Source: Thermincola carboxydiphila (GTDB lineage: Bacteria; Bacillota; Thermincolia; Thermincolales; UBA2595). From it: a stretch of 64,000 nucleotides of DNA. Every line of letters starts with the position of its first letter. Positions within the stretch are counted from its first letter, which is position 1. This document shows, piece after piece, positions 1 through 64,000 of the stretch. The notes under the pieces were generated by a model. The model saw only the letters and a program-made list of their open reading frames with translations, did not search any database and was not told the origin of the DNA. The DNA is taken from contig JAENYP010000012.1 in assembly GCA_016841725.1 (NCBI GenBank), positions 62,001 through 126,000 of the forward strand, in the 5' to 3' direction. The position numbers were made by a program, and so were the translations under genes.

Positions 1-753
1 ATTGGGAACGGGATTTCACTGATAATTTTTGCAGGGATTGTAGCAGCGCTTCCCGGTGCCCTTTACCGGATTTACCAAGGACTTACTGCCGGAACGATTA
101 ATATTTTCAGTGTAATTTTCCTGGTTGTCATTGCAGCAATGGTTATAGCTGCGATAGTAGCAGTAAATGAAGGGCAGCGCAGGATTCCGGTACAATATGC
201 CAAAAGGGTTGTTGGCCGGCGCGTATATGGCGGGCAGAGCACCCATATACCTCTTAAGGTGAACCAGGCAGGTGTTATTCCGGTAATTTTTGCATCTTCA
301 ATTTTGCTTTTCCCAACTACCATAGCGCAGTTCTTCCAGTCTTCCGGTATATCCCAGTGGATTCTGGATGTATTCAGGTGGGGCGGGCCGACACATTCCA
401 TATTGTATGCAGTGTTTATCATATTTTTTACCTATTTTTATACAGCAATTACGTTTAATCCCGTTGACGTGGCGGACAATATGAAGAAACACGGCGGATT
501 TATCCCCGGACTGAGACCGGGTAGGCCTACAGCTGAATATCTGGATAAGATACTTACCAGGGTTACTCTTTCTGGTGCCATATTTTTGGCATTGATAGCT
601 ATTTTGCCAACTTTTGTATTAGTTGCCACAAAAATTGAGAACGTATATTTCGGTGGCACCGGACTTCTCATAGTTGTGGGTGTAGCCCTTGAGACCATGA
701 AACAGATTGAATCTCACCTGCTTATGAGGCATTATCAAGGGTTTATGAAATAG
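1..753 (+). CDS. secY: Protein translocase subunit SecY, C-terminal part (cut by window start)
   Basis: The frame is open from base 1 and encodes about 250 residues of SecY, the channel-forming subunit of the Sec translocon in the cytoplasmic membrane. The segment begins at the conserved GIxNGISLIIFAGI region, has several hydrophobic membrane helices, and ends in the cytoplasmic tail with the usual LLMRHYQGFMK-like terminus. The motif NPVDVADNMKKHGGFIPG (residues about 155-172 of the visible part) is diagnostic. Ten bases separate its stop from map. In many Firmicutes adk lies between secY and map; here it does not. Identification is firm; the N-terminal part lies outside the window. Confidence 0.97.
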   Translation: MGNGISLIIFAGIVAALPGALYRIYQGLTAGTINIFSVIFLVVIAAMVIAAIVAVNEGQRRIPVQYAKRVVGRRVYGGQSTHIPLKVNQAGVIPVIFASSILLFPTTIAQFFQSSGISQWILDVFRWGGPTHSILYAVFIIFFTYFYTAITFNPVDVADNMKKHGGFIPGLRPGRPTAEYLDKILTRVTLSGAIFLALIAILPTFVLVATKIENVYFGGTGLLIVVGVALETMKQIESHLLMRHYQGFMK

Positions 754-763
754 TTAGGAGCGA

Positions 764-1516
764 ATGTCCGTGATTGTTTGTAAATCTGACCGTGAACTTG
801 ATTATATGAGAGATGCGGGCAGAATAGTGGCCCAAGCACACGAAGAAATAAAAAAAGTGGTCAGGCCGGATGTCACTACACTTGACCTGGATAAGATTGC
901 CGAAGACTTCATCATTGCCAGTGGCGCCAGGCCTGCATTTAAAGGTTATCATGGTTTTCCGGGTTCTATTTGCGCTTCAGTGAATGAACAGGTGGTTCAC
1001 GGTATCCCTGGTTTAAGAAAATTGGAAAATGGGGATATTATTAGTATTGACATTGGAGCGGAAATAAATGGATATTTTGGGGATGCAGCCTTAACCGTCC
1101 CGGTAGGGGAGGTCAGGGATGAAGCAATGGAGCTGATCAGGGTTACCGAGGAAGCCTTGTTTACCGGAATCGGCAAAGCGGTGGATGGTAATCGGTTAAG
1201 CGACATTTCCCATAGTATTCAAACCTTTGTTGAGGGAAAAGGTTATTCGGTTGTCAGGGACTATGTTGGACACGGGATTGGCAGCCAAATGCATGAAGAA
1301 CCGCAGGTACCTAATTTCGGCAGGCCGGGTCGCGGACCCAGGCTTAGGTCCGGAATGACACTGGCTATAGAACCCATGGTCAATCAGGGCACACATGAAG
1401 TCATGACCCTGGGTGATAACTGGACAGTCGTTACAAAGGACGAAAAACTGTCTGCCCATTTTGAACACTCAGTTGCGATAACTGATAAACTGCCTGAAAT
1501 CCTGACTAAGGTATAA
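764..1516 (+). CDS. map: Type I methionine aminopeptidase
   Basis: This 250-residue enzyme removes the initiator methionine from nascent proteins. The metal ligands of the pita-bread fold are all visible: D96, D107, H170, E203 and E234, with H79 in the HGIPG segment. The length is typical of the short type I form without an N-terminal zinc or SH3 extension. The ATG follows a TTAGGAG ribosome binding site and lies 10 bases after secY, so the two are probably co-transcribed and translationally linked. The adenylate kinase gene that commonly sits between secY and map is absent at this position. Confidence 0.96.
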
Positions 1517-1555
1517 CGTAATATTAGGGCGGATTTCAGGAGGTGTTTGGCAGTA

Positions 1556-1834
1556 ATGGATAATGTACAGGTAGGCCAGTTGGTTAGGTCCTCTGCAGGT
1601 CGAGACAAAGGGAAGGTATTCTTGATTTATGACTTGCTTGATGAAGCCTTTGTTCGGGTAATTGATGGCGAAAAAAGGAAATTGACAAATCCCAAGAGAA
1701 AGAACATTAAGCATCTTGATATTTTTCCTGTAAAAGCTGATACTGTAGCTGAAAAGCTGATCAGGGGGGAACCCGTTACAGAGAAAGAAATCTCTGAAAC
1801 CATAAAAACCTTGGGGTTAAGCCATATAGATTGA
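1556..1834 (+). CDS. KOW-domain RNA-binding protein (L14e-like)
   Basis: A 92-residue protein in the slot between map and infA, where many Firmicutes carry a small KOW-domain protein annotated as ribosomal L14e-like. Residues 6-35 form a KOW-like segment ([18 protein letters not shown]) and the middle is rich in K and R, fitting RNA binding. Its exact role is unknown; it may assist the ribosome. I chose ATG 1556, 11 bases after AGGAGGT; an in-frame TTG at 1547 is only 2 bases from that site and is unlikely. Function assignment is by position and family resemblance. Confidence 0.85.
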
Positions 1835-1865
1835 AAAGTCGAACAAAAGGGAGGGTGTTTGCCTA

Positions 1866-2084
1866 GTGTCAAAACAGGATGTAATTGAGGTAGAGGGTAC
1901 TGTAATAGAACCACTACCTAATGCCATGTTCAGGGTAGAACTTGAAAATGGACACAGAGTATTGGCTCATGTATCCGGCAAAATCAGGATGAATTTTATC
2001 AGGATTCTGCCCGGAGACAAAGTTACTATAGAGTTGTCACCCTACGACCTAACACGTGGACGTATAGTTTATCGATATAAGTAG
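1866..2084 (+). CDS. infA: Translation initiation factor IF-1
   Basis: A 72-residue OB-fold protein that binds the ribosomal A site during initiation. The sequence carries the hallmark segments [35 protein letters not shown] and [10 protein letters not shown]. The start is GTG at 1866, preceded by a GGGAGGGTG site. It sits in the expected order KOW protein, infA, rpmJ, rpsM. Nothing odd is seen. Confidence 0.98.
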
Positions 2085-2222
<138 letters not shown>

Positions 2223-2250
2223 AAAATTGTAAAAGACGGAGGTGCACATA

Positions 2251-2622
2251 ATGGCGAGAATAGCTGGGGTTGACTTACCCCGGGAAAAACGTGTGGAAAT
2301 TGCTATGACATATATTTTTGGGATCGGGCGCTCTGTCTCCAAGCGGATCATGGCAGAAACCGGGATTAACCCTGATACCCGGGTCAGAGACCTGACCGAA
2401 GAGGAAATTGCCAAGCTCAGGGAATACATTGACAAAAACCTGAACGTGGAAGGCGATCTGAGAAGGGATATCTCATTAAGTATCAAGCGGCTGATGGAAA
2501 TTGGGTGCTACCGCGGAATTCGGCATCGCCGGGGACTGCCTGTTCGCGGGCAGAAGACCAAGACCAATGCCAGGACCAGAAAAGGTCCCAAAAAGACTGT
2601 TGGCGTTCGCCGCAAGAAATAG
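2251..2622 (+). CDS. rpsM: 30S ribosomal protein S13
   Basis: A 123-residue S13, which contacts tRNA and 16S rRNA in the small-subunit head. It starts [18 protein letters not shown] and ends with the basic tail characteristic of the family ([19 protein letters not shown]). ATG 2251 lies after ACGGAGGT; an upstream in-frame GTG at 2242 overlaps that site and was rejected. It is part of the alpha operon rpsM-rpsK-rpsD-rpoA-rplQ. Confidence 0.98.
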
Positions 2623-2638
2623 CAAGGGGGGATAAAGG

Positions 2639-3025
2639 ATGGCTCGTAGAGTTAGAACCAAACGTAAGGAACGGAAGAATGTTGAACGTGGTGTGGCCCA
2701 TATAAAGTCCACTTTTAATAATACCATAATCACCATTGCAGACACCAATGGGAATTGTGTATCATGGTCGAGTGCGGGAACGCTGGGATTTAAAGGTTCC
2801 AGAAAGAGCACCCCGTTTGCTGCCCAGATGGCGGCAGAATCTGCTGCCAAAGAGGCTATGGACCACGGTATGAAGGAAATAGAGGTTTTTGTTAAAGGGC
2901 CGGGCGCCGGAAGGGAAGCAGCTATCAGGGCTATTCAGGCCGCAGGTCTGGAAGTCAACATGATTAAGGACGTTACCCCTATTCCCCATAATGGCTGCCG
3001 TCCACCAAAGAGAAGAAGAGTTTAG
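2639..3025 (+). CDS. rpsK: 30S ribosomal protein S11
   Basis: A 128-residue S11 of the 30S platform. Visible family segments are [12 protein letters not shown]-like residues near 20-35, [14 protein letters not shown] near 87-100, and the C-terminal [18 protein letters not shown]. It lies 16 bases after rpsM with a purine-rich GGGGGATAAAGG upstream. Confidence 0.98.
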
Positions 3026-3041
3026 GAGGTGTTGACACAGG

Positions 3042-3668
3042 ATGGCTAGATACAATGGACCTGTTTGCAGATTATGCCGCAGGGAAGGCGCTAAATTATA
3101 TCTTAAAGGTGACAGGTGCTATACCAATAAATGTGCTATTGACAGGAGAGGCTATGCTCCGGGTGAACACGGGCAGAGCAGGAAAAAAGTTTCTGAGTAT
3201 GGTATTCAGCTCAGGGAAAAACAGAAGGCCCGCCGGATTTACGGTATTTTGGAGACCCAATTCCGCAACTACTTTGAAAAAGCTGAACGTCAAAAGGGGG
3301 TTACCGGTGAAAACCTTCTCAGACTGCTGGAAAGACGGCTTGACAATGTTGTCTACCGTTTGGGCTATGCAGGTTCACGCACCGAGGCCAGGCAGCTGGT
3401 TCGTCATGGTCACTTTACCGTAAACGGTAGAAAGGTTAATATACCTTCGTTTCTGGTAAAGGTTGGAGATGTTGTCGAAGTTCGTGAAAAAAGCCGTGAG
3501 GTCAATAGAGTTAAGGAACTCGCGGAACAGGCGGCAAGAAAAACCCCGCCGGCATGGCTCGAGGTATCTGCCGACCAGTTTACAGGAAAGGTGGTTGCTA
3601 TTCCTTCTCGGGAAGAAATTGATATGCCTATAGAGGAACACCTTATTGTAGAGCTGTACTCCAGGTAA
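3042..3668 (+). CDS. rpsD: 30S ribosomal protein S4, zinc-binding form
   Basis: A 208-residue S4, a primary assembly protein that binds 16S rRNA. The N-terminus contains the four cysteines of the C+ form (CRLC near residue 9, then C26 and C31), so it probably binds zinc. The S4 RNA-binding domain follows around residues 98-160 ([21 protein letters not shown]). The site GGAGGTG lies 12 bases upstream of the ATG. In many bacteria S4 represses the alpha operon; no leader structure for this was identified here. Confidence 0.98.
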
Positions 3669-3706
3669 TCAACCAAAGTTTCAAGTCTCGAGAAGGAGGG
3701 TCACTT

Positions 3707-4645
3707 ATGTTGGAGATCGAAAAGCCCAAAATAGAGTGTGTGGAACTGATTGATGATTATGGTAAGTTTGTGGTTGAACCTTTGGAGAGAGGTTATGGAA
3801 TAACACTGGGTAACTCTCTGAGGCGTATCCTGCTGTCTTCATTACCGGGAGCAGCGGTTACCTCGGTGAGGATTGACAGTGTTTTACATGAATTTTCCAC
3901 AGTACCGGGAGTTGTTGAGGATGTTACCGATATCATCCTTAATCTGAAGGGTCTCTGTATAAAAATGCATACTGATGAGGAACGGGTGCTTCGGATTGAA
4001 ACTGAAGAACCGGGAATAGTTACGGCAGGTGACATTATCACAGATGCAGATGTGGAGATACTTAATCCGGAACTTAAGATTGCCACGATATCTGAAGGTC
4101 GGTTGTATATGGAGATTACTGCTGCCAAGGGCAGGGGCTATGTCCCTGCAGAGAAGAACAAAAAGGAGGATCATGTTATCGGTGTTATCCCGATAGATTC
4201 TGCCTTTACTCCGGTGCGGAAAGTAAATTACCATATAGAAGATACCAGGGTAGGACAGATTACCGACTATGACAAGCTTACTCTGGAAGTATGGACAAAT
4301 GGCAGTATCAGGCCTGATGAGGCTACCAGCCTTTCAGCCAAGATACTGAGCGAGTACCTGCGGCAGTTTATTGGTCTTACTGAGACAGTTAATGATGTAG
4401 AAATAATGGTAGAAAAGGAAGAAGAAGAAAAAGATAAGATACTTGAAATGACCATAGAGGAACTTGACTTATCGGTAAGGTCTTACAACTGCCTCAAGAG
4501 AGCAGGAATAAATACAGTTGAAGAACTGACACAGCGTACTGAAGAGGACATGATCAAGGTCCGCAACCTTGGCAAGAAGTCCCTTGAAGAGGTTATTAAC
4601 AAAATGCATGAACTGGGTCTTTCCCTGAAGGAATCTGAAGAATAA
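3707..4645 (+). CDS. rpoA: DNA-directed RNA polymerase subunit alpha
   Basis: A 312-residue alpha subunit. The N-terminal dimerization domain spans about 1-230 ([17 protein letters not shown] is diagnostic). An acidic linker, rich in E and K around 235-245, leads into the C-terminal domain with [19 protein letters not shown] and [10 protein letters not shown], which contacts UP elements and activators. GAGAAGGAGGG provides the ribosome binding site. Standard alpha operon position between rpsD and rplQ. Confidence 0.99.
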
Positions 4646-4665
4646 GACAGGAGGGGGGAAACAAA

Positions 4666-5004
4666 ATGGCATTTCCCAAACTGGGCCTACCGACTGATCA
4701 CAGAAAGGCCTTGGTGCGTAATATGGTTACTTCCTTGCTTCGTGAAGAAAGAGTCCAGACCACAGCAGCCCGTGCCAGGTCTGTAAGCCGCGTCACGGAG
4801 AAAATGATTACTCTGGCTAAACGCGGAGACTTACATGCCCGCAGACAGGCAATGCAATTTATCTATGATGAGGATGTTGTCAAAAAATTGTTTGACGTAT
4901 TGGCAACTAAATATGCCGACCGGCAGGGTGGCTACACCAGAACCATTAAAGTGGGCCAGCGCCGCGGCGATGCTGCTGAAATGGTGATACTGGAACTTGT
5001 ATAA
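4666..5004 (+). CDS. rplQ: 50S ribosomal protein L17
   Basis: A 112-residue L17, the last gene of the alpha operon. It carries the family segments [20 protein letters not shown] and the basic helix around residues 30-60. It is followed about 100 bases downstream by a strong terminator (5111-5173), which probably ends the ribosomal transcription unit. Confidence 0.98.
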
Positions 5005-5110
5005 TTAGAACATGAGCGAGGTCAGGATGGTTTACTAAAATTCATGTAAACAATTCCTGGCTTCTGTTTTTTTGGCAGATTGGAAAAATAAAATTTTGTC
5101 CTATCTGCAT

Positions 5111-5173
5111 AAAAAAGGCTAAGCTTCGCCGAGAGCAAGCTCAAAGGCGCTTAGCGAAGCTAAGCCTTTTTAA
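5111..5173 (+). terminator. Intrinsic terminator after rplQ
   Basis: Inverted repeat with arms AAAAAGGCTAAGCTTCGC (5112-5129) and GCGAAGCTAAGCCTTTTT (5154-5171), one mismatch, with a 24-base loop that can fold further. The A-tract before and T-tract after make it potentially bidirectional. It separates the ribosomal operon from the ECF genes. Confidence 0.9.
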
Positions 5174-5246
5174 TTAATATTTTTGGCTGCGCCAAATATA
5201 ATGATTGATATATGATTAAATATATAACATGTAGTGTGGTGAGTGT

Positions 5247-6095
5247 ATGGGTCCTTTTATCAGGTTCAGGGATGTCAGCTTTTGGTACTCCAGGGAAAAG
5301 GAAGAAAAATCTCAAAGCTCCGGGAGTCACGTGCTTTCCGAGATCAATTTGGATATCCATAAGGGGGAATTTTTGGCCCTGGCAGGCCCTAATGGCTGTG
5401 GTAAATCGACACTGGTAAGGCTGATAAACGGACTTTTACTGCCAAGTATGGGGAGTGTGTCAGTAGATGGCCTGGATACTGACAAAAGAGATAACCTCCC
5501 TGCAATAAGGAGAAAAGTCGGTATGGTTTTTCAGAATCCTGATACCCAGTTATTTGCCTCAGTCGTGGAAGAGGACGTCTCTTTTGGGGTCGAGAATTTG
5601 TGCCTGCCTCGTAACGAGATCAGGCAGAGGGTTGATTGGGCGTTAGAACAGGTGGGTATGGAGGAATACCGGAATTATCCCCCCCATAGGTTGTCAGGGG
5701 GGCAAAAACAGAAGGTGGCTATCGCCGGTGTGCTGGCCATGCGCCCGGATTGTATAGTCCTTGACGAACCAACCTCAATGCTGGATCCCGGAAGTAAGCA
5801 AGAAGTCCTTACAGCGGTCAGGGACTTAAACAGCCGTCATAATATTACGATTATCTATGTGACTCATGATATGAGTGAAACAATTTTCAGCAGCCGGATA
5901 ATAGCTATGGCACGCGGTAAAACAATATATCAGGGGAACCCCGAACAGTTTTTTGCCGATAAGGAGAGCCTCCGCGCCACAGGCCTTGCAGTACCGCCTA
6001 TAAAACAACTTATTAATTCACTAAGGGAACAGGGGATAAGATTACCTGCAAACATTAATTCTTTAGAAGAACTGGTGGATTTTATATGTCTATAG
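5247..6095 (+). CDS. ecfA1: Energy-coupling factor transporter ATPase EcfA1
   Basis: A 282-residue ABC ATPase, one of two that power an ECF vitamin/metal importer with EcfT and interchangeable S components. Walker A is GPNGCGKS (47-54), the Q-loop follows in VFQNPDTQLF, the signature is LSGGQKQ, and Walker B is IVLDEPTS. Its position directly after rplQ and before ecfA2-ecfT-truA is the usual group II ECF arrangement. Its end overlaps ecfA2 by 10 bases. No S component is encoded nearby, as expected for a shared module. The ribosome binding site is weak (GTGGTGAG), so the start is only fairly sure. Confidence 0.93.
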   Translation: MGPFIRFRDVSFWYSREKEEKSQSSGSHVLSEINLDIHKGEFLALAGPNGCGKSTLVRLINGLLLPSMGSVSVDGLDTDKRDNLPAIRRKVGMVFQNPDTQLFASVVEEDVSFGVENLCLPRNEIRQRVDWALEQVGMEEYRNYPPHRLSGGQKQKVAIAGVLAMRPDCIVLDEPTSMLDPGSKQEVLTAVRDLNSRHNITIIYVTHDMSETIFSSRIIAMARGKTIYQGNPEQFFADKESLRATGLAVPPIKQLINSLREQGIRLPANINSLEELVDFICL

Positions 6096-6940
6096 AAATA
6101 AAGAATGTCAGCTATGTGTACTCAAAAGGTACTCCGTTTGCCAGACAGGCCATCAAAGGCGTTAATTTGCGGGCTGCCAGGGGAGAGTGGCTTGCCGTTA
6201 TGGGACCTACCGGGTCAGGCAAATCCACCATGCTGCAGCATCTAAACGGCCTCCTGAAGCCAGATTCGGGGGAGGTTCTGCTGGATGACAAAAACATCCA
6301 CTCATCTGCTGCCAGCCTGAGAGAAGCCAGGCAGAAAGTTGGGTTGGTTTTTCAGTACCCTGAGCACCAGCTTTTTGGGGCTACCGTTTATGAAGAAATC
6401 GCATATGCACCGGAGAATTATGGCTGTTCTCCGGACGAAATTCCGGAGCTGGTTCAAAGAGCTATGGATACCGTGGGTCTGGGTTATGACCGGTACAAAA
6501 GCCGTCAGCCCTATGAACTCAGCGGTGGCGAGAAGAGAAGAGTTGCCCTGGCAGGAGTGCTGGCGGCATTACCTGAGGTTATTGTTCTTGATGAGCCGAC
6601 TGCAGGACTGGATGCTGTGGGAAGACAACTGCTGACTGAGACTATTACCCGTTTGAACCGGGACCGTGGGATAACCGTAATCTGGGTGACCCATGAAATT
6701 ACAGAAATAGCTCATCTTGCTGAAAGGCTGATTGTTTTAAATAAAGGGGAAGTAGCCATTGCAGGAAAAACGCGTGAAGTACTGGCTAACCCTATGATGT
6801 CGGAACTGGGCCTTGATATCCCACCGGCAGTAGCAATATCCAGGGAACTGGGGGGGAGGGGTGTCCCGGTGAGGGGACAGCCTGTCACCCTGGATGAAAT
6901 CAGGGAAGAAATAATCAGGCTGCTTAAAGAAAAACAATAA
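6086..6940 (+). CDS. ecfA2: Energy-coupling factor transporter ATPase EcfA2
   Basis: A 284-residue ABC ATPase that pairs with EcfA1. Walker A is GPTGSGKS (40-47), then VFQYPEHQLF, the signature LSGGEKRR and Walker B VIVLDEPTAGLD. The start codon lies inside the end of ecfA1, indicating translational coupling. A C-terminal ECF-type extension after the H-loop (WVTHE) is present. Confidence 0.93.
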   Translation: MSIEIKNVSYVYSKGTPFARQAIKGVNLRAARGEWLAVMGPTGSGKSTMLQHLNGLLKPDSGEVLLDDKNIHSSAASLREARQKVGLVFQYPEHQLFGATVYEEIAYAPENYGCSPDEIPELVQRAMDTVGLGYDRYKSRQPYELSGGEKRRVALAGVLAALPEVIVLDEPTAGLDAVGRQLLTETITRLNRDRGITVIWVTHEITEIAHLAERLIVLNKGEVAIAGKTREVLANPMMSELGLDIPPAVAISRELGGRGVPVRGQPVTLDEIREEIIRLLKEKQ

Positions 6941-6973
6941 TCAAACTGGTAAGGAAATAACTATGATCAGAGT

Positions 6974-7774
6974 GTGGTGCTTATGGAAGGTATTGTTTTC
7001 GGACAATATGTGCCGGGAAGTTCACTGCTGCACAGGCTTGACCCGAGAACCAAAATAATTGTTTCGGCAATACTGCTTTGGTTGGTATTTGTTGTGGAGA
7101 CCCCGGCTGAATTCACGGCATATGGCCTGTTTATACTGTTTTTGTACATAATCGGAGGGGTTGCCGGAAGTTTCCTCAAGGTTATGAAACCGGGTCTTTT
7201 TTTAATTATCATCACCCTGGTCCTGAATATGTTCTTTACTCCAGGGGAGACCATGTTCAGCATCGGACCGGTCCCTGTCTCACGAACAGGCCTGGAAAAC
7301 GGCCTTATCCTGGGTCTTAAAATTGTGTATCTGATTCTCCTCTCTTCGCTGGTGACTCTGGTTACCTCACCGGTACGGATGACTGATGGACTGGAACAGC
7401 TGATGAAACCATTTAAGCGGGTTGGTCTCCCTGCCAGTGAGCTTGCCATGATGATAAATATTGCCCTGAGGTTTATTCCGACTTTTTGGGAGGAAACAGA
7501 TAAAATAATCAAAGCACAGAAATCGAGAGGGGCCGATTTTGAGAGTTGGCATCTCCAAAAGCGGGCAAAGTACATGACCGCCCTTCTGGTGCCATTATTT
7601 GTAAGTTCCTTCCGTAAGGCCGACGAACTGGCCATGGCCATGGAGTCAAGGGGCTATGTGGTCGGAATGGAGAGAACCAGTCTGCACAAACTGGAGTTCA
7701 GGCCGTTAGATTTTCTGGTACTGGCATTGACTGTCACGATCACGGGTGCATTTGTAATGTATAAGTATTTTTGA
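6974..7774 (+). CDS. ecfT: Energy-coupling factor transporter transmembrane protein EcfT
   Basis: A membrane protein of up to 266 residues that couples the two ATPases to substrate-binding S components. It shows the family opening GQYVPGSSLLHRLDPRTK, several hydrophobic helices, and the two Ala-Arg-Gly-like coupling segments: QKSRGADFESW and MAMESRGYV, each with the conserved S-R-G. The start is uncertain: in-frame GTG 6974, GTG 6977 and ATG 6983 all lack a well-spaced ribosome binding site. It continues the ecfA1-ecfA2 operon and precedes truA by 16 bases. Confidence 0.92.
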   Translation: MVLMEGIVFGQYVPGSSLLHRLDPRTKIIVSAILLWLVFVVETPAEFTAYGLFILFLYIIGGVAGSFLKVMKPGLFLIIITLVLNMFFTPGETMFSIGPVPVSRTGLENGLILGLKIVYLILLSSLVTLVTSPVRMTDGLEQLMKPFKRVGLPASELAMMINIALRFIPTFWEETDKIIKAQKSRGADFESWHLQKRAKYMTALLVPLFVSSFRKADELAMAMESRGYVVGMERTSLHKLEFRPLDFLVLALTVTITGAFVMYKYF

Positions 7775-7790
7775 AAGGACGTCCATAGCA

Positions 7791-8528
7791 GTGAGGAATA
7801 TCAAAGTACTGGTGGAATATGACGGAACAAACTATCACGGTTTTCAGAGACAGACAGATAACCTGCCAACAATCCAGAAATCCTTGGAGGAAGCTCTGGG
7901 CTTGCTGGTTGAGCATCCAGTTACTGTGAACGGGTCCGGCAGGACAGATGCCGGGGTCCATGCACGGGGACAGGTCATCAACTTTATTACAGACTGCCGG
8001 ATACCCGCAGAAAGGCTCCCTTTTGCCATGAACAGTCTGCTGCCGGAGGATATCGCGGCAAAAGATGCTCAGGAGGCCGCTCCGTCCTTTCATGCCCAGT
8101 TTTCAGCCCGTTCCAAGGTGTACAGATATTATATTTATAATTCGCGCACTCCTTCGGCCTTTGAAAGGCGTTACAGCTATTATGTGCCCCAGGGACTGGA
8201 TATAGAAAAAATGAGGGCAGCGGCCGGGTATATTGTGGGAGAACATGATTTTACCGCCTTCAGGGCAGCCGGGTCGCATGCCAAAACGTCGGTCAGGAAT
8301 GTGTCCAGGCTTGATATTGAATATATGCCGCCTCATCTATATATAACAGTTGAGGCTAATGGCTTTTTATATAACATGGTCCGGATTATCACCGGGACAC
8401 TGCTTTATGTGGGCAAAGGCAAGCTGACACCGGACGAAGTACGGAATTTTGTCAATTCCGGCAGGCGCGAGGAGGCAGGGCCGACAGTGCCGCCTCATGG
8501 GCTGTGTCTGTTGGAAGTGAAGTACTAG
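7791..8528 (+). CDS. truA: tRNA pseudouridine synthase A
   Basis: A 245-residue enzyme that makes pseudouridine at positions 38-40 of tRNA anticodon stems. The catalytic aspartate is D53 in GSGRTDAGVHARGQ. Other family segments are YDGTNYHGFQRQ (10-21), FRAAGSHAKTSVR and the C-terminal PPHGLCLLEVKY. GTG start at 7791 following GAAAGGACG. The ECF-truA linkage is common in Firmicutes. Confidence 0.96.
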   Translation: MRNIKVLVEYDGTNYHGFQRQTDNLPTIQKSLEEALGLLVEHPVTVNGSGRTDAGVHARGQVINFITDCRIPAERLPFAMNSLLPEDIAAKDAQEAAPSFHAQFSARSKVYRYYIYNSRTPSAFERRYSYYVPQGLDIEKMRAAAGYIVGEHDFTAFRAAGSHAKTSVRNVSRLDIEYMPPHLYITVEANGFLYNMVRIITGTLLYVGKGKLTPDEVRNFVNSGRREEAGPTVPPHGLCLLEVKY

Positions 8529-8549
8529 GACGGTATGAGGAGCGAACTT

Positions 8550-8891
8550 ATGAACATCCAAATTTTCGGTACCAGGAAATGTTTTGCAACTAAAAAAGCG
8601 GAACGCTACTTTAAAGAACGAAGTATCAGATATTACTTTGTTGACTTGACCGAAAGGGGTCTAAGCAAGGGAGAACTGCAGAGTGTCCGGTCGGCTGTGG
8701 GGTTAGACAGCTTGATTGACAGTTCGGCAAGGGATTACAAGAAACTGAACATGGATCGCATTATTGGGTCGAGTGTCAGGGAAGAAATCCTTTTAAATAA
8801 CCCCGGACTCTACAGAACTCCAATAGTACGCAACGGGAAACTGGCCACAGTGGGCTATCAGCCGGATGTATGGAAAACCTGGGAAGAATGA
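8550..8891 (+). CDS. ArsC/Spx-family thioredoxin-fold protein
   Basis: A 113-residue protein of the ArsC/Spx/YffB family. It opens MNIQIFGTRKCFATKKAERYF with one cysteine at residue 11 and no CxxC, and carries the cis-proline segment RTPIVRNGK near the end. The single-Cys form is closer to YffB-like or arsenate-reductase-like members than to redox-sensing CxxC Spx. Substrate is unknown. I chose ATG 8550, 5 bases after AGGAGCG; an in-frame ATG at 8535 lacks a good site. It follows truA by 21 bases and may share its transcript. Confidence 0.82.
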   Translation: MNIQIFGTRKCFATKKAERYFKERSIRYYFVDLTERGLSKGELQSVRSAVGLDSLIDSSARDYKKLNMDRIIGSSVREEILLNNPGLYRTPIVRNGKLATVGYQPDVWKTWEE

Positions 8892-9011
8892 ATTAACTTC
8901 TGATATGAACCTCCATTCCGGGAATGGTTGAATAAAGGATTATTTAGTTCGTATAGCAATACTGCCTTACATAGTGGTTATAATATTACGTGACCATTTT
9001 TTTAATATTTC

Positions 9012-9328
9012 AGCCTCACGGAAGTGACCTTAATGGCATATGGTGATGTGTTGTACAAGATTTTCCTGGCACTGCCGCCGTTATGAGTCTGGCTGCAAAG
9101 CACCGGCAACAAGGCAGGGAGTCCCCGCCTGTCCGAAGATGGCGAAGGCCGCCGGGAAGTTTTGGCTCGCCAAAACGGAAGGCGGCCATCTTGCAGAAAA
9201 GCTTAATGAGCCATCGAGTTCGGGGACGCTGCCTTGTTGCCGGGGGGGCAGCCAAGACTCATAGGCGGCAGTGCAGAAAATCGGTACAACACATCATCAT
9301 ATTCGCCAACAGTCACTTCCGGGAGGCT
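9012..9328 (-). repeat. Palindromic dispersed element, copy A (inverted orientation)
   Basis: A 317 bp imperfect palindrome filling most of the 466-base gene-free gap before asnS. Ends are AGCCTCACGGAAGTGAC and its inverted partner GTCACTTCCGGGAGGCT. Nested inverted repeats run inward: GTTGTACAAGATTTTC opposite GAAAATCGGTACAAC, GGCAACAAGGCAG opposite CTGCCTTGTTGCC, and a central hairpin built on GATGGCGAAGGCCGCC and GGCGGCCATC around GTTTTGG/CCAAAAC. Its reverse complement aligns with copies B (29242) and D (62821). It has no convincing gene. It may be a MITE-like or structured-RNA element. Confidence 0.88.
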
Positions 9329-9357
9329 TAAAAATTACATAATAAGGGGAATCATGT

Positions 9358-10752
9358 ATGGAAAAAACAGTAGTCAGGCAGCTCATGCGGGACACCGCAA
9401 GATACAGCAACAAAGAAGTAGAAGTGAGTGGCTGGATCAGGAGCAATCGTGACCAAAAGTCCTTTGGTTTTATCTCCTTAAATGACGGGACACACTTTAA
9501 TACGATACAGGTAGTCTATGAAAAGGATATGGTCCCCAATTTTGAGGAAGCGGCAAAGTTAAGGGTAGGTTCAGCTATCATAATCAGGGGTATATTGATT
9601 GAAACTCCCCAGGCAAAACAGCCCTTTGAAATTAAGGCCAAGGAAATAATTCTGGAGGGAGATTCACCGGAGGATTACCCGATACAGCCTAAGAGACATA
9701 CCAGGGAATTTTTAAGAGAGGTAGCCCACCTGCGCCCGAGGACAAATCTCTTTACCGCGGTGTTCCGGGTAAGGTCTTTGGCTGCCTATGCCATTCACAG
9801 GTTTTTTAATGACAAAGGATTTGTTTATGTACATTCACCCATAATTACTGCAAACGATGCCGAAGGTGCGGGAGAAATGTTCCGGGTAACTACATTTGAC
9901 CCGGGGAATCCGGCACTCACAGAGGAAGGCCAGGTGGATTTCTCTGCAGATTTTTTTGGCAGGAGGACAAACCTCACCGTAAGCGGTCAGTTGGAAGCAG
10001 AAGTGTTTGCCCTGGCCTTCAGAGATGTATACACCTTTGGCCCGACCTTCAGGGCGGAAAACTCAAATACGGCAAGACATGCGGCCGAATTCTGGATGAT
10101 AGAGCCCGAAATCGCATTTGCAGACCTGCAGGATGACATGAGGCTTGCAGAGGACATGTTGAAATATGTTATCAGCTATGTCCTGGAAAATGCCAAAGAA
10201 GAAATGGACTTTTTTAATCAATTTGTCGAAAAGGGAACCGGGGAAAAGCTGCAAAACATAGTGAATTCAGAATTTGTACGTATAACTTATACAGAGGCTG
10301 TGGAAGTTCTGCAAAAATCGGGAGAGCAATTTGAGTATCCCGTTGCCTGGGGAAATGACTTGCAGACAGAGCACGAAAGGTATCTGACAGAAAAAATATA
10401 TCAGAAGCCGGTTTTTGTTACGGACTATCCCAAAGAGATTAAAGCATTTTATATGAGGCTTAATACGGACGGAAAAACTGTTGCCGCTATGGACTTACTG
10501 GTTCCTGGCGTGGGAGAACTGATTGGGGGCAGCCAGAGAGAGGAAAGGGCAGAGGTATTGGAACAGAGAATTCGGGAGCTTAATATTGACAAAAAAGATT
10601 TATGGTGGTATCTGGACCTAAGAAAATACGGCGGGGTAAAACATGCGGGATTTGGACTGGGCTTTGAAAGAGCTATCATGTATCTGACCGGTATAACTAA
10701 TATCAGGGATGTGATTCCGTTTCCCAGGACTGTTAAGTCCTGTGAGTTTTAG
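9358..10752 (+). CDS. asnS: Asparaginyl-tRNA synthetase
   Basis: A 464-residue class IIb synthetase that charges tRNA-Asn. The N-terminal OB-fold anticodon-binding domain covers about 1-110 ([22 protein letters not shown]). The catalytic core has motif 2 in [16 protein letters not shown] and motif 3 in [15 protein letters not shown]; the sequence around [10 protein letters not shown] fits AsnRS rather than AspRS. Length and motifs are complete. A palindromic element (copy A) lies immediately upstream, ending 29 bases before the start. Confidence 0.96.
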
Positions 10753-10753
10753 T

Positions 10754-10783
10754 GCAGGCCATCCAAATAGCTATGGGGCCTGC
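10754..10783 (+). terminator. Hairpin after asnS
   Basis: GCAGGCC and GGCCTGC form a 7 bp stem directly after the asnS stop. There is no downstream T-run, so it may be only a weak terminator or 3'-end stabilizer. Confidence 0.4.
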
Positions 10784-10798
10784 AAACAGTCATCTCAT

Positions 10799-10930
10799 CA
10801 ACAGAGTTCTTATCGTCAGGTGGAGTTTGGACTCCATCTGGCGCTTAGAAATCGTTATCCAGGAGCTTAGCGCCGCTTATCTCCCGCCTTAAGAGGTGGG
10901 AGTCTTAGCGGCGGTTAGCTATCGGATAAA
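10799..10930. repeat. Double-hairpin dispersed repeat, copy 1
   Basis: Two hairpins in series. The first uses CGTCAGGTGGAGT and ACTCCATCTGGCG. The second begins TTATCCAGGAGCTTAGCG and closes with CGGTTAGCTATCGGATAA, with an inner stem CTCCCGCC/AGGTGGGAG. The same arrangement recurs at 39008, 47463 and 55124. It lies between asnS and the flavin reductase gene and has no gene of its own. Confidence 0.85.
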
Positions 10931-10975
10931 TTTCCGGCAAACTGTATATAATTAACTTAAATCTAAAATTAGGGG

Positions 10976-11545
10976 ATGATTACCATAAACAAAGTTACCA
11001 AACAGGCATCCACCATACTCTTTCCTGTCCCTGCGGTGCTGGTAACCTGCCAGTCAGGTGAGAGCGCCCCAAATATTATTACCATTGCATGGACGGGGAT
11101 TATGAACAGCTCACCACCGATGGTATATATAGGAGTACAGCCTTCAAGGCATTCATATAGACTGATAAAGGAATCCGGCGAGTATGTTATTAACATACCT
11201 TCATCTGATTGGATCAGGGTAGTCGATTACTGTGGAACCGTATCCGGCAGGACGGTTGACAAGTTCAAGGAAAAACACCTGAACCCGATACCGGCTGCCC
11301 ACGTAAAACCTCCGTTAATTAACGAATGCCCGGTTAATATAGAGTGCAGGGTCAAGCAGGTCATCAGCCTCGGAAGTCATGATGTGTTCATAGCTGAAGT
11401 TCTGGTGGTACATTATGATGAAAATGTACTGGACGAAAAAGGCAGGCCTGACCTGGATAAAATAAGGCCTGTTGGATATGGAGCAGGGGAATACCGGCTG
11501 ATGGCAGACATCCTGGGACAGCATGGCTGTTCGAGAACGGAATAG
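10976..11545 (+). CDS. Flavin reductase / flavoredoxin-like FMN-binding protein
   Basis: A 189-residue protein of the flavin-reductase-like split-barrel family (flavoredoxin type). The segments PAVLVTCQSGESAPNIITIAWTG (about 18-40), MVYIGVQPSRHSY and FIAEVLVVHYDE are typical of FMN-binding members. In anaerobes such proteins move electrons to or from FMN, but the partner is not known here. The gene stands alone between a double-hairpin repeat and the convergent HD-GYP gene. ATG 10976 follows TTAGGGGATG. Confidence 0.85.
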   Translation: MITINKVTKQASTILFPVPAVLVTCQSGESAPNIITIAWTGIMNSSPPMVYIGVQPSRHSYRLIKESGEYVINIPSSDWIRVVDYCGTVSGRTVDKFKEKHLNPIPAAHVKPPLINECPVNIECRVKQVISLGSHDVFIAEVLVVHYDENVLDEKGRPDLDKIRPVGYGAGEYRLMADILGQHGCSRTE

Positions 11546-11562
11546 AATTGCCGGTTTTCACC

Positions 11563-12621
11563 TTATTCATGGATATCCTCAATTGTTAGTTCCGAATGTT
11601 CGGCAAGATTAACGTTCAAAGGCTTGGGGAGATGCCCTTTTTTAGTCCAGAAAAGGCGCACCACCGGCCTGGTGGGTATGCCGTTGTTTTGTTTGGTGAT
11701 AATCCCAGACCTGCCATCATTAAGGGTAACTCTGGTACCTTGGGGGTAGAGGGCCACCCTTTCGATAAAGCGGTCCAGGATGCGGCTGTCAAACTGTCCC
11801 CCTGAACCCTCGGCAAGATACTGGCATACCTTGTAGACCGGGATTGATTTCCGGTAACAGCGGTCACTTGTCATGGCATCATAAACATCTGCGATGGCGC
11901 TGATACGGGCGAATTCAATTATTTGGTCACCTTTCAGACTCCTGGGGTAGCCTGAACCGTCTTGGCGTTCGTGGTGCTGTAAGGCTACATGGGCTGAGGT
12001 GAGTTTGATTCCAGGGCTTTTTCTGAGGGTCTCAAATCCGTACCAGGTGTGTCTTTTTACGATTTCGTATTCTTCAGCTGTTAATTTCCCCGGTTTATTT
12101 ATAATATCCGGAGGTATATGAGTTTTACCCACATCATGGAGGAGCACACCCATGCCAAGGTCTTTAAGCCGGTCCTTCCGGTAATGAAGACACATGCCGA
12201 TAAAGACGGAAATCACTGTTACATTTACCGAATGACTGAAGGTGTAATCATCATAAGAACGGATATCGGATAAGTTGAGCATTATTTCCCTGTTTTTCAG
12301 CAGGTCATCAATTATACAATCTACAGCTTTGCTAACTGGAGCTGTATGAACAACATTGTTTTTGGGGACATTTTGCATAATGCCCCGGATGCAGTTAACT
12401 GCCTGTACCCGGGTTTCCTCAGAAATGGCCTCATCAAGACTGATATCATCAATCAAACCGTCATCTACGAAAACAGAGGTAAAACCTAGTTCTTTTAACC
12501 GTTTTACATAGCGGCCGGTAAGAACTGTGCCGGCGCTTAGAAGGACCTGCCCCTTGGAATTATATATGGTTTTTGATATTCGTGAACCAACTTCGATGTT
12601 AGTTATATTAATTTTTCTCAT
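11563..12621 (-). CDS. HD-GYP domain protein, probable cyclic-di-GMP phosphodiesterase
   Basis: A 352-residue protein. The HD-GYP domain occupies about residues 120-285 of the product: LLHDVGKTHIP gives the HD pair, followed by HHERQDGSGYPRSLKGDQI with the GYP loop and ADVYDAMTSDRCYR. An N-terminal region of about 110 residues resembles DUF3391-like partners of HD-GYP proteins. All core motifs are intact, so hydrolysis of c-di-GMP is expected. This matters because a c-di-GMP riboswitch occurs at 39283. I chose ATG 12621 over GTG 12627, which overlaps the GAGGTG site. A hemerythrin gene lies 22 bases upstream in the same direction, so the two are probably co-transcribed. Confidence 0.93.
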   Translation of the reverse strand: MRKINITNIEVGSRISKTIYNSKGQVLLSAGTVLTGRYVKRLKELGFTSVFVDDGLIDDISLDEAISEETRVQAVNCIRGIMQNVPKNNVVHTAPVSKAVDCIIDDLLKNREIMLNLSDIRSYDDYTFSHSVNVTVISVFIGMCLHYRKDRLKDLGMGVLLHDVGKTHIPPDIINKPGKLTAEEYEIVKRHTWYGFETLRKSPGIKLTSAHVALQHHERQDGSGYPRSLKGDQIIEFARISAIADVYDAMTSDRCYRKSIPVYKVCQYLAEGSGGQFDSRILDRFIERVALYPQGTRVTLNDGRSGIITKQNNGIPTRPVVRLFWTKKGHLPKPLNVNLAEHSELTIEDIHE

Positions 12622-12643
12622 AAGCACCTCAGAAATATAGGGG

Positions 12644-13051
12644 TTAATTTAACCCTTGTTCTTTGAGAAAAGGCCCCAGCTTTTTGTCAGTGTTCTGAAT
12701 GTGGTTTACCAGCCAATCCTTAAGAAAATTCATGATTTCTATTGAAAGGGACATCTTCCCATCATTATATCCCTTCTGAAAATCAGAAACCTTGTCCACA
12801 AATTTTTTATGTTCTGACCTATGGGGCAGCATCCATTGGTAGTTATACTTGATCATGAATTTTTCTTCTGTTGAAAAATGGGAAACCGTGTAGTCTACAA
12901 GATCCTGGATTACTTTAGAGACAACCTGTTTCCCCTTTCCGATCATCATGGCATCATGCAGGTCATTGATCATTTTGACAAGGGTTTTGTGCTGTTCATC
13001 AATAAGCCTGATACCGGTAATTAATTTATCATCCCAATTAATGTAAGACAT
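12644..13051 (-). CDS. Bacteriohemerythrin
   Basis: A 135-residue single-domain hemerythrin. The di-iron ligands are all visible: H21, H58 and E62 (HxxxE), H77 and H81 (HxxxH), H117 and D122 (HxxxxD). It should bind O2 and act as a carrier, scavenger or sensor. ATG 13051 is 6 bases after AGGGGAGGA. It is the first gene of a probable two-gene unit with the HD-GYP protein, suggesting oxygen-linked c-di-GMP turnover. This link is inferred from gene order only. Confidence 0.95.
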   Translation of the reverse strand: MSYINWDDKLITGIRLIDEQHKTLVKMINDLHDAMMIGKGKQVVSKVIQDLVDYTVSHFSTEEKFMIKYNYQWMLPHRSEHKKFVDKVSDFQKGYNDGKMSLSIEIMNFLKDWLVNHIQNTDKKLGPFLKEQGLN

Positions 13052-13083
13052 AATCAATCCTCCCCTCTTGTTTTAACCAATTA

Positions 13084-13142
13084 TTCGACATAATCTGCCA
13101 ATAACCTGTCTGTGAATTGTAAAAAGTGCAAAATATGTCGAA
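13084..13142. promoter_or_regulatory. Two candidate Spo0A boxes between hemerythrin and TPR genes
   Basis: TTCGACA (13084-13090, reverse of TGTCGAA) and TGTCGAA (13136-13142) match the Spo0A box core in a divergent intergenic region. A 7-base word is expected several times by chance in a window of this size, so support is weak. Confidence 0.25.
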
Positions 13143-13250
13143 AAAAAACCAGCCCCCACTAAACTTAAATGGTAATTTCGGATAACAGTGACAGTAAAGG
13201 TATGATAAAATACTTGTATATGGTAAATTATATTAGCTAGGGTGATATCA

Positions 13251-13928
13251 TTGTTCAAAGGTCTGGGATTATATTTTCTGTTATCATTTTTGTTGCGAAG
13301 CCCACTGCTGGCGCTGGTCATAATTTTTCTGATCTATGCCTTCATGGACAGGGCATATATTGGTTTCCTGCCTGATTTCCTGGCCCCCTTCAGGCGGAAC
13401 AGCCGCATTCAGCAACTGCGCGAGGTTTTGCGGATTAACCCTGCTGATGCCGGCGCTGCACAGGAACTGGGGAGCATTTATTTTGAAAAGAAAAATTACA
13501 GCAGTGCCCTGGAATATCTTAAAAAAGCCCTTGAAAAAGTAACCAATTCTCCAAGACTGTATCTTTACCTCGGAATGACATATATGGAATTGCAGCAGGA
13601 AGATCAGGGAAAGGATGCGCTGGAAAAGGCGCTGGAACTTGATCCCCGGGTGGGGCACGGGCTGCTGTACATTTATCTGACCCGGTATGAACTAACTCAT
13701 AAAGGATCGGGATCCGAAAAATTTAAGCAGTTGGCCGGTTCTTTTTCCAATTTTGCTAATACTGAAAATTTATACCGGATGGGTATTGTGTACAAAAAAA
13801 CAGGTGATAAACAGAAGGCAAATGAAATGTTCCACAAGGCTTTGGAAGAATATTCGTATGTGCCGGGCCGGCTCAGGAAGCTGCACCGCAGGTGGGCGCT
13901 TTTGGCACGGCTGCACAGTCTTTTTTGA
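13251..13928 (+). CDS. Membrane-anchored TPR-repeat protein
   Basis: A 225-residue protein with an N-terminal hydrophobic segment (about residues 5-37, probably one or two membrane helices) followed by tetratricopeptide repeats from about 55 to 210. Repeat signatures include AGAAQELGSIYFEKKNYSSA, LYLYLGMTYMELQQ and LYRMGIVYKKTGDKQKA. TPRs mediate protein contacts; the partner is unknown. I chose TTG 13251 because AGGGTGAT lies 4 bases upstream; the alternative GTG 13242 sits inside that site. It stands alone, divergent from the hemerythrin gene. Confidence 0.8.
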   Translation: MFKGLGLYFLLSFLLRSPLLALVIIFLIYAFMDRAYIGFLPDFLAPFRRNSRIQQLREVLRINPADAGAAQELGSIYFEKKNYSSALEYLKKALEKVTNSPRLYLYLGMTYMELQQEDQGKDALEKALELDPRVGHGLLYIYLTRYELTHKGSGSEKFKQLAGSFSNFANTENLYRMGIVYKKTGDKQKANEMFHKALEEYSYVPGRLRKLHRRWALLARLHSLF

Positions 13929-13939
13929 AACCGTTTTGC

Positions 13940-13969
13940 TTGACATTTGACTACTTTTTGTAATAAAAT
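13940..13969 (+). promoter_or_regulatory. Probable sigma-A promoter of rplM-rpsI
   Basis: TTGACA (13940-13945) and TAAAAT (13964-13969) are 18 bases apart. About 135 bases of leader follow, with a perfect 8 bp hairpin AATAATCC/GGATTATT at 13991-14014. That leader could hold an L13-type autoregulatory structure, but I cannot confirm the fold. Confidence 0.55.
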
Positions 13970-14104
13970 ATATGCGTGACTTTATAACTAAATAATCCAC
14001 TGCCCCGGATTATTGATGCTGCGACCAGTGGTAGATGGCGGCGGCTCATAAAGTAACATTTTACGATTGGCAACATTAGATTCATAGGTAAGGAGGGAAC
14101 ATAA

Positions 14105-14539
14105 ATGAGTACTTATATGGCTAAGCCAAATGAGATAAAGAAAAACTGGTACGTGATAGACGCTGAAGGCAAGCCGCTGGGACGGGTTGCCACTGAAATC
14201 GCCCGGATTTTACGAGGCAAGCATAAGACAATTTTCACTCCGCATGTTGATACCGGAGATTTTGTTATTGTAATCAATGCAGAAAAGGTTCAGCTTACAG
14301 GCAAAAAGCTGCAGCAAAAGCAATATGTTCGCCATTCAGGTTATCCCGGTGGCTTAAAGACCATGTCATACGAACGTCTGCTCAAAGAAAAGCCGGAACG
14401 GGCAATTGAAAAGGCGGTAAAAGGCATGCTGCCACATAATCGGCTGGGACGTGCCCAGGGACGTAAGCTTAAGGTTTACGGTGGCCCGGAACATCCACAT
14501 ACAGCTCAGCAGCCGGAAAAATGGGATTTTGCAGTTTAG
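14105..14539 (+). CDS. rplM: 50S ribosomal protein L13
   Basis: A 144-residue L13, an early assembly protein of the large subunit. It shows [19 protein letters not shown] (16-34), HSGYPGGLK near 77-85 and [13 protein letters not shown] near 103-116. Start ATG follows GGTAAGGAGGG. It forms an operon with rpsI as in most bacteria. Confidence 0.98.
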
Positions 14540-14602
14540 CAGTTTTTATGGATGAAAAGTTAACGGATGGAAGAGTTTAACGGATGGAAGGAGGAACAGA
14601 CA

Positions 14603-14995
14603 TTGGCACAGGTTCAATTTCAGGGAACAGGCCGTAGGAAGAACGCGATTGCACGCGTAAGGCTGTTGCCTGGTGAAGGTAAATTAATAGTAAATAGCAG
14701 GCCTTTGGATGCATATTTTGGTAAAAAGACCCTTGAAATGATTGTTAAGCAGCCGCTTAATCTGACCAACACCCTTGCTCAGTATGATATTCTGGCAAAG
14801 GTTGAGGGTGGCGGCACAACGGGTCAGGCAGGGGCTATGCGTTTGGGTATCGCCCGGGCTTTAATCAAGGCTGACCCCAATTTGCGTTCCGCATTGAAGA
14901 AAGCCGGTTTCCTGACCAGGGACCCGAGGATGAAAGAAAGAAAAAAATATGGTCTCAGAAAAGCGCGGAGAGCTCCTCAGTTTTCCAAGCGTTAG
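14603..14995 (+). CDS. rpsI: 30S ribosomal protein S9
   Basis: A 130-residue S9 ending in the conserved basic tail ([16 protein letters not shown]) that reaches the P-site tRNA. I chose TTG 14603 ([15 protein letters not shown]) because AAGGAGGA lies 7 bases upstream and the product then has the usual length; the longer frame from 14567 adds residues not seen in S9. Second gene of the rplM-rpsI operon. Confidence 0.97.
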
Positions 14996-15023
14996 TATGG
15001 ACCGGAAATTACACCGGTTTTAC

Positions 15024-15052
15024 GGGAAGGTATTTATTACCTTCCCTTTTAT
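15024..15052 (+). terminator. Terminator after rpsI
   Basis: GGGAAGG (15024-15030) pairs with CCTTCCC (15040-15046), followed by TTTT. It lies about 30 bases after the rpsI stop. The remaining gap to 15258 shows no gene. Confidence 0.85.
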
Positions 15053-15258
15053 TATGTCTAGTTCGTCATGATCCGAAAGCGGCTTGGTGTACGCAGTAGG
15101 ACAGGATGTAGTGCCATCCGTCACTCTGGAAATTTCAGAAATTTCATTAAAAATAACCAGAGAAACTGTCCAACTAAAAGAGGAATATAACTGTTTTAAT
15201 AGAATAATTTAAATTAGGACTTTTATATATTTTGGGAGAAAGGAGGGGAAAATGAAGA

Positions 15259-16362
15259 ATGAATAGGGAAAGACTGCATAAGTGGTCCCTAAAGACAGCA
15301 ACATTGTTCACTGTACTGCTTGTAATCTTAGCTTTTATGGTTGTGGGCTGCGGGCCCAAGACTGCTCCAACTTCCGGTGAGAAAGCCGCCCCGGCGGGTA
15401 CTTCTACGGGGGCGCAAAACGCTTCCGGTGAGGACAAGGAGGCTCCGGCTAAGGTTAATAATACTACCATAGCCCAAACCCAATGTTCAGAGTGTCACGA
15501 AATGTGGCCTGAAATCGCTACATGGCAGACTTCGGTCCATGCCAAGGTTGACTGTCTGGTGTGCCACGAGGGGTATAACCCGACTCAGAATAAGGCAGCT
15601 CATGACGGTAAGTCATTCCAGAAGCCGATTGCATTACGGAATACTACTGTCAGTGACGAGGCATGTCAAAGCTGCCACGCTATGGAGAACAGGGATGCTA
15701 CACTGCTTCCCGACCTGATCGCACCTCACTCCAAGCACGCTGCAGCCAAGGTTTCATGTCTGGAATGCCACAGGTTTACTACTCACGGGAATATAGCAGA
15801 ACGTAAGGTTACTACCAGAGCAGAATTTGCTGATTATAATCAGTGGAGCCCACAGATGGCCAAGCAGGCTGCACCTGGTGTTCAGCGTCGTCCTAACATG
15901 TTTGTTTGTATTAAATGCCATGAGTCCCGTAGTGTAACTACAAAGTGTTCTGCCTGCCACTACTGGCCTGACAGGGCAACTCTGCCTTCACACGAGAATC
16001 CACAGTGGGGCAGTATTCACGGCAAGACCGGTCGTCAAGATGTTGATAACTGTAGTAAGTGCCACTATGACAAAGAGAGCCAGAAGTTTGCAACTCCTTC
16101 CACAGGAGACAAAATTGCTGACTTTGCAAGGGCAAACAGTTACTGCTACGGCTGTCACCTGAAGCGGCCCACTAACCACGATTCTCAGTGGATGGGTAAA
16201 CACCCGCAGATGGCCAACGAGAAAGGACTGCCCAACTGCTTCGCATGCCATGATAAGAATCAGCCCGGCGCCAATGTAACAGGTACATATTGTAACACCT
16301 GTCACTGGTTCCAGGCACCGGCAGCACCGGCAGCACCGGCAGCAGAGGAAAAGAAAGAATAA
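15259..16362 (+). CDS. Decaheme c-type cytochrome lipoprotein
   Basis: A 367-residue protein with exactly ten CxxCH heme-binding motifs: CSECH, CLVCH, CQSCH, CLECH, CIKCH, CSACH, CSKCH, CYGCH, CFACH and CNTCH. A signal peptide ends in a lipobox-like VVGC near residue 31, so it is probably lipid-anchored on the outer face of the membrane. A low-complexity Ala/Pro/Gly spacer follows (about 35-65), and the C-terminus is an Ala-Pro repeat ending in charged residues. Multiheme lipoproteins in Gram-positive anaerobes carry electrons across the cell wall or to terminal reductases. No partner reductase lies beside it. The site AGGAGGGGAA is 8 bases from ATG 15259. Confidence 0.93.
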   Translation: MNRERLHKWSLKTATLFTVLLVILAFMVVGCGPKTAPTSGEKAAPAGTSTGAQNASGEDKEAPAKVNNTTIAQTQCSECHEMWPEIATWQTSVHAKVDCLVCHEGYNPTQNKAAHDGKSFQKPIALRNTTVSDEACQSCHAMENRDATLLPDLIAPHSKHAAAKVSCLECHRFTTHGNIAERKVTTRAEFADYNQWSPQMAKQAAPGVQRRPNMFVCIKCHESRSVTTKCSACHYWPDRATLPSHENPQWGSIHGKTGRQDVDNCSKCHYDKESQKFATPSTGDKIADFARANSYCYGCHLKRPTNHDSQWMGKHPQMANEKGLPNCFACHDKNQPGANVTGTYCNTCHWFQAPAAPAAPAAEEKKE

Positions 16363-16368
16363 ATTATC

Positions 16369-16400
16369 AGGGAGTGCCTTCTGACGGGCACTCCCTTTAA
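16369..16400. terminator. Terminator between convergent decaheme and cwlD genes
   Basis: AGGGAGTGCC and GGCACTCCCT form a 10 bp stem with an 8-base loop, followed by TTTAAAA. It could serve both converging genes. Confidence 0.85.
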
Positions 16401-16419
16401 AATTATGAAGACAAATCGA

Positions 16420-17145
16420 TTATTGCCTGGCCTGAGGCGTTTCATTCGCCTTTTCGGCATAGTAGTTGGCAATACCCGAATAAATTGCATTAGCAAGCTT
16501 ACGCTGGTATTCATTTTTTACCATCAGTTTTGCTTCAGCGGGATTGGAAATAAAGCCGATTTCCACAATAACTGCAGGCATCTTTGTATTTCGGGTGGTA
16601 TAGTAATCCTCGGGTTTTGCCTTTCGGGTAGTATTTTTCATGATCCCGATTAGTTCTGACTGAATTGCTTCAGCCAGTTTTTTACTTTCAGGCTGGTTTT
16701 TCTGGTAAAAGGTCTGGGCCCCCCGCCATCTGGAAGATGGGAAGGAATTGACATGGATACTAATATATAAGTCTGCATTTTTTTTGTTGGCCATATCCAC
16801 CCTCAGGGCCAGGTCCTCACGCTTCCGCCTGTTCAGTTCTGTATCAGTGGTTCTGGTCATAACGACATCTGCCCCAGCCTGGTTAAGGACTTTTTGCAGT
16901 TGTTTTCCTGTTTTGAGTACAATTTCTTTTTCCAGCAGTCCATTATAACCAACAGCCCCCGGGTCGATTCCGCCATGGCCGGGGTCAACTATAATCAGGC
17001 GGTTGGCGATTGCCCACGAGGTTGCCGGCACTGCCTCATAAAGCGCCATAACGGAACCCAGGCCAAGAGTTAAAGCCAGAGCTGCTGCCACGGCCAAAAG
17101 GCCGATTTTTTTAACACGAAGTGCTTTAATATAGACCAGGCGCAA
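16420..17145 (-). CDS. cwlD: N-acetylmuramoyl-L-alanine amidase, CwlD-like
   Basis: A 241-residue amidase_3 family enzyme. An N-terminal membrane or signal segment (about 12-35) is followed by the catalytic domain with VDPGHGGIDPGA, a first zinc ligand H and later E in NGLLEKEIVL, then SIHVNS and the catalytic glutamate in VIVEIGFISNP. The size and layout match CwlD, which with PdaA makes muramic-delta-lactam in the spore cortex, so the organism probably sporulates. I prefer TTG 17145, 6 bases after AGGAGG, over ATG 17163, which would place that site inside the coding region. Confidence 0.85.
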   Translation of the reverse strand: MRLVYIKALRVKKIGLLAVAAALALTLGLGSVMALYEAVPATSWAIANRLIIVDPGHGGIDPGAVGYNGLLEKEIVLKTGKQLQKVLNQAGADVVMTRTTDTELNRRKREDLALRVDMANKKNADLYISIHVNSFPSSRWRGAQTFYQKNQPESKKLAEAIQSELIGIMKNTTRKAKPEDYYTTRNTKMPAVIVEIGFISNPAEAKLMVKNEYQRKLANAIYSGIANYYAEKANETPQARQ

Positions 17146-17306
17146 ATCTCTTCCTCCTATCATAAAAATTCTTATAGAAAGAATATGCGGCCTATAGTAT
17201 GGCCTATGCCACTAAAATGAAGGAATTTCCAACGGGCTATAGAAATACCACATGTTGGATAATAATAAAACATGAAGGCTAAAATATGATTAAAGGGGGT
17301 GCACTG

Positions 17307-18365
17307 ATGAACAGCATAGTTTTCTACGGCGTAGCGCCTCATCCTCCGATATTGCTGCCGGAGGTGGGGGGAGCAAACTCGAAGAAGGTTGACCGGACGT
17401 TTGCAGCCATGCAGAAATTTGCTTCACAGATAACTGAAAGCGGGGCTGAGACAGTTATCTTAATCTCTCCTCATGGCGCTGTTTTTAGTGATGGAGTGGC
17501 TATAAACGGAAGTGACACCCTGTCAGGGGATTTAAAGCAGTTTAGAGCTGACCTGACTTTTGCATATAGTAATGATTTGGTTGTGGTAAATGAAATAATT
17601 CAACAGGCCGGAAAAAGAGGAATTGCCGCACTTGGCATAGATGATTCCTTGGCAGGTGAGTACGGAATTACAACAAGGCTTGACCATGGTGTGTTGGTGC
17701 CGATGTATTTTCTTGACAAGGCCGGAATTAAGCTGCCTGTTGTGTCAATTTCTATGAGCATGCTGCCTTTTGAGGAATTATATGCCTTTGGGGCTGCCAT
17801 AAAGGATGCATGCACCAGGATTGGGAAAAAGGCGGCTCTGATTGCCAGTGGTGACATGAGCCACCGCCTGACCCCGGATGCTCCTGCAGGTTATTCTGAA
17901 AAAGGGGCTGTTTTTGACCGGGCAGTTGCTGACCTTCTCGCAAAGAAAGACTTCAGAGGTATCCTCAGCATCGACATGGGATTAGCTGAAGCGGCCGGTG
18001 AATGCGGGCTGCGTTCAATTATCATGATGCTTGGGGCTGTAGACGGCGTAAAGGTGGATGCCGAAGTATTGTCATATGAAGGGCCATTCGGAGTCGGCTA
18101 CATGGTTGCGATGCTGAAACCTCTGGAAGGGGAATCTGAAAGCCTTTTGAAGACAATATTTAATGAGCGGGCAGAAAAAATTGGAGTACAACGTGACGGA
18201 GAGAGTGAATTGGTTGGCCTTGCCAGAAGGGCTCTGGAGAGGTATGTCAGGGAGGGGAAAAAAATATATCCTGATACCGGGAGCGGTCGTTTACTGAAAG
18301 AAAAGGCCGGGGTTTTTGTATCTCTTAAGAAGCACGCCAGCTCAGGGGATGTATTGGGACAATAA
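17307..18365 (+). CDS. amrA: AmmeMemoRadiSam system protein A, N-terminal part: LigB-like domain plus start of AMMECR1 (frameshifted)
   Basis: A 352-residue frame. Residues about 1-270 resemble the class III extradiol dioxygenase B-like (LigB/Memo-like) domain, with the opening [21 protein letters not shown] and SGDMSHRL. From about 295 the AMMECR1 domain begins ([27 protein letters not shown]). At 18336 the frame breaks: the conserved LRGCIGT is encoded in another frame at 18341-18361. Adding one G at 18336 gives [19 protein letters not shown] and joins this frame to the next, restoring a normal fused protein. Start ATG 17307 follows GGGGGTG. It is either a recent frameshift or a sequence error. 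Confidence 0.82.
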
Positions 18366-18706
18366 TGCCGACAACTGACAACATCGGCTTTGAAATTGTC
18401 AATAATGCCATCAGCGCCGGAACCGGAGACCCCAGGTTTGAGCCGGTGGAGCCGGGCGAACTTGATGAGCTGGTATATTCGGTGGATGTTTTAAAACCTG
18501 CTGAGCCCATAGACGACATGAGCCAACTTGATGTCCGGCGTTACGGAGTTATAGTACGCAGTGGCCGAAGGTCGGGTCTCCTGCTGCCAAACCTTGAGGG
18601 AATTGATACAGTAGAGCAGCAGGTCGCTATAGCCAGGCAAAAAGCGGGTATAGGACCGGATGAACCGGTACAGCTGCAGCGTTTTGAAGTTTTCAGATGT
18701 TATTAG
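18365..18706 (+). CDS. AMMECR1 domain, C-terminal part (split from the preceding frame)
   Basis: A 113-residue frame holding the rest of AMMECR1: [51 protein letters not shown] and the terminal [10 protein letters not shown]. The ATG overlaps the preceding TAA (TAATG), which could mimic coupled translation. However, the conserved LRGCIG motif of the same domain lies upstream of this ATG in the same frame, so this is the distal part of one gene. AMMECR1 proteins work with the adjacent radical SAM enzyme in an uncharacterized system. Confidence 0.82.
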
Positions 18707-18715
18707 GAGGTCAAT

Positions 18716-19711
18716 ATGAAACAGGCTATGTTTTGGGAGGGTATTGGCAATGACAGAGTACTGTGCCTACTCTGCCCTCAGAAGTGTGTTATTGCTGACG
18801 GGAAAAGGGGTTTCTGCCGGGTGAGGCATAATGATAGGGGAGTACTATATACTGCTAATTACGGCCAGGTTTCATCATACAGTATTGACCCTATAGAAAA
18901 GAAGCCACTGTACCATTTCTATCCCGGATCGCACATCTTTTCGGTGGGCACCTTTGGGTGCAACCTGCGCTGCGGTTTCTGCCAGAACTGGAGTATTGCC
19001 CACGGTGACCCGCCATCAGTAACTATTTCGCCTGAACAGCTTGCTGCCGCTGCCGCTGAGGAAGATGGCGGCAGTAATTCCATTGGAATTGCCTATACGT
19101 ATTCCGAACCTTTTATGTGGTATGAATATGTATATGATACAGCAAAACTGGCCAGGGACAGTGGGCTCAAAAACGTGCTGGTGACAAATGGTTTTATCAA
19201 TCCTGAACCCCTGAAAAAGATTCTGCCTTTTATTGATGCCATGAATATAGATGTCAAAGGTTTTTCGGACAGTTACTACAATGAAACGTGTGTAGGAGAA
19301 CTACACCCGGTCCTGCAGACTGTTGAGACTGCCGGCGCTTATTGTCATGTTGAGATTACTACCCTTCTGGTGACCGGTTTAAATGACTCGAAGGAGGAAA
19401 TCAGCCGGCTGGCTGACTGGCTGGCCGGAATTAACAAAGATATACCCCTGCACCTTGCACGCTATTTCCCCAATTATAAAATGGAACTGCCTCCCACACC
19501 TTTATATGTAATGGAAGAGGCCAGAGATGAAGCGCTTCGGAAACTGAATTATGTTTACCTCGGCAATGTTCCCGGTTCAGAGGCCTCCAGTACATATTGC
19601 CCGGAATGTGGGGCATTGCTCATTGACCGCCGGGGTTACCGGGCAGTGGATACCGGTCTGGAAAGACAGAAATGCCGCAAATGCGGCAGTGAAATTACGA
19701 TTATCCGATAG
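18716..19711 (+). CDS. amrS: AmmeMemoRadiSam system radical SAM enzyme
   Basis: A 331-residue radical SAM protein. The cluster-binding cysteines are C82, C86 and C89 in GCNLRCGFCQNW. Two further cysteine groups are present: CLLCPQKC near 17-24 and a C-terminal zinc-ribbon-like pair YCPECG and CRKCG (about 295-325). The family is related to pyruvate-formate-lyase activating enzymes and co-occurs with AMMECR1 and Memo proteins; its reaction is not established. It lies 9 bases after amrA with AGGAGGT upstream. Its 3' end overlaps the convergent gene by 11 bases. Confidence 0.93.
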   Translation: MKQAMFWEGIGNDRVLCLLCPQKCVIADGKRGFCRVRHNDRGVLYTANYGQVSSYSIDPIEKKPLYHFYPGSHIFSVGTFGCNLRCGFCQNWSIAHGDPPSVTISPEQLAAAAAEEDGGSNSIGIAYTYSEPFMWYEYVYDTAKLARDSGLKNVLVTNGFINPEPLKKILPFIDAMNIDVKGFSDSYYNETCVGELHPVLQTVETAGAYCHVEITTLLVTGLNDSKEEISRLADWLAGINKDIPLHLARYFPNYKMELPPTPLYVMEEARDEALRKLNYVYLGNVPGSEASSTYCPECGALLIDRRGYRAVDTGLERQKCRKCGSEITIIR

Positions 19712-20075
19712 ATTGCATAACTTTTTTTGCGGCACGGATGCCTGTGGAGACGGCCTGAAGTATAGTCGCTGTTTCTTCGGGAGGTAAGGCGAAAAGGACT
19801 CTGTGTGCTGTCAGGGTCTCCTTTTTCTTTCCGGGCCGCTGAATTTCCACATCAACCCGATGCTGTTCCGGGAATGCTGAGACATGCAGAATCCGGGTGT
19901 TTTTGACTACCGGAACCTTTCTTTCCAGTAACCCGCAGAGTAATTGATAAGGTGTTTGCCCTCCGGTATGACCGGCTCTTTCCAGGATCAGGGGATGCAA
20001 TCCTGACCGTGACAGGTAATAAGCCGCCGACAGGCCTGATATTCCCGAACCAAGGACAAGTACTCGTATATTCAT
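19701..20075 (-). CDS. Short NAD(P)/FAD-binding Rossmann protein
   Basis: A 124-residue protein. The first 40 residues are a dinucleotide-binding fold typical of FAD-dependent amine oxidases and desaturases (LVLGSGISGLSAAYYLSRSG, then LILERAGHTGG). The remaining 80 residues look like a later beta-rich portion (TAHRVLFALPPEE), so the middle of a normal 400-residue enzyme appears missing. It may be an internally deleted relic or a small stand-alone protein. Its start has no strong ribosome binding site. Confidence 0.6.
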   Translation of the reverse strand: MNIRVLVLGSGISGLSAAYYLSRSGLHPLILERAGHTGGQTPYQLLCGLLERKVPVVKNTRILHVSAFPEQHRVDVEIQRPGKKKETLTAHRVLFALPPEETATILQAVSTGIRAAKKVMQSIG

Positions 20076-20157
20076 AACTATATTTTACCCGGAAATTGCC
20101 TTATTTATAATCGTCAATAAGCTAAAGTCGGGCTTAAGCCCGGCTTCAGATGTCTTA

Positions 20158-20442
20158 TCAATCAGCGGTGTTTTCCTGCTTATTTTCATTATAGATGGAG
20201 ACCAGATCATAAAGGTGGTCCACCTTTTCCTGCAGCAGCGATAATGCGGTTTGGTGTTCCCTGACCTTGCCACTGAATATTTGAACAGAGTTGGCAAGTG
20301 ACCGGGGAGCCGTTTTTTTACCATTAACAACCCTGATGCCGCTTTTTGAAAGGCTCAGGGCCTTTCCGCTTATTTCCCTGACCATACTATTCACATCTTT
20401 AAGTTCTTTTTGCAACCGTTCCACAATATCAAGCTGTATCAT
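20158..20442 (-). CDS. Hypothetical coiled-coil protein
   Basis: A 94-residue protein of unknown function. Nearly the whole sequence has heptad-like spacing of L, V and I (LDIVERLQKELKDVNSMV, LLQEKVDHLYDLVSIY), suggesting a coiled coil. A basic KKTAPRS patch lies mid-way. ATG 20442 is 8 bases after GGAGGA; an upstream in-frame ATG adds a charged extension without a site. It lies upstream of and divergent from the hydrogenase genes. Confidence 0.65.
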   Translation of the reverse strand: MIQLDIVERLQKELKDVNSMVREISGKALSLSKSGIRVVNGKKTAPRSLANSVQIFSGKVREHQTALSLLQEKVDHLYDLVSIYNENKQENTAD

Positions 20443-20721
20443 TTCTTTTCTCCTCCGGTTCGGATCATAAAGATACACAATATAATATTACGAATGTTGC
20501 GATTATTATTCGGGGGTAGGCTTGTCTGCCAATCGAAAAATTGCTGTAGTTTTTCCAGGGAGATTGTCAATTCATAGAGTTCCCGGCGAAATTGCCTCAG
20601 TGGTATCGATAAGGACTGTAAGATGGTTTTAACCCGGTAATTTTATTTTACATAAACAGTTTATGTATTGGAACCTGTGGATATACTTTAGGTATAAGAA
20701 CCATTACCGGGAGGGTGAATT

Positions 20722-20829
20722 ATGAATCACAGCCAAACTCTGAAAGACATTAACAACAGGCTTGAGATTTATAACCTGTTCATGAGAGCTGCCAAAAAAA
20801 TGAGGGCTGAAAAAAAGCGGGTGCGTTAA
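20722..20829 (+). CDS. Possible 35-residue basic protein
   Basis: A short frame with ATG 20722, 6 bases after GGGAGGG, and ending TAA. The product is helical and basic (MNHSQTLKDINNRLEIYNLF, then a K/R-rich tail with RAAKKMRAEKKR). It precedes the hydrogenase small subunit by 65 bases. No family is recognised; it could be a real small protein or chance. Confidence 0.45.
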   Translation: MNHSQTLKDINNRLEIYNLFMRAAKKMRAEKKRVR

Positions 20830-20894
20830 CAGTACCTGCATTTTTTATTTTAAAAAGGGCAAGTATAAAAAGAAAACGGGAAGGGGCAAGTTAA

Positions 20895-22124
20895 TTGCTT
20901 ACAAGGCGGCAGTTTATCAAAACAGCCATGGCAACTACTGCAGCCCTGCAGCTGTCTGAAATCCTGATCCCACATCTGGCTGAAGCCTTTATAGGCAAGA
21001 AGAAACCGCCGGTAATCTGGCTTGAGATGATGACCTGTACAGGTGATTTCCTTTCTGTGGCCAACACCCTGCACCCTGATATGCGGGAGCTTTTATTTGA
21101 TACTATAGACCTCTGCTATAGTAACACAGCAATGGCTGCTGAAGGTGATTTGGCCATTGGTGTCCTTAAAGAGACAGTGGAACGGGAAAAGGGAGAATAT
21201 ATCCTTATTGCAGAAGGGACTGTGCCGTTAAAGGCGGGGGGCAGGTATGGAGCTATCGGCCACCACCCTGATGGCAGCATATTTACTGATCTTGAGGCCA
21301 TCAGGTTTACTGCTCCCAAGGCAAAATATATTATGGCAGTGGGAACCTGTGCTTCCTTTGGCGGTCCATATGCCGCCCATCCTAATCCCTCGGGGTCTGT
21401 GCCGGTCCATAAGGTTGTAGACAGCCAGGTAATAAACGTCCCCGGCTGTCCGGTACACCCGGACTGGGTAGTGGGAACCCTGACCCATTTACTTCTGTAT
21501 GGAGTCCCGGAACTGGATGCATTTAACAGGCCGAAAGTATTCTTCGGCAGAAGGATACATGACTGGTGTCCCCGGCGGCAGCATTTTGATAACGGTGTTT
21601 TTGCCACCGACCCCGGTGAAGAGAAGTGTACCTATAAAATCGGCTGTAAAGGGCCGGTAACCTTTGTTGACTGCCCCACCAGACAGTGGATTGGTGAGCA
21701 TAACAGCTGGCCGGTTGAAGCCAACACACCGTGTATTGGCTGTGTTAGTCCTGATTTTCCGGATGGTATGTCACCCTTTTATGCACATCTGCCTGATATG
21801 AATGTACTGGGGCTGAGGACTACAGCTGATAAAATCGGTAAAGGTGTTGCCGCTGTAACTGCAGCCGGGATAGGGACACATCTTGCGGCCTCTGTGGCAA
21901 CCGGAAGGCTGGGCACAACTCTGATAGATGGAACCCGGCCCAAGAGAGAAGGAGTAAACCGTGATACCAGAAAGCACTCGAAGGACAAAACACGGGAAGT
22001 AGTCTTCCTGCCTGAAGGAAAAATAAAAGGAATTAACCTCAGAAGGTATCATCTGCAGGGAAAAGGCCGCATAAAAGTTTTTATTAACAGGATAAGTTTT
22101 TTTGGTAAGGGGAAAAGAAGGTGA
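20895..22124 (+). CDS. [NiFe] hydrogenase small subunit, Tat-exported, with Asp at the proximal cluster
   Basis: A 409-residue electron-transfer subunit. The Tat signal TRRQFIK (3-9) means it is exported folded with the large subunit. Proximal-cluster ligands are C48, C152 (GTCASFGG) and C185 (PGCPVHPDW), but the usual second Cys of CTGC is Asp51 (CTGD). Distal ligands are H222, C225, C245 and C251; medial ligands are C260, C280 and C283. An extra C74 is present. Asp replacement resembles the 3Cys/1Asp proximal cluster reported for actinobacterial-type hydrogenases. No C-terminal membrane helix is seen. TTG 20895 follows AAGGGG. It overlaps the large subunit by 4 bases. Confidence 0.93.
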   Translation: MLTRRQFIKTAMATTAALQLSEILIPHLAEAFIGKKKPPVIWLEMMTCTGDFLSVANTLHPDMRELLFDTIDLCYSNTAMAAEGDLAIGVLKETVEREKGEYILIAEGTVPLKAGGRYGAIGHHPDGSIFTDLEAIRFTAPKAKYIMAVGTCASFGGPYAAHPNPSGSVPVHKVVDSQVINVPGCPVHPDWVVGTLTHLLLYGVPELDAFNRPKVFFGRRIHDWCPRRQHFDNGVFATDPGEEKCTYKIGCKGPVTFVDCPTRQWIGEHNSWPVEANTPCIGCVSPDFPDGMSPFYAHLPDMNVLGLRTTADKIGKGVAAVTAAGIGTHLAASVATGRLGTTLIDGTRPKREGVNRDTRKHSKDKTREVVFLPEGKIKGINLRRYHLQGKGRIKVFINRISFFGKGKRR

Positions 22125-23539
22125 ATCGTTTGGCAAAACTAATCCGTATCAGCCCGGTAACCCGGATAAACGGGTTTTGGAATCTGGAAGTGGATGTAGA
22201 TGACGGACATATAACAGATGCCCGCAGCAGTGGAATTTTTTTCAGGGGTTTTGAGGAAATCCTTAAAGGAAGGGACCCCAGGGATGCCGCTTACCTTACG
22301 GAGCGCATCTGCGGCATCTGCTCGACCGCTCACGCTATTGCTGCCTCCCATGCTATGGAAGATGCCCTGAAAATTGAAATTTCATCAAATGCAACTTTGC
22401 TGAGAAATCTAAGTTTTGGGGCAGACCTGCTGCAAAACCACCTCAGGCATTTTTACCTGCTGACAGTTTTGGATTTTGTCAGGGGGCCGGAACAGCCGCC
22501 TTTTATACCGAGATATGAAAGCGATTACCGGCTGAATACACACGAGACCGATCGGGTAATGGAAAGTTACCGGCAGCATTTTGATATAGCCCGGATTACA
22601 CACGAAATGGTGACTATTTTCGGCGGTAAAGCGCCGCATCAGCATGGGATTATCCCGGGGGGTGTTACTACCCCTCCCACTGTTGACAGGATTCAGAAAT
22701 TTATGGGCTCACTTGAAACTGTTCTGGAATACATTAACGGAAGGCTTATTCCTGATGCCCAACTGCTGGCCCGAAGATATGATGATTATTTTGAAATCGG
22801 TCGTGGTTATGAGAATCTCCTGGCATATGGCAATTTTCAGGTTCCCGGAAAAAACAGTGAATTTGTGATGCCTTTCGGTGTATACAGTGATGGCAGGATA
22901 GATAAATTTAATCCTGAACGAATCAGGGAACATGTACACTATTCATGGTTTGTCCAGGATAGTCCCAAACATCCGGTTGAAGAGGAAACTAATCCTGAAC
23001 CTGATAAGGAGGGCGCTTATTCCTGGGTCAAGGCTCCGAGGTATGCCGCTAAGCCTTTTGAGACAGGACCCATTGCCCACCTGTGGATGAAAGGGGATTA
23101 CCGCAGAGGTATCTCTACAATGGACAGGATCCTGGCCAGGGTTATGGAAGCCAAAATCGTTGGCAATATGATGAAAGAGTGGCTGAAACAGCTTGAACCG
23201 GGCAAGCCCATTTATCGGCCGTATGAAATGCCGGATAAGGAAGTCGAAGGGGTGGGCTATACGGGGGCCATGAGAGGGGCGCTGGCTCACTGGGTAAGGT
23301 TTAAGGGAAATAAAATACTCCATTACCAGATTGTTACACCTTCAGCCTGGGTTTGCTCCCCAAGGGATGCCGGCGGGATGAGAGGCCCCCTTGAGGAGGC
23401 TCTGGTGGGAACCCCAATTGCTGATACTGATAACCCCATTGAAATCGGGCGGGTAGGCCGTTCCTTTGACCCCTGCCTGGCGTGTGCCGTCCACCTGATA
23501 AAAACAGATGGCAGCAGGCAGAGCCTGCAAATAATGTAA
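22121..23539 (+). CDS. [NiFe] hydrogenase large subunit
   Basis: A 472-residue catalytic subunit that holds the Ni-Fe(CN)2CO site. Nickel ligands are C64 and C67 in RICGIC and C452 and C455 in DPCLACAVH. A 14-residue C-terminal extension follows H458 and is presumably cleaved by a maturation protease, which is not encoded in the window. GTG 22121 overlaps the small-subunit stop (GTGA), so translation is coupled. With the cytochrome b downstream this should be an uptake hydrogenase feeding electrons to quinone, an inference from subunit makeup. Confidence 0.96.
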   Translation: MNRLAKLIRISPVTRINGFWNLEVDVDDGHITDARSSGIFFRGFEEILKGRDPRDAAYLTERICGICSTAHAIAASHAMEDALKIEISSNATLLRNLSFGADLLQNHLRHFYLLTVLDFVRGPEQPPFIPRYESDYRLNTHETDRVMESYRQHFDIARITHEMVTIFGGKAPHQHGIIPGGVTTPPTVDRIQKFMGSLETVLEYINGRLIPDAQLLARRYDDYFEIGRGYENLLAYGNFQVPGKNSEFVMPFGVYSDGRIDKFNPERIREHVHYSWFVQDSPKHPVEEETNPEPDKEGAYSWVKAPRYAAKPFETGPIAHLWMKGDYRRGISTMDRILARVMEAKIVGNMMKEWLKQLEPGKPIYRPYEMPDKEVEGVGYTGAMRGALAHWVRFKGNKILHYQIVTPSAWVCSPRDAGGMRGPLEEALVGTPIADTDNPIEIGRVGRSFDPCLACAVHLIKTDGSRQSLQIM

Positions 23540-23566
23540 TTCAAAAGAAAATTAGGGTGATTAAAG

Positions 23567-24145
23567 TTGGAAGAAAAGGTATATATCCAATCCCTGCCCA
23601 ACAGGCTCTTTCACTGGAGCTCATTTGTCATGGTGACAATGCTTTTGATATCAGGATTTTATATATCCCACCCTGTTAACCTGGGGGATGCTTATGATCT
23701 TGATATCGCTGTCTTTGTACAAACAGCCGCCGCTTTTTTACAGTCAGGCATATTTTTTGCCTGGGTATACCACCACATGGTCACAGGCGCTTACCAGGAT
23801 ATCAGGTTCAGGTGGCGGGATGCCGCTGATTTCAGGGGATTGCTCAAGTACTACTTTTTCATGGAAAAAAAGCCTCCGGTCCATGGCAAATATAATGCCG
23901 GGCAGAGGCTTGTTTATACTTCCTGGTTTTTTGTTTTTATATTCTTGTTTATTACCGGCCTGATACTGTATTCTGTCAATTTCGGATATGTGCTCCGGTT
24001 TCCTGTCGCGATTCAAAAGGTGCGGTTTTACCACTTCCTGGGCGCATTATGGTTCCTGGGTACTGTCCCGCTCCATATCTACCTTGTTCTGACTGAGGAT
24101 CCGGCAAAACTGCAGGCCATGTTCACCGGTTGGGTCAGGAGGTAA
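23567..24145 (+). CDS. Hydrogenase cytochrome b subunit (cyt b561 fold)
   Basis: A 192-residue membrane protein with four predicted helices (about 15-35, 50-72, 113-135, 150-175). Histidines suited to bind two b hemes occur in FHWSSF (near 16), VYHHMV (near 68), FYHFLG (near 154) and PLHIYL (near 168). It would anchor the hydrogenase and pass electrons to the quinone pool. It begins at TTG 23567, 27 bases after the large subunit. Convergent with a histidine kinase that ends 1 base away. Confidence 0.88.
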   Translation: MEEKVYIQSLPNRLFHWSSFVMVTMLLISGFYISHPVNLGDAYDLDIAVFVQTAAAFLQSGIFFAWVYHHMVTGAYQDIRFRWRDAADFRGLLKYYFFMEKKPPVHGKYNAGQRLVYTSWFFVFIFLFITGLILYSVNFGYVLRFPVAIQKVRFYHFLGALWFLGTVPLHIYLVLTEDPAKLQAMFTGWVRR

Positions 24146-24146
24146 A

Positions 24147-25586
24147 TCAGGTTTCAAAATTTACAAAAACTGTTGTTCCCGAAGGACCGGTTTCGAGTTT
24201 TAAAGAAGCATTGTGCCTGGCAGCTATCCGGTAACATATGGCCAATCCAAGTCCGGTGCCGCTTTCGCGGGTGGTAAAAAAGGGAGTTCCTATTTTATCC
24301 ACCACGTCGTCGGGGATACCGGTTCCCTGGTCAGATATCGACAATACAACAGAGCGGTTTTCAATATATGTTTTTATCAACAGCGTTTCTCCGGGGGACA
24401 TCGCCTCCAGCCCGTTCAGTGATAGGTTTTTAAGCAGAAGGTTGATTTCTGATTCGTCCAGCAGCAGGTCCGGGATACTGCCCAGGTCTGTTTTTACCTG
24501 CAGGCCGGATTGTTTAGCAGTGGTTTTGATTGCCGGATATACGCACTGTATGATGGTATTAAGGTTATGTGTTTTTAAATTGAGGGATTTATCCTTGGCC
24601 AGGAACAGAAACTTCTTGATAATTGAATTAGCCCTGTCCAGTTCTTCAATCATGAGCTTAATCCGGTCCCTGCAGCTGTTAAAATCGTGGTCTTTTTGCA
24701 TTAACTGCAGGAAACCGCGCACGGTGGTCAGAGGGTTCCTGATTTCATGCCCCAGACCGACAGCAACCTCACCCACAAGGTTTATTTGCTCCAGGTGGGC
24801 CATGGTCTTTTCCAGTTCCTTGCGCTGGGTAATATCTCTGGTACTTAGCACAGCTCCTGAAATCTGGTTGTTTTGATCATGAAGGAGGGTGGCCACGGTT
24901 TCCACCCACAGGTAGTTACCCTCGCTGTGACGATACCTGAATTCAATTTTTGCAGGAGCATTTCCTGATATGAAGGTTTTAAAGGAAAAACTTACCCTCT
25001 GCATATCCTGGGGATGTACCAGTTCAAAGATAGAATTTCCAACCAGTTTTCCGGGGTTATAACCCAGAATCTGCTGTACAGAAGGACTTAAATATGTGAT
25101 GACCCCTTCGGGTGTGGTTTCGGTGATTACATCAGGCACATTATCAGTCATCTTTCTCAGATTTTCAATATTTATCACAAAAGTAAAGTCAAAACACGTT
25201 TTGGTAAGCGGCTGGAAATGCCTGTGAATGATTAGTTCCACCGGGACGCCGGTTCCATCCTTACGGAGGTACTCCTTTTCAATACGCTGGGGAACACCTG
25301 TGGTTCCCAGCTCATATGCATGACTGAGTTCTCTTTCAAGATGCTCAGGGGGTGTGAGTGCCATCCATGATGTCAGCAGCAATTCTTCCCTGGTGAAGCC
25401 TGTCAGGTCACAAAAGGCCTTGTTGCAGGTTATATAATTGCCTTCACCGTCACATAACGAAAAGGGTATAGGAGATTCTTCAAGAACCTCAATGGGAAGT
25501 GAATTCGGGGGCTCAAAGGAATCCTTGGGCAGTTTCCGGAAAAAAGAGGTCGGTTTTCCGGGTTTTTTTGGTTTTGTTATAATCAT
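24147..25586 (-). CDS. PAS-domain sensor histidine kinase (soluble)
   Basis: A 479-residue kinase without membrane helices. Two PAS domains are seen: about 35-140 (FSLCDGEGNYITCNKAF) and 148-265 (ITETTPEGVITYLSPSVQ with a PAC segment). HisKA follows with the phospho-acceptor in GHEIRNPLTTVRGFLQLMQ, then HATPase_c with SDQGTGIPDDVV and GTGLGLAICY. The domain layout resembles sporulation-type orphan kinases that feed Spo0F/Spo0A; no response regulator is adjacent. The signal is unknown. It ends 1 base from the hydrogenase cytochrome gene. Confidence 0.9.
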   Translation of the reverse strand: MIITKPKKPGKPTSFFRKLPKDSFEPPNSLPIEVLEESPIPFSLCDGEGNYITCNKAFCDLTGFTREELLLTSWMALTPPEHLERELSHAYELGTTGVPQRIEKEYLRKDGTGVPVELIIHRHFQPLTKTCFDFTFVINIENLRKMTDNVPDVITETTPEGVITYLSPSVQQILGYNPGKLVGNSIFELVHPQDMQRVSFSFKTFISGNAPAKIEFRYRHSEGNYLWVETVATLLHDQNNQISGAVLSTRDITQRKELEKTMAHLEQINLVGEVAVGLGHEIRNPLTTVRGFLQLMQKDHDFNSCRDRIKLMIEELDRANSIIKKFLFLAKDKSLNLKTHNLNTIIQCVYPAIKTTAKQSGLQVKTDLGSIPDLLLDESEINLLLKNLSLNGLEAMSPGETLLIKTYIENRSVVLSISDQGTGIPDDVVDKIGTPFFTTRESGTGLGLAICYRIAARHNASLKLETGPSGTTVFVNFET

Positions 25587-25649
25587 AATGTTTTCCTATA
25601 ACCTTTCTGTAAAAATACCCGTCAAAAATACGAATCTCAGGCAACAGGG

Positions 25650-27920
25650 TTATCCTGTTTTTCCCATTTCAAAGACTCCGGGCAGCTTGCTTCGGGTGAC
25701 ATCCTGAAATGGCAGGAGTATTGAAAAGGTTGTTCCCTTACCGGGAGTGGTGTCCACTTCAATCCTGCCGCCATGTTCCCTGATAATTTGGTAACATATG
25801 CTTAAACCAAGTCCGGTTCCCGTATCCTTAGTAGTGAAAAAAGGCGTCCCGAGCCGGATTTTTTCTTCTGAGGTCATTCCTTTGCCATTATCCGTAATTT
25901 TAATATACATTTCATTTGTCAGGCTTCTCATTCCGGTTGTTATCTGCAATTTAGGGGTTGCTGACCCGGACATGGCCTCAATGGCATTTTTAACAATATT
26001 TAAAACAACCTGTTTTATCTGACTTTCATCTGCCATCACTGTTTTCTCTCCAGGTGAGGTAATAAAAGCTATATCTACTCCCTGTATAAATGAATGGGTT
26101 TCCAGCATCAATTGTAAAGAGTTTATCAGCATGGTCAGAGATACCGGCTTTAAGTTACAGGGGCAGGGTTTGGCGAAGGACAGGAAATCAGTAACCACCC
26201 TGTTCACGTCACCGACGGATCCCTGGATTATTTGGGCAAATTCCCTGGTGGGTTGTTCGGCAGTTTTTGCTTGGATCAGTTGGGTAAATCCCTGGATAGT
26301 TGTCAGGGGGTTTCTGATTTCATGGACAATTCCGGCAGCCATCTGTCCCAGGACAACCAGCTTTTCCTGCTGGAGCAGTTTTTCCTTGGCGATGTTAGCG
26401 GTTGTTATATCTGATGAAATCGCAATATATCCCATCAACACCCCTGAAGTATTTAGAATAGATGAAGCGTGAAGAATAAGCTCCTTTCTGGTCCCCTTGG
26501 GGGTAACCACAGAAATTTCGAAGGTGCGGCTGGGGCAACTCCCGGGCAGAGTACCTCTGGGCAGCTTTTTCTTGGAAAACTTCAGGGTTTTGAGCAGTCG
26601 CCGGCTGCTGACACCAAGGACGTCGGAGGCATGCATTTCAGTAATGTCCAGGAATGCCCTGTTATACCAAATAACTTCTTTATTCCTGTCAAGGATGAGA
26701 ACAGGGTTGTTCAAAGAACTGAAAATCGGCCGGGTTTGCAGGATAAGGTTTTCCAATTGTTCCGCTTTTGAGGCCTCATCAAAAACATATAAAAAACCGC
26801 CGGTTTCCAGCCGTTGGACATCTATTTCCAGCCTGACGGGGTCACCATTAGTGTTTTTGACAGTACTAAGCTGTTCAAATATCTGTCCTGCTGCTTCCAG
26901 AGTATTTTCTGGAAGGTGCCGCGAATTATCCGAATAAAACTTTTCTGAGGTCTCCGCAGTTGACAGCCCCTTAATATCTTCATACTCACAGCTAAGGATT
27001 TCCCTGGCCCTATGGTTGGCAAAGGAAAGCCGGAAATCTGAATTGAAGGTTAGCAAACCCAGCGGCAACCCGTTGAGTATGCTGTTGAGGTATTTCTCGG
27101 ATTGTTCCAGTTTGTCGTAGGGAAAGGTTACGGCATTCACAAAAATTCCGCGGAAAAGGAAATAATACGATATAATTTTTAGAATATGTCTGAAGGTGCT
27201 GAAAAAAGGGGAGAGGGCATTTGGGAGGGTTGAGCAGAGTTCTGTGAGCACAACGAACATCACAGCCAGGATAATGTATCTTGAGGGTGCATCCTGGGTT
27301 CCTGCAGAGTTTCTGGCAGTGTTCCAGAGTACAACAATAAATATTGCTATAATAAAATATTCGAAAGCCATCTTGAGCGGTGTTATTACTGCACTTTCTG
27401 TGGCCAGAAGCGGTAACCTCTCCGGAAAAAATAAAATCAGGTATGAGATACCAAATCCGGATACCAGGGAGGTGATTAATCCCACCCACTTATTAATTTT
27501 TGACTTAAAGACCTTCAGGGTCCCAATGAGCAGCACGGCCCCCTCGGCGAACCTGCTGAGAGTCCAGTAATAAAGTGTCAGGTCCCTGCGCCCGTCAGGG
27601 TACAGATTAAAGTCAGGGTAGTAAATGACATGAAATGTGTTAAATAGGGCAACTGCCACGAATCCGAACCCTATCAGATGATTGTAAGGCATGTCCCCGG
27701 TCCGTTCAAAGGTGAACCAGACGACCAGAAAAATAGAGATAGATATAAATATACAGGTCAATTCCAGCAGCGCATGCCAGAGATTACTATGGTTGGCCCA
27801 GATTTGGGGAGATGCCAGCCTTGCAACAGCAACGGCTACTATAAGTATTACTATAAAATGTACGAGGATATTTGGTTGTTTTGTTTTTTTTTCGGGGATA
27901 ATCAACATATTTGTAGTCAT
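25650..27920 (-). CDS. MASE3-PAS sensor histidine kinase (membrane)
   Basis: A 756-residue kinase. Residues about 20-260 carry roughly seven hydrophobic helices with the features of the MASE3 sensor domain (FERTGDMPYNHLIGFGFVAV, NTFHVIYYPDF). Two PAS-like domains follow (about 275-380 and 395-500), then HisKA with IVHEIRNPLTTIQGFTQLI and HATPase_c with TDNGKGMTSEEK and GTGLGLSICYQI. Like its neighbour it is an orphan kinase with no adjacent regulator. Candidate Spo0A boxes lie in the upstream region shared with argC, which fits a sporulation-kinase role but is not proof. Confidence 0.9.
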   Translation of the reverse strand: MTTNMLIIPEKKTKQPNILVHFIVILIVAVAVARLASPQIWANHSNLWHALLELTCIFISISIFLVVWFTFERTGDMPYNHLIGFGFVAVALFNTFHVIYYPDFNLYPDGRRDLTLYYWTLSRFAEGAVLLIGTLKVFKSKINKWVGLITSLVSGFGISYLILFFPERLPLLATESAVITPLKMAFEYFIIAIFIVVLWNTARNSAGTQDAPSRYIILAVMFVVLTELCSTLPNALSPFFSTFRHILKIISYYFLFRGIFVNAVTFPYDKLEQSEKYLNSILNGLPLGLLTFNSDFRLSFANHRAREILSCEYEDIKGLSTAETSEKFYSDNSRHLPENTLEAAGQIFEQLSTVKNTNGDPVRLEIDVQRLETGGFLYVFDEASKAEQLENLILQTRPIFSSLNNPVLILDRNKEVIWYNRAFLDITEMHASDVLGVSSRRLLKTLKFSKKKLPRGTLPGSCPSRTFEISVVTPKGTRKELILHASSILNTSGVLMGYIAISSDITTANIAKEKLLQQEKLVVLGQMAAGIVHEIRNPLTTIQGFTQLIQAKTAEQPTREFAQIIQGSVGDVNRVVTDFLSFAKPCPCNLKPVSLTMLINSLQLMLETHSFIQGVDIAFITSPGEKTVMADESQIKQVVLNIVKNAIEAMSGSATPKLQITTGMRSLTNEMYIKITDNGKGMTSEEKIRLGTPFFTTKDTGTGLGLSICYQIIREHGGRIEVDTTPGKGTTFSILLPFQDVTRSKLPGVFEMGKTG

Positions 27921-28000
27921 GTTTAAATTCCCCCTAAATTTTTAATAGGTCATAGTTTTAATATAATAGCATAATTGTTTGAAACAAGTCTCAAATTATG

Positions 28001-28079
28001 TGTCGAAAAATTATTAAATTGATTGTCGAAAAAGCGGATAAACTTATACATAAAAGGAAATATAAACATTGCTGTCGAA
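28001..28079. promoter_or_regulatory. Cluster of three candidate Spo0A boxes
   Basis: TGTCGAA at 28001-28007, TTGTCGAA at 28023-28030 and TGTCGAA at 28073-28079, all in one orientation, within 79 bases between the divergent MASE3 kinase and argC. Single matches are common by chance, but three in one intergenic region are not. Confidence 0.4.
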
Positions 28080-28101
28080 AAGAAAAAACAGCTAAATGGT
28101 A

Positions 28102-28140
28102 TTGCATTTTTATGCAGAACTGATGTATAATTATAAATTA
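28102..28140 (+). promoter_or_regulatory. argC promoter with possible ARG box
   Basis: TTGCAT (28102-28107) and TATAAT (28126-28131) are 18 bases apart. Overlapping the -10, positions 28124-28137 match 11 of 14 core bases of the ArgR/AhrC box TGAATAATTATTCA. Repression of the arginine cluster by ArgR at this site is plausible; AT-rich sequence lowers the specificity. Confidence 0.45.
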
Positions 28141-28186
28141 TTAGGCAGGAAATTTATACCGCAGATTAGAGGAGATGAAAAGAGCA

Positions 28187-29227
28187 ATGATTAAAGCAGG
28201 AATTATTGGGGCTACCGGTTATACAGGAGTGGAACTGTTCAGGATACTGTCCCGCCATCCGGAAGTCGAACTGGTGGGACTGACATCACAGACATATTCG
28301 GAACAGCGTTTTGACAGTGTGTTTCCCAGTACCGGAGGTTTCTCGGAAGCTGTTTTGGAAATTCAGGATATACAGTCACTGGCTGACCGTTGTGATGTGA
28401 TATATACCGCGCTCCCACACGGTGTCTCAATGGAAGTGGTGCATGAGGCGGCCGCGGCAGGCAAAAAGGTCATTGACCTTGGAGCAGATTACAGGTTTGA
28501 TGACATCAAGACTTATGAAGAATGGTACAAAGTTACTCATAAGACACCGGAACTTGCAGCCAGGTCGGTATACGGGCTGCCTGAAATCAACCGCCGGTTG
28601 ATTTTGGAAGCAGATGTCATTGGGAATCCGGGCTGCTACCCCACCAGTATAATCCTTGGCCTGGCACCACTGCTGAAAAACGGGATGGTGCAGACAAATA
28701 CTGTGATTGCAGACTCCAAGTCAGGGGTGTCGGGGGGAGGGCGCGGTCTGAATCTGGCCTTCCATTATGCTGAATGTAATGAGAACTTCAAGGCATATAA
28801 TATCGGGGGACACCGGCATACACCGGAAATTGAACAGGAACTCAGCAAGCTGGCCGGTGAAAGTGTCACTATTTCTTTTACACCTCATCTGGTTCCAATG
28901 ACAAGAGGAATCCTCAGTACTATTTACGCATCTCTGGTAAATCCGTGTTCCACAGATGAGCTTCTCGACCTCTACCGGAAGTTTTACAGTGAAGAGTTTT
29001 TTGTCCGGGTCCATCCCAGGGGACAGTATCCCCAGACCAAGTGGGTATCCGGGTCCAATTTCTGTGATATTGGTCTTTCAGTGGATAGCCGGACCGGCAG
29101 GGTTGTAGTTGTAGCAGCTATTGATAATCTGGTCAAAGGAGCATCGGGACAGGCGGTACAGAACATGAACCTGATGTTTGGGCTGGATGAGAAAACAGGG
29201 CTTGATTATGTACCGGTATTTCCGTAA
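28187..29227 (+). CDS. argC: N-acetyl-gamma-glutamyl-phosphate reductase
   Basis: A 346-residue enzyme of arginine synthesis that reduces N-acetylglutamyl phosphate to the semialdehyde with NADPH. The NADP fold opens with AGIIGATGYTGVELFRIL, and the catalytic cysteine is C150 in GNPGCYPT; HRHTPEIEQ carries the second catalytic region. I chose ATG 28187 (MIKAGIIGATG) because family members start there; ATG 28175 is only 1 base from the GAGGAG site. First gene of the arg cluster, separated from argJ by palindromic element B. Confidence 0.95.
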   Translation: MIKAGIIGATGYTGVELFRILSRHPEVELVGLTSQTYSEQRFDSVFPSTGGFSEAVLEIQDIQSLADRCDVIYTALPHGVSMEVVHEAAAAGKKVIDLGADYRFDDIKTYEEWYKVTHKTPELAARSVYGLPEINRRLILEADVIGNPGCYPTSIILGLAPLLKNGMVQTNTVIADSKSGVSGGGRGLNLAFHYAECNENFKAYNIGGHRHTPEIEQELSKLAGESVTISFTPHLVPMTRGILSTIYASLVNPCSTDELLDLYRKFYSEEFFVRVHPRGQYPQTKWVSGSNFCDIGLSVDSRTGRVVVVAAIDNLVKGASGQAVQNMNLMFGLDEKTGLDYVPVFP

Positions 29228-29241
29228 GATGCTTAATAGTG

Positions 29242-29553
29242 GGCTCCTGAAATGACCGAGGGCGAATAGGGTGAGGCATTATACCGATTTTCCGCTCTGA
29301 CGCCTATGAGTCTAAGCTGCCACCCCCCGGCGACAAGGCAGCGTCCCCGAACTCGATGGCTCATTGGGTTTTTTTGTAAGATGGCCGCCTCTCGTTTTGG
29401 CGGGCCAAAACTTCCCGGCGGCCTTCGCCATCTTCGGACATCCGGGGACTCCCTGCCTTGTTGCCGGTGATTTGCAGCAAGACTCATGACGGCGTCAGTG
29501 CAAGGAAAATCTTGTACAGCGCCTCACCATATTCTCCGGTCATTTCCGGAGCC
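29242..29553 (+). repeat. Palindromic dispersed element, copy B
   Basis: A 312 bp imperfect palindrome between argC and argJ, filling most of a 407-base gap. Ends are GGCTCCTGAAATGACC and the inverted GGTCATTTCCGGAGCC. The inner arms CCGGCGACAAGGCAG/CTGCCTTGTTGCCGG and GATGGCCGCC...GGCGGCCTTCGCCATC flank a central hairpin on GTTTTGGCGGGCCAAAAC. It closely matches the reverse complement of copy A and copy D. It lies inside a presumed operon, so it is probably transcribed as a long hairpin. Confidence 0.9.
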
Positions 29554-29634
29554 ACCATAAAGGCTAAGACGTAAAGCCTAGAATCATACTGGTGTTTTCT
29601 AAGAGATTTAGTAGGGGATTGAGGAGGAAAATAT

Positions 29635-30846
29635 ATGATTCATGATATACAATACATAAAGGGAAGTATCACTGCTCCGCAGGGGTTCAGGGCTGCAGGG
29701 GTAAAGGCACGGATTAAGTATGACAAAAAAGACCTGGCATTGATAGTTTCTGAGGTTCCGGCTGCTGCCGCAGGGGTATTTACCACCAATGCGGTCAAGG
29801 CTGCTCCGGTGGTGCTGTCTAAACAGCACATTGCCGGCGGCAGAGCCCAGGCTGTTGTTGTTAACAGCGGCTGTGCCAATGCCTGCACAGGCGAAGACGG
29901 CATGGCTATGGCTCTGGAGATGGCTCGTGAAGCGGCAGGACACCTGGGAATCAGTCCTGAAGATGTTGTAGTGGCATCAACAGGAGTAATTGGTGATAAG
30001 CTGCCCATGGACAGGATAAAAGCGGGGATAAGTGAAGCTTCGCAAGCCTTGAGTTCCCAGGCTGGACATGATGCTGCCCTGGCTATCATGACAACAGATA
30101 CGGTTCCCAAGGAGGCCCTGATACAATTGGAAATCGGGGGCAGGACCGTTACTATTGGGGGGATTGCCAAAGGGTCAGGGATGATTAGGCCAAATATGGC
30201 CACCATGCTGGCCTTTGTGACAACCGATGCCGGGATAACCTCTGAACTGCTGCAAAAGGCCCTCACCTATGTCACTGCAAGGACTTTTAATATGGTCACA
30301 GTAGACGGAGACACCAGTACCAATGACTCCCTGGTTGTACTGGCCAACGGCCTTGCGGGCCACCACGCAATCGAAAGGGAAGATGAGAATTTTCTTATCT
30401 TCAGGGATGCCCTGGAAAAGGTCTGTACCGCCCTGGCCAGGATGATAGCCCGTGACGGAGAAGGGGCGACGAAACTCATTGAGGTGGAGGTAAGGAATGC
30501 CCCGACTTTTGCAGATGCCAGGGAAGTGGCCATGGCAGTGGCCAATTCCAACCTGGTGAAAACCGCGGTTTTCGGTGAGGACGCCAACTGGGGCCGGATT
30601 ATCTGTGCTGCCGGGTACTCGGGTGCAGACCTCGACCCGGGAAGGATTGATATCTTCATTGGGGATGAGAAAATGGCTGAAAACGGGGCTGCTCTTAATT
30701 TCAGTGAGGAGCGGGCCAAAGAGATTCTTGGGCGTGAAGAAGTTAAGATTACCATTGATTTACATCATGGCAGTGAAAAGGCAATAGCCTGGACGTGTGA
30801 TTTTTCGTTTGATTATGTGAAAATAAATGCCAGTTACAGGTCATGA
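29635..30846 (+). CDS. argJ: Glutamate N-acetyltransferase / amino-acid acetyltransferase
   Basis: A 403-residue ArgJ that recycles acetyl from N-acetylornithine to glutamate and may also use acetyl-CoA. The protein self-cleaves before T190 in RPNMATML, the nucleophile of the beta chain. Other family marks are VNSGCANACTGEDG (77-90) and VVASTGVIGDKLPMD. GAGGAGG lies 8 bases before the ATG. Its presence with no argE or argA nearby indicates the cyclic acetyl pathway. Confidence 0.96.
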   Translation: MIHDIQYIKGSITAPQGFRAAGVKARIKYDKKDLALIVSEVPAAAAGVFTTNAVKAAPVVLSKQHIAGGRAQAVVVNSGCANACTGEDGMAMALEMAREAAGHLGISPEDVVVASTGVIGDKLPMDRIKAGISEASQALSSQAGHDAALAIMTTDTVPKEALIQLEIGGRTVTIGGIAKGSGMIRPNMATMLAFVTTDAGITSELLQKALTYVTARTFNMVTVDGDTSTNDSLVVLANGLAGHHAIEREDENFLIFRDALEKVCTALARMIARDGEGATKLIEVEVRNAPTFADAREVAMAVANSNLVKTAVFGEDANWGRIICAAGYSGADLDPGRIDIFIGDEKMAENGAALNFSEERAKEILGREEVKITIDLHHGSEKAIAWTCDFSFDYVKINASYRS

Positions 30847-30902
30847 TTGCCGATTACAGGTCATGATTGCTGATTAAAAGCATGTAAGGAGAGAAAGAAC
30901 AG

Positions 30903-31811
30903 GTGGTGGGAATGAAATTTTCACAGGTGATGCACCTGGCCCGGTATTATCTCAGGGCAAGGTTCATGAATGACAAGAGGCCGATTCTTGCAGGGATGAA
31001 GCTGACCCACAGGTGTACTCTCAGGTGCCGGCAGTGTCCCTACTGGCAGCGGCCGGTTCCGGACCTGGCATGGAACCGGATTCTGGAAATGCTCCCAAAG
31101 CTCCGGGAGCAGGGGGTCAGAATTTTGATCCTGGAGGGCGGGGAACCACTTCTGTGGAAGGACAGGGACCGGACTGTGAAAGATATTGTCAGGGAAGCCC
31201 GAAAACATTTTTTCTGTGTCGGAGTGACTACTAACGGGACCTTGCCGCTGGATGTAGGCACCGACATATTATGGGTCAGCATTGACGGGCTGCGGGAAAC
31301 CCATGACCGTCTGCGGGGAGAGTCCTTTGACCGGATAATAGACAACATCAGGAATTCGGAACACTCCAAGATTTTTGCCAATATCACCATAAACCGCATT
31401 AACCATAAGGAAGTTCCCGCTCTGGTCAGATTTCTGGCCCCACTTGTAAGAGGCATTACCATCCAGTTCTTTTATCCATATCCGGAAAGTGAAGATTTAC
31501 TGCTTACCTGGGAAGAACGTACCGATATTCTCGATAAGCTGATAAGGCTGAAAAAAGCGGGCTATCCCGTCAGTGATTCCATACCGGCACTGGAAAAGCT
31601 TAAACAGAATACCTGGGTTTGTGAGCCCTGGATGATTGCCAATATTGAACCTGACGGTTCTTTTAGCCAGGGGTGTTACCTGCAAAACCGGACAACTGAT
31701 GATAATCCCTGTAAGCTCTGCGGATTTGCGGCACATACCGAAATTTCCCTGGCTTACCAACTGCATTGGAGTGCGATAATGGCCGGGAAGGATATCCTGG
31801 GGATATTCTGA
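30903..31811 (+). CDS. Radical SAM protein of unknown substrate
   Basis: A 302-residue radical SAM enzyme. The cluster motif is THRCTLRCRQCPYW (C near 38, 42, 45). The rest of the partial TIM barrel includes LILEGGEPLLW, TTNGTLPL and WVSIDGLRETHD. The C-terminus has further cysteines (CEPW, GCYL, NPCKLCGF) that could bind another cluster, as in SPASM-like or HpnH-like proteins. It sits inside the arginine cluster between argJ and argB, without an obvious pathway role. The start could be GTG 30903 or ATG 30912. Confidence 0.85.
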   Translation: MVGMKFSQVMHLARYYLRARFMNDKRPILAGMKLTHRCTLRCRQCPYWQRPVPDLAWNRILEMLPKLREQGVRILILEGGEPLLWKDRDRTVKDIVREARKHFFCVGVTTNGTLPLDVGTDILWVSIDGLRETHDRLRGESFDRIIDNIRNSEHSKIFANITINRINHKEVPALVRFLAPLVRGITIQFFYPYPESEDLLLTWEERTDILDKLIRLKKAGYPVSDSIPALEKLKQNTWVCEPWMIANIEPDGSFSQGCYLQNRTTDDNPCKLCGFAAHTEISLAYQLHWSAIMAGKDILGIF

Positions 31812-31851
31812 TAAATATTACTGCGTGAAAAGTACCGGAGGAGGGGAAAGG

Positions 31852-32313
31852 TTGTCCAGAAAAGATTTGACACCGGAAAAGTGTATGGAAATACTTGAAC
31901 GGGAGGAAACAGGGTTTTTGGCGATGTGCCGGGACGATATGCCATACTGTATTCCCTTGAACTATTTTTTTGACCGGGAGCAGCAAAAGGTATATATCCA
32001 TACAGGCCTTAAAGGGCTTAAGTGGGATATCCTGGCACACAACCCACCGGTTTGCTTTACTGTGGCTGACCCGGGCTGCAAACGAACAGGTGATAGTCCC
32101 TGTACATATACATATGAATTTGAGAGTGTGGCGGTTTTCGGAAAAGCCGCAGAGGTGGAAGGAAAAAGTGAAGTGTCCTTAAGTTTGAATAAATTAGTGG
32201 AAAAATACCGCGATACAGAAATTTCACCAGTGCCGAAAGAAAAGCTCGCTGTGCTCCGAATGATTCGGATCGACATAGAAAGGATTACCGGCAGGCACAA
32301 CAGGTCTGTATAG
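31852..32313 (+). CDS. Pyridoxamine 5'-phosphate oxidase-like FMN-binding protein
   Basis: A 153-residue split-barrel protein of the NimA/PNPOx-like family. GFLAMCRDDMPYCIPLNYFF and KVYIHTGLKGLKWDIL match the flavin-binding core, and VFGKAAEVEG follows. Members bind FMN or heme; the substrate here is unknown. TTG 31852 is 5 bases after GGAGGAGGGG; GTG 31825 would include that site. It follows the radical SAM gene by 40 bases and may be functionally linked. Confidence 0.82.
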   Translation: MSRKDLTPEKCMEILEREETGFLAMCRDDMPYCIPLNYFFDREQQKVYIHTGLKGLKWDILAHNPPVCFTVADPGCKRTGDSPCTYTYEFESVAVFGKAAEVEGKSEVSLSLNKLVEKYRDTEISPVPKEKLAVLRMIRIDIERITGRHNRSV

Positions 32314-32355
32314 CACACAAGGAAATAAATAGAATATGAGAGGGGTTGAGAGACG

Positions 32356-33243
32356 ATGAAGAATGCAGTAGAAAAAGCGGGTATTCTTATAGAAGCCCTG
32401 CCATATATCAGGAAATTCTACGGGAAAACAGTTGTTATCAAGTATGGTGGTCATGCCATGGTAAATGATAACCTTAAACAAGCGGTAATTAATGACGTGA
32501 TTTTAATGAAATTAATTGGAATTAACCCGGTGATAGTCCACGGGGGCGGGCCGGAAATCACCGAAATGCTGAAGCGGCTGGATATACCCTCACAGTTTGT
32601 GGCCGGGTGCCGGGTGACAGATCCGGCTACCATGGAAATCGTGGAGATGGTCCTGGTAGGGAAAATTAATAAAGAGATAGTGGCCCTGATTAACAGGCAC
32701 GGCGGCAAAGCTGTGGGGCTGTCCGGAAAAGACGCCAGCCTTATCCAGGCTGTGAAAAAAATGGGCAGGGCTGTTGATTCTGAGGGCAACCATTCCCTGC
32801 AGGATATCGGGTTTGTGGGAGATGTGAAAAAAATCAACCCGGAAATAATCCAGACTATTATCAGCCAGGGGTATATTCCCGTAGTAGCCCCGGTCGGTGT
32901 CGGGGAAGAGGGGGAAAGCTACAACATCAATGCAGATTATGTTGCCGGTGAGGTGGCTGCAGCCCTGAATGCTGATAAGCTGATCCTGCTTACTGATGTT
33001 GAGGGCATTTTTGAGGATTACAGTGATAAGGAAACACTTATATCAGAACTCAAGCTTGGTGAGGTTGAACAGAAAATTGCCTCAGGTGTTATCAGCGGAG
33101 GAATGATTCCCAAGGTGGAGTGCTGTGTGCAGGCTATCGGAAAAGGGGTAAACAGCACACATATCCTTGATGGGAGGATACCTCATTCCATTCTGCTGGA
33201 GGTATTCACCGATAAGGGTATTGGGACTATGGTCGTCAAGTAG
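32356..33243 (+). CDS. argB: Acetylglutamate kinase
   Basis: A 295-residue amino acid kinase that phosphorylates N-acetylglutamate. [10 protein letters not shown] (glycine loop near 27-36) and [13 protein letters not shown] (near 60-72) are diagnostic, with [11 protein letters not shown] toward the end. The N-terminal extension before the kinase fold ([15 protein letters not shown]) is the kind found in arginine-inhibited hexameric enzymes, so feedback control is likely. Confidence 0.97.
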
Positions 33244-33278
33244 CTTGGAACTGACGAAAATTTAGGGGGGAAATTCCT

Positions 33279-34484
33279 GTGAATACAAAGGAAATAATGG
33301 CAAATGGACAGCAATATGTGATGAATACATATGGGCGCCTGCCCATGGCGCTTGTTAAGGGTGAAGGGGTATATGTATGGGATGCTGACGGAAAAAGGTA
33401 TCTTGATTTTGTTGCGGGGCTGGCGGTGAATTCCCTGGGGCACTGCCACCCTGCAGTGGTTCAGGCCATTCGGGAACAGGCAGGAAACCTGATGCATGTC
33501 TCCAACATGTACTGGATTGAGCCGCAGGTCGCTTTGGCGAAGCTCTTGGTTGAGAATTCCGCCCTGGATAAGGTTTTTTTCTGTAACAGCGGGGCTGAAG
33601 CCAATGAGGGGGCCATCAAGCTGGCCCGCAAGTATGCCCGGAAATACCTGGGTCCTGATAAATATGAAATAATAACCATGGAAAAATCCTTCCATGGCCG
33701 GACTCTTGCTGCCATAACGGCAACTGCACAGCCCAAATACCAGAAGGACTTGGACCCGCTGCCGGGGGGGTTCCGGTATGTTCCTTTTAATGATATTGCT
33801 GCCCTTGAAAAGGCGGTTTCCCCGCATACCTGTGCTATTTTGATGGAACCGGTGCAGGGTGAGGGCGGGGTCAATGTAGCTGATTATGATTACATGCATA
33901 AAGTAAAACAGCTCTGTGCCGATAAGGGTCTGCTGCTTATTTTTGATGAGGTCCAGTGCGGCCTGGCACGGACGGGGAAATTGTTTGCCTATGAGCACTA
34001 CGGTATTGAGCCTGATATGATGACACTGGCCAAGGCCATTGCAGGAGGCTTCCCCATGGGGGCCCTTTTGGCAAAGGAGACAGTGGCGGAATGCTTCCAG
34101 CCGGGTGACCATGCCTCAACCTTTGGCGGCAATCCCTTGGCAGCGGCAGCCGGATGTGCCGCCGTAAGCCTTCTGGCCGACAGGGATTTTCTTGCCGAAA
34201 CGGTGGAAAAGGGCCGTTATTTTGCAGATAAACTCGAAAGCCTGAAGGAAAAGTATTCCTTTGTTACTGATGTACGTGGTAAAGGCCTTATTCTAGGTAT
34301 GGGCATTACCGCTGATGGCGGGAAGATAGTTGAGTCCTGCCGGGGCAAGGGGCTTTTGATTAACTGTGTGGGTGCAAATGTATTACGGTTTCTCCCACCC
34401 CTTACTATTTCATTTGAAGATATCGACAATGCTGTAAAAATACTTGATGAGACCATGGGCGAATTTATTTCACATATTGTATAG
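33279..34484 (+). CDS. argD: Acetylornithine aminotransferase
   Basis: A 401-residue PLP enzyme making N-acetylornithine from the semialdehyde and glutamate. Visible are FCNSGAEANEGAIKLARKYA, the PLP aspartate in LLIFDEVQCGLARTG and the Schiff-base lysine in TLAKAIAGGFPMGA. GTG 33279 follows TTAGGGGGGAAA. It lies 36 bases after argB. Confidence 0.97.
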   Translation: MNTKEIMANGQQYVMNTYGRLPMALVKGEGVYVWDADGKRYLDFVAGLAVNSLGHCHPAVVQAIREQAGNLMHVSNMYWIEPQVALAKLLVENSALDKVFFCNSGAEANEGAIKLARKYARKYLGPDKYEIITMEKSFHGRTLAAITATAQPKYQKDLDPLPGGFRYVPFNDIAALEKAVSPHTCAILMEPVQGEGGVNVADYDYMHKVKQLCADKGLLLIFDEVQCGLARTGKLFAYEHYGIEPDMMTLAKAIAGGFPMGALLAKETVAECFQPGDHASTFGGNPLAAAAGCAAVSLLADRDFLAETVEKGRYFADKLESLKEKYSFVTDVRGKGLILGMGITADGGKIVESCRGKGLLINCVGANVLRFLPPLTISFEDIDNAVKILDETMGEFISHIV

Positions 34485-34527
34485 CTTTACCAGATAAGGT
34501 AAACTATTATCGTACAGGAGGGATGAT

Positions 34528-35472
34528 ATGAATAGTTTACATTCCGGTCTCAGGGGTAAGGACCTGCTTGCCCTGTATTCACTGACCAGGGAAGAGATAT
34601 GGGCAATTATGAAAGTGGCCCAGGATCTGAAAACCAAACAGAAAAAGGGTGAAGCCCACCCGATACTAAACGGAAAAACCCTGGGGATGATTTTTACCAA
34701 GTCTTCCACCAGGACCAGGGTATCTTTTGAGGTGGCCATGTACCAGCTAGGGGGTTATCCATTGTTTTTGAGCGGCCAGGAACTCCAGTTGGGACGCGGG
34801 GAGACTATTGCCGATACGGCGAAGGTGTTATCGCGTTACCTGGATGGAATCATGATTAGAACCTTTGCCCACTCGGATGTTGAAGAATTGGCGAAATATG
34901 CCGATATACCGATAATTAACGGACTTACCGACTTGAACCACCCTTGCCAGATTCTGGCTGATTTTCAGACTATTCTGGAACACAAGGGCTGCCTTGAAGG
35001 ACTGAAGCTGGCTTATGTCGGTGATGGCAACAACGTCTGCCACTCCCTTCTCAATGGCTGCGCTAAAGTGGGAATGCACATTTCGGCGGCTGTTCCTGAA
35101 GGCTATGAACCAAGTCAGGAAATAGTGAGGATTGCCAGGGCAGATGCCCAAAAAACCAGAGCAGTGATAGAGATAACTGACGACCCCTTTAAAGCGGTTA
35201 AGGATGCCGATATTGTTTATACAGATGTATGGGCCAGCATGGGTCAGGAAGAGGAGCATACGGAACGTCTGAAGATATTTGAGCCTTACCAGATTAATGC
35301 AGAGCTGGTGAGCGCCGCAAATCCGGATTATTTGTTTATGCACTGCCTGCCCGCTCACCGGGGTGAGGAAGTCTCTGAAGGGGTAATTGACGGGCCGAAC
35401 TCGGTGGTCTTTGATGAAGCTGAAAACAGGCTTCATGCGCAGAAGGCCATACTCGCCCTGACAATGATATAA
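34528..35472 (+). CDS. argF: Ornithine carbamoyltransferase
   Basis: A 314-residue enzyme that makes citrulline. The carbamoyl-phosphate loop is [10 protein letters not shown], followed by [17 protein letters not shown], and the ornithine-binding region [12 protein letters not shown] near the end. AGGAGGG lies 7 bases before the ATG. An anabolic role fits its place between argD and argG. Confidence 0.97.
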
Positions 35473-35489
35473 GAGAGGAGTTTGACACT

Positions 35490-36701
35490 ATGCCCAAAAA
35501 GGTTGTGCTCGCTTATTCCGGAGGGTTGGATACCTCCATAATCATTCCGTGGCTGAAAGAGAACTACGGGTATGAAGTAATCGCCATGGCTGCCGATGTA
35601 GGTCAGGGTGAAGAACTTGCCCCCCTCCGGGAAAAAGCTATTAATACCGGGGCCAGCAAGATATACATTGAGGATGTCAAGAAAGACTTTGTTGAGGAAT
35701 TCATCTGGCCGACCCTAAAGGCCGGGGCTGTATATGAAGGTAAATACCTGTTGGGGACATCTTTTGCCAGGCCTCTTATTGGGAGAAGGCTGGTGGAGAT
35801 TGCCCGGCAGGAGGGGGCGGAAGCCATTGCTCACGGGGCCACCGGAAAAGGAAATGACCAGGTGAGATTTGAACTGGCAGTGAAAGCCCTGGCGCCTGAC
35901 CTGAAGATTGTTGCCCCATGGCGTGAATGGGACATTCGCTCTCGTGAGGATGCCATTGCTTACGCAGAGGAGAGGGGTATCCCCATCCCGGTTAAAAAAG
36001 GGCATGCCTACAGCATGGACCGCAACCTGTGGCACCTGAGCCATGAGGGTGAAGACCTGGAGGACCCGTGGAATGAGCCCAAATACGATATGTTATTGAT
36101 GACAACTCCACCTGATAAAGCGCCTGATAAGCCTGCCTATGTCGAACTGGACTTTGAGCAGGGGATTCCTGTCAGGCTGAACGGAGAAGCTATGGATGGG
36201 GTCAGGATGATAGAGGAGTTGAACAAAACCGCCGGGGCCAACGGTGTCGGTATTGTTGATATGGTGGAAAACCGGCTGGTAGGCATGAAATCCAGAGGGG
36301 TTTACGAAACACCGGGGGGGACGGTCCTGTATGCCGCCCACCGCGAACTGGAACTGCTTTGCATTGACAGGGATACCCTGCATTATAAGGACCTGGTTTC
36401 CCAGCGGTATGCCGAGTTGGTGTATTACGGGCAGTGGTATCATCCTTTAAGGGAGGCCCTGGATGCGTTTGTGGATACTACTCAGAAGAGTGTTACCGGG
36501 ACCGTGAGGATGAAACTCTATAAAGGCAGCTGCACCCCGGCAGGAGCGAAGTCGCGTTACTCCCTTTATAATGAGGAATTTTCCACCTTTGGTCGTGATG
36601 AGGTATATAACCAGAAGGATGCCGAAGGGTTTATCAACCTTTTTGGGCTGCCATTGACGGTCAGGGCCATCATGGAGAAAAAGGCCGGCTTAAGGGACTA
36701 A
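35490..36701 (+). CDS. argG: Argininosuccinate synthase
   Basis: A 403-residue ATP-pyrophosphatase-fold enzyme joining citrulline and aspartate. The ATP loop is AYSGGLDTS (9-17), then [15 protein letters not shown] and the tetramer region. AGAGAGGAG precedes the ATG, 17 bases after argF. Confidence 0.97.
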
Positions 36702-36744
36702 TCTTCCCGGGCCGCCGGAACAAATTATTAAAAGGAAGTTGTGG

Positions 36745-37020
36745 ATGATGTTAAGTACTCCGGTTTTTATCAGTTTGCTTGTCCTTAGTGGGGTGGGTAT
36801 TTTTCTGGGCGGGTTTTATTACTACAAACCTGAAAAGATTGTCAGCAGAAGGGTGAAGAGCAGTCAACGGAAAGCGGCTCAGAAGGATCCCGAATTCAAG
36901 AAGTGGCTGGAAGCCGAATTCCTGACCCAGGTTAAGAAGACCCGCAGCATGGGGATGATTATGATTGTGTTAGAGGCCATCCTGATGGTTCTCATTATCA
37001 GCCTATGGCTGAAAGGTTGA
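36745..37020 (+). CDS. Small membrane protein between argG and argH
   Basis: A 91-residue protein with two hydrophobic helices (about 4-24 and 68-88) and a basic middle segment ([16 protein letters not shown]). No family is recognised. ATG 36745 lies 7 bases after AAAGGAAG. Its close placement between argG and argH suggests co-expression, but nothing points to a role in arginine synthesis. Confidence 0.7.
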
Positions 37021-37048
37021 GCACTTTTTATGTTACAGGAGGAACGCA

Positions 37049-38446
37049 ATGAAACTTTGGGGTGGACGATTTACCAAGGGCACCGACAAGGTAGTTGAAG
37101 ATTTTCATTCATCAATATCTTTTGACCAAAGGCTATACAGGCAGGATATCAGGGGCAGTATTGCCCATGCCGGGATGCTTGGCCGACAGGGGATTATTTC
37201 GCCTGCAGAGGCTGATGCCATTATCTCCGGACTGACGGCGATTCTTGCAGATATAGAAGACGGCAGGGTCCAATTTGATGTAGGGGCAGAGGATATCCAT
37301 ATGAATATCGAAAAACTGCTCACAGAACGTATCGGGGATGTGGGTCGTAAGCTTCATACTGCCAGGAGCCGGAACGACCAGGTAGCCCTTGATATCAAAA
37401 TGTACCTGAAAGAGGAAATTTGCGCCACGGCGGGCCTGCTGGCAGTGCTTGAGGAAACCCTCCTGAAGCTGGCGGAAGGTCACACCGGGACTGTTATGCC
37501 CGGTTATACCCACCTGCAGCGGGCACAGCCCATTACTTTCGGGCATTACCTGATGGCCTATTTCCGGATGTTTGCCCGGGATATGGGCAGGCTGTTGGAC
37601 TGCCTGGAGAGGACCGATGTCATGCCCCTGGGATCCGGCGCCCTTGCCGGGACTACCTTTGACCTTGACCGGAACAGTGTTGCTGCAGAACTTGGTTTTG
37701 CCGGAATCACCGAAAACAGTCTTGATGGTGTCAGTGACCGGGATTTTGCCATAGAGTTTTGTGCCGCAGCTGCAATTATCATGATGCATTTAAGCCGTTT
37801 CTGTGAGGAAATCATCTTATGGTCATCAGCCGAATTCAGGTTTGTGGAGCTGGATGATGCATATTCCACCGGGAGCAGTATCATGCCCCAGAAAAAGAAC
37901 CCTGATGTGGCAGAACTCATTCGGGGTAAAACCGGGCGCGTATATGGCGACCTGATGGCGCTGCTGACAGTGATGAAGTCACTGCCTCTGGCATACAATA
38001 AGGACATGCAGGAGGACAAGGAAGCTCTCTTTGACGCCATTGATACTGTCAAGGGATGCCTAATGGTCTTCACGCCTATGGTCCATACAATGACCCTCAA
38101 TGAAACGGTAATGGCACAGGCTGCCCGCGGAGGCTTTACCAATGCCACCGAGGTTGCCGATTACCTGGCCAAAAGTGGAGTCCCGTTTAGAAAGGCACAT
38201 GAGATAGTGGGTAAACTGGTTCTGGACTGCATCAACAGGGGAAAATCCCTGGAAGACCTCACTTTGGAGGAATATCGGGAGATTTCACCGGTGATAGAAG
38301 CTGACATTTTTGATGCCATCAATATTGAAAAGTGTGTGGCTGCCCGCAGAGTTCCCGGAGGTCCGGCCCCGGAGGCTGTTCAGGCTTCTATTGACAAAGG
38401 GAAACAGTGGCTGCAGGAAATCAGGCACAAGTTTAACATTTTGTAA
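37049..38446 (+). CDS. argH: Argininosuccinate lyase
   Basis: A 465-residue lyase of the fumarase/aspartase family that yields arginine and fumarate. It opens [13 protein letters not shown] and carries [13 protein letters not shown], the signature [12 protein letters not shown] with the catalytic loop serine, and [19 protein letters not shown] sequence. It completes the arginine pathway within one cluster. Confidence 0.97.
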
Positions 38447-38454
38447 GAGAGCAA

Positions 38455-38700
38455 GTGTTGAAATGGAAAAAGTCATTTGATGTACAAATGGTCATGAAGG
38501 CTGAACTTGAGGAACTATTAAAGACCAGGACCGATCTGGTATTTTTGCAGAATGCCAATGTCAAATTACAGTTTGAGGTCATTAGGTCTGGAAAAATGTT
38601 GTTTTCAGATGACGAAGAGTATAGGACTGACTTTGAGGAATCTGTGCTGCGCCGCTATTGGATTTTATGCCTTTTGTTAACAGGCTGCGCCGGGAAATAA
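38455..38700 (+). pseudogene. MntA-type nucleotidyltransferase antitoxin remnant
   Basis: An 81-residue frame matching only the C-terminal half of MntA-like adenylyltransferase antitoxins (TDLVFLQNANVKLQFEVIRS, then GKMLFSDDEEYR). The N-terminal catalytic GSxARG...D region is missing. A further break occurs near 38660: adding one G there would continue the frame as RRYWDFMPFVNRLRREITEE, as expected for the family. It lies 8 bases after argH and just before a HepT remnant, so the pair is a decayed HepT-MntA toxin-antitoxin module. Confidence 0.65.
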
Positions 38701-38727
38701 CCGAAGAAATAAAGGGGGGTGGATATT

Positions 38728-38981
38728 TTGGTTAATACTGAAGTGGTATTTTCCAAAATAACTACGATAAAAAAATCCCTTGACCGGCTGCAACAGCTGC
38801 TGGATAACCTTGATACCATCAATGATGAGGACTCTTTTGCAATTGCGGAGCATCACTAAGAAGAGCTCTGGAGGCAGTATTTGACTTGGGACGTCATATA
38901 ATCACAAAAACAATGGAATGGCCGGTTACAGAAACCGGATGGTTCACGATTATCAGCAGATTTCCGGGACGGAATTTATAG
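38728..38981 (+). pseudogene. HepT-type HEPN toxin remnant
   Basis: TTG 38728 after GGGGGGTGG opens a 43-residue frame (MVNTEVVFSKITTIKKSLDR) typical of the N-terminus of HepT/DUF86 proteins. It stops at 38857. If one T is restored there, the frame continues as EHHLRRALEAVFDLGRHIIT, a strong HepT signature, and then runs to a stop at 38979. The expected C-terminal half is missing or diverged. A single-base deletion or a sequence error explains the stop. Confidence 0.65.
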
Positions 38982-39007
38982 ACAGGAAATGTCCCAAAAG
39001 CGGGCAA

Positions 39008-39101
39008 TCAACAGAGTTCTAAGCGTCAGGTGGAGTTTGGAATCCATCTGACGCTTAAAAATTGTTATCCAGGAGCTTAGCGGCGGTTAGCTATCGGATA
39101 A
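39008..39101. repeat. Double-hairpin dispersed repeat, copy 2 (internally deleted)
   Basis: The first hairpin is AAGCGTCAGGTGGA against TCCATCTGACGCTT. The second keeps only its outer part, TTATCCAGGAGCTTAG joined directly to CGGCGGTTAGCTATCGGATAA, without the inner stem of copies 1, 3 and 4. It marks the 5' border of the Rhs region. Confidence 0.82.
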
Positions 39102-39282
39102 AGTACAATTTCCAGATATTAATAAAATTTCCTTAAAGTTTAGAGTAGACTGCATTTCATGCCTCAAAAACCGCATTTCAAACCCTGAAAGCCGCATTTT
39201 GGACCGTTTTGCCGGAAAATGTAAAAAAAGATAGTAAAATGTAAAAAGATATAAAATAAACAAAGATTCAAATTCCCCGATA

Positions 39283-39385
39283 AAAGGCAAACCCGCTGAA
39301 AGGCGGGGGCGCAAAGCCACGGGTCTAAAGCATATCACGGCCTACGCTGGTTATTGTGAGATGCTATGACAGCCGGGCTGCCGAA
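39283..39385 (+). ncRNA. Cyclic-di-GMP-I (GEMM) riboswitch
   Basis: The core matches the GEMM consensus: GGCAAACC (39286-39293) leads into a stem closed by a GAAA tetraloop (CCGCTGAAAGGCGG), then GGCGCAAAGCCACGGGTCTAA, a variable P3 arm, and the closing GACAGCCGGGCTGCC (39368-39382). A rho-independent terminator follows within 35 bases, so control is probably by attenuation. The only downstream gene on this strand is the giant YD/Rhs protein at 39777. An HD-GYP phosphodiesterase gene lies elsewhere in the window. Whether ligand turns expression on or off cannot be read from the sequence. Confidence 0.93.
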
Positions 39386-39415
39386 GCAGAATTTGAGATA
39401 TCACCTTACAGAAAG

Positions 39416-39446
39416 GCACCTATCTTATCGGGTAGGTGTTTTTTGC
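39416..39446 (+). terminator. Expression-platform terminator of the c-di-GMP riboswitch
   Basis: CACCTATC and GGGTAGGTG form a stem with a short loop, followed by TTTTTT. It lies 31 bases after the aptamer and before element C and the YD gene. Confidence 0.88.
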
Positions 39447-39448
39447 GT

Positions 39449-39684
39449 CTATAGGCTCTGGAAATGACCGTTATCGAATATGGTGAGGCATTGTACCGGT
39501 TTTCAGCACTGACGCTGGAGAAATCTAACCTTATTCTTGGCGAAGTCACGAACTAAACAACCAATCGCCATCCGTGGCTCCGGTCCGTGACTTAGCTTAG
39601 CGGATAATACTTTTCACAGCGGCATTGCAAGGAAAACCTTGTACAACACCTCACCATATTCCAGGTCATTTACGGAGCCAATAG
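39449..39684 (+). repeat. Palindromic dispersed element, copy C (different core)
   Basis: The outer arms match copies A, B and D (GGCTCTGGAAATGACC, GGTGAGGCATTGTACCG, TTTTC and the inverted GAAAACCTTGTACAACACCTCACC). The core is different and shorter: GAAGTCACG against CGTGACTT around CCGTGGCTCCGG. Total about 236 bp. It lies between the riboswitch terminator and the YD gene, so it is in the leader of that transcript. Confidence 0.85.
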
Positions 39685-39776
39685 GGGACAAAAAATCAAG
39701 AAATTCAATGCGCATAACCTTGAACATGAGATAAATATATTCGAGCTACTCAGTGTCTGCGAAGGAGGAATGGTAA

Positions 39777-42700
39777 ATGAAGAAAATCTTTGGGAAGCGA
39801 ATGTGTATTAAGGTTCTGGCTGTTGTTCTGGCCCTGTCCCTGAACCTGGGGGCTCTGGACGGGATAATAAAGGCAGCCGTGCAGGAATGGTCTCTGGGGA
39901 CCTTTACCGGCTTCCTGCGCCCGGCTGCGGCCCAAAAAGTTGCCAGCTCCGTCTATACTGACCTTGGAAATAATGAAAATGGCCGGAACAAGAACGTCCT
40001 CCCGGAAACTGTAGGGCCGAAGAAACCAAAAAACCCGGTGGCCCTGGAAGCCCAAAACAAACACGAGATGATGGAGAAAAGAACTGAGTACTCCAAAACC
40101 TTCAAAATCAGTGACAGTGAATACCGGACAGAGGTATACCAGAAACCCATCCATTACTTGAATGCAAAAAATGAATTGGTTGACATCGACAACACCCTGG
40201 TAGAATCCGCGGAAAAAGGCTTTGCCTTCGAAAACCGGGCCAACAGCTTCAAGGTACGCTTTTCCGGCAGCACCGGGGTGAATTCCGGCAATGCAAAGAG
40301 GAATTCCGCTGAGACTTCTGCCGGCAACTCCAATGACCGCAAGCTGGGCCAGATCCAGCAACAAGACCATGCCATTGCCTGGCGCCTTCTCGACAGCAAA
40401 GACATTGACGGCAAGGTTGTTCAGAACACCATCACCTACCGTAATATAACTGACCATACTGACCTCAGGTACATTATGGACGGGGCCACCCTGAAGGAGG
40501 AAATTATCCTTAATGAACCTGAAGCCCCGTCTGAATTCAGGTTTGCCCTTGATTTAAAACATCTGGAATATACTATGCTGGATAACGGCTCCATCGACTT
40601 CACCGATCCCCGGACAGGTGATGTCATCTGGAACATGCCCAAACCATACATGTATGATGCCAAGGGCGAACGTTCCCAGGCCGTCACTGCCAAAATAGGG
40701 CGTGAATACGGCTTGTTTGGCGGACTCTTCCTTACCATAACAGCAGATACTGAATGGCTCTCGGCCCGGAACAGGGCGTTTCCAGTTGTTATCGATCCGA
40801 CCCTGCAGCCAGGAGAACGCTTCGGCAGGGATACCTTTATTTCCTCAAGATACCCTGACACCGCCTACAATGATAGTGAATACCTCTATGTGGGGGATAC
40901 CTCTGCATATGGAGATACAGCAAGTTTCTTCTTTTTCCAGGATATCGTCCGGGAAGCCAATACCACAGTCACCGAGGCCACCTTCTCCATCTATGCCGCC
41001 GAAGGCAGCCCGGGCTCTGTTGACCTGTACCGGGTAGTCCCTGACTGGTTATGGGACTATGAAGTAATGACCTGGGACTACTGGCAGGCCTTATCCGCAC
41101 GGGGCGGCGCCCTGGGTGAACTTGCTGACAGCGCCTCAGGTCCTTCTTCCGGGTGGTGGAATTTTGATGTCAAAGACCTGGTCCAGAGGTGGATGGAAGA
41201 CCCGGTCAAGAAAAACGTTGGTTTCGGACTCTTCCCCGGTTCCGGCTCAGGCTATGTAAAATTCATCTCCAGCAACTACGGCGCTGATGATGACCCCAGG
41301 TCAGACACATACAACACCAGGCATCCCAAGCTGACCTATACATATACCCTCAACCCGCCCCAGCAGCCGGCAGATTTCAGCCTGGGCATAGACCGTAATA
41401 CAGGAAAAATCAGGGCTTACGGCAATGCCAGGGATGATGCCAGGATTTATCTCTCCACCGGTGACGGGGGCAGCTACACCACCTCTGCCGACAGCAGCGG
41501 TGACTGGGAAATAGATGGCCTCACCTTTGAAGAAGGCAAATACAAAACCATCTCCATGTACTACACATATGAAGTGGAAGTAACCGATGAAGAGGGCAAC
41601 ACCAGTACGGAAACCCGTACCAGTGACACCACCACCCAGAAATTCCTCATCACCAGATACAGCAAAGGCGCCCGGATCCAGAGAATGGCCAAGCTGTACT
41701 ACCTGGACGGCGCCAAAGACAACCTGATGCGCCAGGTGAATGAAATTGATGCAGAGCTGGACATGGCTGTCGGTGACTGGGTACTCATCCCCGACCCCAA
41801 GCGGGAACGCCCCTATACCGGTGGGGAAATCATCACCGACCCTGACGAGGAATACCGCCTCCGGGAAAAGATCCGGCCCTTATTTGCCAATGGCGAGATA
41901 ATCGGCAACTCTGTTGACGCCTCCACAGGGAATTTCTTTGCCATGGAAACCGACCTGGCCTTTAATGCCCTGGGCCTGCCGGTGGAATTTACCCGGTTCT
42001 TTAATGCCCAGGAACCCGAAACATACAGGGGCCCCTATGGACAGAACTGGTATCTGGGTTATGACAAAATGCTCATCAAATACAAAGACGGCTCCATCCT
42101 GGCCACCGGTGGTGACGGGGGCGGGTACTTCTTCCGCAAATCAGGCAGCCGTTATGTAGCTGACAGTGATGTCAGCGAAGAACTGACAGCCAACGGTGAC
42201 GGGACATATTCCATCATCACCAAATACGACACAGTCTACCACTTTAACCCTGACGGAATCCTGGACCGGATCACCGACCACAACGGCAACTCCGTCACCC
42301 TGACCTATGACGGGGAAGGCCTGCTGCGTGAAGTCACCGATGCCGCAGGCAGGACCTCTACCCTGTACTATGACGAAATGGGCCGGGTCATCATGATCCA
42401 GGACCCCGCAGGCCGTCAGGTGGACTATGACTATGACGCCTGGGGCCGCCTCCTCCAGGTAATCGACCCCAACGGCGGAGTCACCAGGTACGAATATGGC
42501 TATGTGGATGACCAGGGCATGGTCCATGACAATTTCCTGGTTACCAAAGTAACCGACCCCATGGGGAATGTGGCTGTAGTCAATGAATATGACAGTCAGG
42601 GCCGGGTCATTAGGCAGACTGATGCCGAAGGTTACAGTGTCAGTATGGACTACAACAGCGGCAAAACCACATATACCGACCGGAACGACAATGAATTTAT

Positions 42701-45700
42701 CTATGAATATGACAATGGATACAGGGTAACCAGTATCTCCGGCCCTGATACCGGGGATGGGGTGGTTTATGAAAATTTACCGGCACCTGCAGATGACGGC
42801 AAATTCACTGACGGGGACGATAGTGCCGTCATTGACAGGAAAGACAGCGCCGTTACTGATGGAAACGACGGCGCCGTTACTGGCGGCACTGCCGCTGATG
42901 TGATAGTGGTGACAACTGCCTCTGTAAGTAAAACGGCTGAGACAACACCTGCAGTTATCTCATCTGCGGCGACCCGCATCCTGGCAGAATACCATTATGA
43001 TGACAGGGGCAACCGGGACACGGTAACTGATGCCATGGGCAATATCACCTGCTATGATTATGATAACAAAAACAACCTCACCTCAGTCATAAATGCTGAC
43101 GGTAAAGAGACCACCTATGTATATGATGATGACAACAATGTCACTGACATCATAGATGCCATGGACAATAAGACCCACCTGGAATATGACGGAAATGGCA
43201 ACCTCCTTAAGGTGACTGATGCCGAAGGGAAGACAACCACATATACCTATTACGGCTCCGGCCAGGTGAAATCAGTATCAGACCCGGCAGGGAAAACGGT
43301 GTCCTATACCTATGACTCTGACGGGAATGCAGCCACAGTCAAAGACGGCAGGGGATATATCACCCATTACCGCTATGATGGTATCAGCAGGCTGGAAGAA
43401 GTGGAAGACCCCAAAGGTAACTCCACATATTATGAATATGATGACAACGGCAACCTCCTCAGTGAGAGAACACCGATAGGGGAGACTGTCAACAGCTACA
43501 ACTATAACAATTACCTGACAGGCACCAGGGACCCTGAGGGGAATGTGACCACCTTTGAATATGACGCCAGGGGCCTTATGGTTAGGGAAAAAGACCCCAT
43601 GGGGAAATACACCTGGATGGGTTATGACGGCAACGGCAGCCGGCTGTGGACAAAGGATGCCAAAGGCAACCGGACCGAATACCGTTATGATAACCTGGAC
43701 AGGCTGCGGGAAATAACCGAGCCTGCCGGGGATACCACCATATATTCCTATGATCTCAATGGGAACAGGACTGCTGTCACTGATGCCAAAGGTGAAACCA
43801 CCTATTATGAATATGATATCCTGAACCGCCTGGAGGCAGTTGTTGACTCCCTTGGGCGGAGGGCCGCATATACCTATGACGACCTGGGCAACACCCTCAC
43901 CTACCAAGACTTTGACGGGACATTAACCCAGTATCGCTATGACAGCCTGTCAAGGGTACAGGAGGTTATTGACCATATCGGCAGCGCCACCAAATTAGCC
44001 TATGACCGTTCCGGCAACAGGGAGACCGTAACCAATACCCTGGACCAGACATATACCTACCGTTATGATGACAGCAACAACCTGGAACAGGTAATTGACC
44101 CGGCAGGGAACATCACCCGGTTCGAGTATGATGAAACCAACAACCGTACCGCCATGATTGATGCCCTGGGCCAGAGGACCACCTATGAGTATGACGACAT
44201 GGGCCGCCTGGCAGGGGTGGTTGACCCGTTAAACCGTAATACAGAGATAGAACTTGACAAAAACGACAACAGGCTGGCCGTCACAGATGGCAGCAACAAC
44301 ACCACCAGGTTCCGCTATGATGCCAACGGACGCCTGGAACAGGTTATTGACGCCAAAAACAATATCACCAGGTACAAATATGATGATGTCGGAAACCTAG
44401 TCTTATTTACCGATGCCAATAACAATGCCACTCAATACAAGTACAACGAAAAGAACCTGCTCACAGAGGTAATCAATCCCCTGGGGCAGCAGACCTCCTA
44501 TGTCTATGACCAAAACGGGAACATCACTTCCAAGACAGACCCCAACGGGGACACCGTAGAATATGAATATGATGAACTCAACCGCCTCCTGGGGGCCTAT
44601 TACCCTGACGGCAGCTATGTCGAATACGGCTACAACGACCAGGGTAAACGGGAATGGATGGAAGACATCTATGGCACCACCTGGTATGACTATGACCAAA
44701 TGGGCCGCCTGACCTCAGTAACCAACCAGGATGACATAACCACCGAATATGGCTACAACCAACTGGGCCAGAAAACCATGGTCCGTTATCCTGACGACAA
44801 AGAAGTATCCTACAGCTATGATAACCTCAACCGCCTGGAAACCGTAACCGACCGGCTGGGCAAAGCCACCACCTACAAATATGACGCTGTAGGCCGCCGT
44901 ACTGAGACCGTATTACCAAACGGGGTAGTCACCTCATATGATTATGACACAGCAAACCAGCTTACCGGTATTGCCAGCATAAACCCGGCAGACAAGCTCC
45001 TGGCAAAGTATGAATACACCTATGACGGGGCCGGGAACCGGGACAGCTTCACCCAGACTGTAGAAGATATGGTCTATACCACAGACTATGAATATGACCC
45101 CTTAAACCAGCTCATCGGAGTAGACAACCCCGACGGCAGCCAGGTATCCTATGACTATGACCCGGCGGGCAACAGGATAAAAATGACAAAAACAGAAGGG
45201 GATTGCATCACCACAACGAAATATGATTACAACGAAGCAAATGAACTGCTCAGATACAATATGAATGAAGGTCCATATACCGAGTTCCGCTATGACAACA
45301 ACGGGAACCGGACCAGCAGAATAGAGCCAGGGGACAGGGTAACCACCTATTCTTGGGATTACGAAAACCGCCTCACCGAAGTCAACTTCCACCAGGATAA
45401 GTGGGTCGGGTTTGAATATGACGGTGACGGCAACCGTATCACCAAACTGTCAGCCATGACCCAGCCGTGGCACGAAGAGGAGATTAAACAGGATAACGGC
45501 AAGGGCAATGACCCTGAATTTGTGCCCCCCGGCCAGCAGAAAGTCAAGAAGCAGAGGGCTGACCTGGTCTATATGCTGCTGAAGAATGACAGGGGTGAGG
45601 GAGGCAAAAGCAAAGGCAACAGCGGTGGAAATGGCGGCGGCAGCAGTGGGAATAACGGTGGCGGAAACAATAGCGGCAGTACCGGCAATGGGAATGACAA

Positions 45701-47090
45701 GGACAAGCCTGACAACGGCAAAGAGAACGGAAATGATAAGGATAAAGTTAATAACGGTAAAGACGATGTTAAAGTAAAGAATAAGGACCTCGATATAAAA
45801 GATAGGGAAGCGAAAAAAGAGAAGGCCAAAGAGAAAAACGGCTACCGGCAAAAAGGTAAGTATGCCAACAGGGGCAAACACCTGGGTTGGTATAAGAATG
45901 GGAAGATACCGCAGGGACCGGAAGGTGAAAAAGTAGAGCTTACATATTACCTCAATGATGTGTCAGACCCGCTTACTCAGGTATTGATGACCTACAATGA
46001 GGAAGGCAAATTTGATGCTGCCTACACTTACGGGTTGGAGCGCATCGAAGTTGAAGCATTGGATGAGACCAGGCCCGAATCCCAGGACCCGCTTTACTAC
46101 CTCTATGACGGCTTAGGCAGTGTCACCTTTATGGTGAAACCAGATGGCAACAAACGCGATCACTACCGCTATGATGAGTTCGGCAAACCAGCGCCGGGGA
46201 ACAGCAAGCTGTCAGAGGATGGTAGGAATGTGCTGCATAACACATTTGGCTATACAGGTGAGATGTGGGATCAGGAGAGTGAACTGCTGTACCTGCGGGC
46301 GAGGTATTATGAGCCGGAGACGGGGAGGTTCCTGAGCAGGGATAGCCATGAGGGGAATCTGCAAAACCCACTTAGCAGGCATTTGTATGCATATGTAGGG
46401 AATAATCCGGTAAACTTTATAGACCCTACTGGACATGATAAATTGCTTGAAGATTTCTTTAAAAATAAAAGATTATTAGAAGAATCATTAGGTATTAAAC
46501 CACACCCCACGTTAACAATTATAGTTGAGCAACCCTACCCTAATAAAAGAACTGTTGTAAATTGGAATGAAAGAGATGTTGGACACACATTTATAAGGCT
46601 GGATATGGGAGATGGAAATGCAATATATAGAGGTCTTTATCCGTTAGGTGGGGTAACACAAGATGATATAATTAACAGAACGAGTGTTACCGGCTATATT
46701 AATTCAGAATCCCCACATTTTCCAGAATATCCAGCGGAAAATTTACATTCTTGGCATGTGGCAAAGTGGTACAATATTACGCCCGAACAGGCCAAGAAAG
46801 TTAAACAATTTATTGACAGTTATAATAAAGATTACAATATAGTAACAAACAATTGTACCACATTTGCGGTCGAAGTTTTAGCGCAGGCGGGAATAAAAAG
46901 TCCTACTTCCCAACATAATTGGAATTTACCCTATGTGTTAAAAGCTATAGCTTTTTTCAAGGGAATTGATACCTCTGACTTTTACGGTTATACTCCTGCT
47001 GATGCTGGGGAAGACATTAGAAATACATCATATTACCTTATAAATAAGAATGAAAATCTAGAGGTTATTAATAACAGAAAGGTGAGTTAA
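39777..47090 (+). CDS. Secreted YD-repeat/Rhs polymorphic toxin with papain-like C-terminal tip
   Basis: A 2437-residue protein. An N-terminal signal segment (about 8-35) indicates Sec export. A DNRLRE-like beta domain lies near 350-510 (TFISSRYPDTAYNDSEYLYV), a DUF6531-like Rhs entry near 705-760 (VDASTGNFFAMETDLAFNAL), and tens of YD repeats from about 830 to 1890. A Gly/Asn/Lys linker (about 1930-2030) precedes the Rhs core (YYLYDGLGSV near 2106, LYLRARYYEPETGRFLSRD near 2169, NPVNFIDPTG near 2213). The last 220 residues are AT-rich and unrelated: GHTFI near 2267 and NNCTTFAVEVL near 2359 supply the His and Cys of a papain/NlpC-like fold. SD AAGGAGG precedes ATG 39777. Control by the upstream riboswitch is likely. 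Confidence 0.92.
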   Translation: MKKIFGKRMCIKVLAVVLALSLNLGALDGIIKAAVQEWSLGTFTGFLRPAAAQKVASSVYTDLGNNENGRNKNVLPETVGPKKPKNPVALEAQNKHEMMEKRTEYSKTFKISDSEYRTEVYQKPIHYLNAKNELVDIDNTLVESAEKGFAFENRANSFKVRFSGSTGVNSGNAKRNSAETSAGNSNDRKLGQIQQQDHAIAWRLLDSKDIDGKVVQNTITYRNITDHTDLRYIMDGATLKEEIILNEPEAPSEFRFALDLKHLEYTMLDNGSIDFTDPRTGDVIWNMPKPYMYDAKGERSQAVTAKIGREYGLFGGLFLTITADTEWLSARNRAFPVVIDPTLQPGERFGRDTFISSRYPDTAYNDSEYLYVGDTSAYGDTASFFFFQDIVREANTTVTEATFSIYAAEGSPGSVDLYRVVPDWLWDYEVMTWDYWQALSARGGALGELADSASGPSSGWWNFDVKDLVQRWMEDPVKKNVGFGLFPGSGSGYVKFISSNYGADDDPRSDTYNTRHPKLTYTYTLNPPQQPADFSLGIDRNTGKIRAYGNARDDARIYLSTGDGGSYTTSADSSGDWEIDGLTFEEGKYKTISMYYTYEVEVTDEEGNTSTETRTSDTTTQKFLITRYSKGARIQRMAKLYYLDGAKDNLMRQVNEIDAELDMAVGDWVLIPDPKRERPYTGGEIITDPDEEYRLREKIRPLFANGEIIGNSVDASTGNFFAMETDLAFNALGLPVEFTRFFNAQEPETYRGPYGQNWYLGYDKMLIKYKDGSILATGGDGGGYFFRKSGSRYVADSDVSEELTANGDGTYSIITKYDTVYHFNPDGILDRITDHNGNSVTLTYDGEGLLREVTDAAGRTSTLYYDEMGRVIMIQDPAGRQVDYDYDAWGRLLQVIDPNGGVTRYEYGYVDDQGMVHDNFLVTKVTDPMGNVAVVNEYDSQGRVIRQTDAEGYSVSMDYNSGKTTYTDRNDNEFIYEYDNGYRVTSISGPDTGDGVVYENLPAPADDGKFTDGDDSAVIDRKDSAVTDGNDGAVTGGTAADVIVVTTASVSKTAETTPAVISSAATRILAEYHYDDRGNRDTVTDAMGNITCYDYDNKNNLTSVINADGKETTYVYDDDNNVTDIIDAMDNKTHLEYDGNGNLLKVTDAEGKTTTYTYYGSGQVKSVSDPAGKTVSYTYDSDGNAATVKDGRGYITHYRYDGISRLEEVEDPKGNSTYYEYDDNGNLLSERTPIGETVNSYNYNNYLTGTRDPEGNVTTFEYDARGLMVREKDPMGKYTWMGYDGNGSRLWTKDAKGNRTEYRYDNLDRLREITEPAGDTTIYSYDLNGNRTAVTDAKGETTYYEYDILNRLEAVVDSLGRRAAYTYDDLGNTLTYQDFDGTLTQYRYDSLSRVQEVIDHIGSATKLAYDRSGNRETVTNTLDQTYTYRYDDSNNLEQVIDPAGNITRFEYDETNNRTAMIDALGQRTTYEYDDMGRLAGVVDPLNRNTEIELDKNDNRLAVTDGSNNTTRFRYDANGRLEQVIDAKNNITRYKYDDVGNLVLFTDANNNATQYKYNEKNLLTEVINPLGQQTSYVYDQNGNITSKTDPNGDTVEYEYDELNRLLGAYYPDGSYVEYGYNDQGKREWMEDIYGTTWYDYDQMGRLTSVTNQDDITTEYGYNQLGQKTMVRYPDDKEVSYSYDNLNRLETVTDRLGKATTYKYDAVGRRTETVLPNGVVTSYDYDTANQLTGIASINPADKLLAKYEYTYDGAGNRDSFTQTVEDMVYTTDYEYDPLNQLIGVDNPDGSQVSYDYDPAGNRIKMTKTEGDCITTTKYDYNEANELLRYNMNEGPYTEFRYDNNGNRTSRIEPGDRVTTYSWDYENRLTEVNFHQDKWVGFEYDGDGNRITKLSAMTQPWHEEEIKQDNGKGNDPEFVPPGQQKVKKQRADLVYMLLKNDRGEGGKSKGNSGGNGGGSSGNNGGGNNSGSTGNGNDKDKPDNGKENGNDKDKVNNGKDDVKVKNKDLDIKDREAKKEKAKEKNGYRQKGKYANRGKHLGWYKNGKIPQGPEGEKVELTYYLNDVSDPLTQVLMTYNEEGKFDAAYTYGLERIEVEALDETRPESQDPLYYLYDGLGSVTFMVKPDGNKRDHYRYDEFGKPAPGNSKLSEDGRNVLHNTFGYTGEMWDQESELLYLRARYYEPETGRFLSRDSHEGNLQNPLSRHLYAYVGNNPVNFIDPTGHDKLLEDFFKNKRLLEESLGIKPHPTLTIIVEQPYPNKRTVVNWNERDVGHTFIRLDMGDGNAIYRGLYPLGGVTQDDIINRTSVTGYINSESPHFPEYPAENLHSWHVAKWYNITPEQAKKVKQFIDSYNKDYNIVTNNCTTFAVEVLAQAGIKSPTSQHNWNLPYVLKAIAFFKGIDTSDFYGYTPADAGEDIRNTSYYLINKNENLEVINNRKVS
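44318..44883 (+). repeat. YD-core block duplicated at 50778-51343
   Basis: About 566 bases of the main YD gene appear identical to 50778-51343 at a constant offset of 6460, while sequence on both sides differs at many sites. A second identical block is 45354-45625 against 51814-52085. A third is 45801 onward against 47595 onward. The patchwork indicates recent recombination or gene conversion between the main gene and the orphan cassettes. Confidence 0.85.
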
Positions 47091-47417
47091 ATGAAGAAAA
47101 TATTTATAGGTATTTTAATTGTAATTCTAGTTATAGTAATTGTGTTTGGAATTGTTAGAGTGATTAAAGCAATTAACTTTGTAGAATCACTTGATACTAG
47201 AGGAATTGGAAAAACACTTCATATTTCAATTGATGCAGATTGTGATGCTGAGCAGGTAAGAAAAGGTTTTAAACTTTGGTCAGAATCTGAAAGAATAAAG
47301 CTTGCAAACTACTTGGAAGAAAACAATTTAAGAATAAAAAAAGGAAGATATAAGATCAATCAAACCACAACTTTTGAAGAAGCAACTAAAATTTTTAAAT
47401 TTGAAAAGATACAGTAA
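47091..47417 (+). CDS. Candidate immunity protein for the main YD tip (single-pass membrane protein)
   Basis: A 108-residue protein starting immediately after the YD stop codon (TAAATG). One N-terminal membrane helix (about 3-25) leads into a small exposed domain. The last 30 residues (LRIKKGRYKINQTTTFEEAT) resemble the C-terminal part of YceG/MltG-like or LysM-type segments. Its AT-rich composition equals that of the tip. Placement and membrane topology fit an immunity factor against an extracytoplasmic wall-acting toxin; this is inference. Confidence 0.7.
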   Translation: MKKIFIGILIVILVIVIVFGIVRVIKAINFVESLDTRGIGKTLHISIDADCDAEQVRKGFKLWSESERIKLANYLEENNLRIKKGRYKINQTTTFEEATKIFKFEKIQ

Positions 47418-47462
47418 AGAACTTTTAAGATGGTACTAAATTAAAGAACCAAGATATCGATA

Positions 47463-47586
47463 AACAGCTTCTAAGATACAGGTGGGGTCGAAACCCCACC
47501 TGTATCTTAGAAGCTGTTATCCAGGAGCTTATCGCCGCTTAACTTCCGCTTGCAAAGCGGGAGTTTTAGCGGCGGTTAGCTATCGG
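47463..47586. repeat. Double-hairpin dispersed repeat, copy 3, with perfect 26 bp inverted repeat
   Basis: The first hairpin has perfect 26-base arms, 47463-47488 and 47493-47518, around a CGAA loop. The second runs TTATCCAGGAGCTTATCGCC to GGCGGTTAGCTATCGGGCAA with inner stem CTTCCGCTTG/CAAAGCGGGAG. Orphan cassette 1 begins 8 bases downstream in mid-gene sequence. A strong transcription block for the upstream toxin-immunity unit is possible, though no T-run follows. Confidence 0.88.
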
Positions 47587-47594
47587 GCAAGAAG

Positions 47595-49022
47595 GATAGG
47601 GAAGCGAAAAAAGAGAAGGCCAAAGAGAAAAACGGCTACCGGCAAAAAGGTAAGTATGCCAACAGGGGCAAACACCTGGGTTGGTATAAGAATGGGAAGA
47701 TACCGCAGGGACCGGAAGGTGAAAAAGTAGAGCTTACATATTACCTCAATGATGTGTCAGACCCGCTTACTCAGGTATTGATGACCTACAATGAGGAAGG
47801 CAAATTTGATGCTGCCTACACTTACGGGTTGGAGCGCATCGAAGTTGAAGCATTGGATGAGACCAGGCCCGAATCCCAGGACCCGCTTTACTACCTCTAT
47901 GACGGCTTAGGCAGTGTCACCTTTATGGTGAAACCAGATGGCAACAAACGCGATCACTACCGCTATGATGAGTTCGGCAAACCAGCGCCGGGGAACAGCA
48001 AGCTGTCAGAGGATGGTAGGAATGTGCTGCATAACACATTTGGTTATACAGGTGAGATATGGGATCAGGAGAGTGAACTGCTGTACCTGCGGGCACGGTA
48101 TTATGAGCCGGAGACGGGGAGGTTCCTGAGCAGAGATAATTATTGGGGGAATTTGCAGAACCCGCTTAGCAGGCATTTATATGCATATGTGGAAAATAAT
48201 TCGGTGAATTATGTGGATCCGACGGGGAATACCAGACTATTTATAAATGGCAGGGAAATCACAAGTGGGTTCAGCGTACTTGGGGGACATTCTATTGCAG
48301 ACCCACAGTTGTTAGCATCGAATTTTAATCTTAATGCTGTCCAACAGAGAGATATATTTGGTCTTTTAACTAACAAATGGGATATTTATAGGAACGTTCA
48401 ATACAAAAAAGAATATGTTTCTGCGCTTGGCCAGATTTCAATTCGTCAATTTGCGAACGACTGGGGTATTTCTCTCTCATACAGTAAATTTGAAAATATT
48501 ATTTATCTTGGTACTCAGCTACATGTCACTGCGGAACAATTAAAGCAACTTGGATGGCATAATGTTAATGAAGATATGGTTTGGGATTTAAATAAAACTT
48601 TAGAAAAATACGATATAACCACTACGGATAGGATAAGGCACTTTATTTCTCAGTGTATGCAAGAAACAAATAATGGATTATGGCTTACAGAAGAAGACTT
48701 TGGTGATGAAACATACTTTGATAGACAACCCTACGGACGTAAGTATAGAGGTGCCGGATACATACATTTGACTTGGGAGTACAATTATGAGGCATTTGCG
48801 AATTATATGCAAGATCAAAGAATATTAACTGAGGGCGCAGACTATGTTGCACAAAACTATGCATGGGAGGTAGCTGGCTATTGGTGGAAAAATAACAACA
48901 TGAATGCCTTAATCGATTCAGGGGCTTCTGTGCGACAAGTTACTAAGAAGGTAAATGGTGGCTATGGAGGTATAGAAAACAGAGAATACTATTACTCACT
49001 TTGTTGCGACATAATAGGATAA
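47595..49022 (+). pseudogene. Orphan Rhs cassette 1: core plus GH19 lysozyme/chitinase-like tip
   Basis: Open frame without its own start signal (first GTG 47754). Bases 47595 to about 48134 repeat the main gene 45801-46340 almost exactly. The tip then diverges after NSVNYVDPTG. It contains a GH19/lysozyme-like domain: RIRHFISQCMQETNNG with the catalytic-type Glu, then YRGAGYIHLTWEYNYEAF, AGYWWKNNNMNALID and VTKKVNGGYGG. Such domains cut peptidoglycan or chitin. Recombination into the main gene through the shared core would give a full toxin with this tip. It may be silent as it stands. Confidence 0.82.
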
Positions 49023-49080
49023 TTAGCAATCTGGAAGTTATTTTAATATTGCATGAATTTTTTAGAAACAGGAGGGTACT

Positions 49081-49896
49081 ATGCTTGAAAAAACAATTTA
49101 TGTTATTTTATTGGTATTCTTTGTCTTAATATCAACATCATGTAATAATGCTAAAGATAAAAAACCAAATATTTTACCGAAGGAGCAATCAAAAACAGAA
49201 ACTGTAAAAGGGAGTCTTAATGATTTTGACGCTTCAGAGAGCCGGAAATTAGAAGTAACAAAACAAAAGTATGTTAAAAAGGAGGTCGAAATATATTATC
49301 CTCAAGTTGCTGGTTTAAACAACAGCAATAATCAGAAAAAAATTAATGAAATAATTAAGAATGAAGCATTGAAAGCTATGAACTATTACGATGGAGATTA
49401 CAGTAATCTTACTCTTAAAATAGATTATAAGATTTTATTTAATAGCACGAATTTGCTTAGTATTCAATATTCAGGACTAGGATACGTTAAAGGTGCTGCC
49501 CATCCTAACAACTTATTCTTCACAACCAACATAAATGTTAAAAAAGGAAGCAGATTTAGATTAAAAGATATTGTGAATATTGATGAAGACTTCGTAACGA
49601 AATTTAAGGGTGGGAAATTTAAAGCAAAGATTCCTAATCATATTTATGAAATAAACATATTTCCTGTAAGTAAATGGAATAAAAGTTTTGACAATGGAGA
49701 TTCACTAGACAATATAGGGACTGAAAATCATTCTGATACATTTAGCTATTTGACAAGAGATTCTTTAGGAATCAGTATAGGTGTTTCCCATGCTGCAGGG
49801 GACCATGGGGAATTTGAAATCAAGTATCAAGATATAGCAGATAACCTAAAAGCGGAAAACGAGATATGGAAAGAATTACTTCCTGAGTTTGGTTAA
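49081..49896 (+). CDS. Lipoprotein with RsiV/PdaC-like DUF4163-DUF3298 region; candidate immunity to the lysozyme tip
   Basis: A 271-residue protein. The signal peptide ends in the lipobox STSC (Cys near 21). Residues about 65-120 (EIYYPQVAGLNNSNNQKKIN) look like DUF4163, and the rest (AAHPNNLFFTTNINVKKGSR, then ISIGVSHAAGDHGEF) like DUF3298. This pair forms the extracellular part of RsiV, which binds lysozyme. Placed right behind a GH19 lysozyme-like tip, it is a reasonable lysozyme-inhibiting immunity protein. AGGAGGG precedes ATG 49081. Base composition is AT-rich like the tip. Function is inferred. Confidence 0.78.
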   Translation: MLEKTIYVILLVFFVLISTSCNNAKDKKPNILPKEQSKTETVKGSLNDFDASESRKLEVTKQKYVKKEVEIYYPQVAGLNNSNNQKKINEIIKNEALKAMNYYDGDYSNLTLKIDYKILFNSTNLLSIQYSGLGYVKGAAHPNNLFFTTNINVKKGSRFRLKDIVNIDEDFVTKFKGGKFKAKIPNHIYEINIFPVSKWNKSFDNGDSLDNIGTENHSDTFSYLTRDSLGISIGVSHAAGDHGEFEIKYQDIADNLKAENEIWKELLPEFG

Positions 49897-49956
49897 AAGA
49901 ATAGAAAAAATTTTGTAGAATATATTTTAAGTTGATTTTTATTTATATGTAATAGT

Positions 49957-49990
49957 AAAAACCTCAAGGGTAGAGTTCCTTGAGGTTTTG
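49957..49990 (+). terminator. Terminator after the cassette 1 immunity gene
   Basis: AAAACCTCAAGG and CCTTGAGGTTTT form a 12 bp stem with a short loop; A-tract and T-tract flank it, so it may work both ways. Confidence 0.85.
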
Positions 49991-50041
49991 CTCACCATTG
50001 AAGTGCCGAAGTAAAAAAAGCTACTACTGGCTGGGAAAACA

Positions 50042-50674
50042 ATGTCCTATCCTTTGCTCCCCATGGGGAAATACACCCACATGGGTTATGACGGCAACGG
50101 CAGCCGGCTGTGGACCAGGGATGCTAAAAACAACCGGACTGATTACGGCTATGATGACCTGGGCCGGCTGCGGGAAATTATCGAGCCTGCCGGGGATACC
50201 ACCACATATTCCTATGACCCCAATGGGAACAGGACAGCAGTCACAGATGCCAAAGAGGAAACCACATACTATGAATATGACACCTTAAACCGCCTGGAGG
50301 CAGTCAAAGACCCCCTGGGGCGGCGAGCCGTATATACCTATGACGACCTGGGCAATACCCTCACCTACACAGACTTTGACGGGACAGTCACCGAGTACCG
50401 CTATGACAGCCTGTCAAGGGTACAACAGGTTATTGACCATATAGGGAGCGCCACCAAATTTACCTATGACCGTTCCGGCGACAGGGAGACAGTGACCAAT
50501 ACCCTGGGCCGGACATATACCTACCGTTATGATGACAACAATAACTTAGAAAAGGTAATCGACCCGGCAGGAAACATCACCCGGTTTGAGTATGATGAGA
50601 ACAACAACCGGACCGCCATGATTGACGCCATGGGCCAGAGGACCGCCTATGAATATGACGAAGCCGCCTGGTAA
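50042..50674 (+). pseudogene. Orphan YD-repeat cassette 2, 5' part
   Basis: From about 50060 the sequence is homologous to the main YD gene from about 43598 (KYTHMGYDGNGSRLW). The 210-residue frame ends prematurely because four bases (ATGG) are missing at about 50663 relative to the main gene and to the fragment at 54880. No Rhs N-terminal domains, signal peptide or promoter are present, so it is a stored or decaying cassette. Confidence 0.85.
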
Positions 50675-53115
50675 GGGTAGCTGACCCGTTAAACCGTGAT
50701 ACCGAGATAGAACTTGACAAAAACGGCAACAGGCTGGCAGTCACCGATGGCAGCAACAATACCACCAGGTTCGGCTATGATGCCAACGGACGCCTGGAAC
50801 AGGTTATTGACGCCAAAAACAATATCACCAGGTACAAATATGATGATGTCGGAAACCTAGTCTTATTTACCGATGCCAATAACAATGCCACTCAATACAA
50901 GTACAACGAAAAGAACCTGCTCACAGAGGTAATCAATCCCCTGGGGCAGCAGACCTCCTATGTCTATGACCAAAACGGGAACATCACTTCCAAGACAGAC
51001 CCCAACGGGGACACCGTAGAATATGAATATGATGAACTCAACCGCCTCCTGGGGGCCTATTACCCTGACGGCAGCTATGTCGAATACGGCTACAACGACC
51101 AGGGTAAACGGGAATGGATGGAAGACATCTATGGCACCACCTGGTATGACTATGACCAAATGGGCCGCCTGACCTCAGTAACCAACCAGGATGACATAAC
51201 CACCGAATATGGCTACAACCAACTGGGCCAGAAAACCATGGTCCGTTATCCTGACGACAAAGAAGTATCCTACAGCTATGATAACCTCAACCGCCTGGAA
51301 ACCGTAACCGACCGGCTGGGCAAAGCCACCACCTACAAATATGATGCCATAGGCCGCCGTACCGAAACCGTCTTACCAAACGGTGTAGTCACCTCATATG
51401 ATTATGACACAGCAAACCAGCTTACCGGTATAGCCAGTATAAACCCGGCAGATAAGCTCCTGGCCAAATATGAATACACATATGACAGGGCCGGGAACAG
51501 GGACAGCTTCACCCAGACAGTGGAAGACATGGTCTATACCACTGATTATGAATATGACCCCCTAAACCAGCTCACCGGGGTGGACAACCCCAATGGCAGC
51601 CGGGTAACCTATGACTATGACCCGGCAGGTAACAGGATAAAAATGACAAAAGCAGAAGGGGATTGCATCACCACAACGAAATATGAATATGATGCAGCAA
51701 ATGAACTTTTAAAATACAACATGAATGAAGGCCCCTATACCGAATTCCGCTATGACAATAACGGGAACAGGACCAGCAGAATAGAGCCCGGGGACCGGGT
51801 AACCACCTATACATGGGATTACGAAAACCGCCTCACCGAAGTCAACTTCCACCAGGATAAGTGGGTCGGGTTTGAATATGACGGTGACGGCAACCGTATC
51901 ACCAAACTGTCAGCCATGACCCAGCCGTGGCACGAAGAGGAGATTAAACAGGATAACGGCAAGGGCAATGACCCTGAATTTGTGCCCCCCGGCCAGCAGA
52001 AAGTCAAGAAGCAGAGGGCTGACCTGGTCTATATGCTGCTGAAGAATGACAGGGGTGAGGGAGGCAAAAGCAAAGGCAACAGCGGCAGCAGTGGGAATAA
52101 CGGTGGCGGTAATGGCGGCGGCAGCAGTGGGAATAACGGTGGCGGTAATGGCGGCGGCAGCAGTGGGAATAACGGTGGCGGTAATAGCGGCGGCAGTAAC
52201 GGCAATGGGAATGACAAGGATAAGCCTGACAACGGCAAAGAGAACGGAAATGATAAGGATAAAGTTAATAACAGTCAAGCTGACGTTAAAGTAAAGAATA
52301 AAGACCTCGATATAAAAGAAAGAAAAGCGAAAAAAGACGAGGCCAAGGCTAAAAATGGCTACCGGCAAAAAGGCAAGTATTCCAACCGGGGCAAACACCT
52401 TGGTTGGTACAAGAACGGGAAGATACCGCAGGGACCGGAAGGTGAAAAAGTAGAAGTCACATATTACCTGAATGATGTGTCAGACCCGCTTACCCAGGTT
52501 CTGATGACCTATAACGAGGAAGGCAATTTTGATGCTGCCTATACATACGGTTTAGAGCGCATCGAAGTTGAGGCCCTTGACGAAACCAGGCCGGAATCCC
52601 AGGACCCGCTATACTACCTCTATGACGGCTTAGGCAGTGTCACCTTTATGGTGAAGCCTGACGGGAACAAACGTGACCACTACCGTTATGATGAGTTCGG
52701 CAAACCAGCGCCGGGGAACAGCAAGCTGTCAGAGGATGGTAGGAATGTGCTGCATAACACCTTTGGCTATATAGGTGAGATGTGGGATCAGGAGAGTGAA
52801 CTGCTGTACCTGCGGGCAAGGTATTATGAGCCGGAGACGGGAAGGTTCCTGAGCAGGGATAGTTATGAGGGGAATCTACAGAACCCGCTGAGCAGGCATT
52901 TGTATGCTTATGTGGGGAATAATCCGGTAAATTTTGTGGATCCAAGTGGAAATGTTTACTTAAAAAGGGGAATGCAAGGTTCGGAGGTGTCTTTAGTTCA
53001 GTCAATGTTAGCAGACTTAGACTATTTCGATGGACCTATAAATGGACATTTTGGCCCAATTACTGAACAGGCAGTAAATGATTTTAAGGGATCTATCATC
53101 TGGGTAATAATATAG
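50665..53115 (+). pseudogene. Orphan YD-repeat cassette 2, middle part ending in a peptidoglycan-binding domain
   Basis: The YD frame resumes after the 4-base deletion and runs through the linker and Rhs core (665 residues from ATG 51118). The linker has three 36-bp units where the main gene has one. After NPVNFVDPSG comes a peptidoglycan-binding_1-like segment (YLKRGMQGSEVSLVQSMLAD, then YFDGPINGHFGPITEQAVND). The frame then breaks at 53088-53090; restoring one G gives KGIYHLGNNIDDGTWGVVGD and joins the next frame. Confidence 0.83.
52087..52194 (+). repeat. 36-bp tandem repeat in the Rhs linker (three units)
   Basis: Units at 52087-52122, 52123-52158 and 52159-52194 each encode SSGNNGGGNGGG (the last has NSGG). 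The main gene has a single unit at about 45640-45675. The flexible linker precedes the toxin-bearing core and varies in length by unit number. Confidence 0.9.
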
Positions 53116-53132
53116 ATGATGGAACTTGGGGT

Positions 53133-53726
53133 GTGGTTGGTGACCAAACTATGAGTTTTTTGTCAGAAGCTTGGTTTAAAAAGGTATGGGACAATGCTCA
53201 AAATGAAAATGTGATTCCCCCTTTACCACAAATGACAGAAGAAGAAGTCTATCAACAAATGAAAATAAATAATGGGTATTGTCACTATCCAAGTGAACGT
53301 TTAGGTGCACCTTATACACCTAGAACTGAGTACACAGCCCTGTATGTCACTGTTAGTCTTGGTTCTGCTATTGGAAAAGGGCTTGAAGATCAAGTATATG
53401 CTATAGCTTTTAAAAATGAAATCAGATTTTATTTTGCGGTCAATATAATTACAGGACGAGGAGCAGGTATACAATTAGATTATGGAGAGATTTATAATTT
53501 AGAAAATTGGGAGCAACTTGAGAATGGATTTACTATTAGCGGTTCAAGCTCTGTCAGTGTTTATAATGCATGGGGAGCAGAGGGTGGTATTGGGTATTTA
53601 GGCCAAAATTCTAAGAATGAGCCAATTTGGACTTGGTTCGCTGGACCTGGGGTGGGAGTCGGGGTTATGGCTGGCCCTAACGTTAATGTCAAATTTAAAA
53701 GAACTTCAATAGGAGAAATGATATGA
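53133..53726 (+). pseudogene. Orphan cassette 2 toxin tip of unknown fold
   Basis: A 197-residue frame that continues the peptidoglycan-binding tip after a one-base frameshift. No family is recognised. It has a helical, acidic first third (MTEEEVYQQMKINNGYCHYP) and then a beta-rich, glycine-rich end (GRGAGIQLDYGEIYN, GPGVGVGVMAGPNVNVKF) that could be membrane-active. The stop overlaps the start of the next gene (ATGA). It is AT-rich relative to the YD core. Confidence 0.65.
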
Positions 53727-54223
53727 CAAAAAACCTTGCGGAAAAGAAATTTGCATATAAAAATGACAGTGCTTATTTTCGTACTAGGTTGGTTCCAATA
53801 TTAGGACTGATGATTTCTTTCACAATAATTATAATTTCGTTAATCGTTTTTCCTAAGCACTGGTTGTTTTATACAGCAATTTCTGTATTTTTGTTGGCTG
53901 CCATGCTATTTACTTTGATTTATTATTTTATGTATCCTAATATTATTTTTGAGGAAGATAAGATTTTCTTAGAATTTGCTTTTAAAACTTATTCTGTTAA
54001 CGTTAACGAAATTGTTAGGGCAGTTGAGTTAGATATGTTTCTGCAACCCACTATTTTACGGGTTGATTTTAAAAGGTTATCACGAATTAATAAGCTAGTG
54101 GGATTGGTATATGGATCAAATGGTTTACCATCGATTCTTGTTAAAAAGGAAATACATAATTATAATGAACTGCTAAAAGTATTAAGTATTAACGGATTGA
54201 TAATAGAGAAGAGGTTGTGGTAA
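53723..54223 (+). CDS. Candidate immunity membrane protein for cassette 2
   Basis: A 166-residue protein with two adjacent membrane helices (about 25-45 and 50-73) followed by a soluble domain (IIFEEDKIFLEFAFKTYSVN, then EIVRAVELDM) resembling bacterial PH-like domains. It overlaps the preceding tip by 4 bases, so the two are translationally coupled, as is usual for toxin-immunity pairs. AGGAGAAATG precedes ATG 53723. Function is inferred from position. Confidence 0.7.
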   Translation: MTKNLAEKKFAYKNDSAYFRTRLVPILGLMISFTIIIISLIVFPKHWLFYTAISVFLLAAMLFTLIYYFMYPNIIFEEDKIFLEFAFKTYSVNVNEIVRAVELDMFLQPTILRVDFKRLSRINKLVGLVYGSNGLPSILVKKEIHNYNELLKVLSINGLIIEKRLW

Positions 54224-54255
54224 TTAAAAACAGACATATAGTTTTTTGAAAGGCG

Positions 54256-54291
54256 ATTATCTGACCCTACTTACCTGTAGGGTCAGATAAT
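54256..54291 (+). terminator. Hairpin after the cassette 2 immunity gene
   Basis: ATTATCTGACCCTAC and GTAGGGTCAGATAAT form a perfect 15 bp stem with a 6-base loop, 32 bases after the stop. The T-run is weak (TATTGT). Confidence 0.7.
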
Positions 54292-54319
54292 TATTGTATA
54301 AACGAAAACCACCTGGCCT

Positions 54320-54847
54320 CGCAGTATCACCTTTATGGTGAAGCCTGACGGGAATAAGCGTGACCATTATAGGTATGATGAGTACGGTAACCCTGCACCG
54401 GGGAACAGCAAGCTGTCAGAGGATGGCAGGAATGTGTTGCACAACACCTTTGGCTATACAGGTGAGATGTGGGATCAGGAGAGTGAGTTGCTGTACCTGC
54501 GGGCGAGGTATTATGAGCCGGAGACGGGGAGGTTCCTGAGCAGGGATAGTTATGAGGGGAATCTACAGAACCCGCTGAGCAGGCATTTATATGCATATGT
54601 GGGGAATAATCCGGTGAATTATGTGGATCCGATTGGGAATTGGGGATCATCACCATATGGTCATGATTGGGAAGATAGCACTCACCGATGGATAACCGGA
54701 AGAGGAATAGATTTGGTTGCGAACAGTTATTGTGTAGACTCTTGGTTTAAATTATCAATTGATGCTGTTACTGTAAAAAGCGGTAAACTTACGAGGGAAG
54801 TTCCGATTAACAAGTCAATTCAAATAAAAAAGTTAAATAAGACTTGA
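54320..54847 (+). pseudogene. Orphan Rhs cassette 3: core plus short unknown tip
   Basis: Homology to the main gene starts within GSVTFMVKPDG (about 54325) and covers the Rhs core to NPVNYVDPIG. The tip adds only about 65 residues (GHDWEDSTHRWITGRGIDLV and a K-rich end) and has no recognisable fold. No immunity gene follows. It may be a truncated tip. The only start is ATG 54335, inside the core. Confidence 0.75.
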
Positions 54848-54879
54848 TTTTTATTACTATGTAAATCAGATAATTGTTA

Positions 54880-55085
54880 ACAATACCCTGGGCCGGACAT
54901 ATACCTACCGCTATGACGATAACAACAACCTGGAAAAGGTAATCGACCCGGCAGGGAACAGCACCCGGTTTGAGTATGATGAAACCAACAACCGTACCGC
55001 CATAATTGATGCCCTGGGCCAGAGGACCACTTATGAATATGACGAAATGGGCCGTCTGGTAAGGGTAGCTGACTCCTTAAACTAT
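54880..55085 (+). pseudogene. YD-repeat fragment
   Basis: About 205 bases homologous to the main gene near 44035-44235 (TYTYRYDDNNNLEKVIDPAG, then YEYDEMGRLVRVADS). It is bounded by unrelated sequence and has no start codon. It retains the ATGG that cassette 2 lost. Confidence 0.85.
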
Positions 55086-55123
55086 AATGAACCCATAAGG
55101 TGAGACACAAAATTTAAAAAGTA

Positions 55124-55237
55124 AGTCAGGTGGAGTTTTGCACCATCTGGCGCTTAGAAATCGTTTTAGAAGCTAACGGCAGCTATGACTCCCGCTTGGA
55201 AAAGCGAGTGTCGTAGCTGCCGTTAGCTATCGGACAA
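55124..55237. repeat. Double-hairpin dispersed repeat, copy 4
   Basis: The first hairpin (GTCAGGTGGAGTTTTG...CCATCTGGCG) is followed by a second with 15-base arms AGCTAACGGCAGCTA and TAGCTGCCGTTAGCT. Directly after it, ACAAGAACGGGAAGATA (about 55233-55249) equals the YD linker sequence at 52408, so the repeat sits in a remnant of YD coding sequence. It marks the 3' border of the Rhs region. Confidence 0.85.
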
Positions 55238-55305
55238 GAACGGGAAGATAACTCACGTAGATGAGACAACTCAGTTTAATAAAAGAACAATCTTTTCCAG
55301 CCGGC

Positions 55306-56079
55306 TTAAAAGTTCACCGTCATATTGTTGTAATCAATTTCGTATCCGTCAGGAGTGACCAGTTGAAAGATAAATTTCTTATTTTCATTTAAGGCCATGA
55401 TTTCACCGGAAACACTTGATACCAGGTCCCTGAGATCTACTGCCAGGACCTGGATGCCGGTCCTTTCAGGTGTGCCGACCAGTACCACCTGGTTATCAAA
55501 AACGATTATTTCTGTAACCATGTGGTTGACAGCAATTATAGCAACCGAATCAGATGCTTTGTTGCCATAAATTGGGAGTTCAATATCACCGGCAAGCTCA
55601 GCTATGCCGCAGTTATGAAGGGTTTCACCCCACAACACGGGGCTTCCCTGGGTGACAAACAGCCGGTGATAGGAGTTGTGAATCCGGTCAGGGACACTGC
55701 TCCATTGCCCGTTTATGCTGTGCCAGTATGGCTGGTAGTCGGGGCGGACCCATGCCGTGTCCTGATAAACCTCTTCAAAGGGAACCTGTATTCCTTCCTC
55801 CATTACCATGAGCGCAGATAGAGTTTGTTTTACAGGGATAATACTGTCAGAAGCTACCATTTTAACCGGCGCGGGCGGCTCCAGTTTGGCCAGCCTGTTT
55901 TTAAGTTCCCGGTTTTCCTTAAGGGTTCTTTCCATTTCTGTCAACTGGTTTTCATTAACTGTCTGGATACTCACTTTTGGCTTATCATGGACCAAGGTGA
56001 ATATCATGAAGGTCACCGAAATTATAAGTACATACAATGTCAGCCGGTTTTTGGCAAGCAGGTCTTTCAGTTTGGACAT
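55306..56079 (-). CDS. Hypothetical membrane-anchored protein
   Basis: A 257-residue protein with one N-terminal membrane helix (about 13-30), then a coiled coil (about 40-65, LTEMERTLKENRELKNRLAK) and an exposed domain of about 170 residues. No family is recognised. It contains aromatic-rich YQPYWHSINGQWSSVPDR. It is divergent from the aspartokinase gene. Confidence 0.7.
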   Translation of the reverse strand: MSKLKDLLAKNRLTLYVLIISVTFMIFTLVHDKPKVSIQTVNENQLTEMERTLKENRELKNRLAKLEPPAPVKMVASDSIIPVKQTLSALMVMEEGIQVPFEEVYQDTAWVRPDYQPYWHSINGQWSSVPDRIHNSYHRLFVTQGSPVLWGETLHNCGIAELAGDIELPIYGNKASDSVAIIAVNHMVTEIIVFDNQVVLVGTPERTGIQVLAVDLRDLVSSVSGEIMALNENKKFIFQLVTPDGYEIDYNNMTVNF

Positions 56080-56203
56080 AAATTACCACCTCATATAGAG
56101 GATAGGCATTTATGGCAGTGTTTATACAAGTATTTCTTATTGAAATAGCATAGTGATAGGTTTATACTAAAAAGATAGAGTGAATTGGGGAGAGGTGTAA
56201 TCA

Positions 56204-57403
56204 GTGAAGATCGTCGTCCAAAAATTCGGCGGGACATCTGTCGCAACTGCGGAATCAAGAGAAAAAGTATTAAAGCGGATTATTGAAGCCAAAAATCAGG
56301 GATATTCCCCTGTGGTTGTTGTTTCGGCAATGGGCAGGGAGGGCGAGCCTTATGCTACAGATACCCTGCTTGGCCTGGTAAAGTCAGTACATAATGATGT
56401 TGAACCCAGGGAGCTTGACCTGTTGATATCATGTGGAGAGATTATTTCTTCAGTGGTAATGGCCACGCTGCTGAAAAGTATGGGCCACCAGGCTATTGCT
56501 TTGACCGGCGGACAAGCGGGCATATGTACTGACGGGGCATATGGGAATGCCCAGATACTTGAGATAGATCCCGGTTTTATCAGGCGGTCCCTGGCAGAAG
56601 GGAACATTGTTATCGTCGCCGGATTTCAGGGGACCAGTAAGGATGGCAGCACCACCACCCTGGGCCGGGGAGGCAGTGATACTACGGCAACAGCTCTGGG
56701 GGCAGCCCTGGAAGCAGAATATGTGGAGATATATACCGATGTTGACGGGGTGATGACAACAGACCCGAGGGTTATTCCCGATGCGGCCATCATGAAAGAT
56801 GTCTCCTATAGGGAAATCTGTGAAATGGCTTATCACGGGGCCAAGGTCATCCACCCCAGGGCAGTTGAGGCAGCTATGAGCGGGAAGGTTCCGATTAAGA
56901 TAAAAAACACCTTTTCAGATGCTGAGGGTACCCTGATAGCTGAAAATGTTGATGAAAGGGTTATCACCGGACTTGCTCACCTGACCAACATCAGCCAAAT
57001 AAAGGTGGGGCCTCTTGACGGGAGCGCCGTCCAGATGGCTAAGGTAAAGGTGCTGAAGACAATGGCAGAAGACAGAATCAGTATTGATATGATTGGAGTA
57101 GCGCCCAATTCTATTTTCTTTGTCATCAATAGAGATGATACTACAGGAGCCAGCCGGATCCTTCAGGAGGCAGGATATAATATTGTGGTTGATACCGATT
57201 GTGCCAAGATATCTGTAATCGGCGCCGGTATGGAGGGAGTTCCCGGGGTAATGGCAAATGCCATGGAGTCCCTTGACCGGGCAGGGGTTACGGTCCTCCA
57301 GACATCAGACTCGGATATTACCATTTCATTTCTCATAAAGGAAACAGATGTAATGAGAGCCATGCAGATTCTATATGAAAGGTTTGACCTGGGTAAGAGA
57401 TAA
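56204..57403 (+). CDS. Aspartokinase
   Basis: A 399-residue monofunctional enzyme that phosphorylates aspartate for lysine, diaminopimelate, methionine and threonine synthesis. The kinase loop is QKFGGTSVA (6-14), with TLGRGGSDTTATALG and YTDVDGVMTTDPR. Two ACT domains follow from about 265 to 399 for allosteric control. The short alpha-only form resembles DapG/Ask I, but the effector cannot be read from sequence. GAGAGGTG precedes the start. Confidence 0.93.
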   Translation: MKIVVQKFGGTSVATAESREKVLKRIIEAKNQGYSPVVVVSAMGREGEPYATDTLLGLVKSVHNDVEPRELDLLISCGEIISSVVMATLLKSMGHQAIALTGGQAGICTDGAYGNAQILEIDPGFIRRSLAEGNIVIVAGFQGTSKDGSTTTLGRGGSDTTATALGAALEAEYVEIYTDVDGVMTTDPRVIPDAAIMKDVSYREICEMAYHGAKVIHPRAVEAAMSGKVPIKIKNTFSDAEGTLIAENVDERVITGLAHLTNISQIKVGPLDGSAVQMAKVKVLKTMAEDRISIDMIGVAPNSIFFVINRDDTTGASRILQEAGYNIVVDTDCAKISVIGAGMEGVPGVMANAMESLDRAGVTVLQTSDSDITISFLIKETDVMRAMQILYERFDLGKR

Positions 57404-57469
57404 ATTTTCTTTTCGAGGCAGATTATCACAGTTGAGTTTTCAATGGGTTGAATTTTCTAAAAAAATACC

Positions 57470-57498
57470 TTGACACATCGAAAGTGAATATGTATACT
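57470..57498 (+). promoter_or_regulatory. Sigma-A promoter of the ilv operon
   Basis: TTGACA (57470-57475) and TATACT (57493-57498) with a 17-base spacer, about 25 bases upstream of the T-box leader. This is the best-matching promoter in the window. Confidence 0.85.
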
Positions 57499-57522
57499 AG
57501 ATTCAATATATTTTCAATTCAA

Positions 57523-57806
57523 AAGGTGATGAAGGGGAATTTATACATGCTGAAGGCCTCCAGAGAGCCGGGGAAGCTGAAAACCGGCGCCGGATTATGT
57601 ATAAGCTACTCACCCCTGAACCGGCAGCTGAACCGCATTCTTTGAGTGCCCAGTAGGTTTGCCCGGTGCAGACCGTTATCATGCAGGCGAAAACATCAAT
57701 TGAGAGGCCGTTTTATTATATTAATAAATGGCAAACAGGGTGGTACCGCGGAAGGTTATTAACCTCTCGTCCCTGATAGGGCTGTCTATCGGGCGGGAGG
57801 TTTTTA
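57523..57806 (+). ncRNA. T-box riboswitch leader of ilvD
   Basis: The T-box AGGGTGGTACCGCGG lies at 57737-57751. The terminator follows at 57761-57806 (ACCTCTCGTCCCTGATAG against CTATCGGGCGGGAGGTTTTT). Stem I is supported by TTATACAT (57541-57548) against ATGTATAA (57597-57604) with an AGAGAGCCGG distal segment. The likely specifier is CTC (57609-57611, Leu) in GCTACTCACC, by analogy with the leucine-specific ilv-leu leader of Bacillus; this reading is tentative. Uncharged tRNA would stabilise the antiterminator and raise ilv expression. Confidence 0.92.
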
Positions 57807-57827
57807 TATTTAAGGGAGGGGTTTATA

Positions 57828-59492
57828 ATGAGAAGCGATGCTGTTAAAAAAGGATTGGAAAAAGCGCCCCACCGCTCCCTCTTTAAAGCGATGGGATATA
57901 CTGATGAGGAACTCGCCAGGCCGCTTATCGGGGTTGTCAACTCTCAAAATGAAGTGGTACCCGGACACATTCATCTGGATACTATTGCTGAGGCGGTTAA
58001 GGCCGGGGTGCGCATGGCTGGAGGTACGCCCATTGAATTTCCGGCAATCGGGGTTTGTGACGGTATTGCCATGAACCATGCCGGAATGAAGTATTCACTG
58101 GCAAGCCGTGAGATTATTGCTGATTCTGTGGAGATCATGACACAGGCCCATGCTTTTGACGGTCTTGTCCTGATACCCAATTGTGACAAGATTATTCCCG
58201 GGATGCTGATGGGCGCTGCCCGCCTGAATGTCCCCGCAATAGTCGTCAGCGGCGGGCCGATGCTCACAGGCAGGCACCGGGGAAGGGACTTTTCTTTAAG
58301 TAATATTTTTGAAGGAGTCGGCGCTGTCCGTGGCGGCAGGATGACTGAGGATGAGCTGGCAGAGATGGAGGAGTCAGCGTGTCCGGGCTGCGGTTCATGT
58401 GCGGGTATGTTTACCGCAAACACCATGAACTGCCTGACAGAGGTGCTCGGGATGTCCCTGCCGGGGAGCGGCACCATTCCGGCAGTAACGGCAGCCAGGA
58501 AGAGGCTGGCGAAACAGACCGGCATGAAAATAATGGAACTGGTTGCCCGGGATATCAAGCCTCTTGATATTATGAATAAGGAAACCTTCCATAATGCCAT
58601 AGCTGCAGACATGGCCCTTGGGGGGTCAACAAACACAGTGCTCCATCTGCCGGCAATTGCCCATGAGTGTGGTTTTGAGCTTGACCTTGACAATTTCCAG
58701 AAGATTAATGAAAAGACACCACATTTATGTAAGTTGAGCCCTGCAGGGAGCCACCATATCCAGGACCTGAATGAAGCCGGCGGGATTCCCGCAGTGCTGG
58801 CTGAACTGAGCAAAAAGGGGATTCTTTATCTGGACCGGCCGACAGTAACCGGAAAGACTGTCAGGGAGAATATTGCCGGAAAAGAGATACGGGACCCCGA
58901 GGTAATCAGGCCTCTGGACAATCCATACAGTGAAAAAGGCGGCCTGGCAATTCTTAAAGGAAACATTGCTCCTGACGGGGCTGTTGTTAAGGAAGCCGCC
59001 GTAGCCCCTGAAATGCATCATCACAAAGGACCGGCCAGGGTTTTTGAATCAGAGGAGGAAACGGTTCAGGCGTTAATTGACGGCAGGGTTAATAAAGGAG
59101 ATGTTATTGTAATCAGGTACGAAGGTCCCAAAGGCGGCCCCGGAATGAGGGAGATGCTGACTCCGACTGCAATGGTGGCCGGCCTGGGACTGGATAAGGA
59201 TGTGGCTCTGATTACTGACGGAAGATTTTCCGGGGCCACCAGAGGAGCGTCTATTGGCCATGTTTCTCCGGAAGCCGCCGAAGGAGGTTCCATAGCGGCA
59301 GTGCGGGATGGGGATATTATTGAAATAGACATTCCCAACTGCAGCTTAAATGTCCTGATAAGTGATGCGGAACTGAAGGCAAGGCTTGCCGAATGGCAGC
59401 CCCGAGAACCCAGAGTCAAGAAAGGTTACCTGGCCCGTTATGCCAAGCTGGTGACATCTGCCAGTACAGGGGCAGTGCTCAAAGACAGTTAA
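57828..59492 (+). CDS. ilvD: Dihydroxy-acid dehydratase
   Basis: A 554-residue Fe-S enzyme of branched-chain amino acid synthesis that dehydrates dihydroxy-isovalerate and -methylvalerate. Cluster and metal ligand segments are [12 protein letters not shown] and [20 protein letters not shown]. Other marks are [14 protein letters not shown] and [13 protein letters not shown]. First gene of the T-box-controlled ilv unit; AGGGAGGGG precedes the ATG. Confidence 0.97.
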
Positions 59493-59578
59493 GACAGGTG
59501 CCGGGTATCACCGGCTGATGCCGCCGGTAAATGACCGGCAGGCGTTGGCCGCCATTATGTATGACGGAGGTGGATAGG

Positions 59579-61240
59579 GTGAAATTATCCGGGGCGGAAA
59601 TAATTATCAAGAGTTTACAGGCAGAAGGCGTTGAAGCCATTTTCGGATATCCGGGGGGGCAGGTGCTGCCCATCTATGATGCTTTATATGGCTCTTCTTT
59701 GACACACTATCTGGTCAGGCATGAACAGGGGGCTGCACATGCAGCTGACGGTTATGCCAGGGCCACCGGAAAGCCGGGTGTCTGCCTGGCAACCTCCGGA
59801 CCGGGAGCCACCAACCTGGTAACAGGAATTGCTACAGCCTATATGGATTCGGTACCTTTAGTCGCTCTTACCGGACAGGTGCCCTGTGATATGCTGGGAA
59901 AAGATTCTTTTCAGGAAGCTGACATTACAGGGATTACACTGCCGATTACCAAGCATAACTTCCTGGTGAAGGATGTTAATGACCTGGCCCGGACCATTAA
60001 GGAAGCATTCCATATTGCCACAACTGGTCGGCCGGGGCCGGTGCTTATTGATATCCCCAAAGATATCTGTGTAAAGCAAACCACCTTTAAATATCCGGAC
60101 AAGGTTAATTTGAAGGGTTATAAGCCTACCATGAAAGGGAATAAAGGACAGATTTCCAATGCCGTAAAACTTATTGGGGCGGCGAAAAGGCCTGTTATTT
60201 ATGCCGGCGGGGGTGTTGTCGTCTCCAATGCCAGTGAGGAACTCTTCAGGCTCGCGGAGCTGACCGTCAGCCCGGTAACAACTACCTTGATGGGTATTGG
60301 GGCTTTCCCGGAGACGCATCCACTTTCAGTAGGGATGCTGGGGATGCACGGGACAAAGTCAGCCAATTTTGCGGTGAGTGAGTGTGACCTGCTGATTGCG
60401 GTGGGAGCCAGGTTTGATGACAGGGTTACCGGAAAGTTGGATGAGTTTGCCTCAGAGGCCCGGATAATCCATATAGATGTCGATCCTGCGGAGATTGGCA
60501 AGAATGTCAGGGTCGATGTGCCCATTGTCGGAGATGTCAAGATGGTTCTGACAGAACTCAATGGCAAACTGGAGCAGCAGCAATCCAGTGAATGGCAGGA
60601 GCGGGTTGCCAGGTGGAAGGATAAATACCCGTTATGCTATAAAGAAAACGGTGTTTTAAAACCACAATGTATTATCGAAGAAATATATAACATAACAAAA
60701 GGGGAAGCTACTATTGTTACCGAGGTCGGACAGAACCAGATGTGGGCTGCGCAGTACTACAAGTATACCAAGCCGCGAACATTTATCAGTTCAGGCGGAC
60801 TCGGGACTATGGGTTACGGTCTTCCGGCAGCAATTGGTGCCAAGGTGGGCCGTCCTGATTCAGTGGTAATAGACATTGCCGGTGACGGCAGTATTCAAAT
60901 GAACATTCAGGAAATGGCCACTGCGGTACACTATAACATTCCGGTGATTATTGCCATCTTAAATAACAGCTACCTGGGAATGGTGAGGCAGTGGCAGGAG
61001 ATATTCTATGAGCGCAGGTATTCCTATACCGATATCACCGGTCCCGATTTTGTGAAACTGGCAGAAGCTTATGGGGCTTTGGGGATGCGGGTAACAGAGC
61101 ATAAGGATGTCAGGCCTGCTCTGCAAAAAGCTATTGAAGCCAACCGCCCGGTGATCATAGACTTTGTCATTGAACGGGAAGAGAACGTTTTCCCTATGGT
61201 TCCTCCCGGCGGGGCTATCCACAAGATGTTAGGAGGTTAA
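59579..61240 (+). CDS. ilvB: Acetolactate synthase large subunit
   Basis: A 553-residue ThDP enzyme. The N-terminal domain has [16 protein letters not shown] with the catalytic-type Glu in [15 protein letters not shown]. The C-terminal ThDP motif is [13 protein letters not shown]...NN. GTG 59579 lies 6 bases after GGAGGTGG; the upstream ATG at 59531 would include that site and adds residues foreign to the family. The catalytic subunit works with ilvN directly downstream. Confidence 0.96.
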
Positions 61241-61244
61241 GCTT

Positions 61245-61757
61245 ATGAGGCATATCCTTGCTGTTCTGGTAGAAAACAATCCGGGTGTACTTACACGTGT
61301 TGCAGGACTATTCAGCAGGCGGGGTTACAATATTGACAGCCTGACTGTAGGCCGTACTGAGAGTGCGAGGATTTCCAGGATGACTATAGTAGTCTCCGGT
61401 GATGACCAGGTTTTGGAGCAGGTTACCAAACAGTTACATAAACTCGTTGATGTTATCAAGATTAATGATATTACATCTGACCAGTATGTGGACCGGGAGC
61501 TGGTATTGATAAAGGTTGGGGCTGACCCTGCCGTACGGGCTGAAATAATGCAGATTGTAGACATCTTCAGGGCGCGGATTGTCGATATCGGACGGAAAAC
61601 CCTGATGATAGAGTGTACCGGTGATGAGGGTAAAATAAATGCGGTGATTCAGTCCCTGATGCCATTTGGCATCAAAGAATTGGTGCGTACCGGAAAGGTT
61701 GCCATGCAAAGGGGACATAAATTTACATCAATAAATGAAATCAGAGAGGATGATTAA
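61245..61757 (+). CDS. ilvN: Acetolactate synthase small (regulatory) subunit
   Basis: A 170-residue subunit with an N-terminal ACT domain ([20 protein letters not shown], then [12 protein letters not shown]) that binds valine for feedback inhibition, and the C-terminal domain from about 80. It starts 4 bases after ilvB with AGGAGG upstream. Confidence 0.97.
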
Positions 61758-61758
61758 A

Positions 61759-62754
61759 GTGGTAAAAATGTATTATGACAGTGATGCCGACCTTAATCTG
61801 CTAAAAGACAAGACAATTGCGATTATTGGTTATGGCAGCCAGGGCCATGCCCAGGCACAGAACCTTAAGGACAGCGGTCTTAATGTTATTATTGGCCTGC
61901 GCCGTGACCTTCCCGAGTGGGATGCTGCAGTTGCTTACGGTTTTGAGGTAATGAATGTTGCTGAAGCTGCAGCAAAAGCAGAAATCATCCAGATTCTTGT
62001 TCCTGATCAGATTCAGGCCATGGTGTATAAGGAGTCTGTTGCTGAACATATGACTTCCGGTAAGGCCCTGGTTTTCTCTCACGGGTTTAATATTCATTTC
62101 GGGCAGATTATCCCTCCTGCCGATGTTGATGTGTTTATGATAGCACCCAAAAGCCCGGGACACATGGTACGCAGGATGTATCAGGAAGGCGCCGGGGTTC
62201 CCGGACTGGTGGCTATTCACCAGAATGCCACAGGCAAGGCTATGGATGTAGCGCTGGCTTATGCCAAGGGAATCGGCTGCACCCGCGCCGGAGTTTTTGA
62301 AACAACCTTCAAGGAAGAGACCGAGACCGACCTCTTCGGTGAGCAGGCTGTCCTTTGTGGTGGAGTATCTGAACTAATCAAGGCAGGTTTTGATACCCTG
62401 GTTGAAGCCGGATATGCCCCCGAGATGGCATACTTTGAGTGCCTGCATGAGCTGAAGCTTATTGTGGACCTGGTTTATGAAGGCGGTCTGAGTTATATGA
62501 GGTACTCCATCAGTGATACTGCAGAGTATGGCGATTATGTCACAGGACCCCGGATTATTAATGAAGATACCAGAGAAGAAATGCGTCAGGTGCTTTATGA
62601 GATCCAATCAGGCCAATTTGCCCGGGAATGGCTCCTTGAAAACAGTGTCAACCGTCCGGTATTTAATGCTTTAAGAAAGCAGGATGCGGAACACCAGGTT
62701 GAGGTTGTCGGCAAAAGGCTTCGTGAAATGATGCCCTGGTTGAAGAAGAAGTAA
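61759..62754 (+). CDS. ilvC: Ketol-acid reductoisomerase
   Basis: A 331-residue class I enzyme. The NAD(P) fold is [20 protein letters not shown]; the nearby GLRRDLPEW loop determines cofactor preference. Metal-site residues lie in [13 protein letters not shown]-like sequence and [15 protein letters not shown] chose GTG 61759 ([12 protein letters not shown]), 9 bases after GAGAGG; ATG 61735 and 61750 overlap ilvN or the ribosome binding site. Confidence 0.96.
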
Positions 62755-62782
62755 GCCACGGGAAAAACAAAGTGTTAATCTC

Positions 62783-62808
62783 GGCCTCTTCTCCGAAGAG
62801 GCCTTATT
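62783..62808 (+). terminator. Terminator after ilvC
   Basis: GGCCTCTTC and GAAGAGGCC form a perfect 9 bp stem with a 3-base loop, followed by TTATT, 28 bases after the ilvC stop. Confidence 0.85.
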
Positions 62809-62820
62809 GGTAACATACCG

Positions 62821-63149
62821 CCACTGTTGGCTTCAGGAAATAACTATCGGTGAAATGGTTTGGCATTGTACCGATTTCCCGTACTGCTGCCTATGAGTCT
62901 AAGCTGCCAGCCCACGGCAACAAGGCAGCGTCCCCGAACTTGATGGCTCACTGGGATTATGTTATAAGATGGCCGCCTCTCGTTTTGGCGGGCCAAAACT
63001 TCCCGGCGGCCTTCGCCATCTTCGGACATCCGGGGACTCCCTGCCTTGCTGCCGGCGCTTTGCAGCAGGACTCATAACGGCAGCAGTACAAGGGAAATCT
63101 TGTACAACGCCAAACCATATCCCATAGTCATTTCCAGAGCCAACAGTGG
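62821..63149 (+). repeat. Palindromic dispersed element, copy D
   Basis: A 329 bp imperfect palindrome in the 475-base gap between ilvC and the next ilvB-like gene. Ends CCACTGTTGGCTTCAGGAAA and the inverted TTTCCAGAGCCAACAGTGG. The core is nearly the same as copy B (AAGATGGCCGCCTCTCG, TTTTGGCGGGCCAAAAC, GGCGGCCTTCGCCATC). It starts 12 bases after the ilvC terminator. Confidence 0.9.
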
Positions 63150-63229
63150 GGATTCGACCAATAAGCTGTGAAAGTTATTAATACGAATTATGATGCTAGG
63201 CTTATTAACATGAAAAAGGAGGGAATGGA

Positions 63230-64000
63230 ATGAAAATGACGGCTGCCGAAGCACTGGTTAAGTGCCTGAAGGAACAGGGTGTAGATGTTGTCTTCGGGTA
63301 TCCCGGAGGTAATATCCTGCCGGTTTATGATGCTATGTGTGAATCATTGGATATCAAACACGTGCTGGTGCGGCACGAACAGGGAGCCGTTCATGCCGCT
63401 GACGGCTATGCAAGGGTTACCGGCAGGGTAGGCGTATGTATGGCCACTTCCGGCCCCGGCGCTACCAATCTGGTTACAGGAATAGCCAATGCATATATGG
63501 ATTCCATTCCTCTGGTAGTTATTACAGGCCAGGTTCCTACTACGATGGTAGGGACTGATGCCTTTCAGGAAGTTGATATTACAGGAATTACTATTCCCAT
63601 CACTAAGCACAACTATCTGGTCAAGGACGCCCGGAAAGTGCCGCTGATAGTTAAACAGGCGTTTCATATTGCTTCTACCGGCAGGCCCGGACCGGTGCTA
63701 ATTGACCTCCCCAAAAACGTCTTACAGGAACAAATTACTTATGAGGATACCGGTGACCTGAAGCTGATGGGATATAAACCAACTTATAGGGGGCATAAAT
63801 CCCAGATTAATACGGCCTGTGACCTGATTATGCAGGCCCGCCGCCCCCTGATATACTGTGGGGGCGGAATACATGCCTCAAATGCTTCAGATATCCTGAC
63901 CAGGCTTGCTGAAATGCTGTCAGCACCGGTTACCTGTACCCTGATGGGTTTGGGCGCTATCCCGGGGGATCATGACTTTTCCCTTGGGATGCTGGGACTG
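63230..64000 (+). CDS. Second acetolactate synthase large subunit-like protein (cut by window end)
   Basis: The first 257 residues of another ThDP enzyme, clearly paralogous to ilvB at 59579 ([60 protein letters not shown]) but with many differences. AAGGAGGG lies 6 bases before ATG 63230. It may be a second biosynthetic AHAS or a catabolic acetolactate synthase; the part that would distinguish them is outside the window. Confidence 0.93.
   Translation, partial: MKMTAAEALVKCLKEQGVDVVFGYPGGNILPVYDAMCESLDIKHVLVRHEQGAVHAADGYARVTGRVGVCMATSGPGATNLVTGIANAYMDSIPLVVITGQVPTTMVGTDAFQEVDITGITIPITKHNYLVKDARKVPLIVKQAFHIASTGRPGPVLIDLPKNVLQEQITYEDTGDLKLMGYKPTYRGHKSQINTACDLIMQARRPLIYCGGGIHASNASDILTRLAEMLSAPVTCTLMGLGAIPGDHDFSLGMLGL

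Follow-up and report, generated by a model that had tools for sequence, protein, structure and literature searches.

The window analyzed here, a 64,000-nucleotide stretch of a Thermincola carboxydiphila contig, contains a gene for a [NiFe] hydrogenase small subunit in which Asp replaces the second Cys of the proximal cluster motif. The replacement is real but typical of the clade of Bacillota enzymes to which the protein belongs, and greater interest attaches to the clade, with its natural series of ligands, than to the single gene. It is probable, although by no means certain, that the gene belongs to a membrane-anchored respiratory H2-uptake [NiFe] hydrogenase whose proximal 3Cys/1Asp cluster tunes potential or stability, as a trait of the clade and not as an oxygen-tolerance device.

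Asp replaces the second proximal Cys of the small subunit

The small-subunit gene (20895–22124, plus strand; TTG start) encodes 409 aa and was assigned by its translation, profile matches and alignment to solved small subunits. The protein scored 294.6 bits against TIGR00391 (hydrogenase small subunit; cut-off 179.5) and was above the cut-offs of PF14720 (106.6 bits) and PF01058. The first-pass annotation had described a CTGD motif (C48 and D51) with C152 and C185 retained, and the translation contains exactly these residues. The motif is encoded by TGT ACA GGT GAT at 21036–21047, and the codons of C152 and C185, which the alignment identifies as the third and fourth proximal ligands, are located at 21348–21350 and 21447–21449, all on the plus strand. 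Residues 2–338 were alignable to the solved small subunits by phmmer, and CTGD stood opposite CTGC with zero gaps. Thus, the alignment that had been proposed as a check pairs D51 with the second proximal Cys of the solved enzymes. A sequencing error at D51 is very unlikely, because its codon (GAT, 21045–21047) is two base changes away from TGT and the same Asp is common to close relatives; the residue is conserved in the genus.

All other iron–sulfur ligands are retained. The region of the distal (H222, C225, C245, C251) and medial (C260, P273, C280, C283) clusters, recognized from conserved columns, extends from 21558 to 21743 on the plus strand, and the Pro at position 273 implies that the medial cluster is of the [3Fe-4S] type. 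The Tat signal reported at first pass was found as the motif TRRQFIK, though the PF10518 score of 20.2 was slightly short of the cut-off of 22.7. A C-terminal hydrophobic segment (approximately residues 316–334) is followed by a basic tail. The extra cysteine that had been pointed out, C74, is present but unremarkable; it is retained in the nearest relative only, and Arg, His or Tyr occurs in close relatives. C74 was ruled out as an additional ligand since the position is not conserved.

The operon encodes a group 1 uptake hydrogenase

The large-subunit gene (22121–23539, plus strand) shares its first 4 bases with the small-subunit gene and was assigned from its open reading frame, PF00374, NF033181 and motifs. 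Its product matched NF033181 with 528 bits, below the cut-off of 600, and carries both Ni-ligand motifs, L1 RICGICS and L2 DPCLACAVH, as well as a C-terminal extension past the His. The cytochrome b subunit, the expected partner on the quinone side, is encoded at 23567–24145 (plus strand). It matched PF01292 with 87 bits, in agreement with the cytochrome b partner claimed previously, and TIGR02125 with 87 bits, under the cut-off of that profile. The three genes are also adjacent in five other loci (L001, L003, L004, L006, L007), and conservation of the genes flanking the operon is limited to near relatives, one of which is recorded as a Thermincola ferriacetica MAG (L001). The TIGR00391/PF14720 small subunit, the L1 RxCGxC and L2 DPCxxC motifs, and the Tat signal together with a membrane partner are the features of a group 1 [NiFe] uptake hydrogenase. 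The Ni ligands have been lost from the large subunit of a paralogous operon of this genome, which might suggest that the complex in the window is likewise catalytically degenerate and has lost its hydrogenase function. This is extremely improbable, as the large subunit in the window retains RICGIC in L1, DPCLAC in L2 and the extension past the His, and HypA is encoded in the source genome.

The first-pass annotation had placed the enzyme beside hemerythrin-bearing, oxygen-related functions. A single-domain hemerythrin gene adjoining an HD-GYP-like gene is indeed present in the window (12644–13057, minus strand), but it is ~8 kb off, on the opposite strand and outside the hydrogenase operon, and the link is one of proximity only. 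A gene for a lipoprotein-like multihaem c-type cytochrome (15259–16362, plus strand) lies ~4.5 kb upstream of the hydrogenase and is kept in L001 and L003. An AmmeMemoRadiSam gene pair (TIGR04336 and TIGR04337; 17286–19711, plus strand) is located directly upstream of the hydrogenase and is kept in near relatives.

Comparison with known hydrogenase groups

The best-scoring solved relatives of the small subunit were group 1a [NiFeSe]/[NiFe] enzymes (Desulfovibrio HysB, PDB 2wpn; 1cc1), and, as a further resemblance to this group, the large subunit was closest to NF033181. In contrast to the window enzyme, group 1a has proximal CTGC and medial Cys, and it was placed outside the window clade; the group 1a sequences among the 13 references fell in an unresolved fork of the tree. 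Group 1d (HyaA, HoxK) shares the Tat signal, the C-terminal anchor, the cytochrome b and the medial Pro with the window enzyme but has CTCC and extra cysteines, whereas the window enzyme has CTGD and CASFGG. At the places aligned with the two supernumerary cysteines of the [4Fe-3S] cluster, the window enzyme has G50 and G157.

An actinobacterial-type proximal Asp had been proposed, and D51 does occupy the same alignment column as the Asp of HofK from Cupriavidus necator (group 1h, PDB 5aa5), which has CDGD instead of CTGD. In other respects the two enzymes differ. HofK has a medial Cys instead of Pro, and it scored 124 bits with the window protein in phmmer, far below the 229 bits of group 1a. 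Group 1h enzymes have neither a Tat signal nor a C-terminal anchor (PMC5364354), whereas the window enzyme has the Tat motif and the C-terminal hydrophobic segment. The L1 and L2 motifs of group 1h are TSRICGICGDNH and SFDPCLPCGVH (PMC5364354), and the window enzyme departs from them with LTERICGICSTAH and RSFDPCLACAVH. Grouping of HofK with the clade enzymes was not rejected in an AU test (p-AU 0.644), and D51 and the HofK Asp may therefore share an origin.

The position is reported to be Asp in the Ralstonia group 1h enzyme, Asn or Asp in group 1f, and Asn in group 2a (PMC5364354). Group 1f, compared by this description only, thus shows the same kind of replacement. Group 2a (Huc type), compared on fetched database records, resembles the window clade in its non-Cys residue (Asn) but is a cytosolic family that scored 98 bits and is placed far from it in the tree. 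A Sulfurimonas (Campylobacterota) small subunit with CAGN also has Asn at this position but is located elsewhere in the tree. Since the HofK Asp and the Asn residues of group 2a and Sulfurimonas fall in the D51 column, the replacement is of a known kind. No report on the Bacillota clade or on Glu at this position was found in the part of the literature covered.

Asp, Asn and Glu interchange in a Bacillota clade

Small subunits were gathered from 398 sampled genomes of the phylum and from 80 further regions. After identical rows were dropped, the alignment comprised 126 rows, of which 113 were non-reference small subunits (Bacillota) and 13 were references. The motif columns were removed before tree building, and two carriers with an unreadable motif (G003 and G385) were excluded from the counts. 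It was revealed that 69 of the 113 non-reference proteins form one clade (SH-aLRT 99), none of which has Cys at the D51 position. The position is Asp in 35 members, Asn in 25 and Glu in two (CTGE in L041 and L045), and the motif is shifted in the remaining seven; as the proteins were chosen for their similarity to that of the window, these are not the residue frequencies of the phylum. The 62 members with an unshifted motif have D, N or E exclusively, and never Ala, Gly, Ser or Pro.

At least 14 changes are needed to account for the interchange of Asp, Asn and Glu inside the clade. Even in the subclade nearest to the window protein, L002 has Asn and its sister L004 has Asp. Asp and Asn are easily exchanged because a single base transition suffices, and selection evidently permits the exchange. 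The Asp is thus not the rarity that it had seemed to be; since no member of the clade has Cys, D51 is ordinary for its branch and is no sign of oxygen tolerance. Membership of a standard oxygen-sensitive clade with this Asp had been named at first pass as a refuting outcome. As far as can be judged from sequence, the window protein does belong to a clade that normally carries the residue, and the outcome would apply in full if the clade is oxygen-sensitive.

The medial Pro was present in 65 of the 69 small subunits with a non-Cys proximal position and in 3 of the 44 with Cys, whereas 40 of these 44 had a medial Cys. The correlation is striking, but no functional coupling of the non-Cys proximal position with the medial Pro is claimed, as the pattern follows clade lines and only 2–3 independent pairs exist, none of which differs in the second trait. 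The same reservation applies to CGICS instead of CGVC in L1 of the large subunit (61 of 68).

In six small subunits without a Tat signal (L078, L080, L081, L085, L089, L090), ETNDSGDNN was found where the others have CxGD, so that the first Cys is also replaced. Two cysteines are left for the proximal site in these DSGD-type proteins, with the register uncertain by one residue. L083, a sister of the DSGD-type rows, reads CSGDNN.

Proposed role of the proximal cluster

The operon product would be an exported, membrane-anchored enzyme of an anaerobic Thermincola-like bacterium. H2 would be split at the NiFe site, and electrons would pass from the proximal cluster (C48, C152, C185 and D51) through the medial [3Fe-4S] cluster and the distal His/Cys3 [4Fe-4S] cluster to the cytochrome b and the menaquinone pool. 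Most likely, D51 binds the fourth iron of a [4Fe-4S] cluster in the manner of the HofK Asp, and this non-thiolate ligand may tune the potential or the stability of the cluster. Sequence, alignment, operon and clade distribution were observed directly, whereas the ligation by D51, the direction of the electron flow and the redox effect are inferred from them. The structure predicted by AlphaFold for the small subunit and eight relatives (mean pLDDT 49.5) was too poor and was not used.

A serious rival, although one that we regard as rather unlikely, is that the proximal cluster is an open [3Fe-4S] cluster without D51 among its ligands. The three residues Asp, Asn and Glu would then be merely tolerated after the loss of the Cys, in a manner comparable to Huc of group 2a. 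The frequent interchange of the three residues and the pairing of an Asn form with an Asp form as sisters in the closest subclade are consistent with this, as is group 2a itself, which has Asn at the position and to which Huc, with its three [3Fe-4S] clusters, belongs (PMC10017518). The free exchange of Asp and Asn also suggests that the site can do without a strong carboxylate ligand, and the fourth iron may thus be loosely bound, or missing as in Huc, in which all clusters are [3Fe-4S]. On the other hand, the restriction to D, N and E among the 62 unshifted members speaks for retention of an oxygen donor, and the interchange would then mean that the charge of the donor matters little. These enzymes use Pro at their medial [3Fe-4S] sites, and for HofK, which has Asp, coordination of the proximal [4Fe4S] cluster by this residue has been reported (PMC7174314). 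Ligation of a [4Fe-4S] cluster by D51 is hence the reading that we retain.

The proximal Asp alone is probably not a mark of oxygen tolerance

The first-pass annotation had compared the 3Cys/1Asp cluster with that of the oxygen-insensitive actinobacterial-type enzymes, implying that the window enzyme tolerates oxygen. The shared HofK column of D51 and the joint clade that the AU test left unrejected would be compatible with an oxygen-insensitive hydrogenase of this kind. However, Asn replaces Asp in near relatives, the medial residue is Pro where HofK has Cys, and there are no extra cysteines for a [4Fe-3S] cluster. In addition, no gene of the haem-copper-oxidase family (PF00115) was found in 51 of the 63 genomes in which a non-Cys small subunit was verified, and the single PF00115 hit in the source genome matched subunit B of nitric oxide reductase (E = 5.9e-110). 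The argument for the oxygen insensitivity of group 1h combines the Asp ligation with a narrow gas tunnel (PMC7174314), and the authors of the Huc study credit narrow gas channels (PMC10017518). Moreover, the isolated group 1h enzyme of SolV, which has the Asp, seemed to be hampered by oxygen in the absence of H2 (PMC7174314). The oxygen-insensitive interpretation is thus improbable, and the oxygen tolerance implied at first pass is not borne out: Asp and Asn swap freely, most carriers are without a haem-copper-oxidase-family gene, and nothing in the sequence evidence points to oxygen tolerance of the window enzyme.

Although the proximal Asp has been connected with the oxygen insensitivity of group 1h, an apparently anaerobic clade with Asp, Asn or Glu argues that Asp alone is no mark of oxygen tolerance and is unsuitable as a genomic marker. 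A tentative scenario, which has somewhat less than an even chance of being correct, is that the thiolate ligand was lost once in the Bacillota clade and that the position then drifted among Asp, Asn and Glu, one subclade acquiring DSGD-N in place of CxxC. An evolvable oxygen-donor position would thereby tune the proximal potential in anaerobes, independently of oxygen tolerance. The natural D/N/E series in near-identical enzymes would permit a clean test of the effect of the ligand on potential, bias and oxygen response.

Paralogous and related hydrogenases

The source genome encodes four small subunits, namely the window copy (CTGD), C7 (CSGN, without a Tat signal), C14 (CNGC) and C25 (CTGC). 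Asn thus occurs at the D51 position in a paralogue of the same genome. The C14 operon (G000:C14; loci L011, L016, L125) encodes a hydrogenase-like small subunit with every cysteine. Its large subunit (ORF L016:1108–2463) has lost the CxxC of L1 (QRCSGMDF) and ends right after RSF, before the expected DPCxxC, and the large subunit is followed by a cytochrome b and HypA. Homologues with the same loss were found in six related genomes, and the operon therefore seems to encode a conserved complex that derives from a hydrogenase but has no Ni ligands.

Four group 1 large subunits (L068, L076, L111, L117) have an in-frame TGA exactly at the second cysteine of L1 (RICGV-TGA-PxGHA). The TGA is a candidate selenocysteine codon, located in L1 and not in L2. 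SelB is encoded in all four genomes, and a fold just 3' of the TGA was stable in one of the two cases tested (z = −2.4 and 0.0).

What the first reader, a model, noticed from the sequence alone, without database searches (positions are those of the whole stretch)
39283..39777. Cyclic-di-GMP riboswitch controlling a giant polymorphic toxin
A clear GEMM-I aptamer plus terminator precedes the YD gene with no other gene between. GEMM targets are usually motility, adhesion or secreted-surface genes; linking c-di-GMP to a wall-targeting toxin would join biofilm or surface state to antagonism.
Basis: partly seen in the sequence, partly recalled or inferred. Interest (0 to 1): 0.85.

Follow-up and report, generated by a model that had tools for sequence, protein, structure and literature searches.

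The report
c-di-GMP riboswitch on WapA-like toxin gene
A standard RNA sensor for the bacterial "swim or settle" signal c-di-GMP sits in front of a giant, toxin-like surface protein gene, and the same pairing recurs in related bacteria, so this group probably ties contact-dependent warfare to the lifestyle signal, most likely shutting the weapon off when the signal is high.

Summary
Observation confirmed. Window 39276-39385 (+) matches Rfam c-di-GMP-I at 83.7 bits (E 5e-15, threshold 35), has the canonical distinguishing base, and is followed by an intrinsic terminator (39416-39443). A 2437-aa secreted, WapA-like YD/RHS gene starts at 39777.

The link is conserved. All five RHS clusters in this genome are led by such an aptamer, and so is every close homologue of this N-terminal family found in related genera and a second family, where the start codon follows the terminator closely. 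Most YD genes with other N-termini lack it.

In the window a 226-bp MITE-like multicopy element (39454-39679) has inserted between terminator and gene; it shows no strong + strand promoter.

The terminator loop is complementary to aptamer end strands, which fits an OFF switch: c-di-GMP terminates transcription.

"Wall-targeting" is unproven for this gene's own tip but fits sibling tips (VanY/M15, GH19 endolysin-like, SleB-like), several followed by immunity-like membrane or lipoprotein genes.

No paper linking c-di-GMP riboswitches to Rhs/WapA toxins was found in the open-access library. Regulation, ligand response and toxicity are untested.

The parts
39150..39205 (+). three 21-bp-spaced direct repeats (xCGCATTT...), putative binding array of an unknown transcription regulator
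   Evidence: coordinates; in this genome arrays of this spacing sit at six places, five of them just upstream of c-di-GMP-I aptamers; reversed control pattern 0 hits
39269..39275 (+). CAAAUUC, 5' strand of an extended closing helix (partner GAAUUUG 39389-39395)
   Evidence: complementarity; kept in most homologous leaders
39276..39385 (+). c-di-GMP-I riboswitch aptamer (RF01051), canonical GCAAAG
   Evidence: cmscan 83.7 bits, E 5e-15; distinguishing base compared with RF03167
39276..39283 (+). CCCGAUAA, proposed 5' antiterminator strand, complementary to terminator loop UUAUCGGG 39425-39432
   Evidence: p 0.008 for this leader against shuffled loops
39416..39443 (+). intrinsic terminator with U6 run
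   Evidence: folding; conserved in homologous leaders
39454..39679 (.). MITE-like element with long imperfect terminal inverted repeats, inserted in the leader
   Evidence: (81 matches in the genome); absent in the G002 leader
39777..47090 (+). WapA-like YD/RHS gene, 2437 aa: signal-peptide-like N-terminus, DNRLRE, DUF6531, YD repeats, Rhs core, variable tip
46434..47087 (+). variable C-terminal tip, weakly Lnb_N/PPPDE (papain-like)
   Evidence: Lnb_N 22.4 bits at cut-off 22.2; no PDB relative; structure model poor
47091..47417 (+). small membrane-anchored protein directly after the stop codon, candidate immunity gene
   Evidence: position and N-terminal hydrophobic stretch; weak MltG similarity
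47580..49022 (+). orphan Rhs-core fragment (stop-to-stop frame; listed ORF starts 47754) with a GH19 endolysin-like tip
   Evidence: E 1.6e-10 to a phage endolysin
49081..49896 (+). lipoprotein-like gene with PdaC domain, weak RsiV (lysozyme-binding) similarity; candidate immunity gene of the GH19-like tip
   Evidence: PF13739 E 6e-9; RsiV E 0.002, far below cut-off
50042..53115 (+). further orphan YD/Rhs fragments, the last with a peptidoglycan-binding tip
   Evidence: (PF01471 E 4.6e-9)

Best explanation
The leader is a true c-di-GMP-I riboswitch that controls, by transcription termination, a WapA-like polymorphic-toxin gene; the most likely direction is OFF. Without ligand, the aptamer's 5' end strand (CCCGAUAA) pairs with the terminator loop (UUAUCGGG), blocks the terminator, and the gene is transcribed. 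With c-di-GMP bound, the aptamer ends are locked in their closing helix, the terminator forms and the gene is silent. The weapon would be made at low c-di-GMP (motile, pre-biofilm) and switched off on settling. Shown: aptamer, terminator, conserved linkage. Inferred: antiterminator, OFF direction, c-di-GMP as the effective ligand in this cell, toxin activity. The MITE-like element is a lineage-specific insertion that lengthens the leader without an obvious bypass promoter.
For: Aptamer 83.7 bits with the canonical base that separates it from the GGC variant. All five RHS clusters of the genome are aptamer-led; aptamer and terminator precede all close N-terminal homologues in five other genomes with the start codon close behind. 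Terminator loops are complementary to aptamer end strands (Fisher p 4e-7 over 14 leaders), and the long-range helix appears in near-complete transcripts. Genome encodes GGDEF domains (16 hits). C. difficile class-I switches act uniformly as OFF (PMC6200980). B. subtilis WapA works outside biofilms (PMC8321402).
Against: No expression or binding data. Leaders are related, so the p value overstates independence; single-leader tests are modest and G009, G004 and C33a give weak values. One C. difficile class-I locus rose with c-di-GMP in RNA-seq. The MITE-like insertion could carry a weak promoter (8/12 sites). No good sigma-70 promoter was found upstream of the aptamer either.
Confidence: 0.68

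Rival explanations
1. Same riboswitch and gene, but an ON switch: c-di-GMP binding favours read-through, so the protein is made in the sessile, biofilm state.
For: c-di-GMP usually raises adhesion and surface genes; one C. difficile class-I locus rose with c-di-GMP. In the full-length predicted folds the terminator usually forms together with the aptamer helices without ligand.
Against: The terminator does not overlap the aptamer, and the complementary strands found would be freed, not formed, when the ligand locks the aptamer ends.
Confidence: 0.2
2. The regulated protein is not a weapon but a secreted YD-shell surface protein (adhesin or wall-remodelling enzyme) whose variable tips serve the cell's own envelope.
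For: Tips are envelope enzymes (VanY, GH19-like, SleB-like) also used in self-remodelling; c-di-GMP-I regulons hold many surface proteins; this gene's own tip has no confident assignment.
Against: Constant core with swapped tips at a sharp DPxG junction, orphan tip cassettes, and a different membrane protein or lipoprotein gene after many tips, the layout of toxin-immunity loci.
Confidence: 0.25
3. In this genome the MITE-like insertion has uncoupled the gene from the riboswitch, which is now a relic at this locus.
For: 226-bp insertion between terminator and gene; one paralogue (C33) lost its N-terminal codons beside a MITE remnant.
Against: No + strand promoter of 9/12 or better in the gap; aptamer, terminator, RBS and the 2437-aa frame are intact; the paralogues keep aptamer and terminator.
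Confidence: 0.12

Closest known systems
c-di-GMP-I (GEMM-I) transcription-termination riboswitches, e.g. class I of Clostridioides difficile
   Same: Aptamer class, canonical ligand-region base, terminator downstream; OFF behaviour in C. difficile (PMC6200980)
   Different: Target gene: known targets there are flagella, an adhesin, a protease and others, not Rhs/WapA toxins; loop-to-aptamer complementarity is proposed here only from sequence
WapA of Bacillus subtilis (secreted YD/Rhs contact-dependent toxin with WapI immunity)
   Same: Signal-peptide-like N-terminus, YD repeats, Rhs core, variable tip, small gene directly after; WapA acts outside biofilms (PMC8321402)
   Different: WapA carries a tRNase tip and is repressed through DegU; here a c-di-GMP riboswitch leads the gene and tips look like envelope enzymes
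Rhs orphan-tip loci
   Same: Core fragments with alternative tips downstream of the main gene (47580-53115)
   Different: Rearrangement here is inferred from layout only

Membership tests
c-di-GMP-I riboswitch (RF01051) | Full-length match to the covariance model above the curated score | tested here: met
   83.7 bits against 35, model 1-87
c-di-GMP-I riboswitch (RF01051) | Canonical bases at the ligand site (GGCAAA, GCAAAG, GCUGCC) | tested here: met
   alignment; numbering of contacts from general knowledge
c-di-GMP-I riboswitch (RF01051) | Binds c-di-GMP and changes expression | not testable with these tools
   needs in-line probing and termination assays
c-di-GMP-I-GGC variant (RF03167) | GCGAAG (G) in place of GCAAAG | tested here: not met
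   YD aptamers read GCAAAG; RF03167 consensus reads GCGAAG
WapA-like Rhs polymorphic toxin | Signal-peptide-like N-terminus, YD/RHS repeats and Rhs-associated core | tested here: met
   RHS_repeat E 5e-133, TIGR01643, TIGR03696, DNRLRE; signal peptide judged by eye
WapA-like Rhs polymorphic toxin | Constant core with interchangeable C-terminal tips | tested here: met
   tips differ after a shared DPxG junction in five clusters and G003
WapA-like Rhs polymorphic toxin | Tip is toxic and neutralised by a cognate immunity protein | not testable with these tools
   only layout: a small membrane-anchored ORF starts right after the stop codon
   only weak Lnb_N/PPPDE match; no PDB relative; poor model
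MITE | Short non-coding element, terminal inverted repeats, multicopy | tested here: met
   226 bp, long imperfect repeats, 81 matches; a matching transposase was not looked for

The most novel reading that the evidence does not exclude
In a small, little-studied class of Firmicutes, a whole family of contact-dependent, envelope-attacking Rhs toxins is placed under c-di-GMP by dedicated OFF riboswitches, often together with an unknown regulator that binds 21-bp repeats, so that antagonism belongs to the motile state and is shut down on settling.
Probability: 0.4. Interest if true: 0.75.

Novelty: new variant of a known kind. Interest (0 to 1): 0.6.

Why it matters
c-di-GMP is the main motile-to-sessile signal, but its direct control of contact-dependent toxins through a riboswitch was not found in the open-access papers searched. 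A conserved riboswitch on this toxin family makes the question 'in which lifestyle do bacteria fight their neighbours?' directly testable with one leader and one ligand.

Tried and rejected
Variant-ligand reading (RF03167 as top hit in relatives): rejected, the distinguishing base is A. Chance adjacency: rejected by conservation. Small ORF MTVIEYGEALYRF... in the gap as a gene: rejected, it begins in the MITE terminal repeat. Antiterminator between aptamer 3' strand GGGCUGCC and terminator 5' arm: possible (-8 to -15 kcal/mol) but no better than shuffles. Structure prediction of the tip failed (mean pLDDT 47), so no fold search was run. One repeat pattern search had the wrong spacing and was redone. 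No plasmid record holds a relative of the tip. Literature searches joining c-di-GMP or riboswitch with RHS repeat, polymorphic toxin, YD repeat, WapA or Rhs gave nothing relevant; subscription papers are not covered.

Full report
1. The observation. A covariance-model scan of the whole window finds a c-di-GMP-I aptamer at 39276-39385 on the + strand, full length, 83.7 bits, E 5e-15. About 30 nt further on lies CACCUAUC-UUAUCG-GGUAGGUG-UUUUUU (39416-39443), a good intrinsic terminator by folding. The simple consensus scanner did not list it, probably because the stem can run into the U-tract. The next real gene is the 2437-aa YD ORF at 39777-47090, with AAGGAGG at 39762-39768.

2. Ligand class. 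In relatives the best Rfam model is often RF03167 (c-di-GMP-I-GGC), a variant. Its consensus reads GCGAAG where the common aptamer has GCAAAG. The YD aptamers read GCAAAG, so at that position they are ordinary c-di-GMP-I aptamers. The genome has 20 such aptamers and 16 GGDEF hits. Other genes downstream of them look, by eye, like a flagellar (flgB-like) operon, a Flp-pilin region and a c-di-GMP-turnover (HD-domain) protein.

3. The link is conserved. All 127 RHS-repeat hits in this genome fall in five clusters (window, C33, C19, C23, C25), each led by a c-di-GMP-I aptamer. A search of 60 relatives found close homologues of the YD N-terminus in G002 (same genus), G003 (its leader reads the same as the HGW-Firmicutes-14 contig), G007, and G009 (another family), plus the shared leader peptide twice in G004. 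Every one has the aptamer and a terminator directly upstream, with the start codon close behind the terminator. The distant homologues outside the class (26-32% identity) show no aptamer in the DNA held. YD genes with other N-termini inside the class mostly lack it too; G007:C22 is an exception. So the aptamer tracks this gene family. The class holds only ten genomes in the collection, so the sample is small.

4. The gap is a MITE-like insertion. Window 39454-39679 is a 226-bp element with long imperfect terminal repeats (GGCTCTGGAAATGACC...GGTCATTTACGGAGCC) that matches many places in the genome, with two core types. TA at both edges of several copies suggests a TA target site (by eye). G002 shows the leader without it: TTTTTTGCGTCT-GCGAAGGAGGAATG. 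The C23 paralogue keeps only the element's ends, and in the C33 paralogue a deletion runs from the element into the YD frame, which lacks its first 123 codons. No + strand sigma-70 site of 9/12 or better lies between terminator and gene; three 8/12 sites do. A bypass promoter is not excluded but has no positive evidence.

5. How it probably works. The aptamer's first bases, CCCGAUAA, are the exact complement of the terminator loop UUAUCGGG, and when the transcript is nearly complete this long-range helix appears in the predicted minimum-energy fold of several leaders. Over the leaders for which a terminator was found, loops are complementary to an aptamer end strand more than shuffled loops (Fisher p 4e-7 over 14 leaders after removing near-identical copies). 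Because the helix competes with the closing helix of the ligand-bound aptamer, c-di-GMP should favour the terminator: an OFF switch. That agrees with the uniform OFF behaviour of class-I switches tested in C. difficile (PMC6200980) and with the activity of B. subtilis WapA outside biofilms (PMC8321402). Limits: single-leader statistics are modest, the leaders are related, and nothing was measured.

6. What the gene is. Domains: signal-peptide-like N-terminus, DNRLRE, DUF6531, YD repeats, Rhs core, then a tip. Across paralogues the core is constant up to a DPxG motif and the tips then differ: VanY/M15 (C23, E 6e-13), SleB-like (G003, below the Pfam cut-off), Zn-phospholipase C-like (C19, below the cut-off), GH19 endolysin-like (window orphan, E 1.6e-10 to a phage endolysin) and a peptidoglycan-binding tip (window orphan). 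After many tips lies a different membrane protein or lipoprotein gene, as expected if the effectors act in the envelope; the one after the GH19-like tip carries a PdaC domain and weakly resembles RsiV, an anti-sigma factor known (general knowledge) to bind lysozyme. This is the layout of a polymorphic toxin family. The window gene's own tip is only weakly Lnb_N/PPPDE-like, its structure model failed and it has no PDB relative, so 'wall-targeting' remains unproven for it.

7. A second layer. Three direct repeats with 21-bp spacing lie at 39150-39205. In this genome arrays of that spacing occur at six places, five of them just upstream of c-di-GMP-I aptamers; the sixth precedes a tyrosine-recombinase gene. 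In relatives they precede secreted proteins, response-regulator-like genes and the same recombinase, with no match for the reversed control pattern. They probably mark the site of an unknown transcription regulator.

8. Verdict. The toxin label is likely for the family but untested, and the wall label is unproven for this gene. Riboswitch and toxin family are each known kinds; their conserved pairing was not found in the open-access papers searched.

Noticed in passing
39150-39205; also upstream of other c-di-GMP-I aptamers in this genome and of genes in G001, G002, G003, G004, G006, G007, G008: A 21-bp direct-repeat motif (CCGCATTTYAACCCNNGAAA-like) marks what looks like a family-wide regulon with an unknown regulator.
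   Followed up: partly
39454-39679: MITE-like element with two core types; matches in many places of the genome; ends preserved but interior lost in the C23 paralogue.
   Followed up: partly
47580-53115: Orphan Rhs-core fragments with alternative tips downstream of the main gene, suggesting a tip-swapping reservoir.
   Followed up: partly
49081-49896: PdaC-domain lipoprotein with weak RsiV similarity follows the GH19 endolysin-like orphan tip; possibly a lysozyme-inhibitor-like immunity protein.
   Followed up: partly
L106 (G000:C3:40008), L140, L120: The same 21-bp repeats precede a conserved tyrosine recombinase (Phage_int_SAM_4) in three genomes of the genus.
   Followed up: no
57520-57777: T-box leader (RF00230, 96.2 bits) upstream of the ORF at 57828.
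   Followed up: no
L072 (G000:C11:87003 and 87825): Two c-di-GMP-I aptamers about 800 nt apart near Flp-pilin-like genes, both with terminator loops complementary to the aptamer 3' strand.
   Followed up: partly
L062 (G000:C25:371792): Aptamer-led gene with the shared leader peptide but a different short protein, followed by YD fragments and an extra GC-rich hairpin before the start codon.
   Followed up: no
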